This document shows positions 1 through 64,000 of a stretch of DNA of 64,000 nucleotides, in pieces. The notes under the pieces are model-generated. The model was not told the DNA's origin. It saw only the letters and a program-made list of their open reading frames with translations, and searched no databases. Position 1 is the first letter of the stretch. Every line of letters starts with the position of its first letter. The stretch is from an uncultured Saprospiraceae bacterium. Lineage in GTDB: Bacteria; Bacteroidota; Bacteroidia; Chitinophagales; Saprospiraceae. Both the position numbers and the translations under genes were made by a program. The DNA lies in contig CALSOU010000012.1 of NCBI GenBank assembly GCA_943788055.1, positions 62,001-126,000 of the forward strand, written 5' to 3'.

Positions 1-624
1 GTGTTTAACTCCACTTATAGATCAAAACTTCTTAATTATAAGGATCCAGGTATAAGTTTTACCTACATAGAGAATCAACCTATTCAGAACAGTAGTCAAA
101 AATATTTTGATAATCTTTCTTCCGTTTTAACTTTTTACGCCTATGTTATTTTAGGGCTTGATTATGATACCTTTAGTAAATTGGGCGGTGAAAAGTATTA
201 TTCAATTGCAAATAATATGATACAGGCTTTACCAAGCAACGTTGCATTATCAGGCGGTTGGTCACCAGCCCAAGGGGTTGCAACTAAAAGGGGGCGATAT
301 TACATAATCGAGAATGTATTTAATCCTAGGATGAGAGGTATGCGAGAAGCAATGTATATCTATCACCGTAAAGGACTTGATGCGATGTACGAAGATGTTG
401 GGAAAGGAAAAGCTGTCTTGCTGTCTGCATTAAAGTCCGTAGAAAAAGCCAATAATGCATATCCAAATTCCATGATGGTTCAATTATTTACTGATAGTAA
501 AAACGATGAATTAATTGAGATTTTTTTGGGAGCAGATCGAGCAGAAAAATTAAGAGTCTATGATATCTTAGTATCAATTGATCCTTATCGAGCAAGTAAA
601 TTTGCCGTACTTAAGCAGAACTAA
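1..624 (+). CDS. porD: PorD/DUF4835 family protein, 5'-truncated by window edge
   Basis: This is the C-terminal 207 residues of a DUF4835 protein, the family named PorD in the type IX secretion literature, where it is needed for secretion across the outer membrane. Visible family features are the FYAYVILGLDYDTF segment, the central run GGWSP...KRGRYYIIENV, and the closing DIL..DP.RA.KF block ending in asparagine. The GTG at base 1 is only the first codon available; family members are near 300 residues, so roughly 90 residues including the signal peptide lie upstream. Its stop overlaps the purN start (TAATG), so the two are translationally coupled. The family call is from memory of conserved motifs; the biochemical role is not established by the sequence. 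Confidence 0.8.
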   Translation: MFNSTYRSKLLNYKDPGISFTYIENQPIQNSSQKYFDNLSSVLTFYAYVILGLDYDTFSKLGGEKYYSIANNMIQALPSNVALSGGWSPAQGVATKRGRYYIIENVFNPRMRGMREAMYIYHRKGLDAMYEDVGKGKAVLLSALKSVEKANNAYPNSMMVQLFTDSKNDELIEIFLGADRAEKLRVYDILVSIDPYRASKFAVLKQN

Positions 625-1193
625 TGAAGCGAATTGCCATATTTGCTAGCGGCTCTGGTTCCAATGCAGAGAATATCATAAATTACTTTGAGAAGGTTGA
701 GAAGGTTGAGGTTTGTCTGATTATCAGTAATAAGTCAGATGCTTTTGTATTTCAAAGGGCAAAAAGACTTGGAATTCCTTTTTTACATATCACTAGGAAG
801 CAGTTTTACAAGTCAGATGATGTCATTAGCATTCTCAAATCATTATCAGTAGATCTGATAGTGCTTGCAGGCTTCTTATGGTTAGTACCTTCAAGTCTTG
901 TTGAATCCTTTCCAAAACGAATTGTTAATGTGCATCCTGCATTATTACCCAAATATGGAGGGAAGGGTATGTATGGAAATCATGTTCATACGGCGGTAAA
1001 AGAAAATCGAGAAACTGAGACTGGAATAACGATTCACTATGTTAATGATGCATATGATGAGGGAGCAATCATTTTTCAAACAAAAGTAGGGCTAAGTTCT
1101 GATGATCAAGTAGAGGATATAGTAACAAAAATTCATAAATTAGAATTTGAGTATTTCCCAAATGTGATCCATGGAGTCTTGAAGAAACTCTAA
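624..1193 (+). CDS. purN: Phosphoribosylglycinamide formyltransferase (GART)
   Basis: PurN transfers the formyl group of 10-formyl-THF to GAR in step 3 of de novo purine synthesis, in the cytoplasm. The 189-residue length fits the family. The glycine-rich phosphate-binding start GSGSNAE (residues 9-15) is present, as are the catalytic Asn102 and His104 in VNVHPALLP and Asp145 in AYDEGAI. The ATG overlaps the porD stop by one base. The gene converges on the minus-strand PLP enzyme, and the two coding regions overlap by 4 bases with no room for a separate terminator. All key residues are intact and I see no reason to doubt the function. Confidence 0.95.
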   Translation: MKRIAIFASGSGSNAENIINYFEKVEKVEVCLIISNKSDAFVFQRAKRLGIPFLHITRKQFYKSDDVISILKSLSVDLIVLAGFLWLVPSSLVESFPKRIVNVHPALLPKYGGKGMYGNHVHTAVKENRETETGITIHYVNDAYDEGAIIFQTKVGLSSDDQVEDIVTKIHKLEFEYFPNVIHGVLKKL

Positions 1194-2143
1194 ACCTCGT
1201 TTGCCATTATTTTGAATATTTCAGGTAATTGGTCTTTCAACGCAGGGAATCGGTAGAAGTAACCCTTCCACGCTTGTAATCCACCTGTATGAATCAAAAC
1301 TACATTACTACCTTTTTCAATATTCGATATTTTTGACTTGAGCATTCGCCAAGCTTTACTTGTGTAGATAGGGTCCAAAAGAATACCAGTTTCCTTGAGG
1401 AAAGACTCTACTTCGAGGAAGAGTTGTAGATCTTTTTTAGCGTAAGCTCGGTCTTCCTTATGATAAATGATTTTAACATGATCTTTTGGGAAATTGCTTT
1501 TATAAATACTGTGATGAGCTTTCACAATAGCGACACTTGTGAATTGCTTTATCGCTGGACTTATCCATACCTGCGAATCTTTTCTGTTTTGAACAACTCC
1601 GCTAGCTGTACATCCTGTACCAAGGCTTACAACAAATAAATCAGGATTTATCTTGGAGTGAATTTCTGCCATCATTTCACTCAGACCCTCTATCGCATTT
1701 GGGTGAAAACCTCCCTCTGGAATAAGGAGTGAACGTGGATTGGTCTCATGTAGCGCAGCGAGAAAGTCATCATCCCTTTTTTTTGAGTATGTATTTCTAT
1801 CAAGAGGGAATAGTTTCATTCCGTATTTGAGACAAAGAGCTAATGTTGGATTCTGTAGATCGATCGAATCTGTTCTCACGTATGCTGAACAGTTAATACC
1901 ATGAAGCGAACACGCTACAGCTGTGGCTACAAGATGATTTGAGAACGCTCCTCCAAAGGTTACAATTTTATCGTATTTGTTGGTATTGAAATTGACAACA
2001 GTTTTCTGTAATTTTCGCCATTTGTTACCTGAGATATGTGTGTGAATCAAGTCATCTCTTTTTATATATAGATTGATATCTTCAAAGCCGCTCGGATATA
2101 TCTTTTGTAAAGGAGAAGGTAGGTTTAGTTCGGGATGCGCCAT
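1190..2143 (-). CDS. PLP-dependent ACC deaminase/D-cysteine desulfhydrase family enzyme
   Basis: This 317-residue protein belongs to the tryptophan-synthase-beta (fold II) PLP family that includes ACC deaminase and D-cysteine desulfhydrase. The PLP Schiff-base lysine is Lys41 in ISGNKWRKL, followed by the FGGAFSNHL segment that holds the cofactor ring, and a phosphate-binding SLGTGCTASG loop near residues 173-182. It acts on small amino acids in the cytoplasm; the exact substrate cannot be told from sequence. The family call is firm and a D-cysteine desulfhydrase-like activity is the usual guess for Bacteroidota members. Its 3' end overlaps purN by 4 bases in convergent orientation. Confidence 0.85.
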   Translation of the reverse strand: MAHPELNLPSPLQKIYPSGFEDINLYIKRDDLIHTHISGNKWRKLQKTVVNFNTNKYDKIVTFGGAFSNHLVATAVACSLHGINCSAYVRTDSIDLQNPTLALCLKYGMKLFPLDRNTYSKKRDDDFLAALHETNPRSLLIPEGGFHPNAIEGLSEMMAEIHSKINPDLFVVSLGTGCTASGVVQNRKDSQVWISPAIKQFTSVAIVKAHHSIYKSNFPKDHVKIIYHKEDRAYAKKDLQLFLEVESFLKETGILLDPIYTSKAWRMLKSKISNIEKGSNVVLIHTGGLQAWKGYFYRFPALKDQLPEIFKIMANEV

Positions 2144-2218
2144 TATAGATAATAAATTTGTGGATGTGTAAAAATCGTAAAAAAGTAATTATCTTTCCGA
2201 TATTACAAATTAGGTGAT

Positions 2219-3208
2219 TTGCTGAACGAAGAAAAGGGATTGTTAGAACGTATAAGGCGCTCGAGTAATATCGATGCCAAAGGCCTGGAAGATAGAAATG
2301 ATTCAGGTTTTGGCGACTCGTTTACCTCTTCCGATATTCGTTTGATGAATCGAGATGGTTCGCTAAATATACGAATGAAGGGCATCACGAGATTGAAACA
2401 CTTCAATCTCTTTACGCAGTTAATCTCTTTATCAACACCTACGTTCTACCTTTCAATGTTGTTACTGTACATTTTTATCAATGTCATCTTTGCCTGCTTC
2501 TATTATGCCATTGGTCTTGATGGATTGACCGCTGATTCAGGTGAGATTAGTATGTTGGATGCGTTTTTTTTCAGCACTCAGACATTTACAACAGTTGGGT
2601 ATGGACATATTAGTCCAAGTTCGATCTTTGCTAGCACCGTAGCCAGTGTAGAAGCATTTGCAGGTCTTTTGTATTTTGCATTAGTAACTGGTCTTGTTTA
2701 CGGTCGATTTAGCACTTCGAGAGCAGATATTCGCTTCAGTAGTAAGATGTTGTTTTCCAATTTTGATGGCCAAGATGTTCTGATGTTGAGAATGGCTAAT
2801 GTAAGTCCTACAGAATTGAGCGATCTGGATGCGCAGATTATCATGTCATGGATTGAAGAATCCAAGTTTGGTAGGCCGATAAGGAGGTACAGAAGCTTGC
2901 CATTAGAGCTAGACCATATCAACTTGCTTACAACATCTTGGACTGTTGTACATGACATAGATGATGACTCCCCTTGTAATATTCTAAATAATGACTCAGC
3001 ATTTACAGGCCTTGAGTTTCTGGTTTTTGTTTCGGCTTTCGATGAAATATTTGATCAAAAGATCAAGGTTCGAACCTCTTACGTAGAAACTGATATAATT
3101 CAAGGAGCTAAGTTTGTTCCTATAACATCTTTCGAACAATATTCAACAGTGGTCGATCTAGATAGCCTGAATGAATATGTCCTGGAGGATAATAATTCCG
3201 GGGCCTAA
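2219..3208 (+). CDS. Inward-rectifier K+ channel, KirBac type
   Basis: A 329-residue KirBac-like potassium channel of the inner membrane. Order of parts: a charged N-terminus, TM1 at about 73-97, a pore helix, the selectivity filter TTVGYGH at 124-130, TM2 at about 133-160, then the YGRFS turn and a long cytoplasmic immunoglobulin-like domain (161-329) that gates Kir channels. The start must be TTG at 2219: an in-frame TAA lies at 2186-2188 and no ATG or GTG occurs between it and this codon; the next ATG (near 2344) would remove a conserved part of the N-terminus. No obvious operon partner: the upstream gene is divergent and the downstream gene is a pseudogene 258 bases away. Confidence 0.88.
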   Translation: MLNEEKGLLERIRRSSNIDAKGLEDRNDSGFGDSFTSSDIRLMNRDGSLNIRMKGITRLKHFNLFTQLISLSTPTFYLSMLLLYIFINVIFACFYYAIGLDGLTADSGEISMLDAFFFSTQTFTTVGYGHISPSSIFASTVASVEAFAGLLYFALVTGLVYGRFSTSRADIRFSSKMLFSNFDGQDVLMLRMANVSPTELSDLDAQIIMSWIEESKFGRPIRRYRSLPLELDHINLLTTSWTVVHDIDDDSPCNILNNDSAFTGLEFLVFVSAFDEIFDQKIKVRTSYVETDIIQGAKFVPITSFEQYSTVVDLDSLNEYVLEDNNSGA

Positions 3209-3466
3209 TTGAACTCTAATGTCCAATTATTGATGTTTTATCGATAAAAATTGTCAGTCCATCTGCTTTCCAAGTATTTCTGAAACTTCATATGCAACCC
3301 TCTCGTCAAGATTGTATCTTTAACATGTATTCAGAAACCTAGAGCCATTATCAAATCTGAGCCTTCTAAATTTTCACAGACCTGACAACAACCTACCCAA
3401 AGAAACTCTTTGGAATATCAAAAAGATATTATGGGGTTATTTTTTATCTAAAAAATACTTAACAAT

Positions 3467-4024
3467 ATGAAAAAGACATTACTATTATTCGCTTTATTTA
3501 TGATGACTTCAACGATGCTAGTTTTTGGCCAAAAAGACGAGACTATTTTTGGAAATAGTGGCCTTCAACTTACTGGTTAATGGTAGGATATATGCAAAAC
3601 ATAAGTACTTTTCAAGATGACTTTTTCATGTCACGAAATAGCTTCTTTGTTTTTGAAATAAACAAAAAAGTACTGATTGGATGGGCTAAATGCGCAGTAC
3701 AATACTAGTACTATGGGAGACCTTGATTTGAATTCAAATGGCTTCACTTTTGGATATTCTCCTTTAGCAGGCAAGCCTATTCATCCCGTAATCAATCTAT
3801 ATGGAGGAAGAGGTAAAATTACAAATGACGATATAGACGATACCATATATGTATGGCAACCTAGTGTGACACTTGAAGCGAATATTTTCAGATGGTTTAA
3901 GCTCGGGTTTGATGGAGGTTATCGATTTGTTACAGAGAGTAATCTTACAGGAATTACTTCTCAAGATTTATCTCGCGCTTATGCCGGACTAAAGTTGAAA
4001 TTTGGGTGGTCTTGGGGTAGATAG
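3467..4024 (+). pseudogene. Decayed outer-membrane beta-barrel-like protein gene, two frameshifts
   Basis: An ATG at 3467 opens a clear signal peptide (MKKTLLLFALFMMTSTMLVFGQ) but the frame stops after 37 codons at about 3580. The next frame continues protein-like sequence (LMVGYMQNISTFQDDFF...INKKVLIGW) to a TAG near 3693, and a third frame, open from about 3677, continues (GLNAQYNTSTMGDLDLN...) to the TAG at 4022. Joined, the pieces make a protein of about 185 residues with the alternating polar/aromatic pattern and terminal LKLKFGWSWGR typical of Bacteroidota outer-membrane barrel proteins. The downstream 115-codon stretch alone should not be annotated as a gene. A strong terminator follows. 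Sequencing errors could also explain the two shifts. Confidence 0.7.
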
Positions 4025-4370
4025 ACTTATCTAATCTCAAGTATCAGAGGTTCAGCATTTAGTTGCTGAACCTTTTTTATTTTGTACAATATCCTATCGT
4101 CAATAGATTTAGTAATCCTGTAGAATTTATTTGATTGTTGCCGATGAATCTAGCCTTGAATACGTTTTTCTATAATTATTGTACCTAGAACACCTGCCCT
4201 TTCATTGGTTTTGTCGGCAACTTTAAAAAAAACATCGTATAGAAAGTAGTCAGATTATACTAGAGTTGAAATTTTTCCCTGAAGACAATCTTCTATCGTA
4301 GCAGAGCTAACGACAATTTATTTTATCTATAAAGTCTACGTTGGAAACGTATTAGCTGAATAAAAAAACG
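4025..4370. other. Intergenic region, 346 bases
   Basis: Apart from the terminator at 4049-4078 I see no gene, RNA or repeat here. It separates a plus-strand pseudogene from the 3' end of a minus-strand gene, so no promoter is expected. Confidence 0.6.
4049..4078 (+). terminator. Rho-independent terminator after the decayed OMP gene
   Basis: A perfect 9-bp stem GGTTCAGCA / TGCTGAACC with a 6-nt loop (TTTAGT), followed by six T residues. It sits 25 bases after the stop at 4024 on the plus strand. Retention of a clean terminator suggests the upstream gene decayed recently. Confidence 0.85.
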
Positions 4371-5516
4371 CTAGGGGTTAATGATCACAAGTCGTTTAGT
4401 TGCTATTTTTTTTCCTAAAGGATCGTATACTGAGTACAGGTAGGTACCTTTTGTCAGCATAGATAAATCCTCTTCTATTGGTTTCTGATTCTGTTTTATC
4501 TGATACTCCTTACTCCAGATTTTGTAACCGAGAATATTATGTATTTGAACATTGTAAGTGCCAGCTCGACAGTTATCAAATTTAAATGAGGTGATCCCGT
4601 AGCTGGGATTAGGGTACGTAGATACCTCAGGCTTTCGTAGAGCTGTAGCATTGAATATTTCCGTAATCTCGGAGCCTTGTTTGTATTCGATGCTATTTGC
4701 TTCTCCATTTTGTTCGGATAATTGAATAGCAGCTAAAACTTCTATAGCTTCATCGGTATAGAAGTTTACGGAATACGAAGTATCTGGTTGAAGAGCATCA
4801 GCAAAATCACCTAAGAAAGCTTCGAGTAAAGATACCGGCGCTTCAATCCACGTCCCAAGAAAAAATACATCTATTGTGACAAATCGCTCAAGATTTGATT
4901 CTTCTTTCAAAGCAGGCCAGGAGGCATCAGGTAAAATTACAGTACCCCAACCGGTAATCTCATCTGTGCGAACCCAGTTAGTATTGAATCGTATTGAGTC
5001 TAATTGCAAACCTATACCTCCAGTCAGAGTATCAGGTAAATCATCCCAAGCAAAAGGAGCTTCTATACGACCTTCATAAGCGTAACTCTGCCCAAAGATT
5101 ATAGTTCCTTTTCGATACATGGGATTCTTTGCATATGAATTTGATATTTCAAACGAGTTGAATATAGGATCGAGAGTCTTTATATATGTCTCTTCTATAA
5201 ACTCTCCTGTATTTTTATAATACTGCTCCACAAAATCTGTTGTCTTGATTATGAATGTAGCATTTGAGACATCAACACTACCTTCGGAAGGATCGAGTAA
5301 TTCAACTTCATTTGGATTTGTTTTGCTAAGATTACTGAAATCCCAGGTCTGTGGTCCTCCGTTTGCAGAGAAATCAATTTCAGGGGAAATGTTTACGTAA
5401 GTCTTGAGAGTAGCACCTTTATAGGGAAGCGAGAATTTCGAAATAGAAATCTGACCAAAAAGTCCGGTGCATAGTGGAAAAAGTAGATATAGTAAAATTT
5501 GCTTCATAGATCTCAT
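4371..5516 (-). CDS. Secreted protein with T9SS type A sorting domain, function unknown
   Basis: A 381-residue exported protein. Residues 1-22 form a signal peptide (MKQILLYLLFPLCTGLFGQ). The middle has no family I recognise: it is rich in aromatic and acidic residues (PQTWDFSNL, TNWVRTDEITGWG), a pattern common in secreted Bacteroidota proteins of unknown role. The last 80 residues (from about 300, TYPNPSYGITSFKF ... GTYLYSVYD ... KRLVIINP) match the T9SS type A C-terminal sorting domain, which directs export through the outer membrane and surface attachment. It stands alone on the minus strand, 165 bases downstream of the ABC exporter gene. The alternative start three codons in gives the same signal peptide. 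Confidence 0.8.
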   Translation of the reverse strand: MRSMKQILLYLLFPLCTGLFGQISISKFSLPYKGATLKTYVNISPEIDFSANGGPQTWDFSNLSKTNPNEVELLDPSEGSVDVSNATFIIKTTDFVEQYYKNTGEFIEETYIKTLDPIFNSFEISNSYAKNPMYRKGTIIFGQSYAYEGRIEAPFAWDDLPDTLTGGIGLQLDSIRFNTNWVRTDEITGWGTVILPDASWPALKEESNLERFVTIDVFFLGTWIEAPVSLLEAFLGDFADALQPDTSYSVNFYTDEAIEVLAAIQLSEQNGEANSIEYKQGSEITEIFNATALRKPEVSTYPNPSYGITSFKFDNCRAGTYNVQIHNILGYKIWSKEYQIKQNQKPIEEDLSMLTKGTYLYSVYDPLGKKIATKRLVIINP

Positions 5517-5681
5517 CTTTTAGCAGCTCATTATTGTAAAAGAACAAGCAGCCTACATTCTTTTTACTGATATGTTTTATAAAAGTACCATTTCTGATGA
5601 GTAAATCGATAAAATTTTGAAGAATTATCTACAAAACTAGACAAGTGGTATCGATATACTTGATCAAATCTTAGTAGTGAT

Positions 5682-7493
5682 TTATTGAAGTTCTTGCAAT
5701 TGCACAAAGCGATAGTACTCGCCATTTTCTTCAATCAGAGAGTCATGAGTACCTTGCTCAACAACTTGACCATCTCTTAAAACGTAGATATGATCGGCCT
5801 TTTTTATAGTACTTAATCTATGTGCAATGGCGATTGTTGTTCGGTTTTGCATGAATTTGTCAAGAGCGGCTTGTACTAGTTTTTCTGATTCCGCATCTAG
5901 AGCTGATGTAGCTTCATCAAGGATCAGTATAGGAGCGTTTTGGAGTATCGCTCTTGCAAGTGTTATTCTCTGCCGTTGCCCTCCGCTGAGTTTAACACCA
6001 CGATCACCAATGATTGTTTCCAATCCATGCTCACTCTCTTTTATAAAGCTAGCGGCGTGTGCAGCTTGCAACGCATTCTCTAGGTCTTGACCGCTGACAT
6101 CAGACATGCCAAAGATTACATTATTCTTTATGGTATCATTAAACAAAATAGGTTCTTGTGTAACCAGTCCGATACTCTTTCTTAAAGACTCGATCGAGTA
6201 TTCTTGAATCATTCTATTATCAAGCAAAATTGTTCCGTCCGTTATATCATAAAAGCGAGGTATTAGATCGACTAAGCTAGTTTTTCCAGCACCGGACAAA
6301 CCAACTAAAGCAGTTACCTTATTTGCAGGGATCTTAAGTGTGATATCAGAGAGGACATCAGTCTCTGAACCAGGGTATCTAAAAGAAACTTTTTTGAAAT
6401 CTATGCCATTTTTCAGTTCGCCCAGTTTTGCAGATCCTTGAATATCTGAAATGTCATTATTGATATCCTGTATTTGCTGAATTCTATCAACTGATGCCAT
6501 ACCTTTTTGCACATTATAATATGCATTTGCTATGAGCTTAGATGGCTCAATTATGGAGTAGAACGCAAATATGAAGGCAAAGAATGTACCAGGATTCAAT
6601 GCGTCTGAGAACACAAGTCTTGATCCGTAATACAGTAAAACAGCCACAACGGATACTCCTAGGAATTCTGACATTGGAGATGATAGATCTCTTCTACGAA
6701 GAATTGATGTAAGCTTATCTCGATAGTAGATATTTTCTTTATTAAATCGATCTAATTGAAAGCTTTCACCTTGGAAAGCTTTAATGACTTTCATTCCACC
6801 AATACTTTCTTCTAGATGAGATATGATTCTAGAAACCGATTCTTGTGCTTCTCCACTATGCTTTCTGAGTGTTCTTGAAATTGATCCGATTACAAAAACA
6901 ACAACAAATAGTAATCCGAAAACAAATAGAGTTAAATGGGGACTAACATAGATCATGAATGCAAGACAACCAATCATAATGAATGGTGCTTTGATTGCTC
7001 CTTCTAATACATTGAGTATTGAATGTTCAATTTCAGTTACATCATTACTCATCCGCGCTATCAAATTACCTTTCTTCTCGTCAGTAAAGAAAGACATTGG
7101 AAGTGAAAGGTACTTTTTAAATAGTCCTTTCCTAATATCCGCTACAAGACTATTTCTCACTGGAGTGATAAAATAGCTTGCCAAATAGCGAAATAGGTTT
7201 TTGAAAAAGAACACCACAATGATAGCTAGACAGACTATCAGCAGTGCATCTTGTTTATCATAGGTATTGAGAATATTGGCAAAGTAATACTTTAGGTGGC
7301 CATCAATATCCATTGCGGAAGTGGGTTGCTCAACAACAGTTTCTTGAACGTCGAAAAGTATTTGAAAAAACGGAATGATAAGTGGCAAACTAACGACAGT
7401 AAATACTGCGGATAGGGAATGCGATAGAATCGTCATCCAAACCTGGTATCGGTAAGCAGAAACGTACTGCATCAATGACCAGAATCTTTTCAT
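5682..7493 (-). CDS. ABC exporter, fused permease-ATPase (MsbA/lipid-flippase type)
   Basis: A 603-residue half-transporter: an N-terminal membrane domain (residues 1-330, six predicted helices) followed by an ATPase. The ATPase has Walker A GLSGAGKT (398-405), the LSGGQRQR signature near 500, Walker B ILILDEATSALD near 525 and an AIAHRLST switch. Homodimers of this type export lipids (lipid A core, MsbA) or drugs from the inner membrane. It begins 16 bases after the accC stop, so it is probably transcribed with the fatty acid genes, which fits a lipid-export role, but the substrate is inferred from context only. Confidence 0.88.
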   Translation of the reverse strand: MKRFWSLMQYVSAYRYQVWMTILSHSLSAVFTVVSLPLIIPFFQILFDVQETVVEQPTSAMDIDGHLKYYFANILNTYDKQDALLIVCLAIIVVFFFKNLFRYLASYFITPVRNSLVADIRKGLFKKYLSLPMSFFTDEKKGNLIARMSNDVTEIEHSILNVLEGAIKAPFIMIGCLAFMIYVSPHLTLFVFGLLFVVVFVIGSISRTLRKHSGEAQESVSRIISHLEESIGGMKVIKAFQGESFQLDRFNKENIYYRDKLTSILRRRDLSSPMSEFLGVSVVAVLLYYGSRLVFSDALNPGTFFAFIFAFYSIIEPSKLIANAYYNVQKGMASVDRIQQIQDINNDISDIQGSAKLGELKNGIDFKKVSFRYPGSETDVLSDITLKIPANKVTALVGLSGAGKTSLVDLIPRFYDITDGTILLDNRMIQEYSIESLRKSIGLVTQEPILFNDTIKNNVIFGMSDVSGQDLENALQAAHAASFIKESEHGLETIIGDRGVKLSGGQRQRITLARAILQNAPILILDEATSALDAESEKLVQAALDKFMQNRTTIAIAHRLSTIKKADHIYVLRDGQVVEQGTHDSLIEENGEYYRFVQLQELQ

Positions 7494-7509
7494 AGGCTAC
7501 TGCTTGTGC

Positions 7510-8853
7510 TTAGTCCTCGTTCATATCAAATGAAGCCAAGAATCCAGTATTAAAGTCACCTTCGATAAATTTTTTGTCGTTCATCAGTTTTTGATGGAAC
7601 GGAACGGTTGTTTTTACTCCTTCGATTATAAACTCATCTAAAGCGCGTTCCATCTTTAAAATACACTCTTCTCTAGTTCTTGCTCTACAGATAAGTTTTG
7701 CTATCATTGAATCATAGTAAGGTGGCACACTGTATCCAGCGTAAACATGTGTATCAACTCTTACACCATAGCCTTTTGGACTGTGAAATGTTGTTATGTT
7801 TCCGGGACTAGGTCGAAAATCATTAAATACATCTTCAGCATTAATTCTGCACTCGATAGCATGCATGGACGGAAAATAATTTCCACCTTCTATTTTTTCT
7901 CCAGCAGCAACTTTAATTTGTTCCTTGATAAGATCGTGATCAATAACTTCTTCAGTAACACAATGTTCAACTTGAATTCTTGTGTTCATTTCCATGAAAT
8001 AGAAATTTCTGAATTTGTCTACTAGAAACTCAACTGTTCCAACTCCCTCGTACTTAATAGCCTCACCAGCTCGTATTGCTGCTGCTCCCATTTGGTCTCG
8101 TAACTCATCTGTCATGAAAGGAGACGGAGACTCTTCAACTAATTTTTGGTGGCGACGCTGGATTGAACAATCTCTTTCAGATAAGTGAACAACTTTTCCA
8201 AATTGATCCCCAACAATCTGTATTTCAATATGGCGAGGTTCTTCGATGAATTTTTCGACATATATACCATCATTGCTGAAAGACGCACGTGCTTCTTTTT
8301 GTGCATTATTATAATTAGACTCAAACTCGTCTTCACTCCACACAATACGCATTCCTTTTCCACCTCCACCTGCAGTCGCTTTGAGCATTACTGGGTAACC
8401 GATCGTTTCAGCTGTTTTCTTGCCATCTGGAATATCTTTGATAAGCCCACCAGAACCAGGTACTACGGGTACATTTGCCTTAATCATAGTTTCCTTAGCA
8501 GTAATTTTATCACCCATTTTCCTAATCATGTCAGGTGCTGGACCGATAAACTTAACATTATATTCAGCGCAAACTTCTGCGAAATCTGCATTTTCCGCAA
8601 GAAAACCATAACCAGGATGGACTGCATCCGCATTGGTGATTTCTACAGCAGCCATTATCTTTGGAATACTGAGATATGATTCTGAACTAGAAGGAGGCCC
8701 TATACAGACTGCTTCGTCTGCAAATCGAACGTGAAGACTGTCTTTATCAGCTGTGCTGTAAACCGCAACAGTAAGAATACCCATTTCTTTACATGTACGG
8801 ATTATACGAAGAGCTATTTCGCCACGATTAGCGATTAATATCTTATTGAACAT
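7510..8853 (-). CDS. accC: Acetyl-CoA carboxylase, biotin carboxylase subunit
   Basis: AccC carboxylates biotin on AccB using ATP and bicarbonate, the first half of malonyl-CoA synthesis. The 447-residue length is normal. It starts with [18 protein letters not shown], has the ATP-grasp glycine loop GGGGKGMR near residue 162, and the catalytic [14 protein letters not shown] near 286. It follows accB by 21 bases and is followed by the ABC exporter after 16, so the order on the minus strand is efp-accB-accC-exporter. No defects seen. Confidence 0.96.
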
Positions 8854-8874
8854 AAAATCTTGATTTGTCTAAAC

Positions 8875-9372
8875 CTAAGCAGGTTCTACTAAAAATAAAA
8901 CTTGATCATACTGCACTGGAGATGCATCCTCCACCATTACCTTCACAATCTTTCCTGCAACTTCTGATTCAATTTCGTTGAAAAGCTTCATAGCTTCCAC
9001 AATGCATACGACGTCACCCACTTTAACTTCGTCATCTACCTTCATGAATGCAGGTTTATCCGGAGAAGAAGATCGATAGAATGTACCTACGATAGGGCTT
9101 TTAATTTCAATCAGATTACTTGCTGGAGCAGGAGCTGGTGCTTTTACTTTAGCTGGTTTGCTTTCAGCAGGTGCTGGCGCTGGTTCCGGTTGACTTGATT
9201 GTTGAGGTGCCGTTACAGACATTATCGGAGGCGTCTCGTAGCTAATTTTTTTCTGCTTGCTGAAATCCTTTGTACGAAGCGAGATTTCGAAATCTCCATT
9301 CTTTATTTTTAGTTCAGTAATGTTCGACTTGTTCACTAACTTGACCAGGTCTTGAATTTCCTTATTATTCAT
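8875..9372 (-). CDS. accB: Biotin carboxyl carrier protein of acetyl-CoA carboxylase
   Basis: The 165-residue carrier holds covalent biotin that AccC carboxylates and AccA/AccD then use. Order: an N-terminal docking segment (1-35), a flexible Pro/Ala linker (about 47-85, repeated PAPAP runs), and the C-terminal biotinyl domain with the modification motif EAMKL; the biotin lysine is Lys129. It begins 2 bases after the efp stop and is followed by accC, so it is part of a tight operon. Confidence 0.96.
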
Positions 9373-9374
9373 AA

Positions 9375-9941
9375 TTAGTTTTTTGCACGTTCTACATAAG
9401 ACCCTGTTCGGGTATCAATTTTTATTAAGTCACCTTGATTAATAAACAAAGGCACTCTTACTTCTGCGCCGGTTTCAACCGTCGCTGGTTTATTCGCATT
9501 TGTTGCAGTATCACCTTTCAAACCTGGTTCTGTGTAAGTAACTTCTAGTACGATGTACTGTGGCATTTCGACTGTCAATGGTTGATCGTCATCTGCATTG
9601 AAGAGAACTTCAATGTTTGAACCTTCTTTCATTAGTTCCGCTTTGTCAAGAAGCTCTGCTGGCAGGTTAATTTGAGCATATGTTTCTGTATTCATGAAAT
9701 GGTAGCCCATGTCATCTTTGTACAAGTATTGAAATACTCTCCTTTCAACCCGAACAGCTTCTAACTTGTGACCAGAAGGAAAAGTATTGTCAATAACTTT
9801 GCCTGTGGTTAAAGATTTCATTTTGGTACGAACGAAAGCTGGTCCTTTTCCTGGTTTTACATGCAAAAACTCAATGACAGTGTAAATGTCATGGTTATGC
9901 TTGAAACAGAAGCCGTTCTTGATATCAGATGTACTTGCCAT
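9375..9941 (-). CDS. efp: Elongation factor P
   Basis: EF-P relieves ribosomes stalled on polyproline stretches. The 188-residue protein has the usual three beta-barrel domains; the tip-loop motif [10 protein letters not shown] places the lysine that is modified in many bacteria at Lys32. That is relevant in this operon because AccB, made from the next gene, carries a Pro-rich linker. A good Bacteroidota promoter (9963-9992) lies just upstream, giving a leader of about 17 bases, so efp-accB-accC can be transcribed separately from fabH. Confidence 0.95.
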
Positions 9942-9962
9942 TCAATTACTTTTTTTGGAACA

Positions 9963-9992
9963 CAAATATACCTCTAAAGATACATTATGCAA
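9963..9992 (-). promoter_or_regulatory. Bacteroidota-type promoter of efp-accB-accC
   Basis: On the minus strand the sequence has TTG (9992-9990), 19 spacer bases, then TATATTTG (9970-9963), matching the Bacteroidota -33 TTG / -7 TAnnTTTG consensus. Transcription would start near 9957-9959, about 17 bases before the efp ATG at 9941. This is the best-matching promoter in the window. Confidence 0.7.
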
Positions 9993-10033
9993 GTGATTTT
10001 ATTTTCTTGATTAAGGAATTGACCGTGAAAATC

Positions 10034-11032
10034 TTATTCTGCCGCCCCGTATCCCCATTTGATATATGTTGCACCCCATGTAAATCCACCTCCAAATGCT
10101 GTCAGTATGACATTGTCACCTTTTTTGAGCTTTGACTCATAGTCCCATAAACATAGTGGTAACGTTGCAGCGGTAGTGTTTCCGTATTTAGCTATGTTTA
10201 ACATGACTCGTTCCATTGGAAAGTCCATCATGTCTGCCACAGACTGGATGATTCTGATGTTAGCTTGATGAGGTACAACCCAGGTAACATCATCAGCACT
10301 TAAGTTGTTACGTTTCATTACAGCTTGAACGGTACTTACCATTCCTTTTACTGCGCTCTTAAAAACTGTACGGCCTTCTTGATAAACAAAGTGCTCTCTA
10401 TTGTCTAGAGACTCTTGTGAGGTCGGTTTCAAAGATCCACCTGCTTTCATATGTAGAAATTCTCTACCCGAACCATCGCCTTTGAATACGGAATCAATAA
10501 CCCCATAATCAGTAGAGGCTTCCAAAAGCACAGCTCCACAACCGTCACCAAATATTATACAAGTTGCGCGATCTGAGTAGTCAATTATGGAGCTCATAAT
10601 GTCAACACCAACAACGATTACCTTTTTTAACCTTCCCGTTTCAATATATTGAGCACCAGTAGTTAGGGCGAATAAAAAGCCGGAGCACGCGGCATTGATA
10701 TCAAATCCAAACGCATTCTTGATGCCAACTTTATCGCAAGTGATATTCGCAGTGTCGGGAAATACCTGGTCTCCGGTAACTGTAGCGACAATGACTAATT
10801 CGATCTCATCTTTGGGAGTGCCAGTTTTCGCCAAAAGCTTTTCGACCGCCTCTGCCGCCAAATCTGAAGCAGCTTTGTCAGTTTCTTTGAGAATTCGTCT
10901 TTCTTGGATTCCAGTCCGTGACGTAATCCATTCGTCATTCGTATCCACCATTGTTTCGAGCTCGCTATTTGTCAAAACGTAAGACGGTAGTGCTCCTTGA
11001 ACACCTGTTATTGCTGCATATTTTTTGGACAT
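10034..11032 (-). CDS. fabH: 3-oxoacyl-ACP synthase III
   Basis: FabH condenses acetyl-CoA (or a branched acyl-CoA) with malonyl-ACP to begin fatty acid elongation in the cytoplasm. The 332-residue protein has the full triad: Cys116 in NAACSGF, His255 in VVPHQANIR and Asn285 in GNTTAAT. It is upstream of efp-accB-accC in the same orientation, 92 bases away. Unlike the common Bacteroidota arrangement it is not next to rpmF, which is about 31 kb further on. The substrate branch preference cannot be read from sequence by eye. Confidence 0.96.
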   Translation of the reverse strand: MSKKYAAITGVQGALPSYVLTNSELETMVDTNDEWITSRTGIQERRILKETDKAASDLAAEAVEKLLAKTGTPKDEIELVIVATVTGDQVFPDTANITCDKVGIKNAFGFDINAACSGFLFALTTGAQYIETGRLKKVIVVGVDIMSSIIDYSDRATCIIFGDGCGAVLLEASTDYGVIDSVFKGDGSGREFLHMKAGGSLKPTSQESLDNREHFVYQEGRTVFKSAVKGMVSTVQAVMKRNNLSADDVTWVVPHQANIRIIQSVADMMDFPMERVMLNIAKYGNTTAATLPLCLWDYESKLKKGDNVILTAFGGGFTWGATYIKWGYGAAE

Positions 11033-11396
11033 ATCTGCATTTTTGAAACTTACTTAATTCAATGTATTAGCCAATTCTTTACAAATTGACTTGTCTTAGA
11101 ATTGATTACAAACGGCGAAGGTATGAAAATAGTCAAATAATTCTTTGGGCTTCAAGCCCAAATCTTCGAAAAAGATAAACTTATTAAAAAAAAGTAAAAA
11201 ATAAATTAGTTCAGTAATGTAAGTGTTTCATGCTGTAGCATATATTAATATATATTAGCTAATAATTACATATGTATATTTTGGCATATGTTGTTAGCTA
11301 ATTCGGGCATGTTGGTACTCTTTTTGCATTTGTCATAATGATGGTAATTAAACCTCGTGGAGAAATCCGCTTTACTGTATTCAAAATCTTGAAGCT
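11033..11396. other. Divergent intergenic region between fabH and the thioredoxin gene
   Basis: This 364-base, very AT-rich region must hold the promoters of fabH (minus) and the thioredoxin-SPOR gene (plus). I could not find a confident TAnnTTTG element for either. It contains a 19-base palindrome at 11144-11162 (TTTGGGCTT-C-AAGCCCAAA) and a run of TATATTA-like repeats near 11240-11280. No small ORF or RNA is evident. Confidence 0.5.
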
Positions 11397-12152
11397 ATGA
11401 GAACGAAGAAGTTTCTACTGCCTCTATGTTTATTATTTACAATAAATATGTTGACGGCAAACAATGGAGGCACTGCAGCAATCGACTTTTATAATGGAAG
11501 TTTGACTGACGCAAAAGCGAAGGCAAAATCTGAAGGAAAGCTGTTTTTTGTAGATTTTTATGCCAAATGGTGTGCTCCCTGCAAATGGATGGATGAAATG
11601 ACCTTCTCAGATGCGGAGGTTACTGCCATGCTTAATGCAAATTTTGTGTCGATGAAAGTTGATATTGATGACTTCGACGGTTTTTCATTGAAGCAACAAT
11701 ATAAGATAAAATATCTACCTACGATCTTAATATTCAATTCCAAAGGTGAATTGATCGATCGGATGGAAGAGACTATGTCACCTCGTAAGATGCTTGAATT
11801 TCTTGAGGGACATCACAGTAAGAATGCCGGTACAAAGAAAGTAACAAAGGTAAATCAATCACCTTCCAAGACTCGCACTCCATACAGAATGACAGCTTCC
11901 GAAGAGAAGATGATTCCTACCAAAGATAGCTACAGAGTACAAGTTGGTACTTACACTGATTTTAAGAATACCTTTAACTATGTGAATGAACTAAAGGAAA
12001 TTTTTGCTGAGCCAATAATCGTTTTAAATGATTATGCCGAGGGTAAAATTGTCTATCGAATAATGATGGGTGAGTTCAAAACTAAAAATGAAGCATCAAA
12101 TTTTGTAGAAATATTGAAACAAGAGTTTGGCATTTCTGCAATAGTAAAGTAA
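11397..12152 (+). CDS. Exported thioredoxin-fold protein with C-terminal SPOR domain
   Basis: A 251-residue protein with a signal peptide (1-21, ending LTANN). Residues 28-135 are a thioredoxin domain with the redox motif WCAPC (Cys59 and Cys62) and the cis-proline segment KYLPTILIF. A Lys/Ser/Thr-rich linker (about 137-172) leads to a C-terminal SPOR-like domain (about 178-251, YRVQVGTYTDF ... YRIMMGEFKTKNEA), a fold that binds denuded peptidoglycan glycan strands. This would place a thiol oxidoreductase on septal or remodelled peptidoglycan in the periplasm. Twenty bases separate it from hutI, which may be a read-through neighbour. Both domains are clear; the joint role is an inference. Confidence 0.82.
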   Translation: MRTKKFLLPLCLLFTINMLTANNGGTAAIDFYNGSLTDAKAKAKSEGKLFFVDFYAKWCAPCKWMDEMTFSDAEVTAMLNANFVSMKVDIDDFDGFSLKQQYKIKYLPTILIFNSKGELIDRMEETMSPRKMLEFLEGHHSKNAGTKKVTKVNQSPSKTRTPYRMTASEEKMIPTKDSYRVQVGTYTDFKNTFNYVNELKEIFAEPIIVLNDYAEGKIVYRIMMGEFKTKNEASNFVEILKQEFGISAIVK

Positions 12153-12172
12153 TTTGCATCCAAAATAAAAGG

Positions 12173-13405
12173 ATGCGCACTAGATATAGCAATATTGGCA
12201 AACTATATGGAACATATAATGGTCCTCCAGCTTTGAGAAAAGGGGAGGACTTGTCATTTTTACCTCATATTGAAGAGGCTTTTCTACTAGAGGAAGATGG
12301 AATAATTGTTGAAATTGGGAGAATGGCGGATCTTCAAGGCACCGTCGATCGCGAGATAGATTGCGAAGGTAACCTTGTACTTCCAGCTTGGTGTGATTCA
12401 CATACTCATGTCGTCTTTGCCGAGTCAAGGTATCAAGAATTCAGGATGCGTTTGCAAGGTAAGTTATATGAAGAAATAGCTAAAGCAGGTGGTGGTATTT
12501 TGAATTCGGCAGCAAAGCTAGGTGTAGCATCAGAGGACGATTTGTATTTGTCAGCTGCTGAACGTGTCAAAGAACTTATTCACAATGGAGTAGGAGCATT
12601 GGAAATTAAAAGTGGTTACGGGCTTACGCCCAAAAGTGAATACAAAATGCTGCGTGTGATACAGCGTTTGAAATCGAACTTCCCAATTGATATAAAAGCA
12701 ACTTTTCTAGGGGCGCATGCGATCCCAAAAGCATTTAAGAATAATCGAACTGGATATATAGACCAGATTATAAATGAAATGATTCCGCATGTTTCTAAGG
12801 AGGGACTGGCAGATTATTGCGATGTGTTTTGCGATAAGGGATTTTTCACAATCGAAGAATCTCGAAGAATTCTTGAAGCAGCTTACAAATATGGCATGAA
12901 AGCAAAAATTCATGCCAATGAACTTGCGGTAAGTGGAGGTGTCCAGCTTGCTTGTGACATGAATGCTATTTCTTGTGATCATCTCGAATCTGTTACTCCG
13001 GTTGAAATCGAATACTTAAAACGGCATAATACAATTCCAACACTACTTCCCGGTACATCTTTCTTTCTTGGTATACCTTATGCACCAGCCAGAAAAATGA
13101 TTGATGCCGGATTGGGAATTTGTCTTGCAAGTGACTACAACCCAGGTTCAACACCCTCAGGTAATATTCCATTCCTACTTTCACTTGCTTGCATACGGAT
13201 GAAGTTACTCCCTGAAGAGGCAATTCAAGCTGTCACAATCAATGGAGCTTGCGCCTTGGAGCTAGAAGACACCGTTGGTGCTCTACAAGTAGGATTCAAA
13301 AGTAACTTTATAGTACTTGATGGATTACGCGACCTGAGTGAGATAATGTACTTCTATGGAAAATCTCCCATCAAGCAGGTCGTGATTGGAACAAATATTT
13401 TTTGA
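12173..13405 (+). CDS. hutI: Imidazolonepropionase
   Basis: HutI opens 4-imidazolone-5-propionate to N-formimino-glutamate in histidine degradation. The 410-residue length fits. Amidohydrolase metal and substrate motifs are visible: DSHTHVVFAESR near residues 76-87, a GGGI segment near 107, KIKSGYGLT-like EIKSGYGL near 144-151, HANE near 245, and the ASDYNPGSTPSGN block near 320. No other hut gene lies in this window, so the rest of the pathway is elsewhere or the gene has another use. It starts 20 bases after the thioredoxin-SPOR gene. Confidence 0.93.
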   Translation: MRTRYSNIGKLYGTYNGPPALRKGEDLSFLPHIEEAFLLEEDGIIVEIGRMADLQGTVDREIDCEGNLVLPAWCDSHTHVVFAESRYQEFRMRLQGKLYEEIAKAGGGILNSAAKLGVASEDDLYLSAAERVKELIHNGVGALEIKSGYGLTPKSEYKMLRVIQRLKSNFPIDIKATFLGAHAIPKAFKNNRTGYIDQIINEMIPHVSKEGLADYCDVFCDKGFFTIEESRRILEAAYKYGMKAKIHANELAVSGGVQLACDMNAISCDHLESVTPVEIEYLKRHNTIPTLLPGTSFFLGIPYAPARKMIDAGLGICLASDYNPGSTPSGNIPFLLSLACIRMKLLPEEAIQAVTINGACALELEDTVGALQVGFKSNFIVLDGLRDLSEIMYFYGKSPIKQVVIGTNIF

Positions 13406-13790
13406 GTTTGAAGCATCGTCTTGCATCAATATTGTGTCTTATTTGCTGATTTCGAAAGCTTACAATTTTAGTCGATTCTACAGCTATATAACTAATTGAG
13501 AATTTGCTCAAGTAACTTTTGAAGATAAACAGCAAGCGGAAGATTATAATTATTTTACTTAACATACAAAGCAATAATTTACGATCAATACTCATTAGTA
13601 GAGTGGTCTTAAGTTGTGTTTTGCCTTCAGTAATCACATTCGTTGTATGTATATAAATTGTAATATATTTGCGACCTTAAATAAGACAAGTGCAAGGGAA
13701 TAATCAAAACATGGATTTGTCTCCTGTTCAAATAATAATCCATTTGCAGACAGACAAAAGATTTGAACCTGCAATTAGTGAAAGATTCGA
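13406..13790. other. Intergenic region with promoter and structured leader of the SprB-repeat gene
   Basis: 385 bases without a gene. It holds the promoter at 13643-13671 and, downstream of it, a leader of about 113 bases containing two competing inverted repeats (13711-13717 with 13737-13743; 13716-13722 with 13752-13758). Nothing recognisable lies between 13406 and 13640. Confidence 0.55.
13643..13671 (+). promoter_or_regulatory. Bacteroidota-type promoter upstream of the SprB-repeat adhesin gene
   Basis: TTG at 13643-13645, 18 spacer bases, then TATATTTG at 13664-13671, a full match to TTG / TAnnTTTG. The start of transcription would be near 13676, leaving an untranslated leader of about 113 bases before the ATG at 13791. 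Confidence 0.6.
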
Positions 13791-16700
13791 ATGATCAAAC
13801 ATTTAGTTTATACAGCTTTTTTTAGTTTACTTTTCATCAGTCAGTCCATAGGGCAAGTTGCTGAAATTATTCAAGTTGATTCTGAAATAAAGACATTGTC
13901 AAGCATGGCATGTGCTGATCAGTTTGCGGGAAATGTTTCCATAGGAGAGGTTGATGCGCAAAGTTCGACTGTAAGTTTACCTGGTCCCATATTTTTGTGC
14001 TATCTGGACCGTTTTGTGGTTGAAAATAGTAACGCTGATCTGACAGGAGACCCAGATGCGACAACGCAGCCTGGAGTAGGATATGCATTTTTTGATTGTC
14101 CGCCGATTGCTACTGGTCCTATGCTTAGTGCTATAGAATCAGATCCTTGTGTGCTTGATAATCCAGCACCGCCTGCGACAGCAGCTTATGATGTATGGGT
14201 TTATACAGGCCAACCAAATGGGAGTGCGTTGTTTCAGAATTCAAATCAGCTTGGTGGACAAACAATACCTGAGTTTTTTAATGGAGGAGATCCAGTTCAG
14301 ATTTATTTTGCTCCAATAACATTCGATGATTTTGGTAATAATCTAGACGAAGACGGAGGTGATTGTGTGAATATGAATGCTGATGAGGCATTTCCAGTAG
14401 TTTATTTGAATCCCATTGAGATTACAAACTGTCAAGTCGATTTTGTAAATAATCAATTTGAAGGTTCATTTACGATTACAGGTGGTATTTCTGAGTATAA
14501 TGGTTCAACTTATCCAAGTGTCTCTGTTGTGAGAAATAATAATTTCAACAACCAAGCTGAAATTATAAATGGACCTTTCATGCACGGTGATGTAGTGAAT
14601 TTTGTGACTTCAACACCTGGCAACTATTCACTTCTAGTTGAGGATGCAGTTAGTTGTGGTGGATCAAAAATTCTACCTATTCTACAAGAAGACAAAGAGA
14701 TGTCGATTAGCGTAAATATTCCGCCAGGTCCTTTCAATCCTGGAGACAATGTTTGTGCTTCATTTTGTGTAGCGGATTTTGATAGTATCACTAGTATGGA
14801 GTTTACGATCAATTTTGATCCAACGGTATTGGAATACGATGCCTCGGTTATTGGACCTTTAGAAGATCTTTCGACTGGAAATATTGTGACAGTCTTTGCC
14901 GATGCGGGTCAAATGCCATTTTCGTGGTTTCAAAATGCGGCTACAGGAGTTGATCTTGTAGATGGGACATGCATCTTTGATATATGTTTCACCGTCGTTG
15001 GAAATCCAGGCGAGTGTAGCGATGTATTTCTAGATGGTACTCCAACTGCGATTAATGTCGGCTGCTGCGAGCAGGACCTCCCTGTAGAACTAATTTATAC
15101 GAACGGAGAGATATGTATCGAAGAACCATCTGATATTGAGATTTATGCAGGCTCTTGCGGAGCCAACAATGGTGATGAAGGCTCTATCAATTTTACAATA
15201 GTAGGAGGTTCACCACCTTATCAGTATGGCAGTAATTGTTTTGCTAATGGGACAATTAGCACTTCTGGACAGCAAGTCAATATTGGCGGGTTAACTGCTG
15301 GAGCTTGTACAATTGATGTTTTCGATGCAGCGGGAAATACGGCAAGCATCATGATTGACGTAAATAACGATGCTCCTATTGAATATGAAGTTTTCACCAA
15401 GGATCCAACATGTTACGGTCAACCTAATGCAAGAATTGCCATTCGAGATATAAATGGAGGTGATCCAGATTATTATTTAAGTTGGTCAAATGGTTTTTAT
15501 GGTGTAGATAGTATCATGAGCCTACCTGGCGGAATCTATTTCGTAACCATAGAGGATGAAAACGGTTGTGAAGTTGAAGAGGTTGTGGTAGTGGGTACTG
15601 ATCCAATTTTAGTTGATATTAATATCGTTGATACGACATCATGCGTGACTTCAAACGACGGAATAATTACTGCCGATGCCTCAGGAGGTACTCCAGTGAA
15701 TGGAAATAGATATACTTACCAATGGAGTAGCCCAAGTTTGATAGAGTCGAATGTTGTTATTTCCGAGAATGTTGATATTCCAACAGGCCTTGGGACCGTA
15801 AGAGTTACAGATGATAATGGATGTTCAGTGACTATTGAATATGATATGCCTTTTGAAAAAGAAGTAACTGCTGACATTACGGTCGTTCAGCCGCAATGTG
15901 CGGACAGTTTAGGAAGTATTGTTGTAACGGGTGGAACTACAAATGGTACATGTGGTCAATTTACTTTTGATTGGTCTGGAGGCATCGTCACGGCAAATAA
16001 TCAAACAACTAGTTTTGCAAATGATTTGATGCCTGGTGATTATACGGTAACGATAACAGATTGTGATGGATGCTTCATTGATACATTAATAACTATTGAC
16101 AGTCCTGCGCCACTTACTTTGCCTACAATAGTAGATTTCGATTGTAGCAGCCCAACTGGTTGTATAACGGTTTTTCCCGGAGGTGGTCAAAATCCAATTA
16201 CTCTTTCTTGGAGCGATGATGCGACTGCTACGAATTCTATAAGATGCGGTTTATTGCCAGGAACTTATGGTATTACTGCAACTGATGCAAATGGATGTAC
16301 GACTTCAGTGTCAGTAGATTTAGGTGAAGGTACGGCAGTTGTCATTGATTCACTTTTTGTAACGCCAGTTGAATGTGCTGGTGATGAAAATGGAATAATT
16401 ACAGCCGATGTTATAGGTGGTGGTCCATACACTTATTTATGGGATGGTCCGTTCGGTATGATTTACCCAGATACTGAAACAATTACTGATTTAGGGGCAG
16501 GATGGTATTATGTTACAGTGGAAGATAATTCTAACTGTTTGGCGATTGATTCCGTTGAAATTATAGCACCCGACACCATATTACTAAGTCCTGATATTAC
16601 ATTACCGGTCTGTAATGGTGAAAGTAACGGAACTATAGCCCTCGTAGTGAGTGGCGGAGACAATTCGATTGGGTACGTGTACTCCTGGAATAATTTTCCC

Positions 16701-18332
16701 ACTGTTTTTGGGCCAGTACTAAACAATGTTGGTCCTGGAAGCTATGATGTTCGTGTCTTTGATTCGGCTGGGTGTAGTAAGGATACTACGATCGTGATGC
16801 CTGATCAAGAAGTGATCGATATAAATGTGAATATCTTGCAGGAGATTCTCTGTAATGGCGAGAACAATGCTATCGTTGAGGTAGAGTTCGGCGGAGGAAA
16901 AGTGGATAATGGAAATTATGGTACAGTATGGTCAAGTGGCGAAACCGAGGGGTTAGGTACAATAGCAACAGATACCTCATTTTTGACGGGAGCTGGAACG
17001 AATAGTGTTATTATCTTTGATCAAGAGTGCGCTGATACTCTAGAATTTCAAGTGATGGAGCCTTCGCCAATAACTCTTGATATCAATAACACAGTAGTCA
17101 CTCCAGCTTCGTGTTTTGGAGTCTGTGACGGAACTGCAGAGGTGTCAGCTAGCGGTGGGACAGGAGTTCTTGACTTCACGTGGGTTGATTCAGGAGTTAA
17201 TAATGCTCTGATAACTAATTTGTGTAATGGTTTCCATGTTGTTGAAATAATCGATGAAAACGGATGTATCGTAGCAGATAGTGTATTTGTTTCTGAGCCT
17301 GATTCTCTAGATTTATTTGTAGATATATTTAATACTTTTAATCCTGCTTGTAGTAACGAAGGAGACGGGGTAATCACAGTTGACTACATAGGTGGTAATG
17401 CAGGTCCTGTGACTTATACATGGACAGATGGAGTAAGTGATGATGCGACGGCGATTGATCTTTCAAACGGAACTTACGGTATTACGATTACGGACATCAA
17501 TGGATGTACGGATACGACAAGTTATTCGTTACTTTCGGCTCCTCCCGTTTTTGGCGACGTACCTAGTCCAGTTGAGCCACTTTGTTTTGGTGACCAGACA
17601 TGTATTTCAGTTGAGAACCCTTCTGGTGGTACTGGCACTGGTTATCGTTTTAGTATTAATAATAGTAACCTCTTTCCAATTGATTCATGTGTACAAGTCT
17701 TTGCAGGACAATACACGATATCAATTTTTGACTCAGATGGTTGCGCTTACGATACAACAATACTTATTAATCAACCAAGTGAATATCTCGTAAGTTTGGG
17801 CGGAGATTTGTTGGTAGGATTGGGAGATAGCACAACAGTAGTTGGAGTTCAATTGAACTCAGATTTTGTTGTTGATACACTTATCTGGAGTGGAACTCAA
17901 CCTTATGAGTGTTTTGATGATGATTGTGACCAAATCTATGTTTATCCCGCAGTTGATGCAGTTTACACTGTAACTGCAGTTAGTGTTGAAGGTTGTGCCG
18001 TAACAGATGAAGTAGTTGTTAGAATTGATGACGAGCGACGCGTTTTTATACCGAATGCATTTACACCCAACGGTGATGGAATAAATGATGTATTTCAGCT
18101 TTTTACAGGTCGTGGTGTCGAAGAGATAGTTATCTTCCAAGTTTACGATCGTTGGGGTAATAAAATGTTTGAAGCAGTCGACGTTGCACCGAATCCTGGA
18201 GGTACACTTGGCTGGGACGGTAAGTTTAATGGTCAAGGTCTCGATCCTGGTGTTTATACTTATCGTGCGGAGATTAGTTTTATTGATGGTAAGACAGTTC
18301 CGTATTCAGGATCAATTACGTTGATACGTTAA
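13791..18332 (+). CDS. Giant secreted SprB-repeat protein with T9SS type B (CHU_C) domain
   Basis: A 1513-residue surface or secreted protein. It starts with a signal peptide (1-22, ...FISQSIGQ). After an N-terminal region of unknown fold comes a cohesin-like segment at about 304-435 (VNIPPGPFNPGDNVCASFCV ... EFTINFDPTVLEYDA). About a dozen SprB-type repeats of 70-90 residues follow from about 440, each with a C.G...G.I....GG...Y.W pattern ending in an ENGC or DNNGC turn. The last 95 residues (from about 1417, FIPNAFTPNGDGINDVF) are the CHU_C/type B sorting domain used by gliding adhesins such as SprB. It likely acts in adhesion or gliding, or in binding of polymers; function is inferred from domains only. 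Confidence 0.88.
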   Translation: MIKHLVYTAFFSLLFISQSIGQVAEIIQVDSEIKTLSSMACADQFAGNVSIGEVDAQSSTVSLPGPIFLCYLDRFVVENSNADLTGDPDATTQPGVGYAFFDCPPIATGPMLSAIESDPCVLDNPAPPATAAYDVWVYTGQPNGSALFQNSNQLGGQTIPEFFNGGDPVQIYFAPITFDDFGNNLDEDGGDCVNMNADEAFPVVYLNPIEITNCQVDFVNNQFEGSFTITGGISEYNGSTYPSVSVVRNNNFNNQAEIINGPFMHGDVVNFVTSTPGNYSLLVEDAVSCGGSKILPILQEDKEMSISVNIPPGPFNPGDNVCASFCVADFDSITSMEFTINFDPTVLEYDASVIGPLEDLSTGNIVTVFADAGQMPFSWFQNAATGVDLVDGTCIFDICFTVVGNPGECSDVFLDGTPTAINVGCCEQDLPVELIYTNGEICIEEPSDIEIYAGSCGANNGDEGSINFTIVGGSPPYQYGSNCFANGTISTSGQQVNIGGLTAGACTIDVFDAAGNTASIMIDVNNDAPIEYEVFTKDPTCYGQPNARIAIRDINGGDPDYYLSWSNGFYGVDSIMSLPGGIYFVTIEDENGCEVEEVVVVGTDPILVDINIVDTTSCVTSNDGIITADASGGTPVNGNRYTYQWSSPSLIESNVVISENVDIPTGLGTVRVTDDNGCSVTIEYDMPFEKEVTADITVVQPQCADSLGSIVVTGGTTNGTCGQFTFDWSGGIVTANNQTTSFANDLMPGDYTVTITDCDGCFIDTLITIDSPAPLTLPTIVDFDCSSPTGCITVFPGGGQNPITLSWSDDATATNSIRCGLLPGTYGITATDANGCTTSVSVDLGEGTAVVIDSLFVTPVECAGDENGIITADVIGGGPYTYLWDGPFGMIYPDTETITDLGAGWYYVTVEDNSNCLAIDSVEIIAPDTILLSPDITLPVCNGESNGTIALVVSGGDNSIGYVYSWNNFPTVFGPVLNNVGPGSYDVRVFDSAGCSKDTTIVMPDQEVIDINVNILQEILCNGENNAIVEVEFGGGKVDNGNYGTVWSSGETEGLGTIATDTSFLTGAGTNSVIIFDQECADTLEFQVMEPSPITLDINNTVVTPASCFGVCDGTAEVSASGGTGVLDFTWVDSGVNNALITNLCNGFHVVEIIDENGCIVADSVFVSEPDSLDLFVDIFNTFNPACSNEGDGVITVDYIGGNAGPVTYTWTDGVSDDATAIDLSNGTYGITITDINGCTDTTSYSLLSAPPVFGDVPSPVEPLCFGDQTCISVENPSGGTGTGYRFSINNSNLFPIDSCVQVFAGQYTISIFDSDGCAYDTTILINQPSEYLVSLGGDLLVGLGDSTTVVGVQLNSDFVVDTLIWSGTQPYECFDDDCDQIYVYPAVDAVYTVTAVSVEGCAVTDEVVVRIDDERRVFIPNAFTPNGDGINDVFQLFTGRGVEEIVIFQVYDRWGNKMFEAVDVAPNPGGTLGWDGKFNGQGLDPGVYTYRAEISFIDGKTVPYSGSITLIR

Positions 18333-18444
18333 GACTTCTGAAAATCTTTGATCCTCATTGATGTTGATTCATTTAGAACCTTCTAAATACAGTTTTCAGA
18401 GTATTTCCTATTGACTTAAATGCTGCAAGAAGTATAAGAGATTG

Positions 18445-18452
18445 TAATTTTG
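18445..18452 (+). promoter_or_regulatory. Candidate -7 element of fumC
   Basis: TAATTTTG fits TAnnTTTG and would start transcription about 12 bases before the fumC ATG at 18469. No TTG is found at the expected distance upstream (the nearest is 31 bases away), so this is only a half-match. Confidence 0.35.
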
Positions 18453-18468
18453 TTGTAAAAACAACAAG

Positions 18469-19854
18469 ATGGCAAAATACAGAAAAGAAAAAGACAGTAT
18501 TGGTTATATCGATGTACCAGCAGATAAATACTGGGCAGCTCAAACTCAGCGTTCTTCAGAAAATTTTAAAATAGGTGGTCAGAGAATGCCAAACGAAGTT
18601 ATCGAGGCATTTGCTATATTGAAAATGGCTGCAGCGAGAACAAATGCCGAGGCAGGTGTTCTTTCCAAAAAGAAAGCTCAACTAATTGAAAAAGTGTGCA
18701 ATGAGATCTTGAAAGGAAAACTTGAAGATCAATTCCCTCTCGTTGTTTGGCAGACAGGTTCTGGTACACAGTCCAACATGAATGTCAATGAGGTTATTGC
18801 TAATAGAGGTCACGTACTTGCAGGTGGCAGTTTAGAAGACGAGATTAAAGAGCTTCATCCAAATGATGATGTAAATAAGTCGCAATCTTCAAATGATACT
18901 TTTCCAACTGCAATGCATATTGCAGCATACAAGAAACTTATTGATCTTACACTTCCAGCCGTTACAAATCTAAGGGATACACTTGATGCTAAGGCAAAGT
19001 CTTTTAAGGAGATAGTAAAAATCGGACGGACACACTTCATGGATGCAACTCCTTTGACTTTAGGACAAGAGTTTTCTGGTTATGTTAGTCAGTTGGACCA
19101 TGGTGTCCAGGCAATTAAGAATTCTTTGAAACACCTTGGTGAGCTAGCTTTAGGTGGAACAGCAGTGGGAACAGGGTTGAATACTCCGAAAGGCTACGCT
19201 AAGAATGTTGCACAAGAAATTGCTAAAATAAGTGGGTTGCCTTTTGTTACAGGTAAGAACAAATTTGAAGGTTTAGCGGCACACGATGCGATTGTTGAAG
19301 CGCACGGGGCACTAAAGACTGTTGCAGTTTCTTTAAGCAAAATTGGTAATGATATTCGTATGCTTTCATCTGGCCCGAGATGTGGAATAGGAGAGATTAT
19401 TATTCCTGCCAATGAGCCAGGTAGTAGTATTATGCCGGGAAAGGTTAATCCAACGCAATCAGAGGCATTGACTATGGCAATGGCACAAGTTCTAGGTAAC
19501 GATGTCGCAATAAATATCGGTGGTATGAACGGTCATTTTGAGCTAAATGTATTTAAGCCAATGATGATTTTTAACTTCCTAATGTCAGCTCAATTAATTG
19601 GAGATGCGTGCAATAGCTTTAATGATAATTGCGCCAAAGGAATCGAGCCAAATAAGCAGCGAATTAAGGATAACTTGAATAATTCGCTGATGCTTGTTAC
19701 TGCTCTCAACACTAAGATAGGTTACGATAAAGCTGCCGATATTGCTAAGACTGCTTATAAAGAGGGTACGACTCTAAAAGAGGCAGCTTTGAAATTAAAA
19801 TACTTAACAGATCAAGAATTCGATGCTTGGGTTCGTCCTGAAGATATGATATAG
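18469..19854 (+). CDS. fumC: Class II fumarate hydratase
   Basis: FumC interconverts fumarate and malate in the TCA cycle. The 461-residue length is typical. Family landmarks are the substrate loop [14 protein letters not shown] near residues 97-110, the [14 protein letters not shown] stretch near 130-143, [10 protein letters not shown] near 187-196 and the superfamily signature [13 protein letters not shown] near 318-330 that carries the catalytic serine loop. It is a single gene with its own terminator downstream. Confidence 0.96.
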
Positions 19855-19930
19855 GTTGTATGGTAAGTTGCGGTTTTAGAAATTATTACTCTGAATAAAA
19901 TTCAGAATTTTATAGTCCTAAATGACTATC

Positions 19931-19973
19931 AAAATAAGAGAGCATATTACCAGATAGTATGCTCTCTTATTTT
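19931..19973. terminator. Strong bidirectional terminator between fumC and the DUF2237 gene
   Basis: A perfect 16-bp stem AAAATAAGAGAGCATA / TATGCTCTCTTATTTT around an 11-base loop, with A-rich and T-rich flanks, so it can end transcription from fumC (plus) and from the minus-strand DUF2237 gene. A second small hairpin (TGGGC-CTAGA-GCCCA) lies close by near 19996-20010. Confidence 0.85.
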
Positions 19974-20037
19974 GAATTTATAGTTTATTCTATTTTGGGC
20001 CTAGAGCCCACTTTACCTTGTTCTTAATTCGCGCATT

Positions 20038-20415
20038 CTAATGAGCAGCATACTCTCTGAGTAGTTCCAGGGGCACAATCTTCAAAGCATTCTCATGAGA
20101 TGACTTAAGTTTAACAGGAGGTGCAAAACCAGCTTTGTGAGCATCATACCAGCGAGATGCACAAAGACACCAGCTATCTCCTGGCTTCAAGCCTGGAAAG
20201 TGGTACCTAGGATTGGGAGTGCAAAGGTCGTTACCACAAGCAAGCGTATAGTCAAGAAATTCTTGGGTTACAACAGCACAAACTACATGAATGCCAGTGT
20301 CAGTGGGTCCAGTATGGCAAAAACCATCTCTATAGAATCCTGTCAGCGGATCGGTACAACAAGACTCTAAGCTTGTTCCAAGAACATTTTTTACTTGTGA
20401 ATTGTCTTGATTCAT
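20038..20415 (-). CDS. DUF2237 family protein
   Basis: The conserved DUF2237 core is present: CCTDPLTGFYRDGFCHTG, then HVVCAVVTQEFLDYT, GNDLCTPNPRYHFPGLKPGDSWCLCASRW and a C-terminal HENAL.IVPLELL. Members are small cytoplasmic proteins of about 120 residues with no established function. The open frame extends 16 codons further to an ATG at 20463 and would add a hydrophobic stretch (MRYYVFFILSLLIVGE), but the family begins close to the MNQDNSQVKNVLGT segment, so I place the start at 20415, where a GGAGA lies just upstream. If the longer form is real, the protein would be exported, which would be unusual. Confidence 0.82.
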   Translation of the reverse strand: MNQDNSQVKNVLGTSLESCCTDPLTGFYRDGFCHTGPTDTGIHVVCAVVTQEFLDYTLACGNDLCTPNPRYHFPGLKPGDSWCLCASRWYDAHKAGFAPPVKLKSSHENALKIVPLELLREYAAH

Positions 20416-20489
20416 TTCTCCAACTATTAATAATGATAAAATAAAGAAAACATAATATCGCATGCTCTAAGGTTTATTAAGTGAATGCT

Positions 20490-21776
20490 CTATCGAAGTT
20501 CAAAACCAGCTTTCCAAAAGACGTATGTTTGTGCTAAACTTCTTCCTAATAAATATACTGCTAGTGCGCACAGCAGGCCGTGGTATCCCCAAGATGAAAC
20601 TGTAAGGTAATGGGTCGCTATAAAGATAATAAATGCAATAATCATTGTATTTCTCATAGCGCGTGAAGCCGTAAGTCCTACGAATATACCATCCCAAATA
20701 TATGAGGCAAATCCTAAAATCGGGAAGAAGATGATCCAGTATTTGTAGTTTTGGATAGATTGCTGTACCTCTATTCTATCTGTGAATAGAGCTGTGATTT
20801 CGTCTAACCAAACACCGTATACTAAGCTAAATATCCCTGCAAAAACAGCCCCAGAAATGAAGCAAGCTCGGATCGTAACAGTATTTTTCAATTTATCTTG
20901 CGCTCCCTTATATTTTCCAACCAAAGCTTCAGCCGCGTATGCAAATCCATCAATCGCATAGGACATCCAGTTCGTGAACTGAAGAACTATCACATTGGTA
21001 GCTAAGATAATTGTACCAAATTGTGCAGCTTGACTATACAAGAATGCAAAAGTGATTGAGAGTAGGAAGGTTCTTAGGAATATATCTCGATTGACAGCAA
21101 AGAACTTAGAGTAATCTGTTTTAAGATCTTGCCACTTCATCCGTATTAGTGGGTATCTATACCACATAAAAATCAATCCGATCGTAACGCCGATGTAGTT
21201 GGCTATAACACTACCTAATGCTACTCCATGTATACCCATATCCATTTGTTTCACAAATAGTATACTTAGGGAAATATTGCTGATATTGATACAAACTGTT
21301 AGGATGAGGGGAATTATGGCATTTTGATTGCCAAAAAACCAAGCCATCATGATGTAGAGCAAAAGTGTCGCTGGCGCATCCCATATCCGAGTGTTAAAGT
21401 AAGAGGATGCAAGACTCTGAAGCTCGCCGTCGAGATTTAAAAGTTGAAAGGATAATTGGGATAAAGGGCTTTGAAGAATCAACAGGAAAAGACTTATTAC
21501 CATTGCTACAATTGCTGCTTGCATGAAACTTTTTGTCATGCCTTCCTTATCATTTCGACCATACTCTTGAGCCACAAAGCCCGTCGTGCCCATACGAAGG
21601 AAACCGAAATTCCAATAAAGAAAATTGAAGATCATCGCTGAAGAACCTACTGCTGCAAGGTGAGCAGATGATAAGTGTCCCATTAATCCAGTATCGACTG
21701 ATGCGATCAGTGGAACAGATATGTTACTTAGGATGTTTGGAATGGCAAGTCTAAAGACTTCACGGTATCTTTTCAT
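20490..21776 (-). CDS. MATE family efflux transporter
   Basis: A 428-residue inner-membrane protein with about 12 hydrophobic segments and the two-fold MatE arrangement. The N-terminal EVFRLAIPNILSNISVPLIASVDTGLMGHL is the characteristic first helix of DinF-type MATE proteins, which use Na+ or H+ gradients to expel cationic compounds. Substrate unknown. It shares orientation with the DUF2237 gene 26 bases downstream and is divergent from the ligase fusion gene. Confidence 0.88.
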   Translation of the reverse strand: MKRYREVFRLAIPNILSNISVPLIASVDTGLMGHLSSAHLAAVGSSAMIFNFLYWNFGFLRMGTTGFVAQEYGRNDKEGMTKSFMQAAIVAMVISLFLLILQSPLSQLSFQLLNLDGELQSLASSYFNTRIWDAPATLLLYIMMAWFFGNQNAIIPLILTVCINISNISLSILFVKQMDMGIHGVALGSVIANYIGVTIGLIFMWYRYPLIRMKWQDLKTDYSKFFAVNRDIFLRTFLLSITFAFLYSQAAQFGTIILATNVIVLQFTNWMSYAIDGFAYAAEALVGKYKGAQDKLKNTVTIRACFISGAVFAGIFSLVYGVWLDEITALFTDRIEVQQSIQNYKYWIIFFPILGFASYIWDGIFVGLTASRAMRNTMIIAFIIFIATHYLTVSSWGYHGLLCALAVYLLGRSLAQTYVFWKAGFELR

Positions 21777-21920
21777 TGGTGTAAAATTCTACTTATTGTG
21801 GTTGAGTAACGAATCCAATAAAGTTTAATTTAAGAGGTATTATGATTAAAAGTAGGTAATGTTGTAAATCACAGATAATCACATCTTCATAAATTATGTT
21901 TTATCTTAATATGAAATTCT

Positions 21921-21928
21921 TATCTTTG
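21921..21928 (+). promoter_or_regulatory. Candidate -7 element of the fused ligase gene
   Basis: TATCTTTG fits TAnnTTTG; a matching TTG at the -33 position is absent. If used, it gives a leader of about 112 bases before the ATG at 22045, and the leader contains the hairpin at 21966-21997. Confidence 0.4.
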
Positions 21929-21965
21929 TCTATTGGTAGATATCCGTAAAGATGGCTTGCCTAAA

Positions 21966-21997
21966 AAACATTTTGTACTCATGTACCAAAATGTTTT
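21966..21997 (+). promoter_or_regulatory. Leader hairpin upstream of the fused D-Ala-D-Ala ligase gene
   Basis: The arms AAACATTTTGTAC (21966-21978) and GTACCAAAATGTTTT (21983-21997) pair almost perfectly around a 4-base loop with one bulged base. The hairpin ends in four T residues, so it could be a weak attenuator or a terminator for stray transcripts. It lies between the likely promoter and the start codon. Confidence 0.45.
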
Positions 21998-22044
21998 ATG
22001 TCTAATTGCTGTTATAGCATACATAAATAAAGATTAATACAAGT

Positions 22045-24714
22045 ATGAAAGTTGGAATTCTGTTTGGTGGCCCTTCACGTGAGCGAGAGATTTCCTTCGC
22101 AGGTGGTCGCACGGTGTATGATAATCTAAACAAGTCTTTATTCACTCCGATTCCAGTGTTTATTGATAGTTTGAAACAGTTTATATTATTGGATTGGGAG
22201 TACGTTTACAAGGGAACTATCCGTGATTTCTATCCACCAATAGAATCTCATCCTAAATCTGATCATGATTTCCAGATATATATCGAATCCTTGGCAAATC
22301 AAACTGATGAAGAATTAGGTAAGATTGCTGACTCCGTGGGTAAAAGAATTGAACCTGCAGATTTTCATAAATACTTTGATGTTGCCTTTCTTGCTTTGCA
22401 TGGTCAGTATGGTGAGGATGGTTTGATTCAGGGAATTCTGGACAATATATCCATGCCATATACTGGAAGTGGTATTCGTTCGAGTGCTTTGGGAATGGAT
22501 AAATCTATCCAGAAGAAAATGATGTCTGCTGCAGGATTTCATGTCCCTAAAATGGTGTCAATAAAGAGAAGGAATTGGGAGAAGGAGAATGAACATATTT
22601 TTTATAGACAAGTAAAAGAGGAGATTGGTTTTCCTCTTGTTGTTAGGCCAGCCAATCAAGGGTCTTCTATTGGTGTTTCGATTCTTATGAAAGACGAAGG
22701 AGAAAGGACTTTCGTCCAAAAGATTGATGCTGCCTTTTTTAAACGGACTATCAAAGCTTCAGAATGGAATAATCTGGATGCGCAAGAGCGTCGTGAAGAA
22801 GTCCGAGATATGGCGGACATCCGCAGTGGATTAGGCTTCCCTCTATTTGCCAATGAAGAGAAAATATATCATCCAGAGAGCTTATGGAGATTTCTTGATA
22901 GCCAGTGCATTGATGGTAAAGATGTATTGATGGAAAGTGTTCAAAGTGAGTGTACTGTGGTTGTTGAGTCATTCATCCATGGAAAAGAATTTTCTTGTAT
23001 TGTTTTAAGGCAAGAAGATGGACGAGTTACAGCTCTTCCTCCCACAGAAATCGTCAAGCAAACGAATCTTTACGACTATAAATCCAAATACCTTCCCGGA
23101 AGATCTAGAAAAATAACACCGATTGAGTTGCCAGATAAACAAATCAATGCAATACTAGAGGAAACAGAAAGACTCTTTGATTTCTTGGATTTTCAAACGT
23201 ATGCGCGTATTGATGGATTTTATAGCGACGATGGACTAATTTACTTGAATGATCCCAACACTACTTCGGGTATGCTGCCTTCTTCTTTCTTCTTTCATCA
23301 AGCAGCTGAGATAGGGTTGAATCCTTCTCAATTTCTAACATTTATTCTACGAAATAGCTTACAAGAACGGCTTGATAACTTATTGTATTTGGGGCAAACC
23401 CAACACTTGCTTAATCAATTGGACAGTAGTATTGAAGCATTAAGAAGAGAAAGTTCAACTAAGGTTAAAGTGGCTGTTATTTTTGGAGGATATTCTTTTG
23501 AACGTCATATCAGCGTTGAAAGTGGTAGGAATATTTATGAAAAACTAAGTTCTTCATATAAGTATGAACCTATTCCTGTATTCCTATATGGTGATGAAAC
23601 TAGTTATGAATTGGTTCAAGTACCGATTCCACTACTCTTAAAGGATAATGCAGACGACATAAAGGAAAAGATAAGTGAGTATAAAAAGCACACTGTTGTT
23701 GAGCAAATTCAAGAAAGATGCACAGATATTACAAATAAGTACGTTTCCCAAGACTCAACAAGCATTCCTTTAGTTCTTAGTTTAGAAACACTAGCTGAAA
23801 AAGTAGACGTTGCGTTTATAGCTTTACATGGAAGACCGGGCGAGGATGGAAGTTTGCAAGAAGAGCTGAAGCGCGTAAACTTACCCTACAACGGATCAGA
23901 TTGGGAATCAAGTCATATTACAATAGATAAGTTCGCAACCTTACAAAAATTAAAGAAACACGGATTCTCAGTTGCGGATCAGCATATTCTTGAGCGTAAA
24001 GAGGAGGATGTAGCGATAAATGAACTAGAGCAAAGGTATAAGTATCCATTTATATTGAAACCAATTGATGATGGTTGTAGTTCTGCCGTTAAGTTGATTA
24101 AAAATAGAGACTATCTAACAGCATATCTAGAAGGGATTTTTAGGTCTGAAGATGATACGTCATCGAATTGGCGAGAAAAACTATCTCTAGCTCAGAATGA
24201 AGAATTTCCTTCAAAGTCAAGAGTGCTAGCGGAGTCTTTGATTTCTCGAGAAGGTTCCTCACATTTCCTTGAAGTGACTGGTGGACTTCTGACTCATATC
24301 GATGAGAGTGGTAACATTCAATACGAAATGTTTGAACCGTCTGAAGCCCTTGCGAGTGGTGAGATCTTATCATTGGAAGAGAAGTTTCTTGCTGGTGAAG
24401 GACAAAACATTACTCCAGCAAGGTTTGCGCCTCGCAAAGAGGATTATGAAATAATTGCAAGCCGCGTCAAGAATGATCTTGAGCGAGCAGCGCGAATATT
24501 AGAAGTTAAAGGATATGCGAGGATTGATGCATTTGTTAGGATATTCAAGGATAATCAAGTAGAAACTATTATAATTGAGGTGAACTCACTACCTGGAATG
24601 ACACCGGCAACTTGCATCTTTCACCAATGTGCGATAAATGGCTATAAGCCATATGAATTTATAGATCAGATCATACAATTTGCAATGAATGAGCAAGAAG
24701 CAACCAAGTACTGA
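22045..24714 (+). CDS. Tandem-fused D-alanine-D-alanine ligase-like protein (two ATP-grasp halves)
   Basis: An 889-residue protein made of two head-to-tail Ddl-like enzymes, about 1-470 and 474-889; normal Ddl has 300-370 residues. Both halves open with a Ddl N-terminus (GILFGGPSREREIS; AVIFGGYSFERHIS) and carry an LHG.xGEDG segment. Half 1 keeps the ATP loop QGSSIGVS (205-212) but has Arg201 in place of the usual ATP lysine, and Asp403-Pro-Asn405 where Ddl has Glu-Val-Asn for metal binding. Half 2 keeps Lys672 and the metal motif EVNSLPGMTP (from Glu845) but has a damaged loop, GCSSAV (677-682). The likely role is peptide-bond formation in peptidoglycan precursor synthesis, but which half is catalytic is uncertain. 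Its end overlaps the PASTA gene by 26 bases. Confidence 0.85.
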   Translation: MKVGILFGGPSREREISFAGGRTVYDNLNKSLFTPIPVFIDSLKQFILLDWEYVYKGTIRDFYPPIESHPKSDHDFQIYIESLANQTDEELGKIADSVGKRIEPADFHKYFDVAFLALHGQYGEDGLIQGILDNISMPYTGSGIRSSALGMDKSIQKKMMSAAGFHVPKMVSIKRRNWEKENEHIFYRQVKEEIGFPLVVRPANQGSSIGVSILMKDEGERTFVQKIDAAFFKRTIKASEWNNLDAQERREEVRDMADIRSGLGFPLFANEEKIYHPESLWRFLDSQCIDGKDVLMESVQSECTVVVESFIHGKEFSCIVLRQEDGRVTALPPTEIVKQTNLYDYKSKYLPGRSRKITPIELPDKQINAILEETERLFDFLDFQTYARIDGFYSDDGLIYLNDPNTTSGMLPSSFFFHQAAEIGLNPSQFLTFILRNSLQERLDNLLYLGQTQHLLNQLDSSIEALRRESSTKVKVAVIFGGYSFERHISVESGRNIYEKLSSSYKYEPIPVFLYGDETSYELVQVPIPLLLKDNADDIKEKISEYKKHTVVEQIQERCTDITNKYVSQDSTSIPLVLSLETLAEKVDVAFIALHGRPGEDGSLQEELKRVNLPYNGSDWESSHITIDKFATLQKLKKHGFSVADQHILERKEEDVAINELEQRYKYPFILKPIDDGCSSAVKLIKNRDYLTAYLEGIFRSEDDTSSNWREKLSLAQNEEFPSKSRVLAESLISREGSSHFLEVTGGLLTHIDESGNIQYEMFEPSEALASGEILSLEEKFLAGEGQNITPARFAPRKEDYEIIASRVKNDLERAARILEVKGYARIDAFVRIFKDNQVETIIIEVNSLPGMTPATCIFHQCAINGYKPYEFIDQIIQFAMNEQEATKY

Positions 24715-25537
24715 ACCAAATTTTGTTATTAAACTATTTCGATTTTTGACTAATAAGATATTCTTTAAGAACCTGCTCTTCATGGGCATCTTTCTGTTGA
24801 TTCTGTTGATCGCATTGAATATCTATTTACGGAGTTATACTAACCACGGTCAAAAGTTGACATTGCCAGATTTCAATGATATGCACCTTCGTGATGCATC
24901 AAAATTAGCTACTGAAAAAACATTCCAAATCATTGTAAATGATTCTACACACATAGTAGGGATGCCTGGAGGAGTTGTTATAAATCAAAATCCAAAAGCT
25001 GGATCTCAAGTCAAAGAAAATCGAAAGATTTACGTTACCACAACGAAGTATCAATCGGATTTGATAAGGATGAAGTCATTGCCCGAACTATATGGTCGAG
25101 AGTATGAGCAGAAAAGAAAAGAGTTGTCGCATTTAAAAATAAATACAAGAGTTAAAGATTATAAATATGATCCTGGCGAACCAGATCATGTTTTAGAAGT
25201 ATACTATAAAGATAAGTTGATTATAAGCGGAGAGGGGAGAGATAATGATTTGAAGATTGAAAAAGGAGGTACATTAGACTTTGTTCTAAGTAAACGATCT
25301 GGACTTTCTATTCAGATTCCTGACTTAAGATGTCAAACTTTAGCTGCTGCTCAATTTCTATTGGAAGATGGGGCAAGGCTTCGCGTTGGAGTAGTTCGCG
25401 AAGAAGGAGAAATAGACGATGTTTCTTCTGCTTACATTATTCAGCAGTATCCTCCATATGAGGAGAATGTGACAATGCAGATAGGGAATGCAATCGATTT
25501 GATAGTCACTGCTGAAAAACCAAAGGATTGTCAATGA
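24689..25537 (+). CDS. Membrane-anchored PASTA domain protein
   Basis: A 282-residue protein with a cytoplasmic N-terminus, one transmembrane helix at about 27-47 (NLLFMGIFLLILLIALNIYL) and about three PASTA repeats in the periplasm; typical pieces are LTLPDFNDMHLRDASKLA, VINQNPKAGSQVKENRKIYV and IPDLRCQTLAAAQFLLEDG. PASTA domains bind peptidoglycan stem peptides or beta-lactam-like ligands and are best known from Ser/Thr kinases and PBPs; no kinase or transpeptidase domain is attached here. The 26-base overlap with the ligase fusion gene suggests coupled expression and a cell-wall role. Confidence 0.85.
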   Translation: MSKKQPSTEPNFVIKLFRFLTNKIFFKNLLFMGIFLLILLIALNIYLRSYTNHGQKLTLPDFNDMHLRDASKLATEKTFQIIVNDSTHIVGMPGGVVINQNPKAGSQVKENRKIYVTTTKYQSDLIRMKSLPELYGREYEQKRKELSHLKINTRVKDYKYDPGEPDHVLEVYYKDKLIISGEGRDNDLKIEKGGTLDFVLSKRSGLSIQIPDLRCQTLAAAQFLLEDGARLRVGVVREEGEIDDVSSAYIIQQYPPYEENVTMQIGNAIDLIVTAEKPKDCQ

Positions 25538-25581
25538 TGGTCTTTAGTAAATAAATTATTAATAAAAAGAGAGTACCCGAT

Positions 25582-25890
25582 ATGGATATTATGGTTGATG
25601 AGCTCCAAGAACGATTGGAGGTGAAAGAGCAAGTTTTTTTGTGCGATGTGCGAGAGCCTTATGAGCATGAAGAATTTAATATAGGCGGAGAGTTAATACC
25701 ACTTGGAAGTCTACCGGCAAATATATCAAAGATGCCATCTGATAAAGATGAAGAGATTGTTGTGTACTGTCGCAGTGGAGGTAGAAGTGGCATGGCTAAA
25801 CAATTTCTCGAGCAGCATGGCTACACAAATGTGAGAAATCTTGTTGGTGGGATGTTAGAGTGGCAAAGAAGATTTGTTTCTTCGAAATAA
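25582..25890 (+). CDS. Single-domain rhodanese-like protein
   Basis: A 102-residue rhodanese homology domain. The substrate-cysteine loop is VVYCRSGGRSG, with Cys near residue 61, preceded by CDVREPYEHEEFNIGG, the usual start of the fold. Such proteins move sulfane sulfur between persulfides; the partner is unknown. It lies 44 bases after the PASTA gene in the same direction and may be in the same transcript. Confidence 0.9.
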   Translation: MDIMVDELQERLEVKEQVFLCDVREPYEHEEFNIGGELIPLGSLPANISKMPSDKDEEIVVYCRSGGRSGMAKQFLEQHGYTNVRNLVGGMLEWQRRFVSSK

Positions 25891-25924
25891 GGAGATTGCA
25901 GAATTAGGGTAATAAAGTGGGCGA

Positions 25925-26461
25925 TTAGAACTTGTTTTTCCACATCATGGACTCAACTGGTTTTTCAGTTCTAGTGTTATACTTTGCGTTGGCCTTTTTA
26001 TTGTAGTAGTTTTCAATATCTCCATCTACCATGAAATAGATTAGTTGTCCAATTGGCATACCTGGGTAAACACGTACTGGTTGCGTGCAGGAGATCTCTA
26101 AAGTCCAAGTATTACAAAAACCTACATCACCTTTTCCTGCGGTAGCATGAATGTCAATTCCCAGTCTCCCTACAGAAGATTTACCTTCCAAGAAAGGGAC
26201 GCTATTGTGCGTTTCAGTATATTCTTCAGTAACCCCTAGATAAAGCACACCAGGTTGTAGAACGTAGCCCTCTTCCGGCATAACAATTTCCCTTATTGTA
26301 TTGTGTTTTTTTGCATCAAGAACTTCGTCATTGTACACAGCGAGATACTTACTTAGATGTACATCGTACGAATTTGTCCCGAGACATGAGCGGTCATATG
26401 GCTCAATAACTATGTCACCCGCTTGAATTGCTGCTAGTATTTTTTTATCAGAAAGTATCAT
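25925..26461 (-). CDS. dcd: dCTP deaminase
   Basis: Dcd converts dCTP to dUTP, the source of dTMP precursor. The trimer-forming fold is recognisable from TNSYDVHLSKYL, FLEGKSSVGRLGIDIHATAG (with the Ser and Arg of the active site) and the catalytic Glu in TWTLEIS. An open frame extends to an ATG at 26488, but the protein family starts at MILSDK, here at 26461, and a -7 element at 26486-26493 would start transcription near 26480, after the longer start codon. ATG 26473 (MTNNMIL) is the only other possibility. Confidence 0.92.
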   Translation of the reverse strand: MILSDKKILAAIQAGDIVIEPYDRSCLGTNSYDVHLSKYLAVYNDEVLDAKKHNTIREIVMPEEGYVLQPGVLYLGVTEEYTETHNSVPFLEGKSSVGRLGIDIHATAGKGDVGFCNTWTLEISCTQPVRVYPGMPIGQLIYFMVDGDIENYYNKKANAKYNTRTEKPVESMMWKNKF

Positions 26462-26485
26462 GTTGTTCGTCATTATGGAGAAGCG

Positions 26486-26493
26486 CAAATGTA
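26486..26493 (-). promoter_or_regulatory. Candidate -7 element of dcd
   Basis: On the minus strand TACATTTG fits TAnnTTTG. The implied transcription start is near 26480-26482. No good TTG is found upstream. Its position helps to reject the ATG at 26488 as the dcd start. Confidence 0.45.
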
Positions 26494-26628
26494 GTCATAG
26501 TAATTGAAAGCAGCAGACAGGTTTGCTTTTGGCAGCAAAAAAAGTCTAGAACCAACTGTAACTCGTATATTTACATGTCTGACTAGACACTTACTTTTTA
26601 GATATTTCATTCATTATTGTAGACGAAG

Positions 26629-27285
26629 ATGCCACTAATAGATCATATTGCTTTAAAGCCTGAAGGAGAAATTGGGATATGGCACATCACTGAAGATAAA
26701 AGTGAACTGGAAACACTACTGTCCATGGAAGAGGTAGAACTGGAGAATATGCAGCGTATGACTGAGCGTCGACAAAAAGAGTGGATGGCAGCGAGGTGGT
26801 TAATACACCAACTCTCCGGAAGAACTAAGCGTGCAAAATGCCTCAAGGATGAATTTGGAAAGCCATACTTGGAGGATTCAAAGTTCAATATCAGTATTAG
26901 TCATTCACTTGATATGACAGCGTGTGTGGCATCTCCATACAATGTAGGTATAGATATTCAGGAGATTGTGGGTAAAATGCAGCGTATCGCCAAAAAATTT
27001 ATATCGGACGAAGAATGGAGTCATATTCCAGATGAAGATTCACTGGAATATTTACATGTTATTTGGGGCGCTAAGGAAGCCATGTATAAAGCATGGGGCA
27101 GAAAAAAAATTGATTTTCGTAAAGAAATGCAGACTGAAGAATTTCGATGGGTAAATGATGTAACTCAGTTTAAGGGTGTTCTACGAAAGGGCAATATCGA
27201 AATGGTTTTTGACGTCATAGCAAGGAAGTTAGATACTTTTATTTTAGTATACGCAAAAGAAAAACTAAGAAATGTATATCCTTAG
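26629..27285 (+). CDS. 4'-phosphopantetheinyl transferase (Sfp type)
   Basis: This 218-residue protein would attach the phosphopantetheine arm of CoA to carrier proteins. Visible motifs: NISISHSLDMTACVAS near 87-102, the Mg-binding VGIDIQEI near 107-114, and WGAKEAMYKAWG near 143-154 that holds the catalytic Glu-Lys pair. It belongs to the longer Sfp/Gsp branch rather than short AcpS. The DUF4348 lipoprotein gene overlaps its 3' end by 14 bases, so expression is coupled. No PKS or NRPS genes lie in this window. Confidence 0.88.
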   Translation: MPLIDHIALKPEGEIGIWHITEDKSELETLLSMEEVELENMQRMTERRQKEWMAARWLIHQLSGRTKRAKCLKDEFGKPYLEDSKFNISISHSLDMTACVASPYNVGIDIQEIVGKMQRIAKKFISDEEWSHIPDEDSLEYLHVIWGAKEAMYKAWGRKKIDFRKEMQTEEFRWVNDVTQFKGVLRKGNIEMVFDVIARKLDTFILVYAKEKLRNVYP

Positions 27286-27721
27286 ATTATTGACAGTGTT
27301 CATGGGTGTTGCTTTGTTTTCTTGCAAAGGTCCAACAACCGAAGTGCAAGGCGAGATTCTACAATCCGATGAAGTTGTAGAATTGGACAGTACATTTATA
27401 AAATTCTATAATCGTTTTCACAGTGACTCGCTCTATCAACTCGCGCACGTTCAATTTCCTATTGATAAAAATAGTCAGGGACTAAGCGGTGACAAATGGG
27501 ATAAGGAAAACTGGATAATTCACAATCAATTTACGGACATGGGAGGTATGTTCAAGAGAGATCTGACGCCGATAGGTTCCATGGTAGTAGAGAAGATTAT
27601 TGATGCAAACGGCTTTTTCGAAATGGAGAGACGATTTGCTGAGCTATCAGATGGATGGAAACTGATTTATTATGATGTGCGAAATCCTAGCCAACAGAAT
27701 AAGAATGAGGAGCAGAATTAG
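27272..27721 (+). CDS. DUF4348-like lipoprotein
   Basis: A 149-residue exported protein: hydrophobic N-terminus followed by a lipobox ALFSC (Cys18). The mature part resembles the DUF4348 family: FYNRFHSDSLYQLAHVQFPI near 46-65, a WIIHNQF segment and a final SDGWKLIYYDVRNPSQ. Family members are Bacteroidota lipoproteins without assigned function. Starts inside the phosphopantetheinyl transferase gene (14-base overlap). Confidence 0.7.
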   Translation: MYILRLLTVFMGVALFSCKGPTTEVQGEILQSDEVVELDSTFIKFYNRFHSDSLYQLAHVQFPIDKNSQGLSGDKWDKENWIIHNQFTDMGGMFKRDLTPIGSMVVEKIIDANGFFEMERRFAELSDGWKLIYYDVRNPSQQNKNEEQN

Positions 27722-27866
27722 TATTAGCTAAAGATTATATTGTTTGAGCTAATTTGTGACTTCTTTCGTTTTCATATAAGGCTAATAACCAATCTATTAC
27801 GACTAGTGTGCCATATGTTTATTATTAATGATTAATTCAAGTAAAACGACCACGAATAACTAAGCA

Positions 27867-28901
27867 TTACTTCCTTAACTCTTCAATAAGCTGCCATATG
27901 TTTGCCTGCTCATTTTGGAGTTGAGTAAGATGAGATTGCACTAGATTTTGTGTGTTCATATCTGCAACAAAGTTTTGCCATGCAACTTCTTTTAATGCCG
28001 CTTCATACCACTGAAGGCTTTGTTTTCGACGATGTAAGCTAATCCATGAAGCTTGATTTTCGGCGCTTTTCTTTTGGGCGAAAGCCCCAAAGGCATCAAT
28101 GGACTTCCAGACTTTGTCCATATTCTTTCCAGTTTCAGAGGATGTGTTAATCACTGTAATTTCCCATCCGGGATACTTTGTTCTAAAGAGATGTAATGCG
28201 TTCTTGTACGATTGCCTTGAACTTCTAGCTAATTTCTCCCTGTCTCCATCTGTTTTAGTGATACAAATCATATCGGCAAGTTCCACAATCCCACGTTTAA
28301 TGCCTTGTACTTCATCACCGGAACCAGGTAATATCAGTAACAAGAAGAAATCAACCATCTGAGAAACTGCAGTTTCAGATTGTCCAACACCCACTGTTTC
28401 TACAAATATTCTATCGAAACCCGCTGCCTCGCACAATCGGATTGTTTCACGAGTTTTGGCAGTCACACCTCCAAGAGTTTTACCTGCTGGTGAAGGTCTT
28501 ATAAAGGCATTTTCGCGTTGTACAAGTTGTTCCATGCGCGTCTTGTCGCCAAGGATGCTACCATGTGATTCTCCTGATGAAGGGTCAACAGCTAAGACAG
28601 CCATGGATTGCTCGGGTCGATATTTTGATAAGGCTTCAATAAAAGTACTTTTACCCACACCTGGAGATCCTGAAATGCCGATACGCAAACTGGAATTCTT
28701 TCTTGCTGCAGGTTCTACTAAAGTCAACAATCTTCTACTTAGTGTTCGATGCTCAGACAATTCACTTTCTATCAGAGTGATTGATACCGATAATGCATTC
28801 CTATCTCCTTCGACGAGCTGCATGGCTAGCTGTTCAATGTCTAGAGTAGACTGCTTGAGTGATCGTTTTTGAAGATTTGGGTTTATAAATTTCTTGCTCA
28901 C
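27867..28901 (-). CDS. meaB: Methylmalonyl-CoA mutase-associated GTPase (G3E/MeaB)
   Basis: MeaB guards the B12-dependent methylmalonyl-CoA mutase by gating cofactor loading and release with GTP. The 344-residue protein has the P-loop GSPGVGKST (78-86), then AVDPSS and FVETVGVGQSE switch segments and a CITKTDGD specificity motif for guanine. It lies on the same strand as the mutA-like gene, about 0.7 kb away with a small lipoprotein gene between on the other strand. The catalytic large subunit is not in the window. Confidence 0.93.
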   Translation of the reverse strand: MSKKFINPNLQKRSLKQSTLDIEQLAMQLVEGDRNALSVSITLIESELSEHRTLSRRLLTLVEPAARKNSSLRIGISGSPGVGKSTFIEALSKYRPEQSMAVLAVDPSSGESHGSILGDKTRMEQLVQRENAFIRPSPAGKTLGGVTAKTRETIRLCEAAGFDRIFVETVGVGQSETAVSQMVDFFLLLILPGSGDEVQGIKRGIVELADMICITKTDGDREKLARSSRQSYKNALHLFRTKYPGWEITVINTSSETGKNMDKVWKSIDAFGAFAQKKSAENQASWISLHRRKQSLQWYEAALKEVAWQNFVADMNTQNLVQSHLTQLQNEQANIWQLIEELRK

Positions 28902-29085
28902 TTGACTAAATTTTATAAGACTAAATCCATTGGGTAGTTACTGAAAACCATATCAAATTTTCCAAAGAATCTTAACACTTGCAAGGTTTTATCATAAGGT
29001 TTGTTTAAACCAATATTAATTCCGTGTTATTATTGGCATTCCTTTCGATCTTCATGCACAGATAGTAACACATAAATACAAAATT

Positions 29086-29487
29086 ATGAAACAGTACACT
29101 AGTAAGATATTCATATTACTTGGGATATATGTGCTTGTTTTAGGCGCTTGTAGTGACTATGACGAAAAGGCAATTGCAGTATCTGGAGTATATGATAGTT
29201 ATGTCGTCAATGGAAATTATGATTTTGAATTGACGATATCACTCGACAGAAATGACGATGTCACGATAGAGGGACTTTGGGATGATTACGATTGGGAGTT
29301 TGTTCGAGCAGACCTTGATGATAGAGGACATGGAACAATAGATTTTGACATTCGTTCTCAGCAGGTTTATGGTGGTCCAAGATTATGGGGTGAAGGTATA
29401 TGGATCAACGGTTACTTCCAGCTAGACTATAAAATTGATTGGGGGCCAGAAACTATCCGCTATAGAATGATCGCCAATCAATACTAG
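29086..29487 (+). CDS. Small lipoprotein of unknown function
   Basis: A 133-residue protein with a signal peptide and a lipobox VLGAC (Cys22 region). The mature part is acidic and rich in Asp, Trp and Tyr (YDFELTISLDRNDDVTIEGL, LWGEGIWINGYF), suggesting a small beta-sandwich. I recognise no family. It stands alone on the plus strand among minus-strand genes and has its own terminator, which overlaps the end of the mutA-like gene. Confidence 0.65.
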   Translation: MKQYTSKIFILLGIYVLVLGACSDYDEKAIAVSGVYDSYVVNGNYDFELTISLDRNDDVTIEGLWDDYDWEFVRADLDDRGHGTIDFDIRSQQVYGGPRLWGEGIWINGYFQLDYKIDWGPETIRYRMIANQY

Positions 29488-29569
29488 CGCACGCTGTAAA
29501 AAAATAAACTTTAAGGAAAAAGAACCCCGCACCACCCATTTGACACTTTGAAAAACTAGCGTGGTTAAT

Positions 29570-29633
29570 GTAGGCCGGGATGATCACATTTTTTAGAAAA
29601 TGACTCTCTCGATCAAACCTGGCCTACTTTTTT
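29570..29633 (+). terminator. Terminator of the small lipoprotein gene
   Basis: GTAGGCC at 29570-29576 pairs with GGCCTAC at 29621-29627, extended by GG/CC and GATC/GATC with one mismatch and an internal loop; six T residues follow at 29628-29633. The right arm lies within the last codons of the minus-strand mutA-like gene. Confidence 0.65.
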
Positions 29634-30623
29634 CCACGCTGTTGAAGCTATTTCTTCACCTATTCTAGATATCTGATGACTTCCCAAATAGGCATGGCGA
29701 TAATTTTCCATTAGACTTTCCATCTTCAGTAGGTGCTGAATATTTCTGCTTATTCTTCTGTGAAAACGATTATTCTCGGTATCTGCCGGTCCGATATGGA
29801 CTAAATCATAGCTTGCTGTCACAGCTGTAAGACCTTTGCTCGCTAGCGCAATGTATTGACGCTCTAGCGTTTCATCTGCGATAATATTACACTTTGCGTG
29901 TACTTTAAGGGGGATTGCTTCCAATGAAAATCCCTCAATAATTTGTTCCCAAATAATATCTAGTGCTTGCTTTATTGCGATTTCTCGAATAATGTCTGTG
30001 GATAATTTTCTATTGATCACAATTTTTTCAGCTGCCTTTTGACGTTGCAAATTGCTATTGAGACTATCGAGATAATCGACGATCTTATTCGTGATATTGC
30101 TTAATTGTTCAACAACATGGTGAGCATCAAGATTGTAATATCTAAGAAGTGGAATTTCTTGTTCATTCAGTTGGCTGATCTGTGCCGAACTGAGCTTATC
30201 AGTTGAAATATAGAAATGTTGTTTTCCTTTATGCTCAAGGAACTTTAGCAAATTTTCCAACTGATTTTCAGTAGGTTGAATCGAAAAGTGAAAATAAGTC
30301 TTGAGATATTCAAAGAAGACACCTTCAAAAATAGAACCATCATGCAATTCTTCGGCGTGATCCAAAATCAGACCATCAATACCTCCATTTAGGGCTTCCA
30401 AAATATCAGCCTGGTCGTGCTCTTTTAGGGAAAATCGGTCGGCAACTGTCCAAGAACTAGTTGCTCTTCTACCAGTTTCATGTTTTAATCTTCGCTCAAA
30501 AAATGGATCGGTATGAAGATTCTCGTCGATCTTCACGTACTTTTCCAATAAAATGCTTGTTTTTAGCTCTTTCTGAAGTTGATCTAACCAAGATTCATAT
30601 GAAATGTCTGGAAAATCTTGCAT
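29613..30623 (-). CDS. Short methylmalonyl-CoA mutase small-subunit-like protein (MutA-like)
   Basis: A 336-residue protein related to the non-catalytic beta subunit of methylmalonyl-CoA mutase. The end (ASYDLVHIGPADTENNRFHRRISRNIQ...ESHLMENYRH-like segment, then GSHQISRIGEEIA) fits the TIM-barrel part of the family. Full-length MutA is above 600 residues, so the C-terminal B12-like domain is absent. The start overlaps the ettA stop by one base (TAATG), which couples the two. It could be a structural partner for MutB encoded elsewhere, or a remnant being kept for an unknown reason. Confidence 0.65.
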   Translation of the reverse strand: MQDFPDISYESWLDQLQKELKTSILLEKYVKIDENLHTDPFFERRLKHETGRRATSSWTVADRFSLKEHDQADILEALNGGIDGLILDHAEELHDGSIFEGVFFEYLKTYFHFSIQPTENQLENLLKFLEHKGKQHFYISTDKLSSAQISQLNEQEIPLLRYYNLDAHHVVEQLSNITNKIVDYLDSLNSNLQRQKAAEKIVINRKLSTDIIREIAIKQALDIIWEQIIEGFSLEAIPLKVHAKCNIIADETLERQYIALASKGLTAVTASYDLVHIGPADTENNRFHRRISRNIQHLLKMESLMENYRHAYLGSHQISRIGEEIASTAWKKVGQV

Positions 30624-32293
30624 TATATCATCTTTTTGAATCTAGGACGTTTTGGAGCTTGATCTCCCAGTCGTTCTTTTTTGTTTTTTTCATAATCTGA
30701 GAAGTTTCCTTCAAAAAATACGACTTGAGAATCGTCCTCGTAGGCTAATATATGCGTAGCAAGTCGATCAATAAACCATCTATCATGTGAAATTACAAGC
30801 ACACAACCAGCAAAAGATTCTATTGCTTCCTCAAGTGCTCTTAGAGTATTGACATCGATATCATTAGTGGGCTCATCCAAAAGCAGAACATTTCCACCAG
30901 ATTTTAGTGTGATTGCTAGATGAACCCGATTACGTTCTCCACCAGATAAGACACCTATTTTCTTTTGTTGGTCTCCACCTGCAAAATTGAATCGACTGAT
31001 GTACGCTCTCGCGTTAAGCTCTTTGTTACCTATAGTTATAAGCTCATTTCCACCACTTATTACTTCATATATTGTTTTGTCTGGCACTAAGTCTTCGTGT
31101 GATTGATCAACATATGCTATTTGAACAGTTTCACCAATTGATACACTACCTGAGTCGGGCTGTTCTTTACCCATGATCATTCTGAAAAGGGTAGACTTAC
31201 CAACTCCATTTGGTCCTACGATACCAACAATTGCATTTTTAGGAATTGAGCAGGTGAGATTATCAATGAGAATGCGATCACCATAACCTTTTGTAACCCC
31301 TTCGATTTCTATTACTTTATCACCCAATCGAGGGCCTGGTGGTATAAAAAGCTCTAGTTTAGCTTCGCGCTCTTTTGACTCTTGTGAAGCCATTTTATCG
31401 TATGCGTTAAGACGTGCTTTACCTTTGGACTGCCGGGCTTTTTGCCCCATACGTATCCATTCAAGTTCGCGATCTAGCGCTTTTTTTCGTTTGGACTCCG
31501 TCTTTTCTTCTTGAGCCAAACGTTTCGTTTTTTGCTCTAGCCAACTACTGTAGTTTCCTTCATAAGGGATCCCCTCTCCTCGATCAAGTTCCAGTATCCA
31601 TCCGGCAACATTGTCCAAGAAATAACGATCGTGTGTAACTGCGATAACTGTTCCAGGAAAGTTTGCCAAATATTGCTCTAGCCAATGCACACTTTCAGCA
31701 TCCAAATGGTTGGTTGGCTCATCAAGAAGCAATATATCGGGTTGGCTTAGAAGTAGTCTACATAATGCAACTCTTCTTCGCTCTCCACCTGATAAGACTT
31801 TTATTTTAGCATCTTCTGGTGGACAACGCAGTGATTCCATAGCCGTACCTAATTTATGGTCTAGTTCCCATGCATTGAAGTGGTCCATTTTTTCCATCAA
31901 TGCTCCTTGAACCTCAATGGTTTTCATCATTTCGTCATCACTCATCGGTTCAGCTAGCTTCAAGTTGATAGCATCGTATTCCTTGATTACATCAACTATG
32001 TGCTGAACTCCTTCCTCGACTACTTCTCTGACAGTCTTTGATTCATCTAATTCTGGTTCTTGTTCGAGAAATCCAATCTTATATTCTCCATCAAAAAAGA
32101 CTTTTCCTTGATAGTTGTTATCTAATCCCGCAATGATCTTTAGCAAACTCGATTTTCCAGAGCCATTAAGACCTAAAACACCAATTTTTGCTCCGTAGTA
32201 AAAGGAGAGCCATATATTCTTGAGAACAGTTTTTGAAGGAGGAAAGGTCTTAGTAACGCCCTCCATTGCAAAAATCACTTTGTTATCTGACAT
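30623..32293 (-). CDS. ettA: ABC-F protein EttA, translational throttle
   Basis: EttA binds the ribosomal E site and couples the first peptide bonds to the ATP/ADP level. The 556-residue protein has two ATPase modules: Walker A GLNGSGKSS near 44 and GPNGVGKST near 360, with LSGGERRR and LSGGERNR signatures, and the arm/linker region between them rich in Lys/Arg/Glu (KRLAQEEKTESKRKKALDRE). No membrane segment is present, as expected. Upstream gene of the mutA-like gene in a coupled pair. Confidence 0.94.
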   Translation of the reverse strand: MSDNKVIFAMEGVTKTFPPSKTVLKNIWLSFYYGAKIGVLGLNGSGKSSLLKIIAGLDNNYQGKVFFDGEYKIGFLEQEPELDESKTVREVVEEGVQHIVDVIKEYDAINLKLAEPMSDDEMMKTIEVQGALMEKMDHFNAWELDHKLGTAMESLRCPPEDAKIKVLSGGERRRVALCRLLLSQPDILLLDEPTNHLDAESVHWLEQYLANFPGTVIAVTHDRYFLDNVAGWILELDRGEGIPYEGNYSSWLEQKTKRLAQEEKTESKRKKALDRELEWIRMGQKARQSKGKARLNAYDKMASQESKEREAKLELFIPPGPRLGDKVIEIEGVTKGYGDRILIDNLTCSIPKNAIVGIVGPNGVGKSTLFRMIMGKEQPDSGSVSIGETVQIAYVDQSHEDLVPDKTIYEVISGGNELITIGNKELNARAYISRFNFAGGDQQKKIGVLSGGERNRVHLAITLKSGGNVLLLDEPTNDIDVNTLRALEEAIESFAGCVLVISHDRWFIDRLATHILAYEDDSQVVFFEGNFSDYEKNKKERLGDQAPKRPRFKKMI

Positions 32294-32436
32294 GTTTAAT
32301 TTTGTTTAGAACGTAAAAATAAAGGAAAAAGAGTAACTATCAAGTTTTGCTTATTCCTCTTTATCCCATTTGTTTTTTCTAGTATGCTAGAGTGGAAGCC
32401 CTTCATAGAAGTAAGAGTTTACCGCATTTAGTAAGC

Positions 32437-33462
32437 TTATTTTATTCTTAGAACCGAGTTGGGGATAATACCGGTCTTATAACTTACCTTCTCATTACCG
32501 TTTTGGTCTAGAACATAAAGGGTTCCTTGGCTTTGGTAGTCTAAAGCATCGCACACAAAAATATCACCAGTAAATTCATCTATATCCAGACCATAAGGAG
32601 ATGTTGCTTCGCTGAATATTTTATTAACTTCTTGGGTATTTGGATCATAGGTATATAATCCATCCGCCAATAGAAACAGTTGCCCATCATTAGCTCGTAT
32701 TTTTGGTCCAAAACCCGAGATTTCTGAAATTGGAAGAGAATTTACTTCTACATTAAAGTCCGCAAGATTGATCGAGCCAATTTGAATTGGTTCATTGAAT
32801 CCTCCCCCTCCTACAACATATAGTTTATCGCCGCTTATCGCAACTGAATTGGGAGAATCCACAATTTCAATTTCTTGTGTTCTTTCTCGGGTTTCAATAT
32901 CGTAAACGTAGACTTTATTGTCGGGAGCTGAGAATTCTCCGCTATGTGCAACAAATACTTTGTCGTGATAATGTGACAATTCAGTAGTAGGGCCAGTTGA
33001 GTCTATTCGTTCGATGGTGTTGTCAACGAGGTTCAATAGATGTAGACCGTTGAAAGCGTCGTTTATCCACATTTCAGTCCCTATGATGATCCCATTTTTT
33101 GGATTCCCAGCAATATCTATCGTGGTAGTTCTTTGCAGGTCTATGGTGTTGAGAATTTTAACTGATCCTGGTAAGTTTGTAAGCATAAAAATTTTGTCAT
33201 CTTTTTGGATGAGCTGCTGTAATACATCGCCGACAGGTTCGGAGTTATAGCGCGTATACGCTTGGAGATCGGTTGTATCTGTGTCGGTATTTATATAAGT
33301 GATATTGCCATTTGCGTTTTGGAACTGCCCCTCACATGAAACCAATAGATCTCGATCGGCAAGGGTTTTAAATTTAACTTGTTCCATGGGCTCAGGGTCA
33401 CAAGAAGTAATAAAAAGTACTGTTACCAAAAACAGTAAAGGGTACATAACAGGAATTTTCAT
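32437..33462 (-). CDS. Surface beta-propeller lipoprotein, YncE/DUF5074 type (BtuG-like)
   Basis: A 341-residue lipoprotein with a lipobox FITSC (Cys20 or nearby). The mature part is a run of about seven beta-propeller blades of the YncE/DUF5074 kind (SVKILNTIDLQRTTTIDI, KVYVYDIETRERTQEIEI, GTLYVLDQNGNEKVSY). It starts 10 bases after the TonB receptor gene, in the same operon. In Bacteroides the BtuG lipoprotein is a beta-propeller that captures vitamin B12 for BtuB and is encoded beside it; the same arrangement here, together with meaB and a mutA-like gene, points to B12 uptake. The substrate assignment is an inference. Confidence 0.75.
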   Translation of the reverse strand: MKIPVMYPLLFLVTVLFITSCDPEPMEQVKFKTLADRDLLVSCEGQFQNANGNITYINTDTDTTDLQAYTRYNSEPVGDVLQQLIQKDDKIFMLTNLPGSVKILNTIDLQRTTTIDIAGNPKNGIIIGTEMWINDAFNGLHLLNLVDNTIERIDSTGPTTELSHYHDKVFVAHSGEFSAPDNKVYVYDIETRERTQEIEIVDSPNSVAISGDKLYVVGGGGFNEPIQIGSINLADFNVEVNSLPISEISGFGPKIRANDGQLFLLADGLYTYDPNTQEVNKIFSEATSPYGLDIDEFTGDIFVCDALDYQSQGTLYVLDQNGNEKVSYKTGIIPNSVLRIK

Positions 33463-33472
33463 CGTTTATTTT

Positions 33473-35299
33473 TTATAATTGGGATGATAAGCCAATTTCC
33501 ATCTGTCTCTGAGGCTGATAGAATCCGGCTTGATGTTGGTAAATGGCATTAGTTATATTTTGGATGGTAAAAGTGGCTAATAATTTTCGATTGCCCTTGT
33601 TGGAAAGTTCATATCTGAATTGACTATCCAATAGAAAGAAGGAATTCAACGATTGCGAGTTATCTTGGTTGGTGAATCGGGCACTTGAGATTATTCCTGA
33701 GTTGGTCCAACTCCACTTTAAGCCTTTGAGGGTTATTGAAGTTGTGATTTTATGGATGGGTGTGTATATAAGTTGTTTTCCAAAAAATGGGCTAGTAGAA
33801 TTATAATTGATCGAGCGATTGAAATAGTAGTGTTGGGAAAGCTTCAGTCCTAGGTTTTTGGTAAGTTCTAAATGGTAGTCAAGTATAAATTGTGCTCCAT
33901 ATGACCGAACTCGTGATACATTTCGGGGTCCCCAGAAGCTACCTTGTTGAACCCATTGAATAAAATTTTCAGTCTGTCTGTAATATGAAAGAGACCTAAA
34001 ATCAATCATACCAATTCTTATACCATATCCACTTACGACTTTCCAAGCGTCTTCAGGAAGTAGATTACTATTTCCACCTGGAGACCAATACAGATCATTT
34101 AAAGTTGGAAACCTCAAAGCTCTTTGAAGTTGAAAATGAAAATTGTATTTAGTTGATTGGTATTTCCACTCTATCGATGGTAAAAAGCTATGTTTTTGGC
34201 TAAAGGTATTTTGATAAACATAATTACCACCAAGGATGAACTGATGATATTTATATCGAAACTTGAGAGTATTAGTGAGATTTGATTGTGTTAATGCCGC
34301 AGCAGGTTCCACAAAATTAGGATGAGATCCGTTTGTTGATTTCAGTTGCCACCAGATGTGAAAGCTAAGGCTTTTGGATAATTTCATTTCAGTAGTTGTT
34401 TGGGAAATCAAGCTATGGGCAAGACCAAGATCGTCGACAAAGGTGTTGGTGAATTTTATTTCATCAAGTAGGTAGGCAAATTGCTGACGGAAATCAATGC
34501 CTTGGAAACTTCTTTCTAGACCAAGTTGAGTTCGTAGTTGCCGATCATTTTGAACATCATTGTTTCCATTTCCACCAAAAGATGCAGGTATTTCACGGAA
34601 TGACTCCACATACCAAACGGATGGCTGAATATACCACTTGTTAGCTTGAAAGAACCCATCGTAGATTACTTGTCCACAGTTCTGTCGAGCGTATTGCATG
34701 TTGTAGTTTGACCATCCTAAATCGACTTTATACTTATTTTGTGCAGTGAGCCCAACCCAAGATATTTTATGACTATATTTTTTTTGGACTTCCGTCCAAG
34801 AACCAGAAAACTCATGGTTATGCAAGCTGTTATATCGATATGTAGTTCTCAACTGTTGTTCCTCTGGAATCTTATTTTTTAAAGAGATTTGACCTCCTAT
34901 CGCCGTCTGCTCGAGAGAGGAGATATAGAGAATGTGACTTTCGTCAAAAAGTGGTAATGCCAACAGTGAGATGTCTGATATACCAAGCATGGGATTAGAG
35001 ATTTGTACTCCCTTCCACAGGACGCTCGATTGATTTGAAGTCGCACCCATTATTTGCATGGTGGAAGATTGACCTGGGGCATAGTTTCGAACATATGCGC
35101 CACTGTTTAGCAGCAGAGTGGCTTCGGTGCTAATTCCTAGTTGGTCACGTGCCACATCTGAAAAAGGAGAAGATTCTCCTATTCTTGATGCTGCAATTTC
35201 TATCGTATCGACATCATAGTTCTTTAGCTTTTGACCACTTAAAGGCATTAAACTTAGGCGTAGTACCATACAGATAATGGCTATATTGGCGACTTTCAT
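33473..35299 (-). CDS. TonB-dependent outer-membrane receptor, BtuB-like
   Basis: A 608-residue receptor. After the signal peptide (1-23, ...MPLSGQ) a TonB-box-like DTIEIAAS occurs, close to the BtuB box DTLVVTA. The plug (about 45-150) contains NSGAYVRNYAPGQSSTMQIMG and the barrel ends in an aromatic/hydrophobic strand. Size matches BtuB (about 600) rather than the 1000-residue SusC type. It is the first gene of a two-gene operon with the propeller lipoprotein. I looked for a cobalamin riboswitch upstream and did not find one; the leader is almost absent (see promoter). Confidence 0.78.
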   Translation of the reverse strand: MKVANIAIICMVLRLSLMPLSGQKLKNYDVDTIEIAASRIGESSPFSDVARDQLGISTEATLLLNSGAYVRNYAPGQSSTMQIMGATSNQSSVLWKGVQISNPMLGISDISLLALPLFDESHILYISSLEQTAIGGQISLKNKIPEEQQLRTTYRYNSLHNHEFSGSWTEVQKKYSHKISWVGLTAQNKYKVDLGWSNYNMQYARQNCGQVIYDGFFQANKWYIQPSVWYVESFREIPASFGGNGNNDVQNDRQLRTQLGLERSFQGIDFRQQFAYLLDEIKFTNTFVDDLGLAHSLISQTTTEMKLSKSLSFHIWWQLKSTNGSHPNFVEPAAALTQSNLTNTLKFRYKYHQFILGGNYVYQNTFSQKHSFLPSIEWKYQSTKYNFHFQLQRALRFPTLNDLYWSPGGNSNLLPEDAWKVVSGYGIRIGMIDFRSLSYYRQTENFIQWVQQGSFWGPRNVSRVRSYGAQFILDYHLELTKNLGLKLSQHYYFNRSINYNSTSPFFGKQLIYTPIHKITTSITLKGLKWSWTNSGIISSARFTNQDNSQSLNSFFLLDSQFRYELSNKGNRKLLATFTIQNITNAIYQHQAGFYQPQRQMEIGLSSQL

Positions 35300-35303
35300 G
35301 GCG

Positions 35304-35311
35304 CAAAGGTA
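35304..35311 (-). promoter_or_regulatory. -7 element of the BtuB-like receptor gene; leaderless transcript likely
   Basis: On the minus strand TACCTTTG fits TAnnTTTG exactly and ends only 5 bases before the ATG at 35299. Transcription would start at or within 1-2 bases of the A of the start codon. Confidence 0.5.
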
Positions 35312-35440
35312 GAGCTAATATTGAGATCTCTTACATTATATTGAATAACAACAAGCTGTACTTTTCCACCGATGCAGATTTTCGCGAAACGCTGGTGATC
35401 CGAAGCCTTTTGGCAACTTCTAAAATTCAATTAATACTTG

Positions 35441-35448
35441 TACATTTG
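35441..35448 (+). promoter_or_regulatory. Candidate -7 element of the PBP1A operon
   Basis: TACATTTG fits TAnnTTTG and would give a leader of about 30 bases before the ATG at 35483. The only TTG upstream (35410-35412) is 28 bases away, longer than the usual 19-20. Confidence 0.45.
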
Positions 35449-35482
35449 TTTCTTTACTCCCGAGTAGTGAGTAGCTTTTGAT

Positions 35483-38053
35483 ATGAAGAAATATTGGGAA
35501 AAATACAAGTCGCTGTTGATCAAATTGTTGTGGATAGGGATGCTATCTGGAATAGCCATTCTTGCGTTTTTTTTAGTAGCTGCTAGTTGGGATATTCCCT
35601 CTTTTGAAACGCTCGAGAATCCGGAATATGATTCAGCATCGGTCATTTATTCAAATGATGAGACCATATTTGGAACTTATTATATAGAGAACAGACTTCC
35701 TGTAGAGTACGATGATTTGCCAACATCAATGATTTCGGCGCTCGTATCAACAGAAGATGCGAGATTTCATGAGCATAATGGAATTGATATTCGAGCACTT
35801 GGTCGTGTTGCGATAAAAACAGTTCTACTTGGGCAAGATTCAGGTGGCGGAGGTTCTACAATCACTCAGCAGCTTGCTAAACTACTATTTAAACGCCCCA
35901 ATCTTCGCGGCAAGAATAAATTTAGTAGAATAATAGCTTTGGTCCAAGTAAAATTTAAGGAATGGCTCACGGCTGTAAGGCTGGAAAAGCAGTACACGAA
36001 AGAGGAGATCATGACAATGTATCTCAATAAGTTCGAATTTATCAACGGAGCACACGGTGTTTACGCAGCTGCTGAAACATATTTCAATAAGCCCCTTGAT
36101 TCAATGAGAGTAGAGGAGAACGCAGTTCTTGTTGGAATGCTAAAAAACCCGAGTCTGTACAACCCGATAAGATTTCCAGAGAAAGCTCAAAAGCGACGTA
36201 ATGTTGTGCTGAAGCAAATGGAAAGATATGGTGAGCTCACTACTGCTGAATATGATTCCTTAAAGTTGATAGAAATTGACATGTCTGATTTCAATCGCGA
36301 GACTCAATCTGAAGGTGTAGGTCCTTATTTTCGATCTGAGTTGACAAAATGGTTGAAAAGTCTACTAGCTAAAGAAGAGTACCGTAAAATAGACGGAACC
36401 GAATATAATATATATACAGACGGCTTAAAGATATACACTACAATAGATCTTGATTATCAACAAGCTGCTGAAGAGGCTGTAAATGAGCATATGAAAGGAT
36501 TGCAGGAAAGATACTTCGAACGGTGGAAAGGGAAAAATATCTTCACTTATGATGCGGAGGACAATCAAGAAGAAATAAGGAGGGAATCATTTGATAGACA
36601 TGTGCGAAATTCACAGAGATATAAGAAGTTATATTTTAGAATGATGAAGCCTTCCCTAGATGCGCTAAAGAATAAGTATCCTGATATTAGGACTGGACCG
36701 CTAATGATAAGATCACTAGTCCAAGTCAAAAATCCAGATAGAGACTTAAGGAGATTGGTACGAAAGACGATTGTTAACACTAGTGAAATAGACTTTCTAA
36801 AAAGTGTTCTTGATTCAAAACAGTTTGCGAAAGTGAAAGAAGATTATACTCTTTTTGATGCAAAATATGAAGAGGAGTTTAATACTCCGATCAAAATGAA
36901 AGTATTTGCATACAATGATGCAGGGGAGGAAGAACGGGAAATGACACCTTTAGATAGTGTTCTATATCACTATCAACATATGCAAATTGGGATGGTAAGT
37001 ATGGAGCCCGGAACTGGATATGTGAAGTCATGGGTTGGTGGAGTTAATCATAGGTATTTCAAGTACGACCATGTCAACTCTAGACGACAGGTTGGTTCCA
37101 CAATTAAGCCTTTTGTCTACGCTTCAGCAATCGCATTTTCTAATGTTTCACCGTGTCAAACTTTCGAGGATATTCAATATACCATTGCACCAGGAGATGA
37201 TGATTTTGATGTCACAGACGAATGGTCACCAGGAAATGCAAATGAGAAATTCTCAGGTAATCCTTATAATTTGTATCAAGGACTGCTTTACTCTAAGAAC
37301 AGCATATCCGTTCGAATACTGAAAGAGATGGGGACTGTTACTCTGGTGCGGGATTTATTAGATAATGTCGGAATCGATAAAGAGAAGAAACATCCTAATG
37401 GCGAAGCGATTGTTCCCTACGTTCCTTCTTTATGTTTGGGAGCACTGGATCTTACCGTGATGGAAATGGTAGGAGCATATGGAACGTGGGCAAATAATGG
37501 AACATATGTCGAACCAGTTTTCATGCAACGGATAGAAGATAAGAATGGTAAGGTGCTTTATTCGGCTGCACCGAAGAAGAAATTGGCAATCAATCCTACT
37601 TACAATCAAGTTATGGTTGATATGCTGCAGAACAATGTAGGTGGAAATTACAAGCTTGGTATAAAAAGCCAAGCTGGTGGAAAAACTGGAACGACCAATG
37701 ACTATGCAGATGGTTGGTTTATGGGTATCACTCCCAGTTTAGTTGTGGGAACTTGGGTAGGAGGAGATGATAAGTGGATTCGATTCTTTACATTACAAGA
37801 AGGGCAAGGATTCGTGATGGCAAGACCAGTTTTTCAGAAATTTATACAGAAGCTAGAAGTTGATCCTGAGATTGACTACGATGATGAGAAACAATTTCCA
37901 GAAAAGAATATGGCGGTCTTTGATCTAATAAACTGCGATAGGTATAAACAACTTAAACCAGAAGAAGAAGCTAACGAAAGGCAGCAAGAGGAAGTAGAGG
38001 TGCTGTTTGACGAAGACGAATTTGATGAAGAGTTTGACGAGGAATTTGAGTAA
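35483..38053 (+). CDS. Class A penicillin-binding protein (transglycosylase/transpeptidase)
   Basis: An 856-residue PBP1A-type enzyme. One N-terminal transmembrane helix (about 13-34), then the GT51 transglycosylase with the catalytic Glu in STEDARFHEHNGID near residue 92 and the GGSTITQQLAK motif near 128, then a long linker insertion (about 300-500, basic and variable), then the transpeptidase with the catalytic Ser539 in STIK, SKN near 610 and KTG at 734-736. The C-terminal tail is very acidic (EVEVLFDEDEFDEEFDEEFE). It polymerises and crosslinks peptidoglycan. First gene of an operon with the HEAT-cyclophilin and gcvT genes. Confidence 0.94.
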   Translation: MKKYWEKYKSLLIKLLWIGMLSGIAILAFFLVAASWDIPSFETLENPEYDSASVIYSNDETIFGTYYIENRLPVEYDDLPTSMISALVSTEDARFHEHNGIDIRALGRVAIKTVLLGQDSGGGGSTITQQLAKLLFKRPNLRGKNKFSRIIALVQVKFKEWLTAVRLEKQYTKEEIMTMYLNKFEFINGAHGVYAAAETYFNKPLDSMRVEENAVLVGMLKNPSLYNPIRFPEKAQKRRNVVLKQMERYGELTTAEYDSLKLIEIDMSDFNRETQSEGVGPYFRSELTKWLKSLLAKEEYRKIDGTEYNIYTDGLKIYTTIDLDYQQAAEEAVNEHMKGLQERYFERWKGKNIFTYDAEDNQEEIRRESFDRHVRNSQRYKKLYFRMMKPSLDALKNKYPDIRTGPLMIRSLVQVKNPDRDLRRLVRKTIVNTSEIDFLKSVLDSKQFAKVKEDYTLFDAKYEEEFNTPIKMKVFAYNDAGEEEREMTPLDSVLYHYQHMQIGMVSMEPGTGYVKSWVGGVNHRYFKYDHVNSRRQVGSTIKPFVYASAIAFSNVSPCQTFEDIQYTIAPGDDDFDVTDEWSPGNANEKFSGNPYNLYQGLLYSKNSISVRILKEMGTVTLVRDLLDNVGIDKEKKHPNGEAIVPYVPSLCLGALDLTVMEMVGAYGTWANNGTYVEPVFMQRIEDKNGKVLYSAAPKKKLAINPTYNQVMVDMLQNNVGGNYKLGIKSQAGGKTGTTNDYADGWFMGITPSLVVGTWVGGDDKWIRFFTLQEGQGFVMARPVFQKFIQKLEVDPEIDYDDEKQFPEKNMAVFDLINCDRYKQLKPEEEANERQQEEVEVLFDEDEFDEEFDEEFE

Positions 38054-38057
38054 AGTA

Positions 38058-40166
38058 ATGATATTTAATATGGAACAAAAGGAAGGAATTCATAGAGTTG
38101 CAAGAAAGAAATTTCTTTTTGGGTACTTTTGGGCTGTTATGTTTTTTGGACTTGCCCTGAGCTCGTGTGTGCCGCCAAGTGGAGAGAATAACTATCACGA
38201 TCCAGTACAGGACTTCTCTGTTCCACTGACAGAAGTCATTTATAATCTTCAAAACAGACAAGATCTTGATAGTCTAAAATACTATATTGCTCACCCAGAT
38301 CCGATGGCACGTTTTTGTGCAACTAGAGCATTTGGTTCAATAATTGATGAAGAGGCAGTATCTCCGATTGCTCAGGCATTACAAGATTCAATTTTTGAAA
38401 TTAGAACAGAGGCAGCTTATGTTGCTGGACAGCAAAGGGATAGCAGTTTAGTAGATGCTCTGCTTGATGCATTTGAGACAAATAAAAGTAAAGAGGTTGA
38501 CCATCTTTTGAATAGAAATATTCTAGAAGCTGTAGGTAAAATTGGTTCGGAAGTTCATCTGAATTATTTGACTAATTCCAGTCCCTATCCCAAAAAGTAC
38601 GTGCTTCTTAACGAAGGAAAGGCACATGCAATTTATCAGTTTGCTTTGAGAGGTATGACAACTGAAAAAGGCACTGCTGAAATGGTCCGTTTTCTAACGG
38701 AAGAATACGGCGGTTCCGCAACGCTGATAGCTGCACATTATATTCAACGAGCCAAGGACATAGATATTGAATCTCACAAATTTCAACTTCTACAGGCAAT
38801 GATTAGGTCTGAAGATCCGAATGTAAGGATGTGCTTAGCTTCAGCTTTGGGAAAGTCCGGTTCTACCGATGTACTTTCAACATACATAGGTTTCTTGAAA
38901 AAAGAATCAGATCCTCGTGTAATCATTAACGGTCTTAGACAATCCAATGATTTTCCTTATATCGAAATGATCGATCATATCTTAGCTTTACTTAATCATA
39001 AAAATGATCAAGTTGCTATTGAGGCTGCCAATTGGATTGGTCGAAATGGAAAACCTGCCGATTATCGTTTTTATTTAGACTACGTGGATAACGTAAGTGA
39101 TTCAGGTGTCCAAATTGCCATTAAGGGTTCAGTCCTTAAACTACTAGGAGAAAATTATCCAAAAACAAGGGGTAAAATTGTGAGTGAACTCAAGACTGCT
39201 TTTGAAAGTACGAGTAATCCTTACGAGAAGGCATTTATTTTACAATCTTTAGGGGCAAACCCCTATCTCTATCAAACAGTTCATGATCTTGCTTTTACCG
39301 ATTCTGCGCTTGTAGTAAAAAGTAAAGGCGTTGAGATTCTTGGCTCTATTTTAACAGATTATTTGCCTTCGAAATCGAGAGGAGTACAGCGTTACTACGC
39401 TTCGATTATTATGAACTTCTTGAATGAAGCTCTTCAATCTCGGGATATAGGAATGATAGCAGCAAGTGCATATTCAATATACGCTGCCGATAATGAGCTA
39501 GTCAAGTCTAGAATTGACAGTGCTCTGCTTGCTCAGGCATATAGTGAATTGTCAATGCCAGCAGATATAGAGGCTATCAACTATTGTATTCAGGCGATCA
39601 ATAAGCATATTCCTGGGGCTGCAATACCTTTGAAAATTTCTGATAATTTGAGAACATTTGATATGAATACACTCGAAGTTTTAGGCAGAGACCCCATTGC
39701 CGTAATATCAACTTCTCAAGGTGATATACGAGTGAAGTTATTTACAAATCATGCTCCTGCGACAGTGATGAATTTTGTTGATCTAGCTCAGCAAGGCTAT
39801 TTTGTCGATAAGGTAGTTCATCGAGTCGTGCCTAATTTTGTTATTCAGACAGGTTGTCCAAGAGGAGATGGCTACGGAAGTGAAGATTATACAATTCGAA
39901 GTGAATTATCTCCCCTATATTATTTAGAATCTGGCTATATTGGTATGGCTTCCGCAGGAAAGCACACAGAAAGCACTCAGTGGTTTATAACACACAGTCC
40001 GGCACCGCATCTTAGTGGAAATTATACGATTTTTGGTAAAGTAGAGGGCGGGATGAATGTAGTTAATTCTATACGGATAGGAGATAATATTCAAGGAATA
40101 AACATTATCAAAGATATGGTTAATGTGCCATTAGAAACAGAACAAGAAAAAGATGAAAATAACTAG
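38058..40166 (+). CDS. HEAT-repeat lipoprotein with C-terminal cyclophilin (peptidyl-prolyl isomerase)
   Basis: An exported protein of about 702 residues. After a basic N-terminus and a hydrophobic stretch comes the lipobox ALSSC (GLALSSCVPPSG). The middle (about 60-520) is a run of HEAT-like helical pairs (ARFCATRAFGSIIDEEAVSPI, VRMCLASALGKSGSTDVLSTY). The last 160 residues are a cyclophilin domain (VISTSQGDIRVKLFTNHAPA, HRVVPNFVIQTGCPRGDG, STQWFITHSPAPHLSGNYT). The open frame extends upstream to 38007 inside the PBP gene, but the ATG at 38058 or 38070 directly after that stop gives a proper signal peptide. Likely a periplasmic or outer-membrane fold helper; the coupling to PBP1A suggests envelope proteins as clients. 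Confidence 0.88.
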   Translation: MIFNMEQKEGIHRVARKKFLFGYFWAVMFFGLALSSCVPPSGENNYHDPVQDFSVPLTEVIYNLQNRQDLDSLKYYIAHPDPMARFCATRAFGSIIDEEAVSPIAQALQDSIFEIRTEAAYVAGQQRDSSLVDALLDAFETNKSKEVDHLLNRNILEAVGKIGSEVHLNYLTNSSPYPKKYVLLNEGKAHAIYQFALRGMTTEKGTAEMVRFLTEEYGGSATLIAAHYIQRAKDIDIESHKFQLLQAMIRSEDPNVRMCLASALGKSGSTDVLSTYIGFLKKESDPRVIINGLRQSNDFPYIEMIDHILALLNHKNDQVAIEAANWIGRNGKPADYRFYLDYVDNVSDSGVQIAIKGSVLKLLGENYPKTRGKIVSELKTAFESTSNPYEKAFILQSLGANPYLYQTVHDLAFTDSALVVKSKGVEILGSILTDYLPSKSRGVQRYYASIIMNFLNEALQSRDIGMIAASAYSIYAADNELVKSRIDSALLAQAYSELSMPADIEAINYCIQAINKHIPGAAIPLKISDNLRTFDMNTLEVLGRDPIAVISTSQGDIRVKLFTNHAPATVMNFVDLAQQGYFVDKVVHRVVPNFVIQTGCPRGDGYGSEDYTIRSELSPLYYLESGYIGMASAGKHTESTQWFITHSPAPHLSGNYTIFGKVEGGMNVVNSIRIGDNIQGINIIKDMVNVPLETEQEKDENN

Positions 40167-41244
40167 TTTGACGAAAATGCATCATGAACTTGGTGCGAAA
40201 ATGGCTGAATTTGCTGGCTATGAAATGCCGATTGTTTATTCTTCTATCAAGGAAGAGCATATGGCTGTGCGTGAAAATGCAGGAATTTTTGATGTTTCTC
40301 ACATGGGAGAATTTTTGGTCAGAGGCGCTGATGCACTTCATTTTCTGCAAAAGATTAGTAGCAATGATGTTTCAAAATTAGAGATAGGGCAAGCTCAATA
40401 TTCTTGTATTCCAAATGAAAGCGGTGGGGTCGTAGATGATTTTTTGGTCTACAGACTAGATGAAGAAGAATATATGCTAGTAGTAAATGCTAGTAATATC
40501 GAGAAAGATTGGAATTGGATATCCAAATATAAACCAGATGATGTTCACATGGCCGATGTTTCCGATAGCTCAGGTTTGTTGGCGGTCCAAGGGCCAAAGG
40601 CTTCAGAAATTCTGCAGTCTTTGACAGATATTAATCTTAAAGAGATTAGTTTCTATCATTTTAAGGTAGGCACTTTTGCGGGAATCGAAGATGTTATTAT
40701 TTCTGCGACTGGCTATACTGGTAGTGGTGGATTCGAATTGTATGTTGATAATGTTTATTTGATTGATTTGTGGGAAAAGATAATGGAAGTAGGTGCTCCT
40801 AAAGGGCTTGTACCTGCGGGATTAGGTGCAAGAGATACACTTCGACTAGAAATGGGCTATTGCCTTTATGGAAACGATATTACGGACGAGACCTCTCCCA
40901 TTGAGGCTGGTTTAGGATGGATTACAAAGACAAAAAAGGGAGAGTTCAACTCATCGAAAATTTTCAAAAAGCAACGATCTGAAGGTGTAACTCGAAAATT
41001 AGTTGGTTTTAAAGTTGAAGATCGTCGAGTGCCAAGACATGACTATGAAATTCTCAATGAAAAAGAAGAAAAGATCGGGTTTGTGACATCTGGCACCTTG
41101 TCACCTTGTCTAGAGGAGCCCATTGGTATGGGATATGTTGAGAAAGAATATGCGACTTTAGGTACTTCGATATTGATCAATACTGGTCGAAAAAATCTTA
41201 AGGCAACTGTAACTCGGACACCTTTCTATTTGAGAGAGGAGTAG
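40153..41244 (+). CDS. gcvT: Glycine cleavage system T protein (aminomethyltransferase)
   Basis: GcvT moves the methylene unit of glycine to THF and releases ammonia. The 363-residue protein has the usual marks: MPIVYSSIKEEHMAVRENAGIFDVSHMGE (in pieces, residues about 25-52) with the catalytic Asp near residue 95 region (VVDDFLVYRL), and the ATGYTGSGGFELY segment near 184-196. Overlaps the preceding gene by 14 bases. A gcvT in a cell-wall operon is a chance or lineage-specific placement. Confidence 0.95.
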   Translation: MKITSLTKMHHELGAKMAEFAGYEMPIVYSSIKEEHMAVRENAGIFDVSHMGEFLVRGADALHFLQKISSNDVSKLEIGQAQYSCIPNESGGVVDDFLVYRLDEEEYMLVVNASNIEKDWNWISKYKPDDVHMADVSDSSGLLAVQGPKASEILQSLTDINLKEISFYHFKVGTFAGIEDVIISATGYTGSGGFELYVDNVYLIDLWEKIMEVGAPKGLVPAGLGARDTLRLEMGYCLYGNDITDETSPIEAGLGWITKTKKGEFNSSKIFKKQRSEGVTRKLVGFKVEDRRVPRHDYEILNEKEEKIGFVTSGTLSPCLEEPIGMGYVEKEYATLGTSILINTGRKNLKATVTRTPFYLREE

Positions 41245-41262
41245 TAAAAGAAAGTTGGATTA

Positions 41263-41675
41263 TCAAAGAAAGTGGATTAAATTTTGTTGATAAGAAAGGA
41301 GCTCTATTTTTTTACCTCCTTCACTTAACTTTCTCCAGTGCGTTAAATAATACTGTAGAATAACTGGTCTATCAAATTGATTGGCTTCAACCATATTTCT
41401 TTTCTTTGCGATATCTTTTGAAAAGCGAAAAATGCGAGGTAGAATGTCACTGTCAGTGAATTTTGTATTGATATCAGTCCTAAATTTGAGATAAATTGAA
41501 ACCACTAGCTTGATTTGTAGCCATTACAAATCCCCAATTTCCAAAAGAAGGTATATTGATTTGGAATGGCCTAACATGTTTTAATCCTGCTTCTTGAACG
41601 GACTTTTCTACGCTCCAAAATGCCAATGGAGATAGATCGGGACCGGTGCCTTGGGTGCAGAAAACCTAAATCCAT
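41263..41675 (-). pseudogene. 3' remnant of a spermidine synthase gene, truncated and frameshifted
   Basis: On the minus strand, reading from 41675, one frame gives VFCTQGTGPDLSPLAFWSV... then INIPSFGNWGFVMATNQ, matching the VtQ-FW-VPSFG-WGF block of spermidine synthases. The frame ends in TAG near 41527, and another frame continues with LKFRTDINTKF, DSDILPRIFRFSKDIAKK and QFDRPVILQYYLTHW, the C-terminal block of the same family. So the gene lost its 5' part (substrate and SAM-binding region) at about 41675 and gained a frameshift near 41520. It cannot code for an active enzyme. Confidence 0.78.
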
Positions 41676-41857
41676 TTGAAGCCATCGAATATTTACGTAG
41701 TAAATTGAAAGCCAAGAAAGTAGAAACAAATACAATTAATAGGGACGCTCTAAAGCACATTGCAGCATTAAAAGAGTAACAAAAGTTCTTTTTGCTGAAA
41801 TTTATGTACGCAATTGATTTTTTTTAATTTAGATATATAAGATTTTAAATAAATCCT

Positions 41858-41865
41858 TACCTTTG
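41858..41865 (+). promoter_or_regulatory. -7 element of the DUF177-rpmF operon
   Basis: TACCTTTG (followed by CGC) fits TAnnTTTG exactly; transcription would start near 41870, about 24 bases before the ATG at 41894. No TTG is found at the expected distance upstream. Confidence 0.5.
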
Positions 41866-41893
41866 CGCTCCAAATACGAAGAAGTTCTTTGTC

Positions 41894-42421
41894 ATGAATC
41901 TTTTAAGATCATTTATAATACCGGTTAAAGGCTTAAAGATAGGTCAGCATGAATTTAGTTGGAAACTAGAAGCTGATTTTTTTAAAGCTGTTAATACGGA
42001 AAGTAATATTAATGCTGATCTCGAAGCTTTCGTTATTTTTGATAAACGTTCATCTATGTATATCTTAAACATTGAAATCAAAGGTAATCTCATCGACACT
42101 TGCGATCGCTGCTTAGAGACAATTCCTATTCCTATTGAGGGTAAATATGAATTCTTTATTAAGCAAGGTACGAGTGAAGATGAAGCTGATCTGATATTCC
42201 TGGAGTCATTTGATGACGAGTTGAATATCGCGACTTATATATATGAGTATGCAGTTTTGTCTTTTCCATTGATCAAGACAGTAGAGTGTGATGATCTCGA
42301 GCCTAAACCTTGCAACACTGAATTATTGAAGAAGTGGGAGCAGGAAACTAAGCTAATTGAAAGAGAAGAAGACAAGAAAAGCGTTTGGGACGCATTAAAT
42401 AAATTGAATTTAGATAAGTAA
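41894..42421 (+). CDS. DUF177 family protein (YceD-like)
   Basis: A 175-residue protein of the DUF177/YceD family, almost always encoded before rpmF and linked to 23S rRNA/large-subunit biogenesis. It has the family's paired cysteine motif TCDRCLETI near residues 73-81 and a second ECDDLEPKPC near 132-141, possibly a metal site. 12 bases separate it from rpmF. Confidence 0.88.
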   Translation: MNLLRSFIIPVKGLKIGQHEFSWKLEADFFKAVNTESNINADLEAFVIFDKRSSMYILNIEIKGNLIDTCDRCLETIPIPIEGKYEFFIKQGTSEDEADLIFLESFDDELNIATYIYEYAVLSFPLIKTVECDDLEPKPCNTELLKKWEQETKLIEREEDKKSVWDALNKLNLDK

Positions 42422-42433
42422 AAATAGTCCATT

Positions 42434-42631
42434 ATGGCACATCCGAAGAGTCGTATATCAAAGCAAAGAAAGCGCAAGAGAAGAACGCATAAAAAAGCGA
42501 CTCCTGCTCAAATTTCTATTTGTAAAACTACTGGTGTAGCTCACCAAATGCATCGCGCATACTGGCATGAAGGTAATATGTATTACAAAGGCCAAGTTGT
42601 GATAGAAGCTGAGGCAGAAGAGTTCGAGTAA
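42434..42631 (+). CDS. rpmF: Ribosomal protein bL32
   Basis: A 65-residue bL32, starting MAHPKSRISKQRKRKRRTH and ending with YYKGQVV plus an acidic tail. It has a single Cys and lacks the four-cysteine zinc ribbon, so it is the zinc-free form. Part of the 50S subunit. It is followed by a terminator at 42658-42695 and not by plsX/fabH as in many relatives. Confidence 0.96.
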   Translation: MAHPKSRISKQRKRKRRTHKKATPAQISICKTTGVAHQMHRAYWHEGNMYYKGQVVIEAEAEEFE

Positions 42632-42657
42632 GTAGATTTCTCAAAAATAAAATAAGT

Positions 42658-42695
42658 AAGCTCCTCACATGATAACTCAAGTGATGGAGCTTTTC
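42658..42695 (+). terminator. Terminator after rpmF
   Basis: AAGCTCC-T-CAC (42658-42668) pairs with GTG-AT-GGAGCTT (42681-42692), giving a stem of about 10 bp with a small bulge and a 12-base loop, followed by TTTTCTTATT. Confidence 0.75.
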
Positions 42696-42735
42696 TTATT
42701 ACTATCTATTTCATTAGTTAATCTTAGAAAGATTT

Positions 42736-43116
42736 ATGAAAACAATCATTTCAACTAGCAAAGCTCCTAGTGCTGTAGGAGCCTATAATCAGGCTGTTTT
42801 GGCCGCGGGAACACTCTACGTTTCTGGACAGATAGCTATCGATCCTATTGCTGGTTCTTTGGTTTTAGATTCAATTGAGGATGAGACCAATCAAGTGATG
42901 AAGAACTTGGGGTCTGTGCTTGAGGAAGCGGGAATGAGCTACGAAAATATAGTCAAGTGCTCTGTTTTTGTTTCTGATATGGAAATGTATAGTAGGATTA
43001 ATACTGTTTACGCTTCTTATTTTGACGAAAAAACTGCTCCTGCTAGAGAATTAGTCGAAGTGGCAAATTTGCCCAAGTATGTAAATGTTGAAATAAGTTG
43101 TATATCCGTAAAGTAA
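42736..43116 (+). CDS. ridA: RidA family reactive-intermediate deaminase
   Basis: A 126-residue RidA/YjgF protein that hydrolyses reactive enamine/imine intermediates made by PLP enzymes. Typical start (SKAPSAVGAYNQAVLAAGTLYVSGQ), GQIAIDP near 31-37 and the closing PARELVEVANLPKYVNVEISCISV that carries the conserved Arg for the substrate carboxylate. Six bases before trpS in the same direction. Confidence 0.93.
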   Translation: MKTIISTSKAPSAVGAYNQAVLAAGTLYVSGQIAIDPIAGSLVLDSIEDETNQVMKNLGSVLEEAGMSYENIVKCSVFVSDMEMYSRINTVYASYFDEKTAPARELVEVANLPKYVNVEISCISVK

Positions 43117-43122
43117 AAAGTT

Positions 43123-44133
43123 ATGAGTCAACCAACTAAAACCGTTTTATCATGTATTCAGCCAACTGGATACATGCATTTTGGCAACTATTTCGGTGCC
43201 ATCAAGAATTGGGTAAGTTTACAGGAGTCATATGACTGCGTCTATGGCGTTGTAGATTATCACGCAATGACGATGCCGTTTGATATCAAGAAGCTAAGAA
43301 ACAATAGCTGGGAACTAATTTATAATTTGATGGCTGTAGGTGTAAAACCTGAAAATCTATTTGTTCAGTCATTAATACCTGAACATACAGAGCTTTCTTG
43401 GATATTTAACTGCTTTTGTTCATATGGCCATCTAAGTCGAATGACTCAGTTTAAGGATAAAGGTAAGGATGTGAAGGAAAAAGGTGCTGAGAGTTTTATT
43501 TCAGCGGGCTTGTTTGACTACCCAGTATTACAAGCAGCAGATATTTTAATATACAAGGCTGATTTTGTACCTGTGGGAAAAGATCAAGATCAACATCTCG
43601 AGCTATCTAGAGCAATTGCACAGAGATTCAATCATGTAGTAGGGAAGGAGTATTTTAAAATGCCAGAAACCCTGCACACTGAGACACCAAAGATTAAATC
43701 AACTGCTGATCCTTCCAAGAAAATGAGTAAGTCAGCTGGTGAGAAGCACTACATTAATATTTTCGAAGAAGAAGCACGACTTCGTAAGCAAGTAAAATCT
43801 GCAGTTACGGACGTAGGAAGAGAGGAAGGTAAAATGAGTGACGGAGTCGCAAATTTATTTGAACTTCTCAAAGCTTGCGAAAAAATGGAAGCTCATGATA
43901 GTCTAGTTGATTCATTCAATCAAGGTACACTCAAGTATGTGGATTTGAAAGAAGCAACTGCGGATGCACTAGTTGAGCTGTCTCAGGCATTCATTGAAAA
44001 GCGCAATGAAATCACGGCCGATAAGCGAGCGGTGAAATATCAAATTAAGCAGTCTTCAGCAGAGATTAGAAAGAAGGCACAAGAGACCTTGAGAGAGGTA
44101 AAGGAATTGATAGGACTTATGAATGTTAAGTAG
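43123..44133 (+). CDS. trpS: Tryptophanyl-tRNA synthetase
   Basis: A 336-residue class I synthetase. The HIGH-like motif is in PTGYMHFGNYFGAIKNW (residues 14-30, HFGN), and the KMSKS motif is present exactly as KKMSKS near 200-205. Length is normal. In an operon after ridA and ended by a strong terminator. Confidence 0.96.
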   Translation: MSQPTKTVLSCIQPTGYMHFGNYFGAIKNWVSLQESYDCVYGVVDYHAMTMPFDIKKLRNNSWELIYNLMAVGVKPENLFVQSLIPEHTELSWIFNCFCSYGHLSRMTQFKDKGKDVKEKGAESFISAGLFDYPVLQAADILIYKADFVPVGKDQDQHLELSRAIAQRFNHVVGKEYFKMPETLHTETPKIKSTADPSKKMSKSAGEKHYINIFEEEARLRKQVKSAVTDVGREEGKMSDGVANLFELLKACEKMEAHDSLVDSFNQGTLKYVDLKEATADALVELSQAFIEKRNEITADKRAVKYQIKQSSAEIRKKAQETLREVKELIGLMNVK

Positions 44134-44171
44134 TAGCGAATCCGAAGGGCTAATACGCAAATTATAAATAC

Positions 44172-44216
44172 AAATCCATGTTTACTTTATTTGGCAAGTG
44201 AACATGGATTTTTTTT
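44172..44216 (+). terminator. Terminator of trpS, overlapping the end of the FAH gene
   Basis: AAATCCATGTTTACTT (44172-44187) pairs with AAGTGAACATGGATTT (44196-44211) through 16 positions including one G-T pair, then a run of T to 44216. The FAH-family gene on the minus strand ends at 44182, so its last codons form one arm of this hairpin. Confidence 0.85.
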
Positions 44217-44793
44217 GTAGAAAGCCTTCTAGTTTGTCTCCAATCTTTATTGGACCAACCCCAGCTGGGGTTCCAGTGTAGATTAAGTCACCAGTTTGTA
44301 ATGTAAAGTACCGCGATAGATGACAAATCAATGTGTCTATGTTAAACAGCATATCCTTTGAGGTTCCAACTTGCACTTCTTTGCCATTCTTTTCAAGATG
44401 GAACTCAATTCCACTTTCTAAAGCTGATGTTTCAAGAGGAATGAAATCGGATATCACTGCTGAAAAATCAAATGCCTTGGCTTTTTCCCATGGATGTCCT
44501 TTTTCTTTGGCTTTTTCCTGAATATCTCGTGCTGTAAAATCAATACCTAAACCTATTTCATCATAATATCCTCCTGCAAATTGCTGTTGTATCGATCGGC
44601 CGTTCTTCTTAATCTTTATTACTAACTCAACTTCAAAGTGAATATTTTTACTGAAAGTAGGATAGTAGAAATCTTTATTGTTTTTAAGTAGAGCTGTTGG
44701 TGGCTTCATGAAAACAAGAGGCTCCGAAGGAACTTGATTTCCTAGTTCCTTTGCGTGATCAACATAATTTCTTCCGATACAGAATATTTTCAT
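44182..44793 (-). CDS. Fumarylacetoacetate hydrolase (FAH) family protein
   Basis: A FAH-fold protein of 203 residues from the start I prefer. Metal-ligand glutamates are in FEVELVIKI, with FDFSAVISDFIP, GTSKDMLFNIDTLI and the final TGDLIYTGTPAGVGPI segments all typical. Bacterial members of this size are fumarylpyruvate/acylpyruvate hydrolases or oxaloacetate decarboxylases; the substrate is not clear. An ATG at 44814 adds seven residues but lies before the probable transcription start, so MKIFCIGRNY at 44793 is more likely. Confidence 0.88.
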   Translation of the reverse strand: MKIFCIGRNYVDHAKELGNQVPSEPLVFMKPPTALLKNNKDFYYPTFSKNIHFEVELVIKIKKNGRSIQQQFAGGYYDEIGLGIDFTARDIQEKAKEKGHPWEKAKAFDFSAVISDFIPLETSALESGIEFHLEKNGKEVQVGTSKDMLFNIDTLICHLSRYFTLQTGDLIYTGTPAGVGPIKIGDKLEGFLQKKSMFTCQIK

Positions 44794-44811
44794 GACATAC
44801 TTTTTAGACTT

Positions 44812-44842
44812 CAAAGCTAAGATTTCTAATCATTTCACCCAA
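44812..44842 (-). promoter_or_regulatory. Bacteroidota-type promoter of the FAH gene
   Basis: On the minus strand TTG (44842-44840), 20 spacer bases, then TAGCTTTG (44819-44812). Transcription would begin near 44806, between the two candidate start codons at 44814 and 44793. Confidence 0.55.
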
Positions 44843-45052
44843 TAGATCGATGCCTACTGTCTATATCCTAATTTGACTTTTCTGGCTGAGTCTATTTGTT
44901 CCGTTTATAAATATCTAATAGTTTAAGCACTACGAATATAAAAAAATCGATATGATTCAAGACTTGGTATGATTCATGCAGTAGTAGAACTGTGTGGTGA
45001 TTTTACATATGCCATGAAACTATAATATATTGATTAACAGGGTCTTGTGTTT

Positions 45053-45066
45053 GTAGAATATTCTAC
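45053..45066. promoter_or_regulatory. Perfect 14-base palindrome upstream of the 1625-residue T9SS protein gene
   Basis: GTAGAATATTCTAC reads the same on both strands and lies 37 bases before the ATG at 45103, where a regulator could bind. No TAnnTTTG element was found for this gene. The function is a guess. Confidence 0.3.
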
Positions 45067-45102
45067 AGAAGTTGACAAGAAGTAGATGAAAGAATAGTAA
45101 GT

Positions 45103-48100
45103 ATGAGAATTTTACTAATATTTTTGGGAATGTTCAGCATAAATTTTATGCTAAATGGACAAGTGAATTGTAATGAGACACTCATGGTAGATGGAGACCC
45201 AACTACTTGCGTAGCTATTGATATGGATTTAGTCAGCTACGAAACGATTCTAGGTAGTTGTGTTCCAGAGGCTAGTAATCATAATGCATGGCTAGCCTTT
45301 ACCGCAGATGGTCCTGATATCGACATCATTAGCACACACGCATCAAATGCAAATGTACTCTTCACACTTGTCAGATTTACTGGCCAAGATTGTGATCCAG
45401 TAAAGTATGAAGAAATAGCTTGTGGAATAAATCAGATTAATGAAGTTGATATTCTGACCGTAGGAGAGCTTTATCACGTAATTGTGCATGTAGAAGATAA
45501 TGTAGGAGGAGACACTGAAGTATGCGTATATAATCCAGACAGTACACCAGCACCAGCAAATAATTTGCCTTGTGCAGCTATACAACTTGTTCCAGATAGC
45601 ACCTGCATTTCTGGAACCACGACATATGCTGAATCAGACGACAATCTATTGCATTGCGGACCTGAAATGCGAAATGAGGTTTGGTATAAATTTACTACTG
45701 GTGATTCACTTGTTTTTGGTGTGCAAGTATTTTTGCATAATATTAGTATGACTGGCGACTTCCGAGTGAAGCTTATAGAATTCGGTTTTCAAGACTGCAG
45801 TCAAGAATCAGTTATTCGACAGCAATATTGTGGAAGTGAATTTGGCTTAGCTTTAGAGTACGTTGCTTTGGAGCCAAATCATGAATATTATGTAGCTGTC
45901 GCCTCAGATGAGGAAACACAGGGTGATTTTGAGATTTGTCTAAAGCAAATGTATGCCGATCCCAATACAGATCCTTGTCAAGCGACGGAAATTTCACCAA
46001 ATCAGGAATGTATCACGTTTGACACATACTATAGCCTATTTGAGTATGACCTACCATCATGTGATTTTTCTAATCAAAAAATTTGGTACCAGTTTTATTC
46101 AGGTGAGCATCTTGATGATATAGACATTTCTCTATCTAAACTAGAAGATGATGAGAGTGTATTTATTGGCCTAGGTTATTTTCAGGGAAATTTCTGTGAA
46201 AATAACTTTGTTTGGGTCGACTCGTACTGTGGAAATGTGCAAGATGCATCTTTAGTTTATGATGATTTACTTCCGTTCCAAATCTATCATATTGTCATCG
46301 GTACCAATTTTGGTTTTACAGGTGAATTTGAACTTTGTGTTAATGGAGATTATAATTCACCATATACAAATGGTTCACCCTGTACCGCTTATCAGATTGA
46401 TGATTTTGCTGGTTGTGTTAGTGGGTCGAATATTTATGGACAGACGAATTTACAAGATACTTTTTGCTATGGAATTACCCCAATCACTGAGAATTGGTAT
46501 AAAGTACCACTGGAAAGATATGACCATAGTATTGATGTCGGCTATACCGCTATCAATACTATTCCTGTTCATCGAATTCAAATAGGGTATTTCGAAAATG
46601 GTTGTTTGGATTCTTTCCAAGTCCAAAGTGAATTTTGTGATATTCCACAAGAGTCAAGCCTGTCAGCAAGTTTTCCTGACTCAATAGAGTTTGCGTACAT
46701 AAATCTTGGACTACCAGCAAATCAGGAATACTTCTTCTCGCTTTGTATTAATCCACTCGATTTGTCACAGCTTTGTTTTGATGGTGATTTCTGTCAAACT
46801 GCATTAGATCAAGGTGAGATTGAGCTAGAATCTGCAAACTGTTGGGAAGCTTGTACATTTGGCGCAACTCGAGAAAATTCTACTAACAGCTTCACTTCTA
46901 GGTACCCTACTTCTTGGTATTCGTTTACTACTGGGGAGGAGGTGGAAATGCTAAAGTTAAATCTTGAGCAACCAACGTTTCCCAGCTTTTTCATAGGCCT
47001 TAAAAAAGCAGATGAATGCGACCGCGATACATTCGATATATTTCGTTATATTCAAATCACAGATTTATCAGAGTGGAGTCTAGGCGTTGATGCTAATTCA
47101 GAGTATTTGTTAGCAATCTGCGCGATCTCTGAACTAGGTGCGACTGCTGATATTTGTATTGAAGGACTTTCGTCAAATAGATGTCCTATAGATGATAAAT
47201 TGTCGGTTGTCAATACTTCTATGGGGTCTCCTTTTTTTGGACCTTTTCAAGAAGGAGAGCAGGTTAGTTTTTGCTATACTATAGAATCATTCGATGTAAT
47301 ATCTGAATTTAGTTGTCAATGGCTGCAAGGAATTGTTCCCACTTTTGGACATTCTTGGAATCAAATTTCTTTTGATTCTTTGGGTAAACCAATTTCTAGT
47401 TCCAACATAGTTTCTCTCAATAGTGAAGCTGAATGGGGTTGGAGAAATGATGTTCATTCAAAAATGGATAGTGATTATCGAAGATTATCTATGAGTAATC
47501 AAGGTCTCCAAATTTGTCACAGTGATCAATCAGAATGTGAAGGCGTAGGGTTACACGCAGGTGATGAATTGCCGGCTGGTTGGTATGCATGGAATTACAG
47601 CCAAGGTTTTATGCATCCAGATAGCACATATGGCGATGGTATATTTTGCGATCAAAATAATGGTCCTTGGAACGTTTGTTTCGACCTGTTAGTGGGAAAT
47701 CTCTCTGACGATGTTGATTTATCGGTAGATATCCATACTTTTTCGGATGGTGAAATTGGTTTAGGAGGTACTCCCGATACATCTTGTATGGCAGATTTAC
47801 CCTTGGTAAACTCATACTACATGCAGTGTGATCAAACTCCTTTAGATAGTTTGATGCAGATTTCAACTTGTTCTGGTAATACAACAACAATTAATCTTCC
47901 AGAAGATCAACTCTTCTTCTGGTTTTACATAGACAACCCACGAGTTCAAGGAGAAACCACAGGTTCTGGAACTGAACTTACGATTTCATTGTCGACAGAT
48001 GATTTAGCCGTTTCCACTGCACAGTATTTTGTACAAGGATATAGCAGTAATGGTTGTCATCTTGCCAATTATGAAATTCTGATAGATGTTTATCCAGCGT

Positions 48101-49980
48101 TGGATATTCCGAGGCCGGATTTATTTACAATATGTCAACGTGATAGTATTTCGATGCAAGATATTCTGCCTCTTCAAGACTATATAATTGGGGATTTTTA
48201 TGTGGATTGGGATAGTCCTATACTCGAAGATTTACCAAATGCTTTCTGGGCAGGTAATACTGATACGATTATACCATATCAAGTCATTTCAGCAGCTGGG
48301 TGTTATTTTCAAGACACGATAGCAATACACGTTGAAGATGTAATTGTCGAGGGTGAATTTTTTCCTTATACGGTATGTCGCGACGACCAGCTAAATCTGC
48401 AAGATGTGATTGACTTGAATAGCCTAATTGAAGACCCATTTACAGTTGATTGGGACTATGGTAATCTAGAAGATGTTCCGAATCCCGACACCTCCTTTAT
48501 GGCTTCGACCGAAATTCCTTTCGTCCTAACTGGGGAGAATGGTTGTCAATACGTCGATGTTCTAGAGATTACAGTTCCATTTATTGACGTAATAGTTTTG
48601 GGCAAAAATCGCTATTGTTCAACAGACACGGTTTCTATTTCGGCAGGCTACAGTTTCGATCTTCCACATGAGAAATTTTGGATATATCCAAACGGCGATA
48701 CACTTTATTCAGCGGGAATTGCAAGGCCAGCTGAATTATTTCAGGATGGGACAAATTACCTTGAATTTCATTTGCTTACAGAAGATGGATGCCCTTTTTA
48801 TGACTATGATACAATCGAGATTTACAGAGTGCCAGAATTTACTTTTAACCAAGATACTTTTGGCCTAGGCGTATGTTCATATGATAGTTTATTATTGGAA
48901 GTAGAATTGAGCACAGATATATATGATCCCGTTTGGTCTACACCAGAAGGCACTATTGTATCAGAGTCTTATTTTATTTCTACGCCTGGAATTTATACAA
49001 TATTATCAGGATATCAAGATACTACTTTAGATTGCAGTAATACAGAAACTTTCGATCTTAGTCACTATCCTGAAGTAGATACCGATCTAACTTATGACGA
49101 AATTGTTTGTGAAGGAGATTCTTCCGTAGTTGCTTTCAGTAATTCTAATAATATTTTTGCTTGGTCTACTGGGAATTTTAGTTCAGATGAAAAGCTTCCT
49201 GCAGGCGAATATCAAGTCACGGTTAGTAATCCTGACGGATGTAAAGACTTTTTTGAGATATCAGTAGATAGTCAAGCTTTGCCGAATCCTACCTTTAGTT
49301 TCGTAGATATGATCTGCGATGGCGACTCAGTTTGGATTGATACTGCAGAAGATGATTCTTACAACTATCTATGGACGGATTCATCTGACAGTTCTGCTTA
49401 TTTGAGTTACGGTGGAGTAGAAAATGTTTACGTTACCGATAATCTAGGATGCCTCGACAGCTTTAGTTTTGAAATTGAAGTGATAGAGGTTCCAGAAGTA
49501 GACTTTAGTTACAGTACCACACAAGATACTTTGTTTCTCTTTGATAATTCGACAGATATCGGAGATTGCCAGTGGATGATCAACGATGATTTACTAGGTA
49601 TCGCAGGTGATACAGTTCTCATTTTACCCGAAGGCGATTACATAGTTTCACTTACTTGCGATAATCAAGGTTGTACTGATTTTCAGTTAGAAAATATTAC
49701 TGTCGAGGTTGTTATTGTTATCTCCAACAAAGAATTTGAGGATATGCCTTGGCAATTATTCCCAAATCCAAATTCGGGATTATTTGACGTTGAATTTGAA
49801 AGTGAAAGATTTATTGAAGAAGTGGAAGTTTTTGACTTGCAAGGAAGATTACACTACTTCCAAAAGGTTGAAAGTAGGAAGAAACAACTTGAATTTGATG
49901 CACAACTTGTTGCGGGAACATATTTTCTTAGAGTTCAGAGCTCAAAAGGAAGTGAAGTTAAAGTTTTTGTAGTTCGCTAA
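45103..49980 (+). CDS. Large secreted protein with N-terminal repeats and T9SS type A domain
   Basis: A 1625-residue exported protein with signal peptide (1-19, ...FMLNG). From about 20 to 690 it has about five loose repeats of 120-140 residues, each opening near a Cys and holding an aromatic W-Y-F core with a TG-rich strand (EVWYKFTTGDSL, KIWYQFYSGEHL, TSWYSFTTGEEV), a pattern like pre-peptidase or galactose-binding beta-sandwiches. The middle has domains with FCQRD/VCRDD-type cysteine turns resembling Ig-like SprB neighbours (950-1500). The last 80 residues (LFPNPNSGLFDVEF ... GTYFLRVQSSKGSEVKVFVV) are a type A sorting domain. No enzyme motif was found. Confidence 0.82.
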   Translation: MRILLIFLGMFSINFMLNGQVNCNETLMVDGDPTTCVAIDMDLVSYETILGSCVPEASNHNAWLAFTADGPDIDIISTHASNANVLFTLVRFTGQDCDPVKYEEIACGINQINEVDILTVGELYHVIVHVEDNVGGDTEVCVYNPDSTPAPANNLPCAAIQLVPDSTCISGTTTYAESDDNLLHCGPEMRNEVWYKFTTGDSLVFGVQVFLHNISMTGDFRVKLIEFGFQDCSQESVIRQQYCGSEFGLALEYVALEPNHEYYVAVASDEETQGDFEICLKQMYADPNTDPCQATEISPNQECITFDTYYSLFEYDLPSCDFSNQKIWYQFYSGEHLDDIDISLSKLEDDESVFIGLGYFQGNFCENNFVWVDSYCGNVQDASLVYDDLLPFQIYHIVIGTNFGFTGEFELCVNGDYNSPYTNGSPCTAYQIDDFAGCVSGSNIYGQTNLQDTFCYGITPITENWYKVPLERYDHSIDVGYTAINTIPVHRIQIGYFENGCLDSFQVQSEFCDIPQESSLSASFPDSIEFAYINLGLPANQEYFFSLCINPLDLSQLCFDGDFCQTALDQGEIELESANCWEACTFGATRENSTNSFTSRYPTSWYSFTTGEEVEMLKLNLEQPTFPSFFIGLKKADECDRDTFDIFRYIQITDLSEWSLGVDANSEYLLAICAISELGATADICIEGLSSNRCPIDDKLSVVNTSMGSPFFGPFQEGEQVSFCYTIESFDVISEFSCQWLQGIVPTFGHSWNQISFDSLGKPISSSNIVSLNSEAEWGWRNDVHSKMDSDYRRLSMSNQGLQICHSDQSECEGVGLHAGDELPAGWYAWNYSQGFMHPDSTYGDGIFCDQNNGPWNVCFDLLVGNLSDDVDLSVDIHTFSDGEIGLGGTPDTSCMADLPLVNSYYMQCDQTPLDSLMQISTCSGNTTTINLPEDQLFFWFYIDNPRVQGETTGSGTELTISLSTDDLAVSTAQYFVQGYSSNGCHLANYEILIDVYPALDIPRPDLFTICQRDSISMQDILPLQDYIIGDFYVDWDSPILEDLPNAFWAGNTDTIIPYQVISAAGCYFQDTIAIHVEDVIVEGEFFPYTVCRDDQLNLQDVIDLNSLIEDPFTVDWDYGNLEDVPNPDTSFMASTEIPFVLTGENGCQYVDVLEITVPFIDVIVLGKNRYCSTDTVSISAGYSFDLPHEKFWIYPNGDTLYSAGIARPAELFQDGTNYLEFHLLTEDGCPFYDYDTIEIYRVPEFTFNQDTFGLGVCSYDSLLLEVELSTDIYDPVWSTPEGTIVSESYFISTPGIYTILSGYQDTTLDCSNTETFDLSHYPEVDTDLTYDEIVCEGDSSVVAFSNSNNIFAWSTGNFSSDEKLPAGEYQVTVSNPDGCKDFFEISVDSQALPNPTFSFVDMICDGDSVWIDTAEDDSYNYLWTDSSDSSAYLSYGGVENVYVTDNLGCLDSFSFEIEVIEVPEVDFSYSTTQDTLFLFDNSTDIGDCQWMINDDLLGIAGDTVLILPEGDYIVSLTCDNQGCTDFQLENITVEVVIVISNKEFEDMPWQLFPNPNSGLFDVEFESERFIEEVEVFDLQGRLHYFQKVESRKKQLEFDAQLVAGTYFLRVQSSKGSEVKVFVVR

Positions 49981-50681
49981 TTTACATTGAATGAATTGTT
50001 CTCAATCAAGGTCGGAAGAATCTACAAGCAGCAAATTACTAAAACACGGGTCTTTTATGTAGTGGGAATTGTTTCGGGAAAGCGAAAATACAGATAACAT
50101 ATGCAACATATTAATAATATTTAACATATTATTGACAAACATTTTGTAGAATTATTTTTCTTTTCTTTGCCCTATTATAGTTAACTTAGATGCATTAAAC
50201 AACCTAATCTAGTTAGATTATAGAATGTGGCTCGTTTCTGTAAGGAAATTTGTCATCCAAAATCAGTATTCTTTTATATGTTTTCTCTTGGCTACTTGTT
50301 TTGTGGTCAGTTATTTACATATATATCTTATTCAAATTGTATCAGGTTGCACTGATTGTTTGACGAGTAACATGTAAGAGTTTCCTGATAGTTATATGTT
50401 ATTAATATTTCGATCTACGCTTACAATTGAAGATGAAATCTAGTCAGTTTTTCTGTACTGAGAATCATTCTAGGGTAAAAGGAACTTGAGTTTTTAAGAC
50501 CTTTTAACAAGAATGAATAAGTTAAGTAATACATCACAGGCTAGTTAGTCAATCTGCGGATTTTGATATTTTCTTAGAAGGCATATTAGCACTTTAGTTT
50601 GTGCGTTTTGGATTGGATACCTTACTTTTTACGATCACGTTTAGATAAAGCTCGAAGATTACACTTTTAAGTATTAATGTT
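49981..50681. other. Long intergenic region upstream of the giant repeat gene
   Basis: 701 bases, AT-rich, with no gene I can support. It contains a 7-2-7 inverted repeat TAATCTA-GT-TAGATTA at 50205-50220 and direct repeats of AACATATT at about 50105-50130. No convincing TAnnTTTG element with a TTG was found, although the region is expected to hold the promoter of the 13 kb gene downstream. Confidence 0.5.
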
Positions 50682-53600
50682 ATGTCCAAGTATTGTCGGA
50701 TATTGCTTGTAATTACTTTAGCTTTTATGGTAAGTGACGTATTTGCGCAAGTACCATATTACCTTATTGATGGACACAACTGCTCTTCATCAGGGACCTC
50801 TCCAGAATGGACTAGCCCTCCTATAGATGATCCTACTAATGATTCTGCAGCAGCAGGGACCGATTTGGTGAATTATTGGTTTGACTATGATCCTGACTCA
50901 GATAATTTTTGCTTTGCATTCGAAAGATTTTCCGCACAGACTAGTGGGCCAAGTGCTACATACGTAATTTTCTTTGATCTTGATTGTGATGCTAATACTG
51001 GTTACGATGGTTTTGGTCAAGGAGGAGATGTTGCCATTGGATTAGAATGGAAGGTTAATGGGCCATGGGATGTCATTAAGTTTACGTTCGGTCAAAATAA
51101 TCCTGAAATTTTGGGTCAGGCATTTGTTGGTCAATCCGACTGTAATGATCCAGCTACTCAGGGAAGATTCGCTGAGTTTTGTTTTAATCTTTCGGATATC
51201 ATCGCTTCAGGATATGATCCGTGCTCATGTAGTGCTATTTCAACTCCAGGCGTAATCACTTTAGCAGGAGGTAGTATAAATTCTGAACCAAAGGACATTT
51301 TAGAAGGTCTAGTTGATGTTGAAATCGAAGTAAACAATCCTCCAGTTGCAGACGGTTCAGTTACGCCAGATATAATTTGTTTGGGGACACCTATCAATTA
51401 CGATGCTTCTTTATCTACAGATGATTTACCTGCAAATGATGTGTTATCTTATGTTTGGGATTTCGATTACAATGGAAGTACTATTAATGAAATGAGCACT
51501 TCCGTTTCAGGAACTTATGTGTTTAATACAGGTGGGTCTTATGATGTTTTACTTGAAATAACTGATTCATATGGTTGCCCAGATACCTTGGTTTTTCCTG
51601 TTGACGTCTTTGAAGCACCCATCGCGGTGTTAGATTTAGAATTTGACGCTTGCGATTTTACGATGTTTTATGATGGTTCTCAATCGATTGAGAACAACTT
51701 GCCGCAAAACCTTGAGTATTTTTGGGATTTTGGTGATGGTCAGACTTCCAATCAACAAATAGGAACCGTTACTTATGCTAGTTGTGGGACTTATACAGTT
51801 ACCCTAACGGTAACTGACCCAGATGCCCCCACTGAATGTAATACTGATTTTGTAAGCCAAGTAGTTACATTCGATGATAGTCCACCAACTCTGAGCTGCC
51901 CAACTCTAGTAACTGGAAGTTGCAGTGTTGATTCAATTGCACCTTACACAACTATAGAAGAATTTATTGATGCAGGCGGAACTGCAACTGATAATTGTCC
52001 ATTAAATTCAATTCAGTTGCTTGTAGAGATATTTGATAACAATACATGCGGAGGATCACTGCTTAGAATTTATCAGGTTACTGACTTTTGTGGTCAAACG
52101 GCGACTTGTGAGCAAAGTATTGAGGTAAATGATGATATTGCGCCTACGTTTGAGTGTCCCCCGAATGCTACTACAAATTGCAGTATAGTAGATTTTCCAG
52201 CGTACGGTAGTTTGGCAGATTTCATTGCAGCAGGAGGTTCAGTTAGTGATAATTGTGATATTAATCCTGCAAGTTTTACAATAGTATCAGAACTGTCAGA
52301 CGGGAGTTCTTGTCCCGAAATTATCTCAAGAGTTTATCAAATTGCTGATATATGTGGAAATACCGCAGAGTGCACACAGATTGTTGAGGTAAATGATGTG
52401 CTACCTCCTGACATGATTGCACCAGCTCCTATTTCTGCTATATGCGATTTCAATGAAGTTTCAGCTTACAGTACTATAGAAGATTTTCTTACTGCCGGTG
52501 GATCCATAACTGACAATTGTCAAATAGATTCTTCAAGTTTTGTATTTGTAATGGATACTACTGACAATAACACTTGTCCTGAGATAGTCCAAATGATATA
52601 TTCAGTCGCGGATGTTTGCGGAAATGTTAGCACGGTAGCTCAATTGATTGAAGTCAATGATCAGATATTTCCAATGATTTCTTGTCCAAATATATATGTT
52701 ACAGATTGTAATATTAGTCAGATTCCCGCCATTACAACTTTCGTTCAATTTCAAAATGAAGGAGGAACGGCCTCAGATAATTGTCAAATTGATGAAACAA
52801 CATTCACGCTACAGAGTGAAACGAGCGACGGAAATAGCTGTCCACAGACAATAACGAGGGTATACTATGTAGAAGATCTATGTGGCAATGGCGTAACATG
52901 TGAACAGATTATAACGGTTGATGATGATATAGATCCAATGATGAGTTGTCCAGGAGACCTTGTGGCGGTGTGCGACATTTCGGAGCAGCCGGTATATTCT
53001 GATTACAGTTCATTTCTGTCAGCAGGAGGTACAGCATCGGATAATTGCCAAATTGATGAAGCTACGTTTATGCTTCAAAGTGAAGTAAGTGATGGAAATA
53101 GCTGTCCAGAAACGGTAATACGGGTATACTATGTGGAAGATTTATGTGGAAATGGAGCAACGTGTGAGCAAGTGATCACAATTAATGATGAAATTGATCC
53201 GATAATGAGTTGTCCTGGTGATTTGACAGCTATATGCGATATCACAGAACAACCAGCGTATAATGATTTTGCTTCCTTTGTATCAGCAGGAGGCTCTGCA
53301 TCGGACAACTGCGCCATTAACGAAAGTAGTTTTACACTACAGAGTGAGATCAGTGATGGCAATAGTTGTCCTGAAACAATCACACGCACCTACTCTGTAG
53401 AAGATTTATGTGGCAATGGGGTGACATGTGAGCAAGTAATAGTAGTAAACGATACAGAGGCACCAATTTTTGTTGGGCCAGGAGATTTGACGGGGATATG
53501 TGCACTAACAGAACATCCTGTGTATACAGATTACAGTGCCTTTATTTCAGCAGGTGGTTCAGCATCTGATAACTGTACATTGGTAGAATCATCTTTTGGG

Positions 53601-56600
53601 TTGCAGAGTGAATTGAGTGATGGCAATAGTTGCCCAGAGATAGTGACGAGGATATATGAGATAAGTGATCAATGTGGCAACGTGTCGACATTTGAACAAA
53701 TCATAACAATAGATGACCAGATATTCCCTGAGATCAATTGTCCAGGAGATTTGACAGTAGTATGTGACATCAGTGAAGTGATGCCGTATATAGACTTAGC
53801 AAGTTTTCAAGCAGCAGGAGGAACGGTTTCGGATAACTGTGATATAGTAGTTTTGTCATTCGGCTTACAAAGTGAAACGAGTGACGCAAATAGCTGTCCA
53901 GAGACAGTGACGCGCATATATGAGATATCGGATGCATGTGGGAATATATCAACCTGTACTCAATTGGTGATAGTTGATGATGAAGAAGACCCAGTTATGA
54001 GTTGTCCAGATGAATTGACCGCGGTATGCGATGCATCGGAACAACCCGCCTACGCAGATTTTGCATCCTTTGTTGGAGCAGGAGGTTCTGCCTCAGATAA
54101 TTGTCAAATTGATGAAACAACATTCACGCTACAGAGTGAAACGAGCGACGGAAATAGCTGTCCACAGACAATAACGAGGGTATACTATGTAGAAGATTTA
54201 TGTGGCAATGGGGTGACATGTGAGCAGATAGTCACAGTAGCTGATGATATGGATCCTGTTATGAGTTGTCCGGGTGATCTAGAGGCAGTATGTGATATTG
54301 GAGAGCAACCGGCCTATGCCGATTATGCATCGTTTATATCAGCAGGAGGCTCCGCATCAGACAATTGCCAAATAGATGAGTCTTCCTTCATGCTTCAAAG
54401 TGAAGTGAGTGATGGCAATAGTTGTCCAGAAACGGTAATACGGATATACTATGTAGCAGATTTATGTGGCAATGGGGTGACATGTGAGCAAGTGATTACG
54501 ATTGATGATGAAATTGATCCGATGATGAGTTGTCCGAGTGAATTGACAGCGGTGTGTGATATATCGGAACAGCCAGCGTACGCAGATTTTGCATCTTTTG
54601 TAGGAGCAGGAGGGTCAGCTTCAGATAACTGCGCCATTAACGAAAGTAGTTTTACACTACAGAGTGAGATCAGTGATGGTAATAGTTGTCCTGAAACAAT
54701 CACACGCACCTACTATGTAGAAGATTTATGTGGCAATCAGGTGACATGTGAGCAAGTAATAGTAGTAAACGATACAGAGGCACCAATTTTTGTTGGGCCA
54801 GGAGATTTGACGGGGATATGTGCACTAACAGAACATCCTGTGTATACAGATTACAGTGCCTTTATTTCAGCAGGTGGTTCAGCATCTGATAACTGTACAT
54901 TGGTAGAATCATCTTTTGGGTTGCAGAGTGAATTGAGTGATGGCAATAGTTGCCCAGAGATAGTGACGAGGATATATGAGATAAGTGATCAATGTGGCAA
55001 CGTGTCGACATTTGAACAAATCATAACAATAGATGACCAGATATTCCCTGAGATCAATTGTCCAGGAGATTTGACAGTGGTATGTGACATCAGTGAAGTA
55101 ATGCCGTATATAGACTTAGCAAGTTTTCAAGCAGCAGGAGGAACGGTTTCAGATAACTGTGATGTAGTAGTTTCGTCATTCGGATTACAAAGTGAAACGA
55201 GTGATGCAAATAGCTGTCCTGAGACAGTGACCCGCATATATGAGATATCGGATGCATGTGGGAATATATCAACCTGTACTCAATTGGTGATAGTTGATGA
55301 TGAAGAAGACCCAGTTATGAGTTGTCCGGATGAATTGACCGCGGTATGCGATGCATCGGAACAACCCGCCTACGCAGATTTTGCATCCTTTGTTGGAGCA
55401 GGAGGCTCCGCGTCGGATAATTGTGCAATTAATGAATCGAGTTTTGTGCTTCAGAGTGAGCAGAGTGATGGGAATACTTGTCCAGAGATAATAACAAGAA
55501 TATACTATGTAGAAGATTTATGTGGCAATGGGGTGACATGTGAGCAGATAGTCACAGTAGCTGATGATATGGATCCTGTTATGAGTTGTCCGGGTGATCT
55601 AGAGGCAGTATGTGATATTGGAGAGCAACCGGCCTATGCCGATTATGCATCGTTTATATCAGCAGGAGGCTCCGCATCAGACAATTGCCAAATAGATGAG
55701 TCTTCCTTCATGCTTCAAAGTGAAGTGAGTGATGGCAATAGTTGTCCAGAAACGGTAATACGGATATACTATGTAGCAGATTTATGTGGCAATGGGGTGA
55801 CATGTGAGCAAGTGATTACGATTGATGATGAAATTGATCCGATGATGAGTTGTCCGAGTGAATTGACAGCGGTGTGTGATATATCGGAACAGCCAGCGTA
55901 CGCAGATTTTGCATCTTTTGTAGGAGCAGGAGGGTCAGCTTCAGATAACTGCGCCATTAACGAAAGTAGTTTTACACTACAGAGTGAGATCAGTGATGGT
56001 AATAGTTGTCCTGAAACAATCACACGCACCTACTCTGTAGAAGATTTATGTGGCAATGGGGTGACATGTGAGCAAGTAATAGTAGTAAACGATACAGAGG
56101 CACCAATTTTTGTTGGGCCAGGAGATTTGACGGGGATATGTGCACTAACAGAACATCCTGTGTATACAGATTACAGTGCCTTTATTTCAGCAGGTGGTTC
56201 AGCATCTGATAACTGTACATTGGTAGAATCATCTTTTGGGTTGCAGAGTGAATTGAGTGATGGCAATAGTTGCCCAGAGATAGTGACGAGGATATATGAG
56301 ATAAGTGATCAATGTGGCAACGTGTCGACATTTGAACAAATCATAACAATAGATGACCAGATATTCCCTGAGATCAATTGTCCAGGAGATTTGACAGTGG
56401 TATGTGACATCAGTGAAGTGATGCCGTATATAGACTTAGCAAGTTTTCAAGCAGCAGGAGGAACGGTTTCGGATAACTGTGATATAGTAGTTTTGTCATT
56501 CGGCTTACAAAGTGAAACGAGTGACGCAAATAGCTGTCCAGAGACAGTGACGCGCATATATGAGATATCGGATGCATGTGGGAATATATCAACCTGTACT

Positions 56601-59600
56601 CAATTGGTGATAGTTGATGATGAAGAAGACCCAGTTATGAGTTGTCCAGATGAATTGACCGCGGTATGCGATGCATCGGAACAACCCGCCTACGCAGATT
56701 TTGCATCCTTTGTTGGAGCAGGAGGCTCCGCCTCGGATAATTGTGCAAATTGATGAATCGACTTTCGCGCTTCAGAGTGAGCACGAGCGACGGGAATAGC
56801 TTGTCCACAGACAATAACGAGGGTATACTATGTAGAAGATTTATGTGGCAATGGGGTGACATGTGAGCAGATAGTCACAGTAGCTGATGATATGGATCCT
56901 GTTATGAGTTGTCCGGGTGATCTAGAGGCAGTATGTGATATTGGAGAGCAACCGGCCTATGCCGATTATGCATCGTTTATATCAGCAGGAGGCTCCGCAT
57001 CAGACAATTGCCAAATAGATGAGTCTTCCTTCATGCTTCAAAGTGAAGTGAGTGATGGCAATAGTTGTCCAGAAACGGTAATACGGATATACTATGTAGC
57101 AGATTTATGTGGCAATGGGGTGACATGTGAGCAAGTGATTACGATTGATGATGAAATTGATCCGATGATGAGTTGTCCGAGTGAATTGACAGCGGTGTGT
57201 GATATATCGGAACAGCCAGCGTACGCAGATTTTGCATCTTTTGTAGGAGCAGGAGGGTCAGCTTCAGATAACTGCGCCATTAACGAAAGTAGTTTTACAC
57301 TACAGAGTGAGATCAGTGATGGTAATAGTTGTCCTGAAACAATCACACGCACCTACTATGTAGAAGATTTATGTGGCAATCAGGTGACATGTGAGCAGCT
57401 TATTGTTATCAATGACATTGAGGCACCAATAATAGATGGACCTAATGAAGTCCTTGGTACTTGTACAATAGGTGAATTTCCTCCATATCAAGATTATGCC
57501 GATTTTATTGCTGATGGTGGCGACGCAACTGATAATTGTACATTAGTAGAATCTTCTTTTGCACTACAAAGTGAAAGTAGCGACGGCAATCTCTGCCCCG
57601 AAATATTTACTAGAATTTATCAAATTTCAGATCAATGTGGTAATGTTTCGACTTTTGAACAAGAAATCATAATTGATGATGATGAAGATCCCATCCTTTT
57701 GTGTCCAAATAATGAGTCAGCAGTTTGTGATGCAAGTGAAATTCCAGTATTTACTTCTTTTGATAGTTTCCAAGCAGCTGGTGGAAGTGCAAGTGATAAC
57801 TGTGGCTTAGATATTTCAAGTTTTACATTGCAAAGCGAAGTCAGTAATGGAAATACTTGTCCTGAAATTGTTTTGAGAACCTACTTCATATCAGATAATT
57901 GCGGCAATGGAGCTACTTGTGTCCAGGAGATAATAGTAAGTGATGATATATTGCCAGAGATGACTTGTCCTCCCAATCTATCAGCAATTTGCGACGCAAG
58001 TGAACATCCAGCTTATACAAGTTTGGCACAGTTTATTGGAGCAGGTGGGACAGCGTCGGATAATTGTGGAATTAATGAAAGTTCTTTCTTTTTGCAAAGT
58101 CAAGAGAGCGATGGGAATACATGTCCTGAAACCATCACTAGAACTTATTATATAGAGGATTTATGCGGAAATCCGACGAGTTGTACTCAAACTGTGGTCA
58201 TCAACGATGATGTTAATCCAGAAATGACTTGTCCAGGAGATCTGACAGGAGTATGCTCTATCGATGAAATCCCAGCATATAAGAACTATCAAGACTTTAT
58301 AAATAATGGCGGTAGTGCTTCAGATAATTGTGAAATTAATCAGTTTTCATTTGACTTGCTTAGCGAAGTGTCCGATGGTAACTCATGTCCTGAAACTATT
58401 ACGCGAACATACTATATTGAGGATCTTTGCGGAAATAGTGCCTCTTGTACTCAAGTGATAGTAATCAAAGATGATGAAGCTCCATCTTTTGAGTCTATTC
58501 CTGATCTTACCTTCAATTGTTCTATCGATGAATATCCCCCATTTACTTCCCTAGATGAGTACATAAATGCTGGTTTTAACGTGGATGACAATTGTCAGAT
58601 TGATCCTGCAAGCTTTACTTTAGTAAGCGAAAATGCTGATGGCGCTTCATGTCCTGAAACTTATACGAGAATTTACTCCGTTGCAGATCTTTGTGGAAAT
58701 CAAAGTACTGTGTCACAAAATATATTAGTAAGTGACATAATTCCGCCTACAATTAATGCACCTGAAGGGGCAACTTTTTCCTGTCCTGAAGAGCTTGAGG
58801 CTCCTTTTATTTCATTCGATGAATTTATAAGTGCGGGTGGCGATGCTGATGACAACTGCTCCATAAACCCAACCACTTTTGCATTAATCAGTGAATCAAA
58901 TGACGGGTTAACATGCCCTACGACAATTACCAGAATCTATGTTATTTATGATTACTGTGGAAATTCCGCAACAACAGAGCAATTGATCACGATTAATGAT
59001 AAAATAAGTCCAGAGATGTTCTGTCCTCCTGAAAGGACGGGAATTTGTAGTATTTCCGAAGTTTCAGCTTATCAGAATTATGCACAATTTCTGGCAGCTG
59101 GAGGATCGGCTGAGGATAACTGTGGTATAAATGAATCTACTTTTACATTGATTAATCAATCCTCAAATGGAGAAAAGTGTCCTGAAGTAATAACTAGGAC
59201 TTATCAGATTGCAGACAACTGCGGCAATACCGCTACTTGTACTGTAGAAGTTACCATTTTAGACGATATAGCTCCAGTAATTACTTGTCCAAGTGACCTA
59301 ACTGGAATCTGTTCGCCAAATGAGCAGCCAGCCTACCTAAATTTGACGCAGTTCATAAACGCAGGTGGTTCAGTTTCGGATAATTGCGAAATTCTCAACG
59401 GAAGTTTTCAATTAATAGAAGAGACGTCTGATGGAAATACATGTCCAGAGATAATAACTAGAGTATATCAGATAAGTGATATTTGTGGTAACACTGCTTC
59501 ATGTTCGCAGAATGTAACAATTAATGATGAAGTACCACCAATTTTCACTTCAAATCCTGATATCACAACTAGCTGTTTACTGGGAGATATTTCACCTTTC

Positions 59601-62600
59601 GAGAGCATCAATGATTACAAGTCGTACGGAGGCAATATAAGCGATAATTGCGGATTAGATCCAAATTCTTTCATGATGCTTACTGAAGAAAGTGATGGAA
59701 ATACATGTCCAGAAACTATTACAAGAATTTATATTGTCAGTGATTACTGTGGAAATACAGCTACAATTGACCATAATATCACGATTGATGACTTAATTAG
59801 CCCCATTTTGACCTGCCCACCAACTGAATATGGAATATGCAGTAGCGATGAAGCACCCGTATACTTAGATTTAGAGAGTTTTATACAAGCTGGTGGTACT
59901 GCAAGCGATAATTGCTCCTTAGATGAATCAAGTTTCACACTATTAGCTGAAGATACCAATGGATCAACGTGCCCAGAAATATTGACTAGGACTTACTCAA
60001 TTAAGGACCAATGTGGAAACGAAGCAATATGTACACAAATGATTATAGTCAATGATCTTGTACCACCAATTTTTACAAATACAAATATTCTTGAGGGGCA
60101 ATGCTCTATTGACGATTTTCCTCCTTATGAAGATATTCAGGATTTCATTGATCAAGGTGGAATCTTAGAAGATAACTGTGGTATTGATCCATTTTCATTT
60201 TCTTTGGATCAAGAACTCGAAGCACCTGATTCTTGTCCAAAATTGTATGGACGTGTTTATAGTGTGTCAGATCTTTGTGGAAACATTACTACATTCACGC
60301 AAAGTATACTCATTGATGATACTATTGCTCCTGAGATGAATTGTCCAAACACGGCCACAGGGGTTTGTAGTTCAGAGGAGATAGATATTCTTTCCACGTA
60401 TGAAGAATATCTCGAAGCAGGAGGTACAGTTGATGAAAACTGTGTATTAGATGAATCAAGTTTCGCATACGATGGTGACATCATTGTATCAAATACATGT
60501 CCACAAATCATTAATAGGATCTATAGTATCTCTGATGTTTGCGGTAATATCGGAACCTGCGTGCAGGAAATTGTTGTAAATGATGAAATTGCCCCAGAAA
60601 TAAATAGTCCAAATAATAATCATGGAGATTGCGATGTTGCGGAATATCCTCCCTACACAAGTTTCGAAGATTGGGTGGCAGATGGTGGAGGAGCCGATGA
60701 TAATTGTGCTGTAGATCCGAATACTTTTGCATTGGTGCAAGAGTCTACCTCTAGTTCAACATGTCCTCTTATAGTAACTAGAATTTACGTAATTGCTGAT
60801 TATTGCGGGAATACAGCAACTAGCAATCACACAGTTACCATCAATGATGACACCCCACCTAGTATTACTTGTCCACCTGATATCAATGGAATTTGTTCTA
60901 TTGATGAAAATGAAGCTGCGACAACACTTGATCAGTTTATACTATTCGGTGGTTCTGTATCAGATAACTGTTCTATTGACCCAACAAGTTTTTTATTAGT
61001 TGAAGAAATAGCATCACAAACTGCTTGTCCTACCATTATAGAAAGGATCTATCAGATTTCTGATATGTGTGGAAATACCGCTACTTGTTCTCAGACGATT
61101 GTTGCCAATGATGAAGAGGCACCTCAGATTGTGCTTTGTCCAACTGATATCACGCTCCAGTGTGATATGGAAACGAACCAAGCGGCCATTGATTCATGGT
61201 TATCGAATTTTGAAGTAATAGATAATTGTACGATTCAGTCAATCGAAAATAATTATCAAGTACCAAATGGTCCTTGTGAAGGTGTTGGTGTCACCGTTGT
61301 AGAGTTTACGGCTATTGATGAATGTAACAATGTTACTTCTTGCACAGCCTCATTAACAATAATAGATACGATCCCGCCTATTGCTGACGATCTAGTGGAT
61401 ATGATTATTGATTCTTTAAGTGAACTACCTCCGATCGACGTAACTGTGGTAACGGGCGTTTCAGACTTGTGTGATGCATCACCTACAATTATTTGGAGCT
61501 CTGATGAATTTGAAACAAATAGTTCATGCAGTGGTAACAGTATGACTATTACAAGAACCTATCAAGTAATTGACTGTAGCGGAAATATCACAGAAGTTGT
61601 CCAGACTTTTATTATGGACGATGATCCTATACTAATTGCAGTTGAGAAGGTAAATGTGACTTGCTTTGGTGGAGATGACGGTAGTATTGATATTTCGGTT
61701 ACTGGAGGTTTACCACCATATACATACGATTGGAGTAATGATATCTATGATGGAGAGGTCTCTTTAGAAAACCTTGTTGCGGGCACCTATAGTGTAACAG
61801 TAACGGATGATAATAATTGTACGCAAGAGAAAGTCATTCAAATCACCCAGCCTACCCAGGATATTGATGTCAGTATTTCACCGGCAGCTCCAATTATTTG
61901 CGAAGGGTCTAGTATTACTCTGTCGGCAAATATAGCTTTTGGAAACGCTCCTTTTGATTATGAATGGATATTTGGTAATAGTTCAGTTGGGACAACAACT
62001 CTTGTCGCATCAGATCCTGGTATTTACACTGTAATTATAACAGATGTGACAGGTTGTTCTGCAACAGATGAAATAGAACTACAAGTCATTCCAAACGTTG
62101 TTATAGATCCGATTGGCCCATTATCAGGATGTGAGTATGTTGTTCTTGATTCAATAACTGGAAGTAATTTGTCAGGTAGCCAAGCCTATTTCACGCAGTC
62201 AAATGGGAATGGAAGCATGTTTAATCATGGAGATACGATATGGTCTGCAACCACATTATATGTGTATGATGCAACAGGAACGACTCCAAACTGTACGGAT
62301 GAGGTTGAAGTAGAAATTCAATTGAATGAAGGACCAAGTATAAATAATCCGGGAGATCAATTTGTTTGCGAGAGTTACTTTCTACCAGCAATAAATGGAA
62401 CGAATTTATCTCAAGACGTGGCGTATTACACCCTTCCAAATGGACAAGGAAATGTTTTACAAGAAGGTGATGAAATTACCGAGAATTCTACGATATATAT
62501 TTATGATCCAGGGGTAGACTGTGCGGCTCAGGAATTCTTTACAATTACGATAATAGTCAGGCCAGAAATTGATCCAATTGACGATGTTATAGCATGTGAT

Positions 62601-64000
62601 AGTTTTATATTACCTATAATCACAGGACAAAATTTAACAGGTAATGAAATGTATTACTCTGGGCCGAATGGTTCAGGAACTGCTTTCAGCGCTGGCACAG
62701 AAATTACGAACTCTATTGATTTATATATTTTTGATGGAGGGACTTCATGTAACGATGAAGAGTTTGTATCTATAGTGATCCATGACACACCAATTTTGAC
62801 GGATCCTTCCGATATTTTGGTCTGTAATTATTATATCTTACCTATCATACAAGGTTCAAACCTAACTGGGTCTGAGGGCTACTTTACGGAGTCAAATGGG
62901 GCTGGTGTGCAATATTTTGCTGGAGATACCATTTTCGAAGACTTAACACTATTTATCTATGATATTAATGAGAATTGTATTGCAGAAGTTGACGTTGCTA
63001 TAAGTATTGTAGAGACACCAATTTTAGAACCACTTGATGATGTTGTGACTTGCGATTTCTATGTCCTGCCGGAAATTATGGGTGATAACTTGACTGGAAA
63101 TGAGGGATATTTTAATGCTCCATCTGGACTAGGAACAGCTTTTCAACCTGGAGATACAATCTTCTCGACGATAATACTTTATTTGTTTGATCAAGCTGGA
63201 ACGTGTACCGATCAAGATCAATTTACTGTCACTGTTGGAGGAGCTCCAGATATATTTCCTCCTGCGCCTATCACTGCATGTGGATATGCAGTACTACCTG
63301 AAATTCTAGGTGTAAACCTAGGTGGTAATGCAGCATATTTTACGGAACCTTTAGGTGGAGGAACGGTCTATTTTTCAGGAGATACTGTTATCTCTAGTTC
63401 TCAGCTTTACATCTATATTGAAGCGGGTAGTTGCGCTGATGAAGAATTAATCGATATCACGATTCTACCTGAACCACTTCTAGATGAACCAGCAGATGTA
63501 AGTGCTTGTGATGAGTATATTTTGCTAGAAATTACTGGATCCGAGTTGACTGGTAATGAAGCATATTATACAGGGATTGAAGGTAGTGGAATTAGTTTGC
63601 AACCTGGCGATACAATTACTTCTTCACTATTGTTATATATCTACGATGCGAACACATTATGTTCAAATCAAGTTGATATGATGATTAATATTTCTCCTAC
63701 TCCAATATTAGATGATATAGCAAATGTCGAATCCTGCGAATCTTATGTGCTTCCAGAGATTTCTGGAAGCTTTCTAAACACGGCGAAGTATTTTTCTTCA
63801 GCAGACGGTCAAGGAGATATATATTTGCCAGGTGATATAATTACATCTTCACAGACACTTTTTGTCTATGATATTAATAATGGCTGTAGTGACGAAATTA
63901 GTTTCGATATAATAATTCTTGAAACTCCACAACTCAATGATATTGAAGATGTTATAGTGTGTGATGAATTTATTTTGCCAGAAATAACAGGAACCAATTT
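50682..64000 (+). CDS. Giant HYR-like repeat secreted protein, 3' end beyond window; one probable assembly-derived frame break
   Basis: The gene starts at the ATG at 50682 (signal peptide 1-22, ...VSDVFAQ) and is open in one frame to the window end, except for in-frame TGAs at 56751-56753 and 56778-56780 caused by three extra bases that together restore the frame. Order: a unique N-terminal domain (23-205), two PKD-like domains (about 205-400, YVWDFDYNG and YFWDFGDGQ), 35 HYR-like units of 88 residues (51885-61121), a divergent HYR-like unit, a second such region (to about 61630), an SprB-type repeat (about 61650-61850), an Ig-like domain, and nine 76-residue repeats from about 62090. The rest, presumably including a sorting domain, lies outside. 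At least 4,430 codons. Likely a cell-surface adhesin or gliding protein; no catalytic domain was seen. Confidence 0.85.
52785..57390 (+). repeat. Higher-order repeat: 1320 bp (five units), about 3.5 near-identical copies
   Basis: The same 5-unit order recurs with a period of 1320 bases: copies begin near 52785, 54105, 55425 and 56745 (the last one partial and 3 bases longer). Long stretches are identical between copies, for example 54449-54709 versus 55769-56029 and 57092-57352. Copies 1 and 3 share variants that copy 2 lacks in one unit (DIVVLSF versus DVVVSSF), so sequence exchange between copies has happened. Confidence 0.92.
56742..56806 (+). other. Frame-disrupting segment: superposition of two repeat variants (probable consensus error)
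   Basis: Compared with the homologous positions at 54104 (variant A, QIDETTF) and 55424 (variant B, AINESSF), this segment has three extra single bases, in TGTGCAAATT, GAGCACGAGC and AGCTTGTCC. Each extra base is the one present in only A or only B when the two are aligned with gaps, and every substituted column matches A or B. The net change is +3, so the frame is the same on both sides. Confidence 0.8.
62091..64000 (+). repeat. Second array: 76-residue Ig-like repeats, at least nine
   Basis: Each unit has C-x-x-Y-x-LP-x-I-x-G, then NLTGN, AYYT, a G-x-G turn, GDTI, an LYIYD strand and a final C followed by a TP linker. The leading Cys codon falls at 62130, 62367, 62595, 62823, 63051, 63279, 63507, 63735 and 63960, i.e. 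mostly 228 bases apart. The last unit is cut by the window edge. Divergence between units is high, unlike the 1320-bp array. Confidence 0.9.

What the first reader, a model, noticed from the sequence alone, without database searches (positions are those of the whole stretch)
51885..61121. First and sixth cysteines of the 88-residue unit appear and vanish together in all 35 units
Each unit can hold six cysteines. I read the first (in the x-CP start) and last (in TCxQ after CGN) in every unit. In 25 units both are present; in 10 (units 3, 7, 12, 17, 22, 26, 27, 30, 32, 34) both are missing, replaced by different residues (G, A, S, N, T at the first; F, V, T, I, S at the last). None has only one. 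Several of these losses look independent. This predicts a Cys1-Cys6 disulfide, leaving Cys2 to Cys5 to pair among themselves, and shows that units come in 4-Cys and 6-Cys types.
Basis: partly seen in the sequence, partly recalled or inferred. Interest (0 to 1): 0.75.

Follow-up and report, generated by a model that had tools for sequence, protein, structure and literature searches.

The report
Paired cysteines in bacterial adhesin repeats
A giant surface protein of a probable Saprospiraceae bacterium is built from repeated immunoglobulin-like units in which the first and last cysteines are almost always kept or lost together, here and in relatives, which is strong indirect evidence that they form an optional disulfide stapling the start of each unit to its end.

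Summary
Of 35 units (51885-61121), 25 hold both Cys1 and Cys6, 10 hold neither, none is mixed. It holds far beyond the window: in 258 non-redundant homologous units 205 have both, 44 neither, 9 one (phi 0.89; next best of the 15 cysteine pairs 0.31); about five of those nine are real exceptions. Cys1-Cys6 is the strongest of 3,486 residue couplings (z 20; next 8.7), flanked by 3-75, as for parallel first and last strands. Cys6 of one unit does not track Cys1 of the next (phi -0.1), against an inter-unit bond and hitch-hiking along the DNA. On a weakly supported unit tree, 16 of 19 changes coincide. AlphaFold2 folds a 6-Cys/4-Cys pair with high confidence. Units are a divergent, helix-containing variant of Pfam HYR_4C in a T9SS-type giant protein. 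I infer an optional first-to-last-strand disulfide that makes 6-Cys units hard to stretch and leaves 4-Cys units extensible. The disulfide itself is not shown. Corrections: 5-Cys units are common in relatives, and unit 19 is broken by three one-base insertions that look like assembly errors.

The parts
50682..64000 (+). Giant surface-protein gene; runs on past the window to about window-equivalent 69839 (CHU_C T9SS type B end). Read as one gene of about 6385 codons, interrupted in the assembly at 56751-56855
   Evidence: signal-peptide-like start MSKYCRILLVITLAFMVSDVFAQ by eye
51669..51836 (+). PKD domain before the array
   Evidence: PF18911, residues 330-385
51885..61121 (+). Array of 35 HYR-like units of 88 residues (unit 1: 86; unit 19: broken)
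   Evidence: PF23237 HYR_4C
52407..52670 (+). 4-Cys unit 3 (A/V at the Cys1/Cys6 positions)
53199..53462 (+). 6-Cys unit 6 (Cys1 codon 53211-53213, Cys6 codon 53427-53429), folded here
53463..53726 (+). 4-Cys unit 7 (G/F), folded here next to unit 6; identical to units 12 and 17
54783..55046 (+). 4-Cys unit 12 (G/F)
56103..56366 (+). 4-Cys unit 17 (G/F)
56631..56897 (+). Unit 19: mosaic of units 9 and 14 with three one-base insertions, giving three in-frame stops; probable consensus error in a near-identical repeat
57426..57689 (+). 4-Cys unit 22 (G/F)
58482..58745 (+). 4-Cys unit 26 (S/V)
58746..59009 (+). 4-Cys unit 27 (A/T)
59538..59801 (+). 4-Cys unit 30 (S/I); best match in congener G144 is A/V
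60066..60329 (+). 4-Cys unit 32 (N/F); best match in G144 is G/F
60594..60857 (+). 4-Cys unit 34 (S/S); best match in G144 is S/S
61122..61376 (+). Unit 36, divergent HYR-like unit, Cys1 (shifted by one) and Cys6 both present
61377..61640 (+). Unit 37, degenerate HYR-like unit, both absent
61644..61739 (+). SprB repeat after the array
   Evidence: PF13573, residues 1597-1628 of the second ORF

Best explanation
Each unit is an Ig/cadherin-like beta sandwich. Cys1 follows the first short strand (residues 2-4) and Cys6 (residue 77) lies in the last strand (74-83); the two strands run in parallel next to each other and Cys1-Cys6 form a disulfide that ties the two ends of the domain together. The pair is optional: one cysteine alone is disfavoured (a lone thiol in a secreted, oxidising setting, with no gain in stability), so both are lost or regained together, while the fold persists on the core cysteines Cys2-Cys5. 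In a tandem tether held at both ends, a first-to-last-strand bond would route tension around the fold (about 15 residues outside the ring), whereas a 4-Cys unit can release at least about 43 residues (arithmetic, taking one of the possible core pairings), so the 6-Cys/4-Cys mix would set how far the protein can stretch. Shown: co-occurrence, coupling, same-unit and not next-unit linkage, a confident model containing both types. Inferred: the disulfide, its redox state, and (least certain, see novel case and third rival) the mechanical role. The confidence given is for the Cys1-Cys6 disulfide.
For: Window 25/10/0. 258 non-redundant homologous units: 205 both, 44 neither, 4 Cys1 only, 5 Cys6 only; phi 0.89, all other cysteine pairs at most 0.31. 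Apparent exceptions read one by one: several have Cys1 out of register. Held-out loci (Mangrovibacterium, Brumimicrobium, Bacteroidales MAGs): 18 both, 26 neither, no real exception. DCA: 5-77 rank 1 of 3,486, z 20; flanking 3-75 z 5.1; the neighbourhood stays in the top 2.5% without the Cys pair. Crude reconstruction without any cysteine column puts 5-77 closest of the 15 Cys pairs, median 7.0 A. Cys6(n) vs Cys1(n+1) phi -0.1. Tree: 19 changes each, 16 coincide; other pairs 0-4. AF2 mean pLDDT 96.4 over a 6-Cys and a 4-Cys unit with the same secondary structure. An exported DsbA-like protein with a CSWC motif is encoded. Precedent: first-to-last-strand isopeptide/ester bonds, and an engineered disulfide in the place of the ester, block stretching of adhesin stalk domains (PMC8382745).
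Against: No coordinates were available, so the distance is inferred from couplings; the reconstruction is crude, and with only columns 5 and 77 left out it gives 10 A (22nd percentile). The unit tree is weakly supported: only 3 independent pairs on well-supported branches, two agreeing and none opposing. True Cys1-only units exist (L106, L107, L110, L035) and one Cys6-only unit (L056), so a lone cysteine is tolerated. The cost of a lone cysteine does not hold for the core: 32 of 258 units lack only Cys5. No VKOR was found. The mechanical role rests on analogy alone.
Confidence: 0.9

Rival explanations
1. Cys1 and Cys6 bond to the neighbouring unit (Cys6 of one unit to Cys1 of the next), forming a chain of inter-unit staples.
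For: The two positions are only 16 residues apart across the linker, closer in sequence than Cys1 and Cys6 of one unit.
Against: Cys6(n) and Cys1(n+1) do not covary: window 15 both, 9 and 9 with one, 1 neither, so 18 of 34 neighbour pairs would leave a cysteine unpaired; all arrays 157/37/31/3, phi -0.1.
Confidence: 0.02
2. Shared ancestry only: 4-Cys units are one old lineage of units that lost both cysteines once and spread by duplication; no physical contact is needed.
For: Units 7, 12 and 17 are identical copies; 4-Cys units of the C-terminal part keep their order in congener G144.
Against: Most 4-Cys kinds in the window are under 60% identical in DNA to any other unit and carry different replacement pairs; 16 coincident changes on the unit tree against 0-4 for other Cys pairs; G144 units at L054 665 (P/V) and 841 (E/V) are closest to 6-Cys units 24 and 25 of the window; 16 loci hold both types. 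Linkage along the DNA would favour Cys6(n)-Cys1(n+1), which is not seen.
Confidence: 0.05
3. The pair forms a disulfide, but its presence or absence is neutral drift in stability with no mechanical tuning: the pair is lost wherever other contacts suffice.
For: Replacement residues are mixed, mostly small at position 5 and V or F at 77; the 4-Cys unit is modelled as confidently as the 6-Cys unit; no clear spacing rule for 4-Cys units (3 adjacent pairs seen where about 6 are expected, too few to judge).
Against: The order 4,6,4,6,4,6 of units 30-35 is kept in G144 although matching units are only 51-61% identical.
Confidence: 0.6

Closest known systems
Pfam PF23237 HYR_4C (HYR-like domain with 4 cysteines)
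   Same: Cys2-Cys5 core including DNC and CGN motifs; the two parts of the array score 165 and 128 bits
   Different: Single units score 16.7-24.2 bits, under the cut-off of 27, and usually match only over their C-terminal 50 residues; they have a predicted helix between Cys2 and Cys3 and mostly the extra Cys1-Cys6 pair
Pfam PF02494 HYR domain
   Same: A classical HYR unit from a relative (L135) carries Cys at both the Cys1 and Cys6 places
   Different: It lacks Cys4 and Cys5 and the helix; window units do not reach HYR even at E 10
Gram-positive pilin and adhesin Ig-like domains with a first-to-last-strand isopeptide or ester bond (Spy0128, Cpe0147)
   Same: Would work alike if the inference holds: a covalent bond between first and last strands of stalk domains (PMC8382745)
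   Different: Disulfide instead of isopeptide or ester; optional from unit to unit; no sequence relationship shown
Cadherin-like and Ig-like tandem adhesin domains (SraP, Moritella chitinase, E-cadherin, Rib)
   Same: Best fold matches (E 8.7e-5 to about 2e-3)
   Different: TM-scores of the two-unit model 0.26-0.53; fold-level resemblance only

Membership tests
HYR_4C (PF23237) | Profile match above the curated cut-off (27 bits) | tested here: inconclusive
   Whole array far above it, single units 16.7-24.2 bits, below it
HYR_4C (PF23237) | Four core cysteines including DNC and CGN | tested here: met
   Cys2-Cys5 present in all 35 units (unit 19 by its aligned parts). That these are the four of the Pfam name is inferred
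HYR (PF02494) | Profile match | tested here: not met
   No hit for single units up to E 10
T9SS type B substrates | CHU_C C-terminal sorting domain | tested here: met
   PF13585 at the C-terminus, 46.9 bits; link to the array's first half depends on reading through the break at unit 19
Covalently stapled (first-to-last strand) adhesin stalk domains | Bond between first and last strands | tested here: inconclusive
   Couplings 5-77 and 3-75, strands 2-4 and 74-83; bond not observed
Covalently stapled (first-to-last strand) adhesin stalk domains | Inextensible under force | not testable with these tools
   Needs single-molecule force spectroscopy

The most novel reading that the evidence does not exclude
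The array is a mechanically graded tether: 6-Cys units are disulfide-locked between first and last strands and 4-Cys units are the extensible links, so the number and order of the two types, changed by unit turnover, sets the reach and force response of the surface protein.
Probability: 0.25. Interest if true: 0.65.

Novelty: new variant of a known kind. Interest (0 to 1): 0.45.

Why it matters
It gives a clean sequence-only prediction of a disulfide in a large domain family (matches in 376 of 398 genomes of the bacterium's family) for which no sequence relative with a solved structure was found. If the bond bridges first and last strands, Bacteroidota would use an optional disulfide where Gram-positive adhesins use isopeptide or ester bonds, and tandem arrays with naturally mixed locked and unlocked units would be a ready test system for the link between adhesin mechanics and evolution.

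Tried and rejected
A first motif-anchored count took Cys1 for Cys2 and gave false exceptions; redone. The count flagged 18 units of L068 as Cys6 only because its repeat is longer; those read do have Cys1. The search for related loci with the alignment found no usable stretch; a single unit worked. No solved relative by sequence: best E 0.72 for the units and 0.026 over 32 residues for a classical HYR unit. The viral structure search gave only general Ig-like matches. The core pairing of Cys2-Cys5 could not be settled: couplings favour Cys3 near Cys5 (99th percentile) and three units lose Cys3 and Cys5 together, but seven lose Cys4 and Cys5 together and 32 lose Cys5 alone. Avoidance of neighbouring 4-Cys units was considered; counts are too small. 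Model coordinates were not in the Python box.

Full report
What is there. The gene starts at 50682 and, read through one break, ends at about window-equivalent 69839, beyond the window. It begins with a signal-peptide-like stretch and a PKD domain, holds 35 units of 88 residues (51885-61121), two further divergent units, an SprB repeat and a long run of 2-Cys Ig_7-like units, and ends with a CHU_C type IX secretion domain. The genome is a 3.0 Mb assembly in 13 contigs. It is probably Saprospiraceae: two contigs of a same-family genome (G045, 17,527 and 17,768 bases) match in length records titled Saprospiraceae bacterium IP29b_bin.78.

The observation. Cutting at the conserved proline gives 35 units; 25 have Cys1 and Cys6, 10 have neither, none is mixed. 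The nominal p value of 5e-9 overstates the evidence, because the array grew by copying a five-unit block: units 7, 12 and 17 are identical in DNA. About seven separate 4-Cys kinds remain (3; 7/12/17/22; 26; 27; 30; 32; 34).

Homologues. A profile of the window units was searched in genomes of the same family, order and phylum: 376 of 398 family genomes match, and 37 of 395 drawn from the phylum. From the fetched loci 258 units remain at 40 bits or more and below 80% identity. Cys1/Cys6: 205 both, 44 neither, 4 and 5 with one, phi 0.89. The other 14 cysteine pairs range from -0.13 to 0.31. Read one by one, four Cys1-only units (L106, L107, L110, which look alike, and L035) and one Cys6-only unit (L056, first of its array) are real; the others have Cys1 out of register. 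Weaker, more distant HYR-like units show the same rule: 92 both, 246 neither, 29 apparent singles, of which 18 come from one array (L068) with a longer repeat that does hold Cys1 in the units read. Held-out loci found later (Mangrovibacterium marinum, Brumimicrobium, Bacteroidales MAGs) gave 18 both and 26 neither; the three apparent singles all have Cys1 a few residues out of register.

Why contact is the best reading. (a) Cys6 of one unit and Cys1 of the next lie only 16 residues apart, yet do not covary (phi -0.1), so hitch-hiking along the DNA and inter-unit bonds are both excluded as the rule. (b) On a tree of 229 units built without the two columns, Cys1 and Cys6 each change 19 times and 16 changes coincide; other pairs coincide 0-4 times. 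The tree is weakly supported: on its well-supported branches only three independent pairs remain, two agreeing and none opposing. (c) Mean-field coupling analysis of 330 units ranks 5-77 first of 3,486 pairs (z 20, next 8.7), with 3-75 (z 5.1) beside it, the pattern of parallel strands. The neighbourhood remains in the top 2.5% when the cysteine pair is left out. A crude reconstruction without any cysteine column puts 5-77 closest of all cysteine pairs (median 7 A); with only columns 5 and 77 left out it is 10 A, so this line is weak. (d) AlphaFold2 on units 6 (6-Cys) and 7 (4-Cys) with 58 aligned sequences gives mean pLDDT 96.4 and the same strands in both (2-4, 9-11, helix 24-29, 33-35, 40-52, 59-69, 74-83). 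Coordinates could not be read, so the distance itself is not measured. Best fold matches are tandem Ig-like and cadherin-like adhesin domains.

Core cysteines. Cys2-Cys5 behave as a separate group, but not as two strict pairs: 32 of 258 units lack only Cys5, 7 only Cys3, 7 only Cys4 (at the alignment positions), 7 lack Cys4 and Cys5, 3 lack Cys3 and Cys5. Couplings place Cys3 near Cys5, and strand geometry puts Cys4 and Cys5 at opposite ends of strand 59-69, which favours Cys3-Cys5 and Cys2-Cys4; this is inference.

Likely working. An exported protein with a DsbA-like CSWC motif is encoded in the genome, so oxidation is plausible; VKOR was not found. A bond between residues 5 and 77 leaves about 15 residues outside the ring; a 4-Cys unit with core bonds 13-57 and 38-71 would release at least about 43 residues. 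First-to-last-strand isopeptide and ester bonds, and an engineered disulfide in the same place, make adhesin stalk domains resist extension (PMC8382745). By analogy, 6-Cys units would be locked and 4-Cys units extensible. The order 4,6,4,6,4,6 of units 30-35 is kept in congener G144 (units 30, 32, 33, 34 and 35 by best match at 51-61% identity, unit 31 by position), with different replacement residues (S/I vs A/V, N/F vs G/F), which suggests, but does not prove, that the types are maintained. Neutral loss of a dispensable bond explains the data at least as well.

Classification. The whole array matches HYR_4C strongly, but each unit tested alone falls below the family cut-off and mostly matches over its C-terminal half. 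The units are best called a helix-containing, optionally 6-Cys variant of HYR_4C; they do not match HYR itself. No paper in the library mentions HYR_4C.

The break at unit 19. Unit 19 (56631-56897) mixes the variants of units 9 and 14 base by base, and its three one-base insertions sit next to sites where these two differ. This looks like a consensus error in near-identical repeats, so I treat the two ORFs as one gene; raw reads would decide.

Noticed in passing
window 56751-56855: Three one-base insertions in unit 19 at sites where units 9 and 14 differ, summing to +3 and giving three in-frame stops; probable assembly consensus blend.
   Followed up: yes
window 53463-57425: Five-unit (1320 bp) super-repeat present about three times with up to 100% DNA identity between units, a sign of recent array growth or conversion.
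   Followed up: partly
window 62082-64000 and L010 1-2300: Run of Ig_7-like repeats of about 88 residues with two cysteines each (CDxYVLPEI ... CxDE) after the HYR-like array; the pairing of these cysteines was not examined.
   Followed up: no
L059, L140, L046, L154, L155: Relatives in which many units have five cysteines (Cys5 lost, Cys1 and Cys6 kept), implying a free thiol or another bond.
   Followed up: partly
window units, residues 36, 69, 73, 85: Conserved D36, D69, N73 and D85 near the unit ends, several coupled to each other and to P1; recalls inter-domain calcium sites of cadherins.
   Followed up: no
L193 (Brumimicrobium): One protein mixes 6-type units lacking the DNC motif with 4-core-Cys HYR_4C units without Cys1 and Cys6.
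   Followed up: partly
window 45103-49980: Neighbouring 1625-residue protein with a type A T9SS sorting domain and many cysteines.
   Followed up: no
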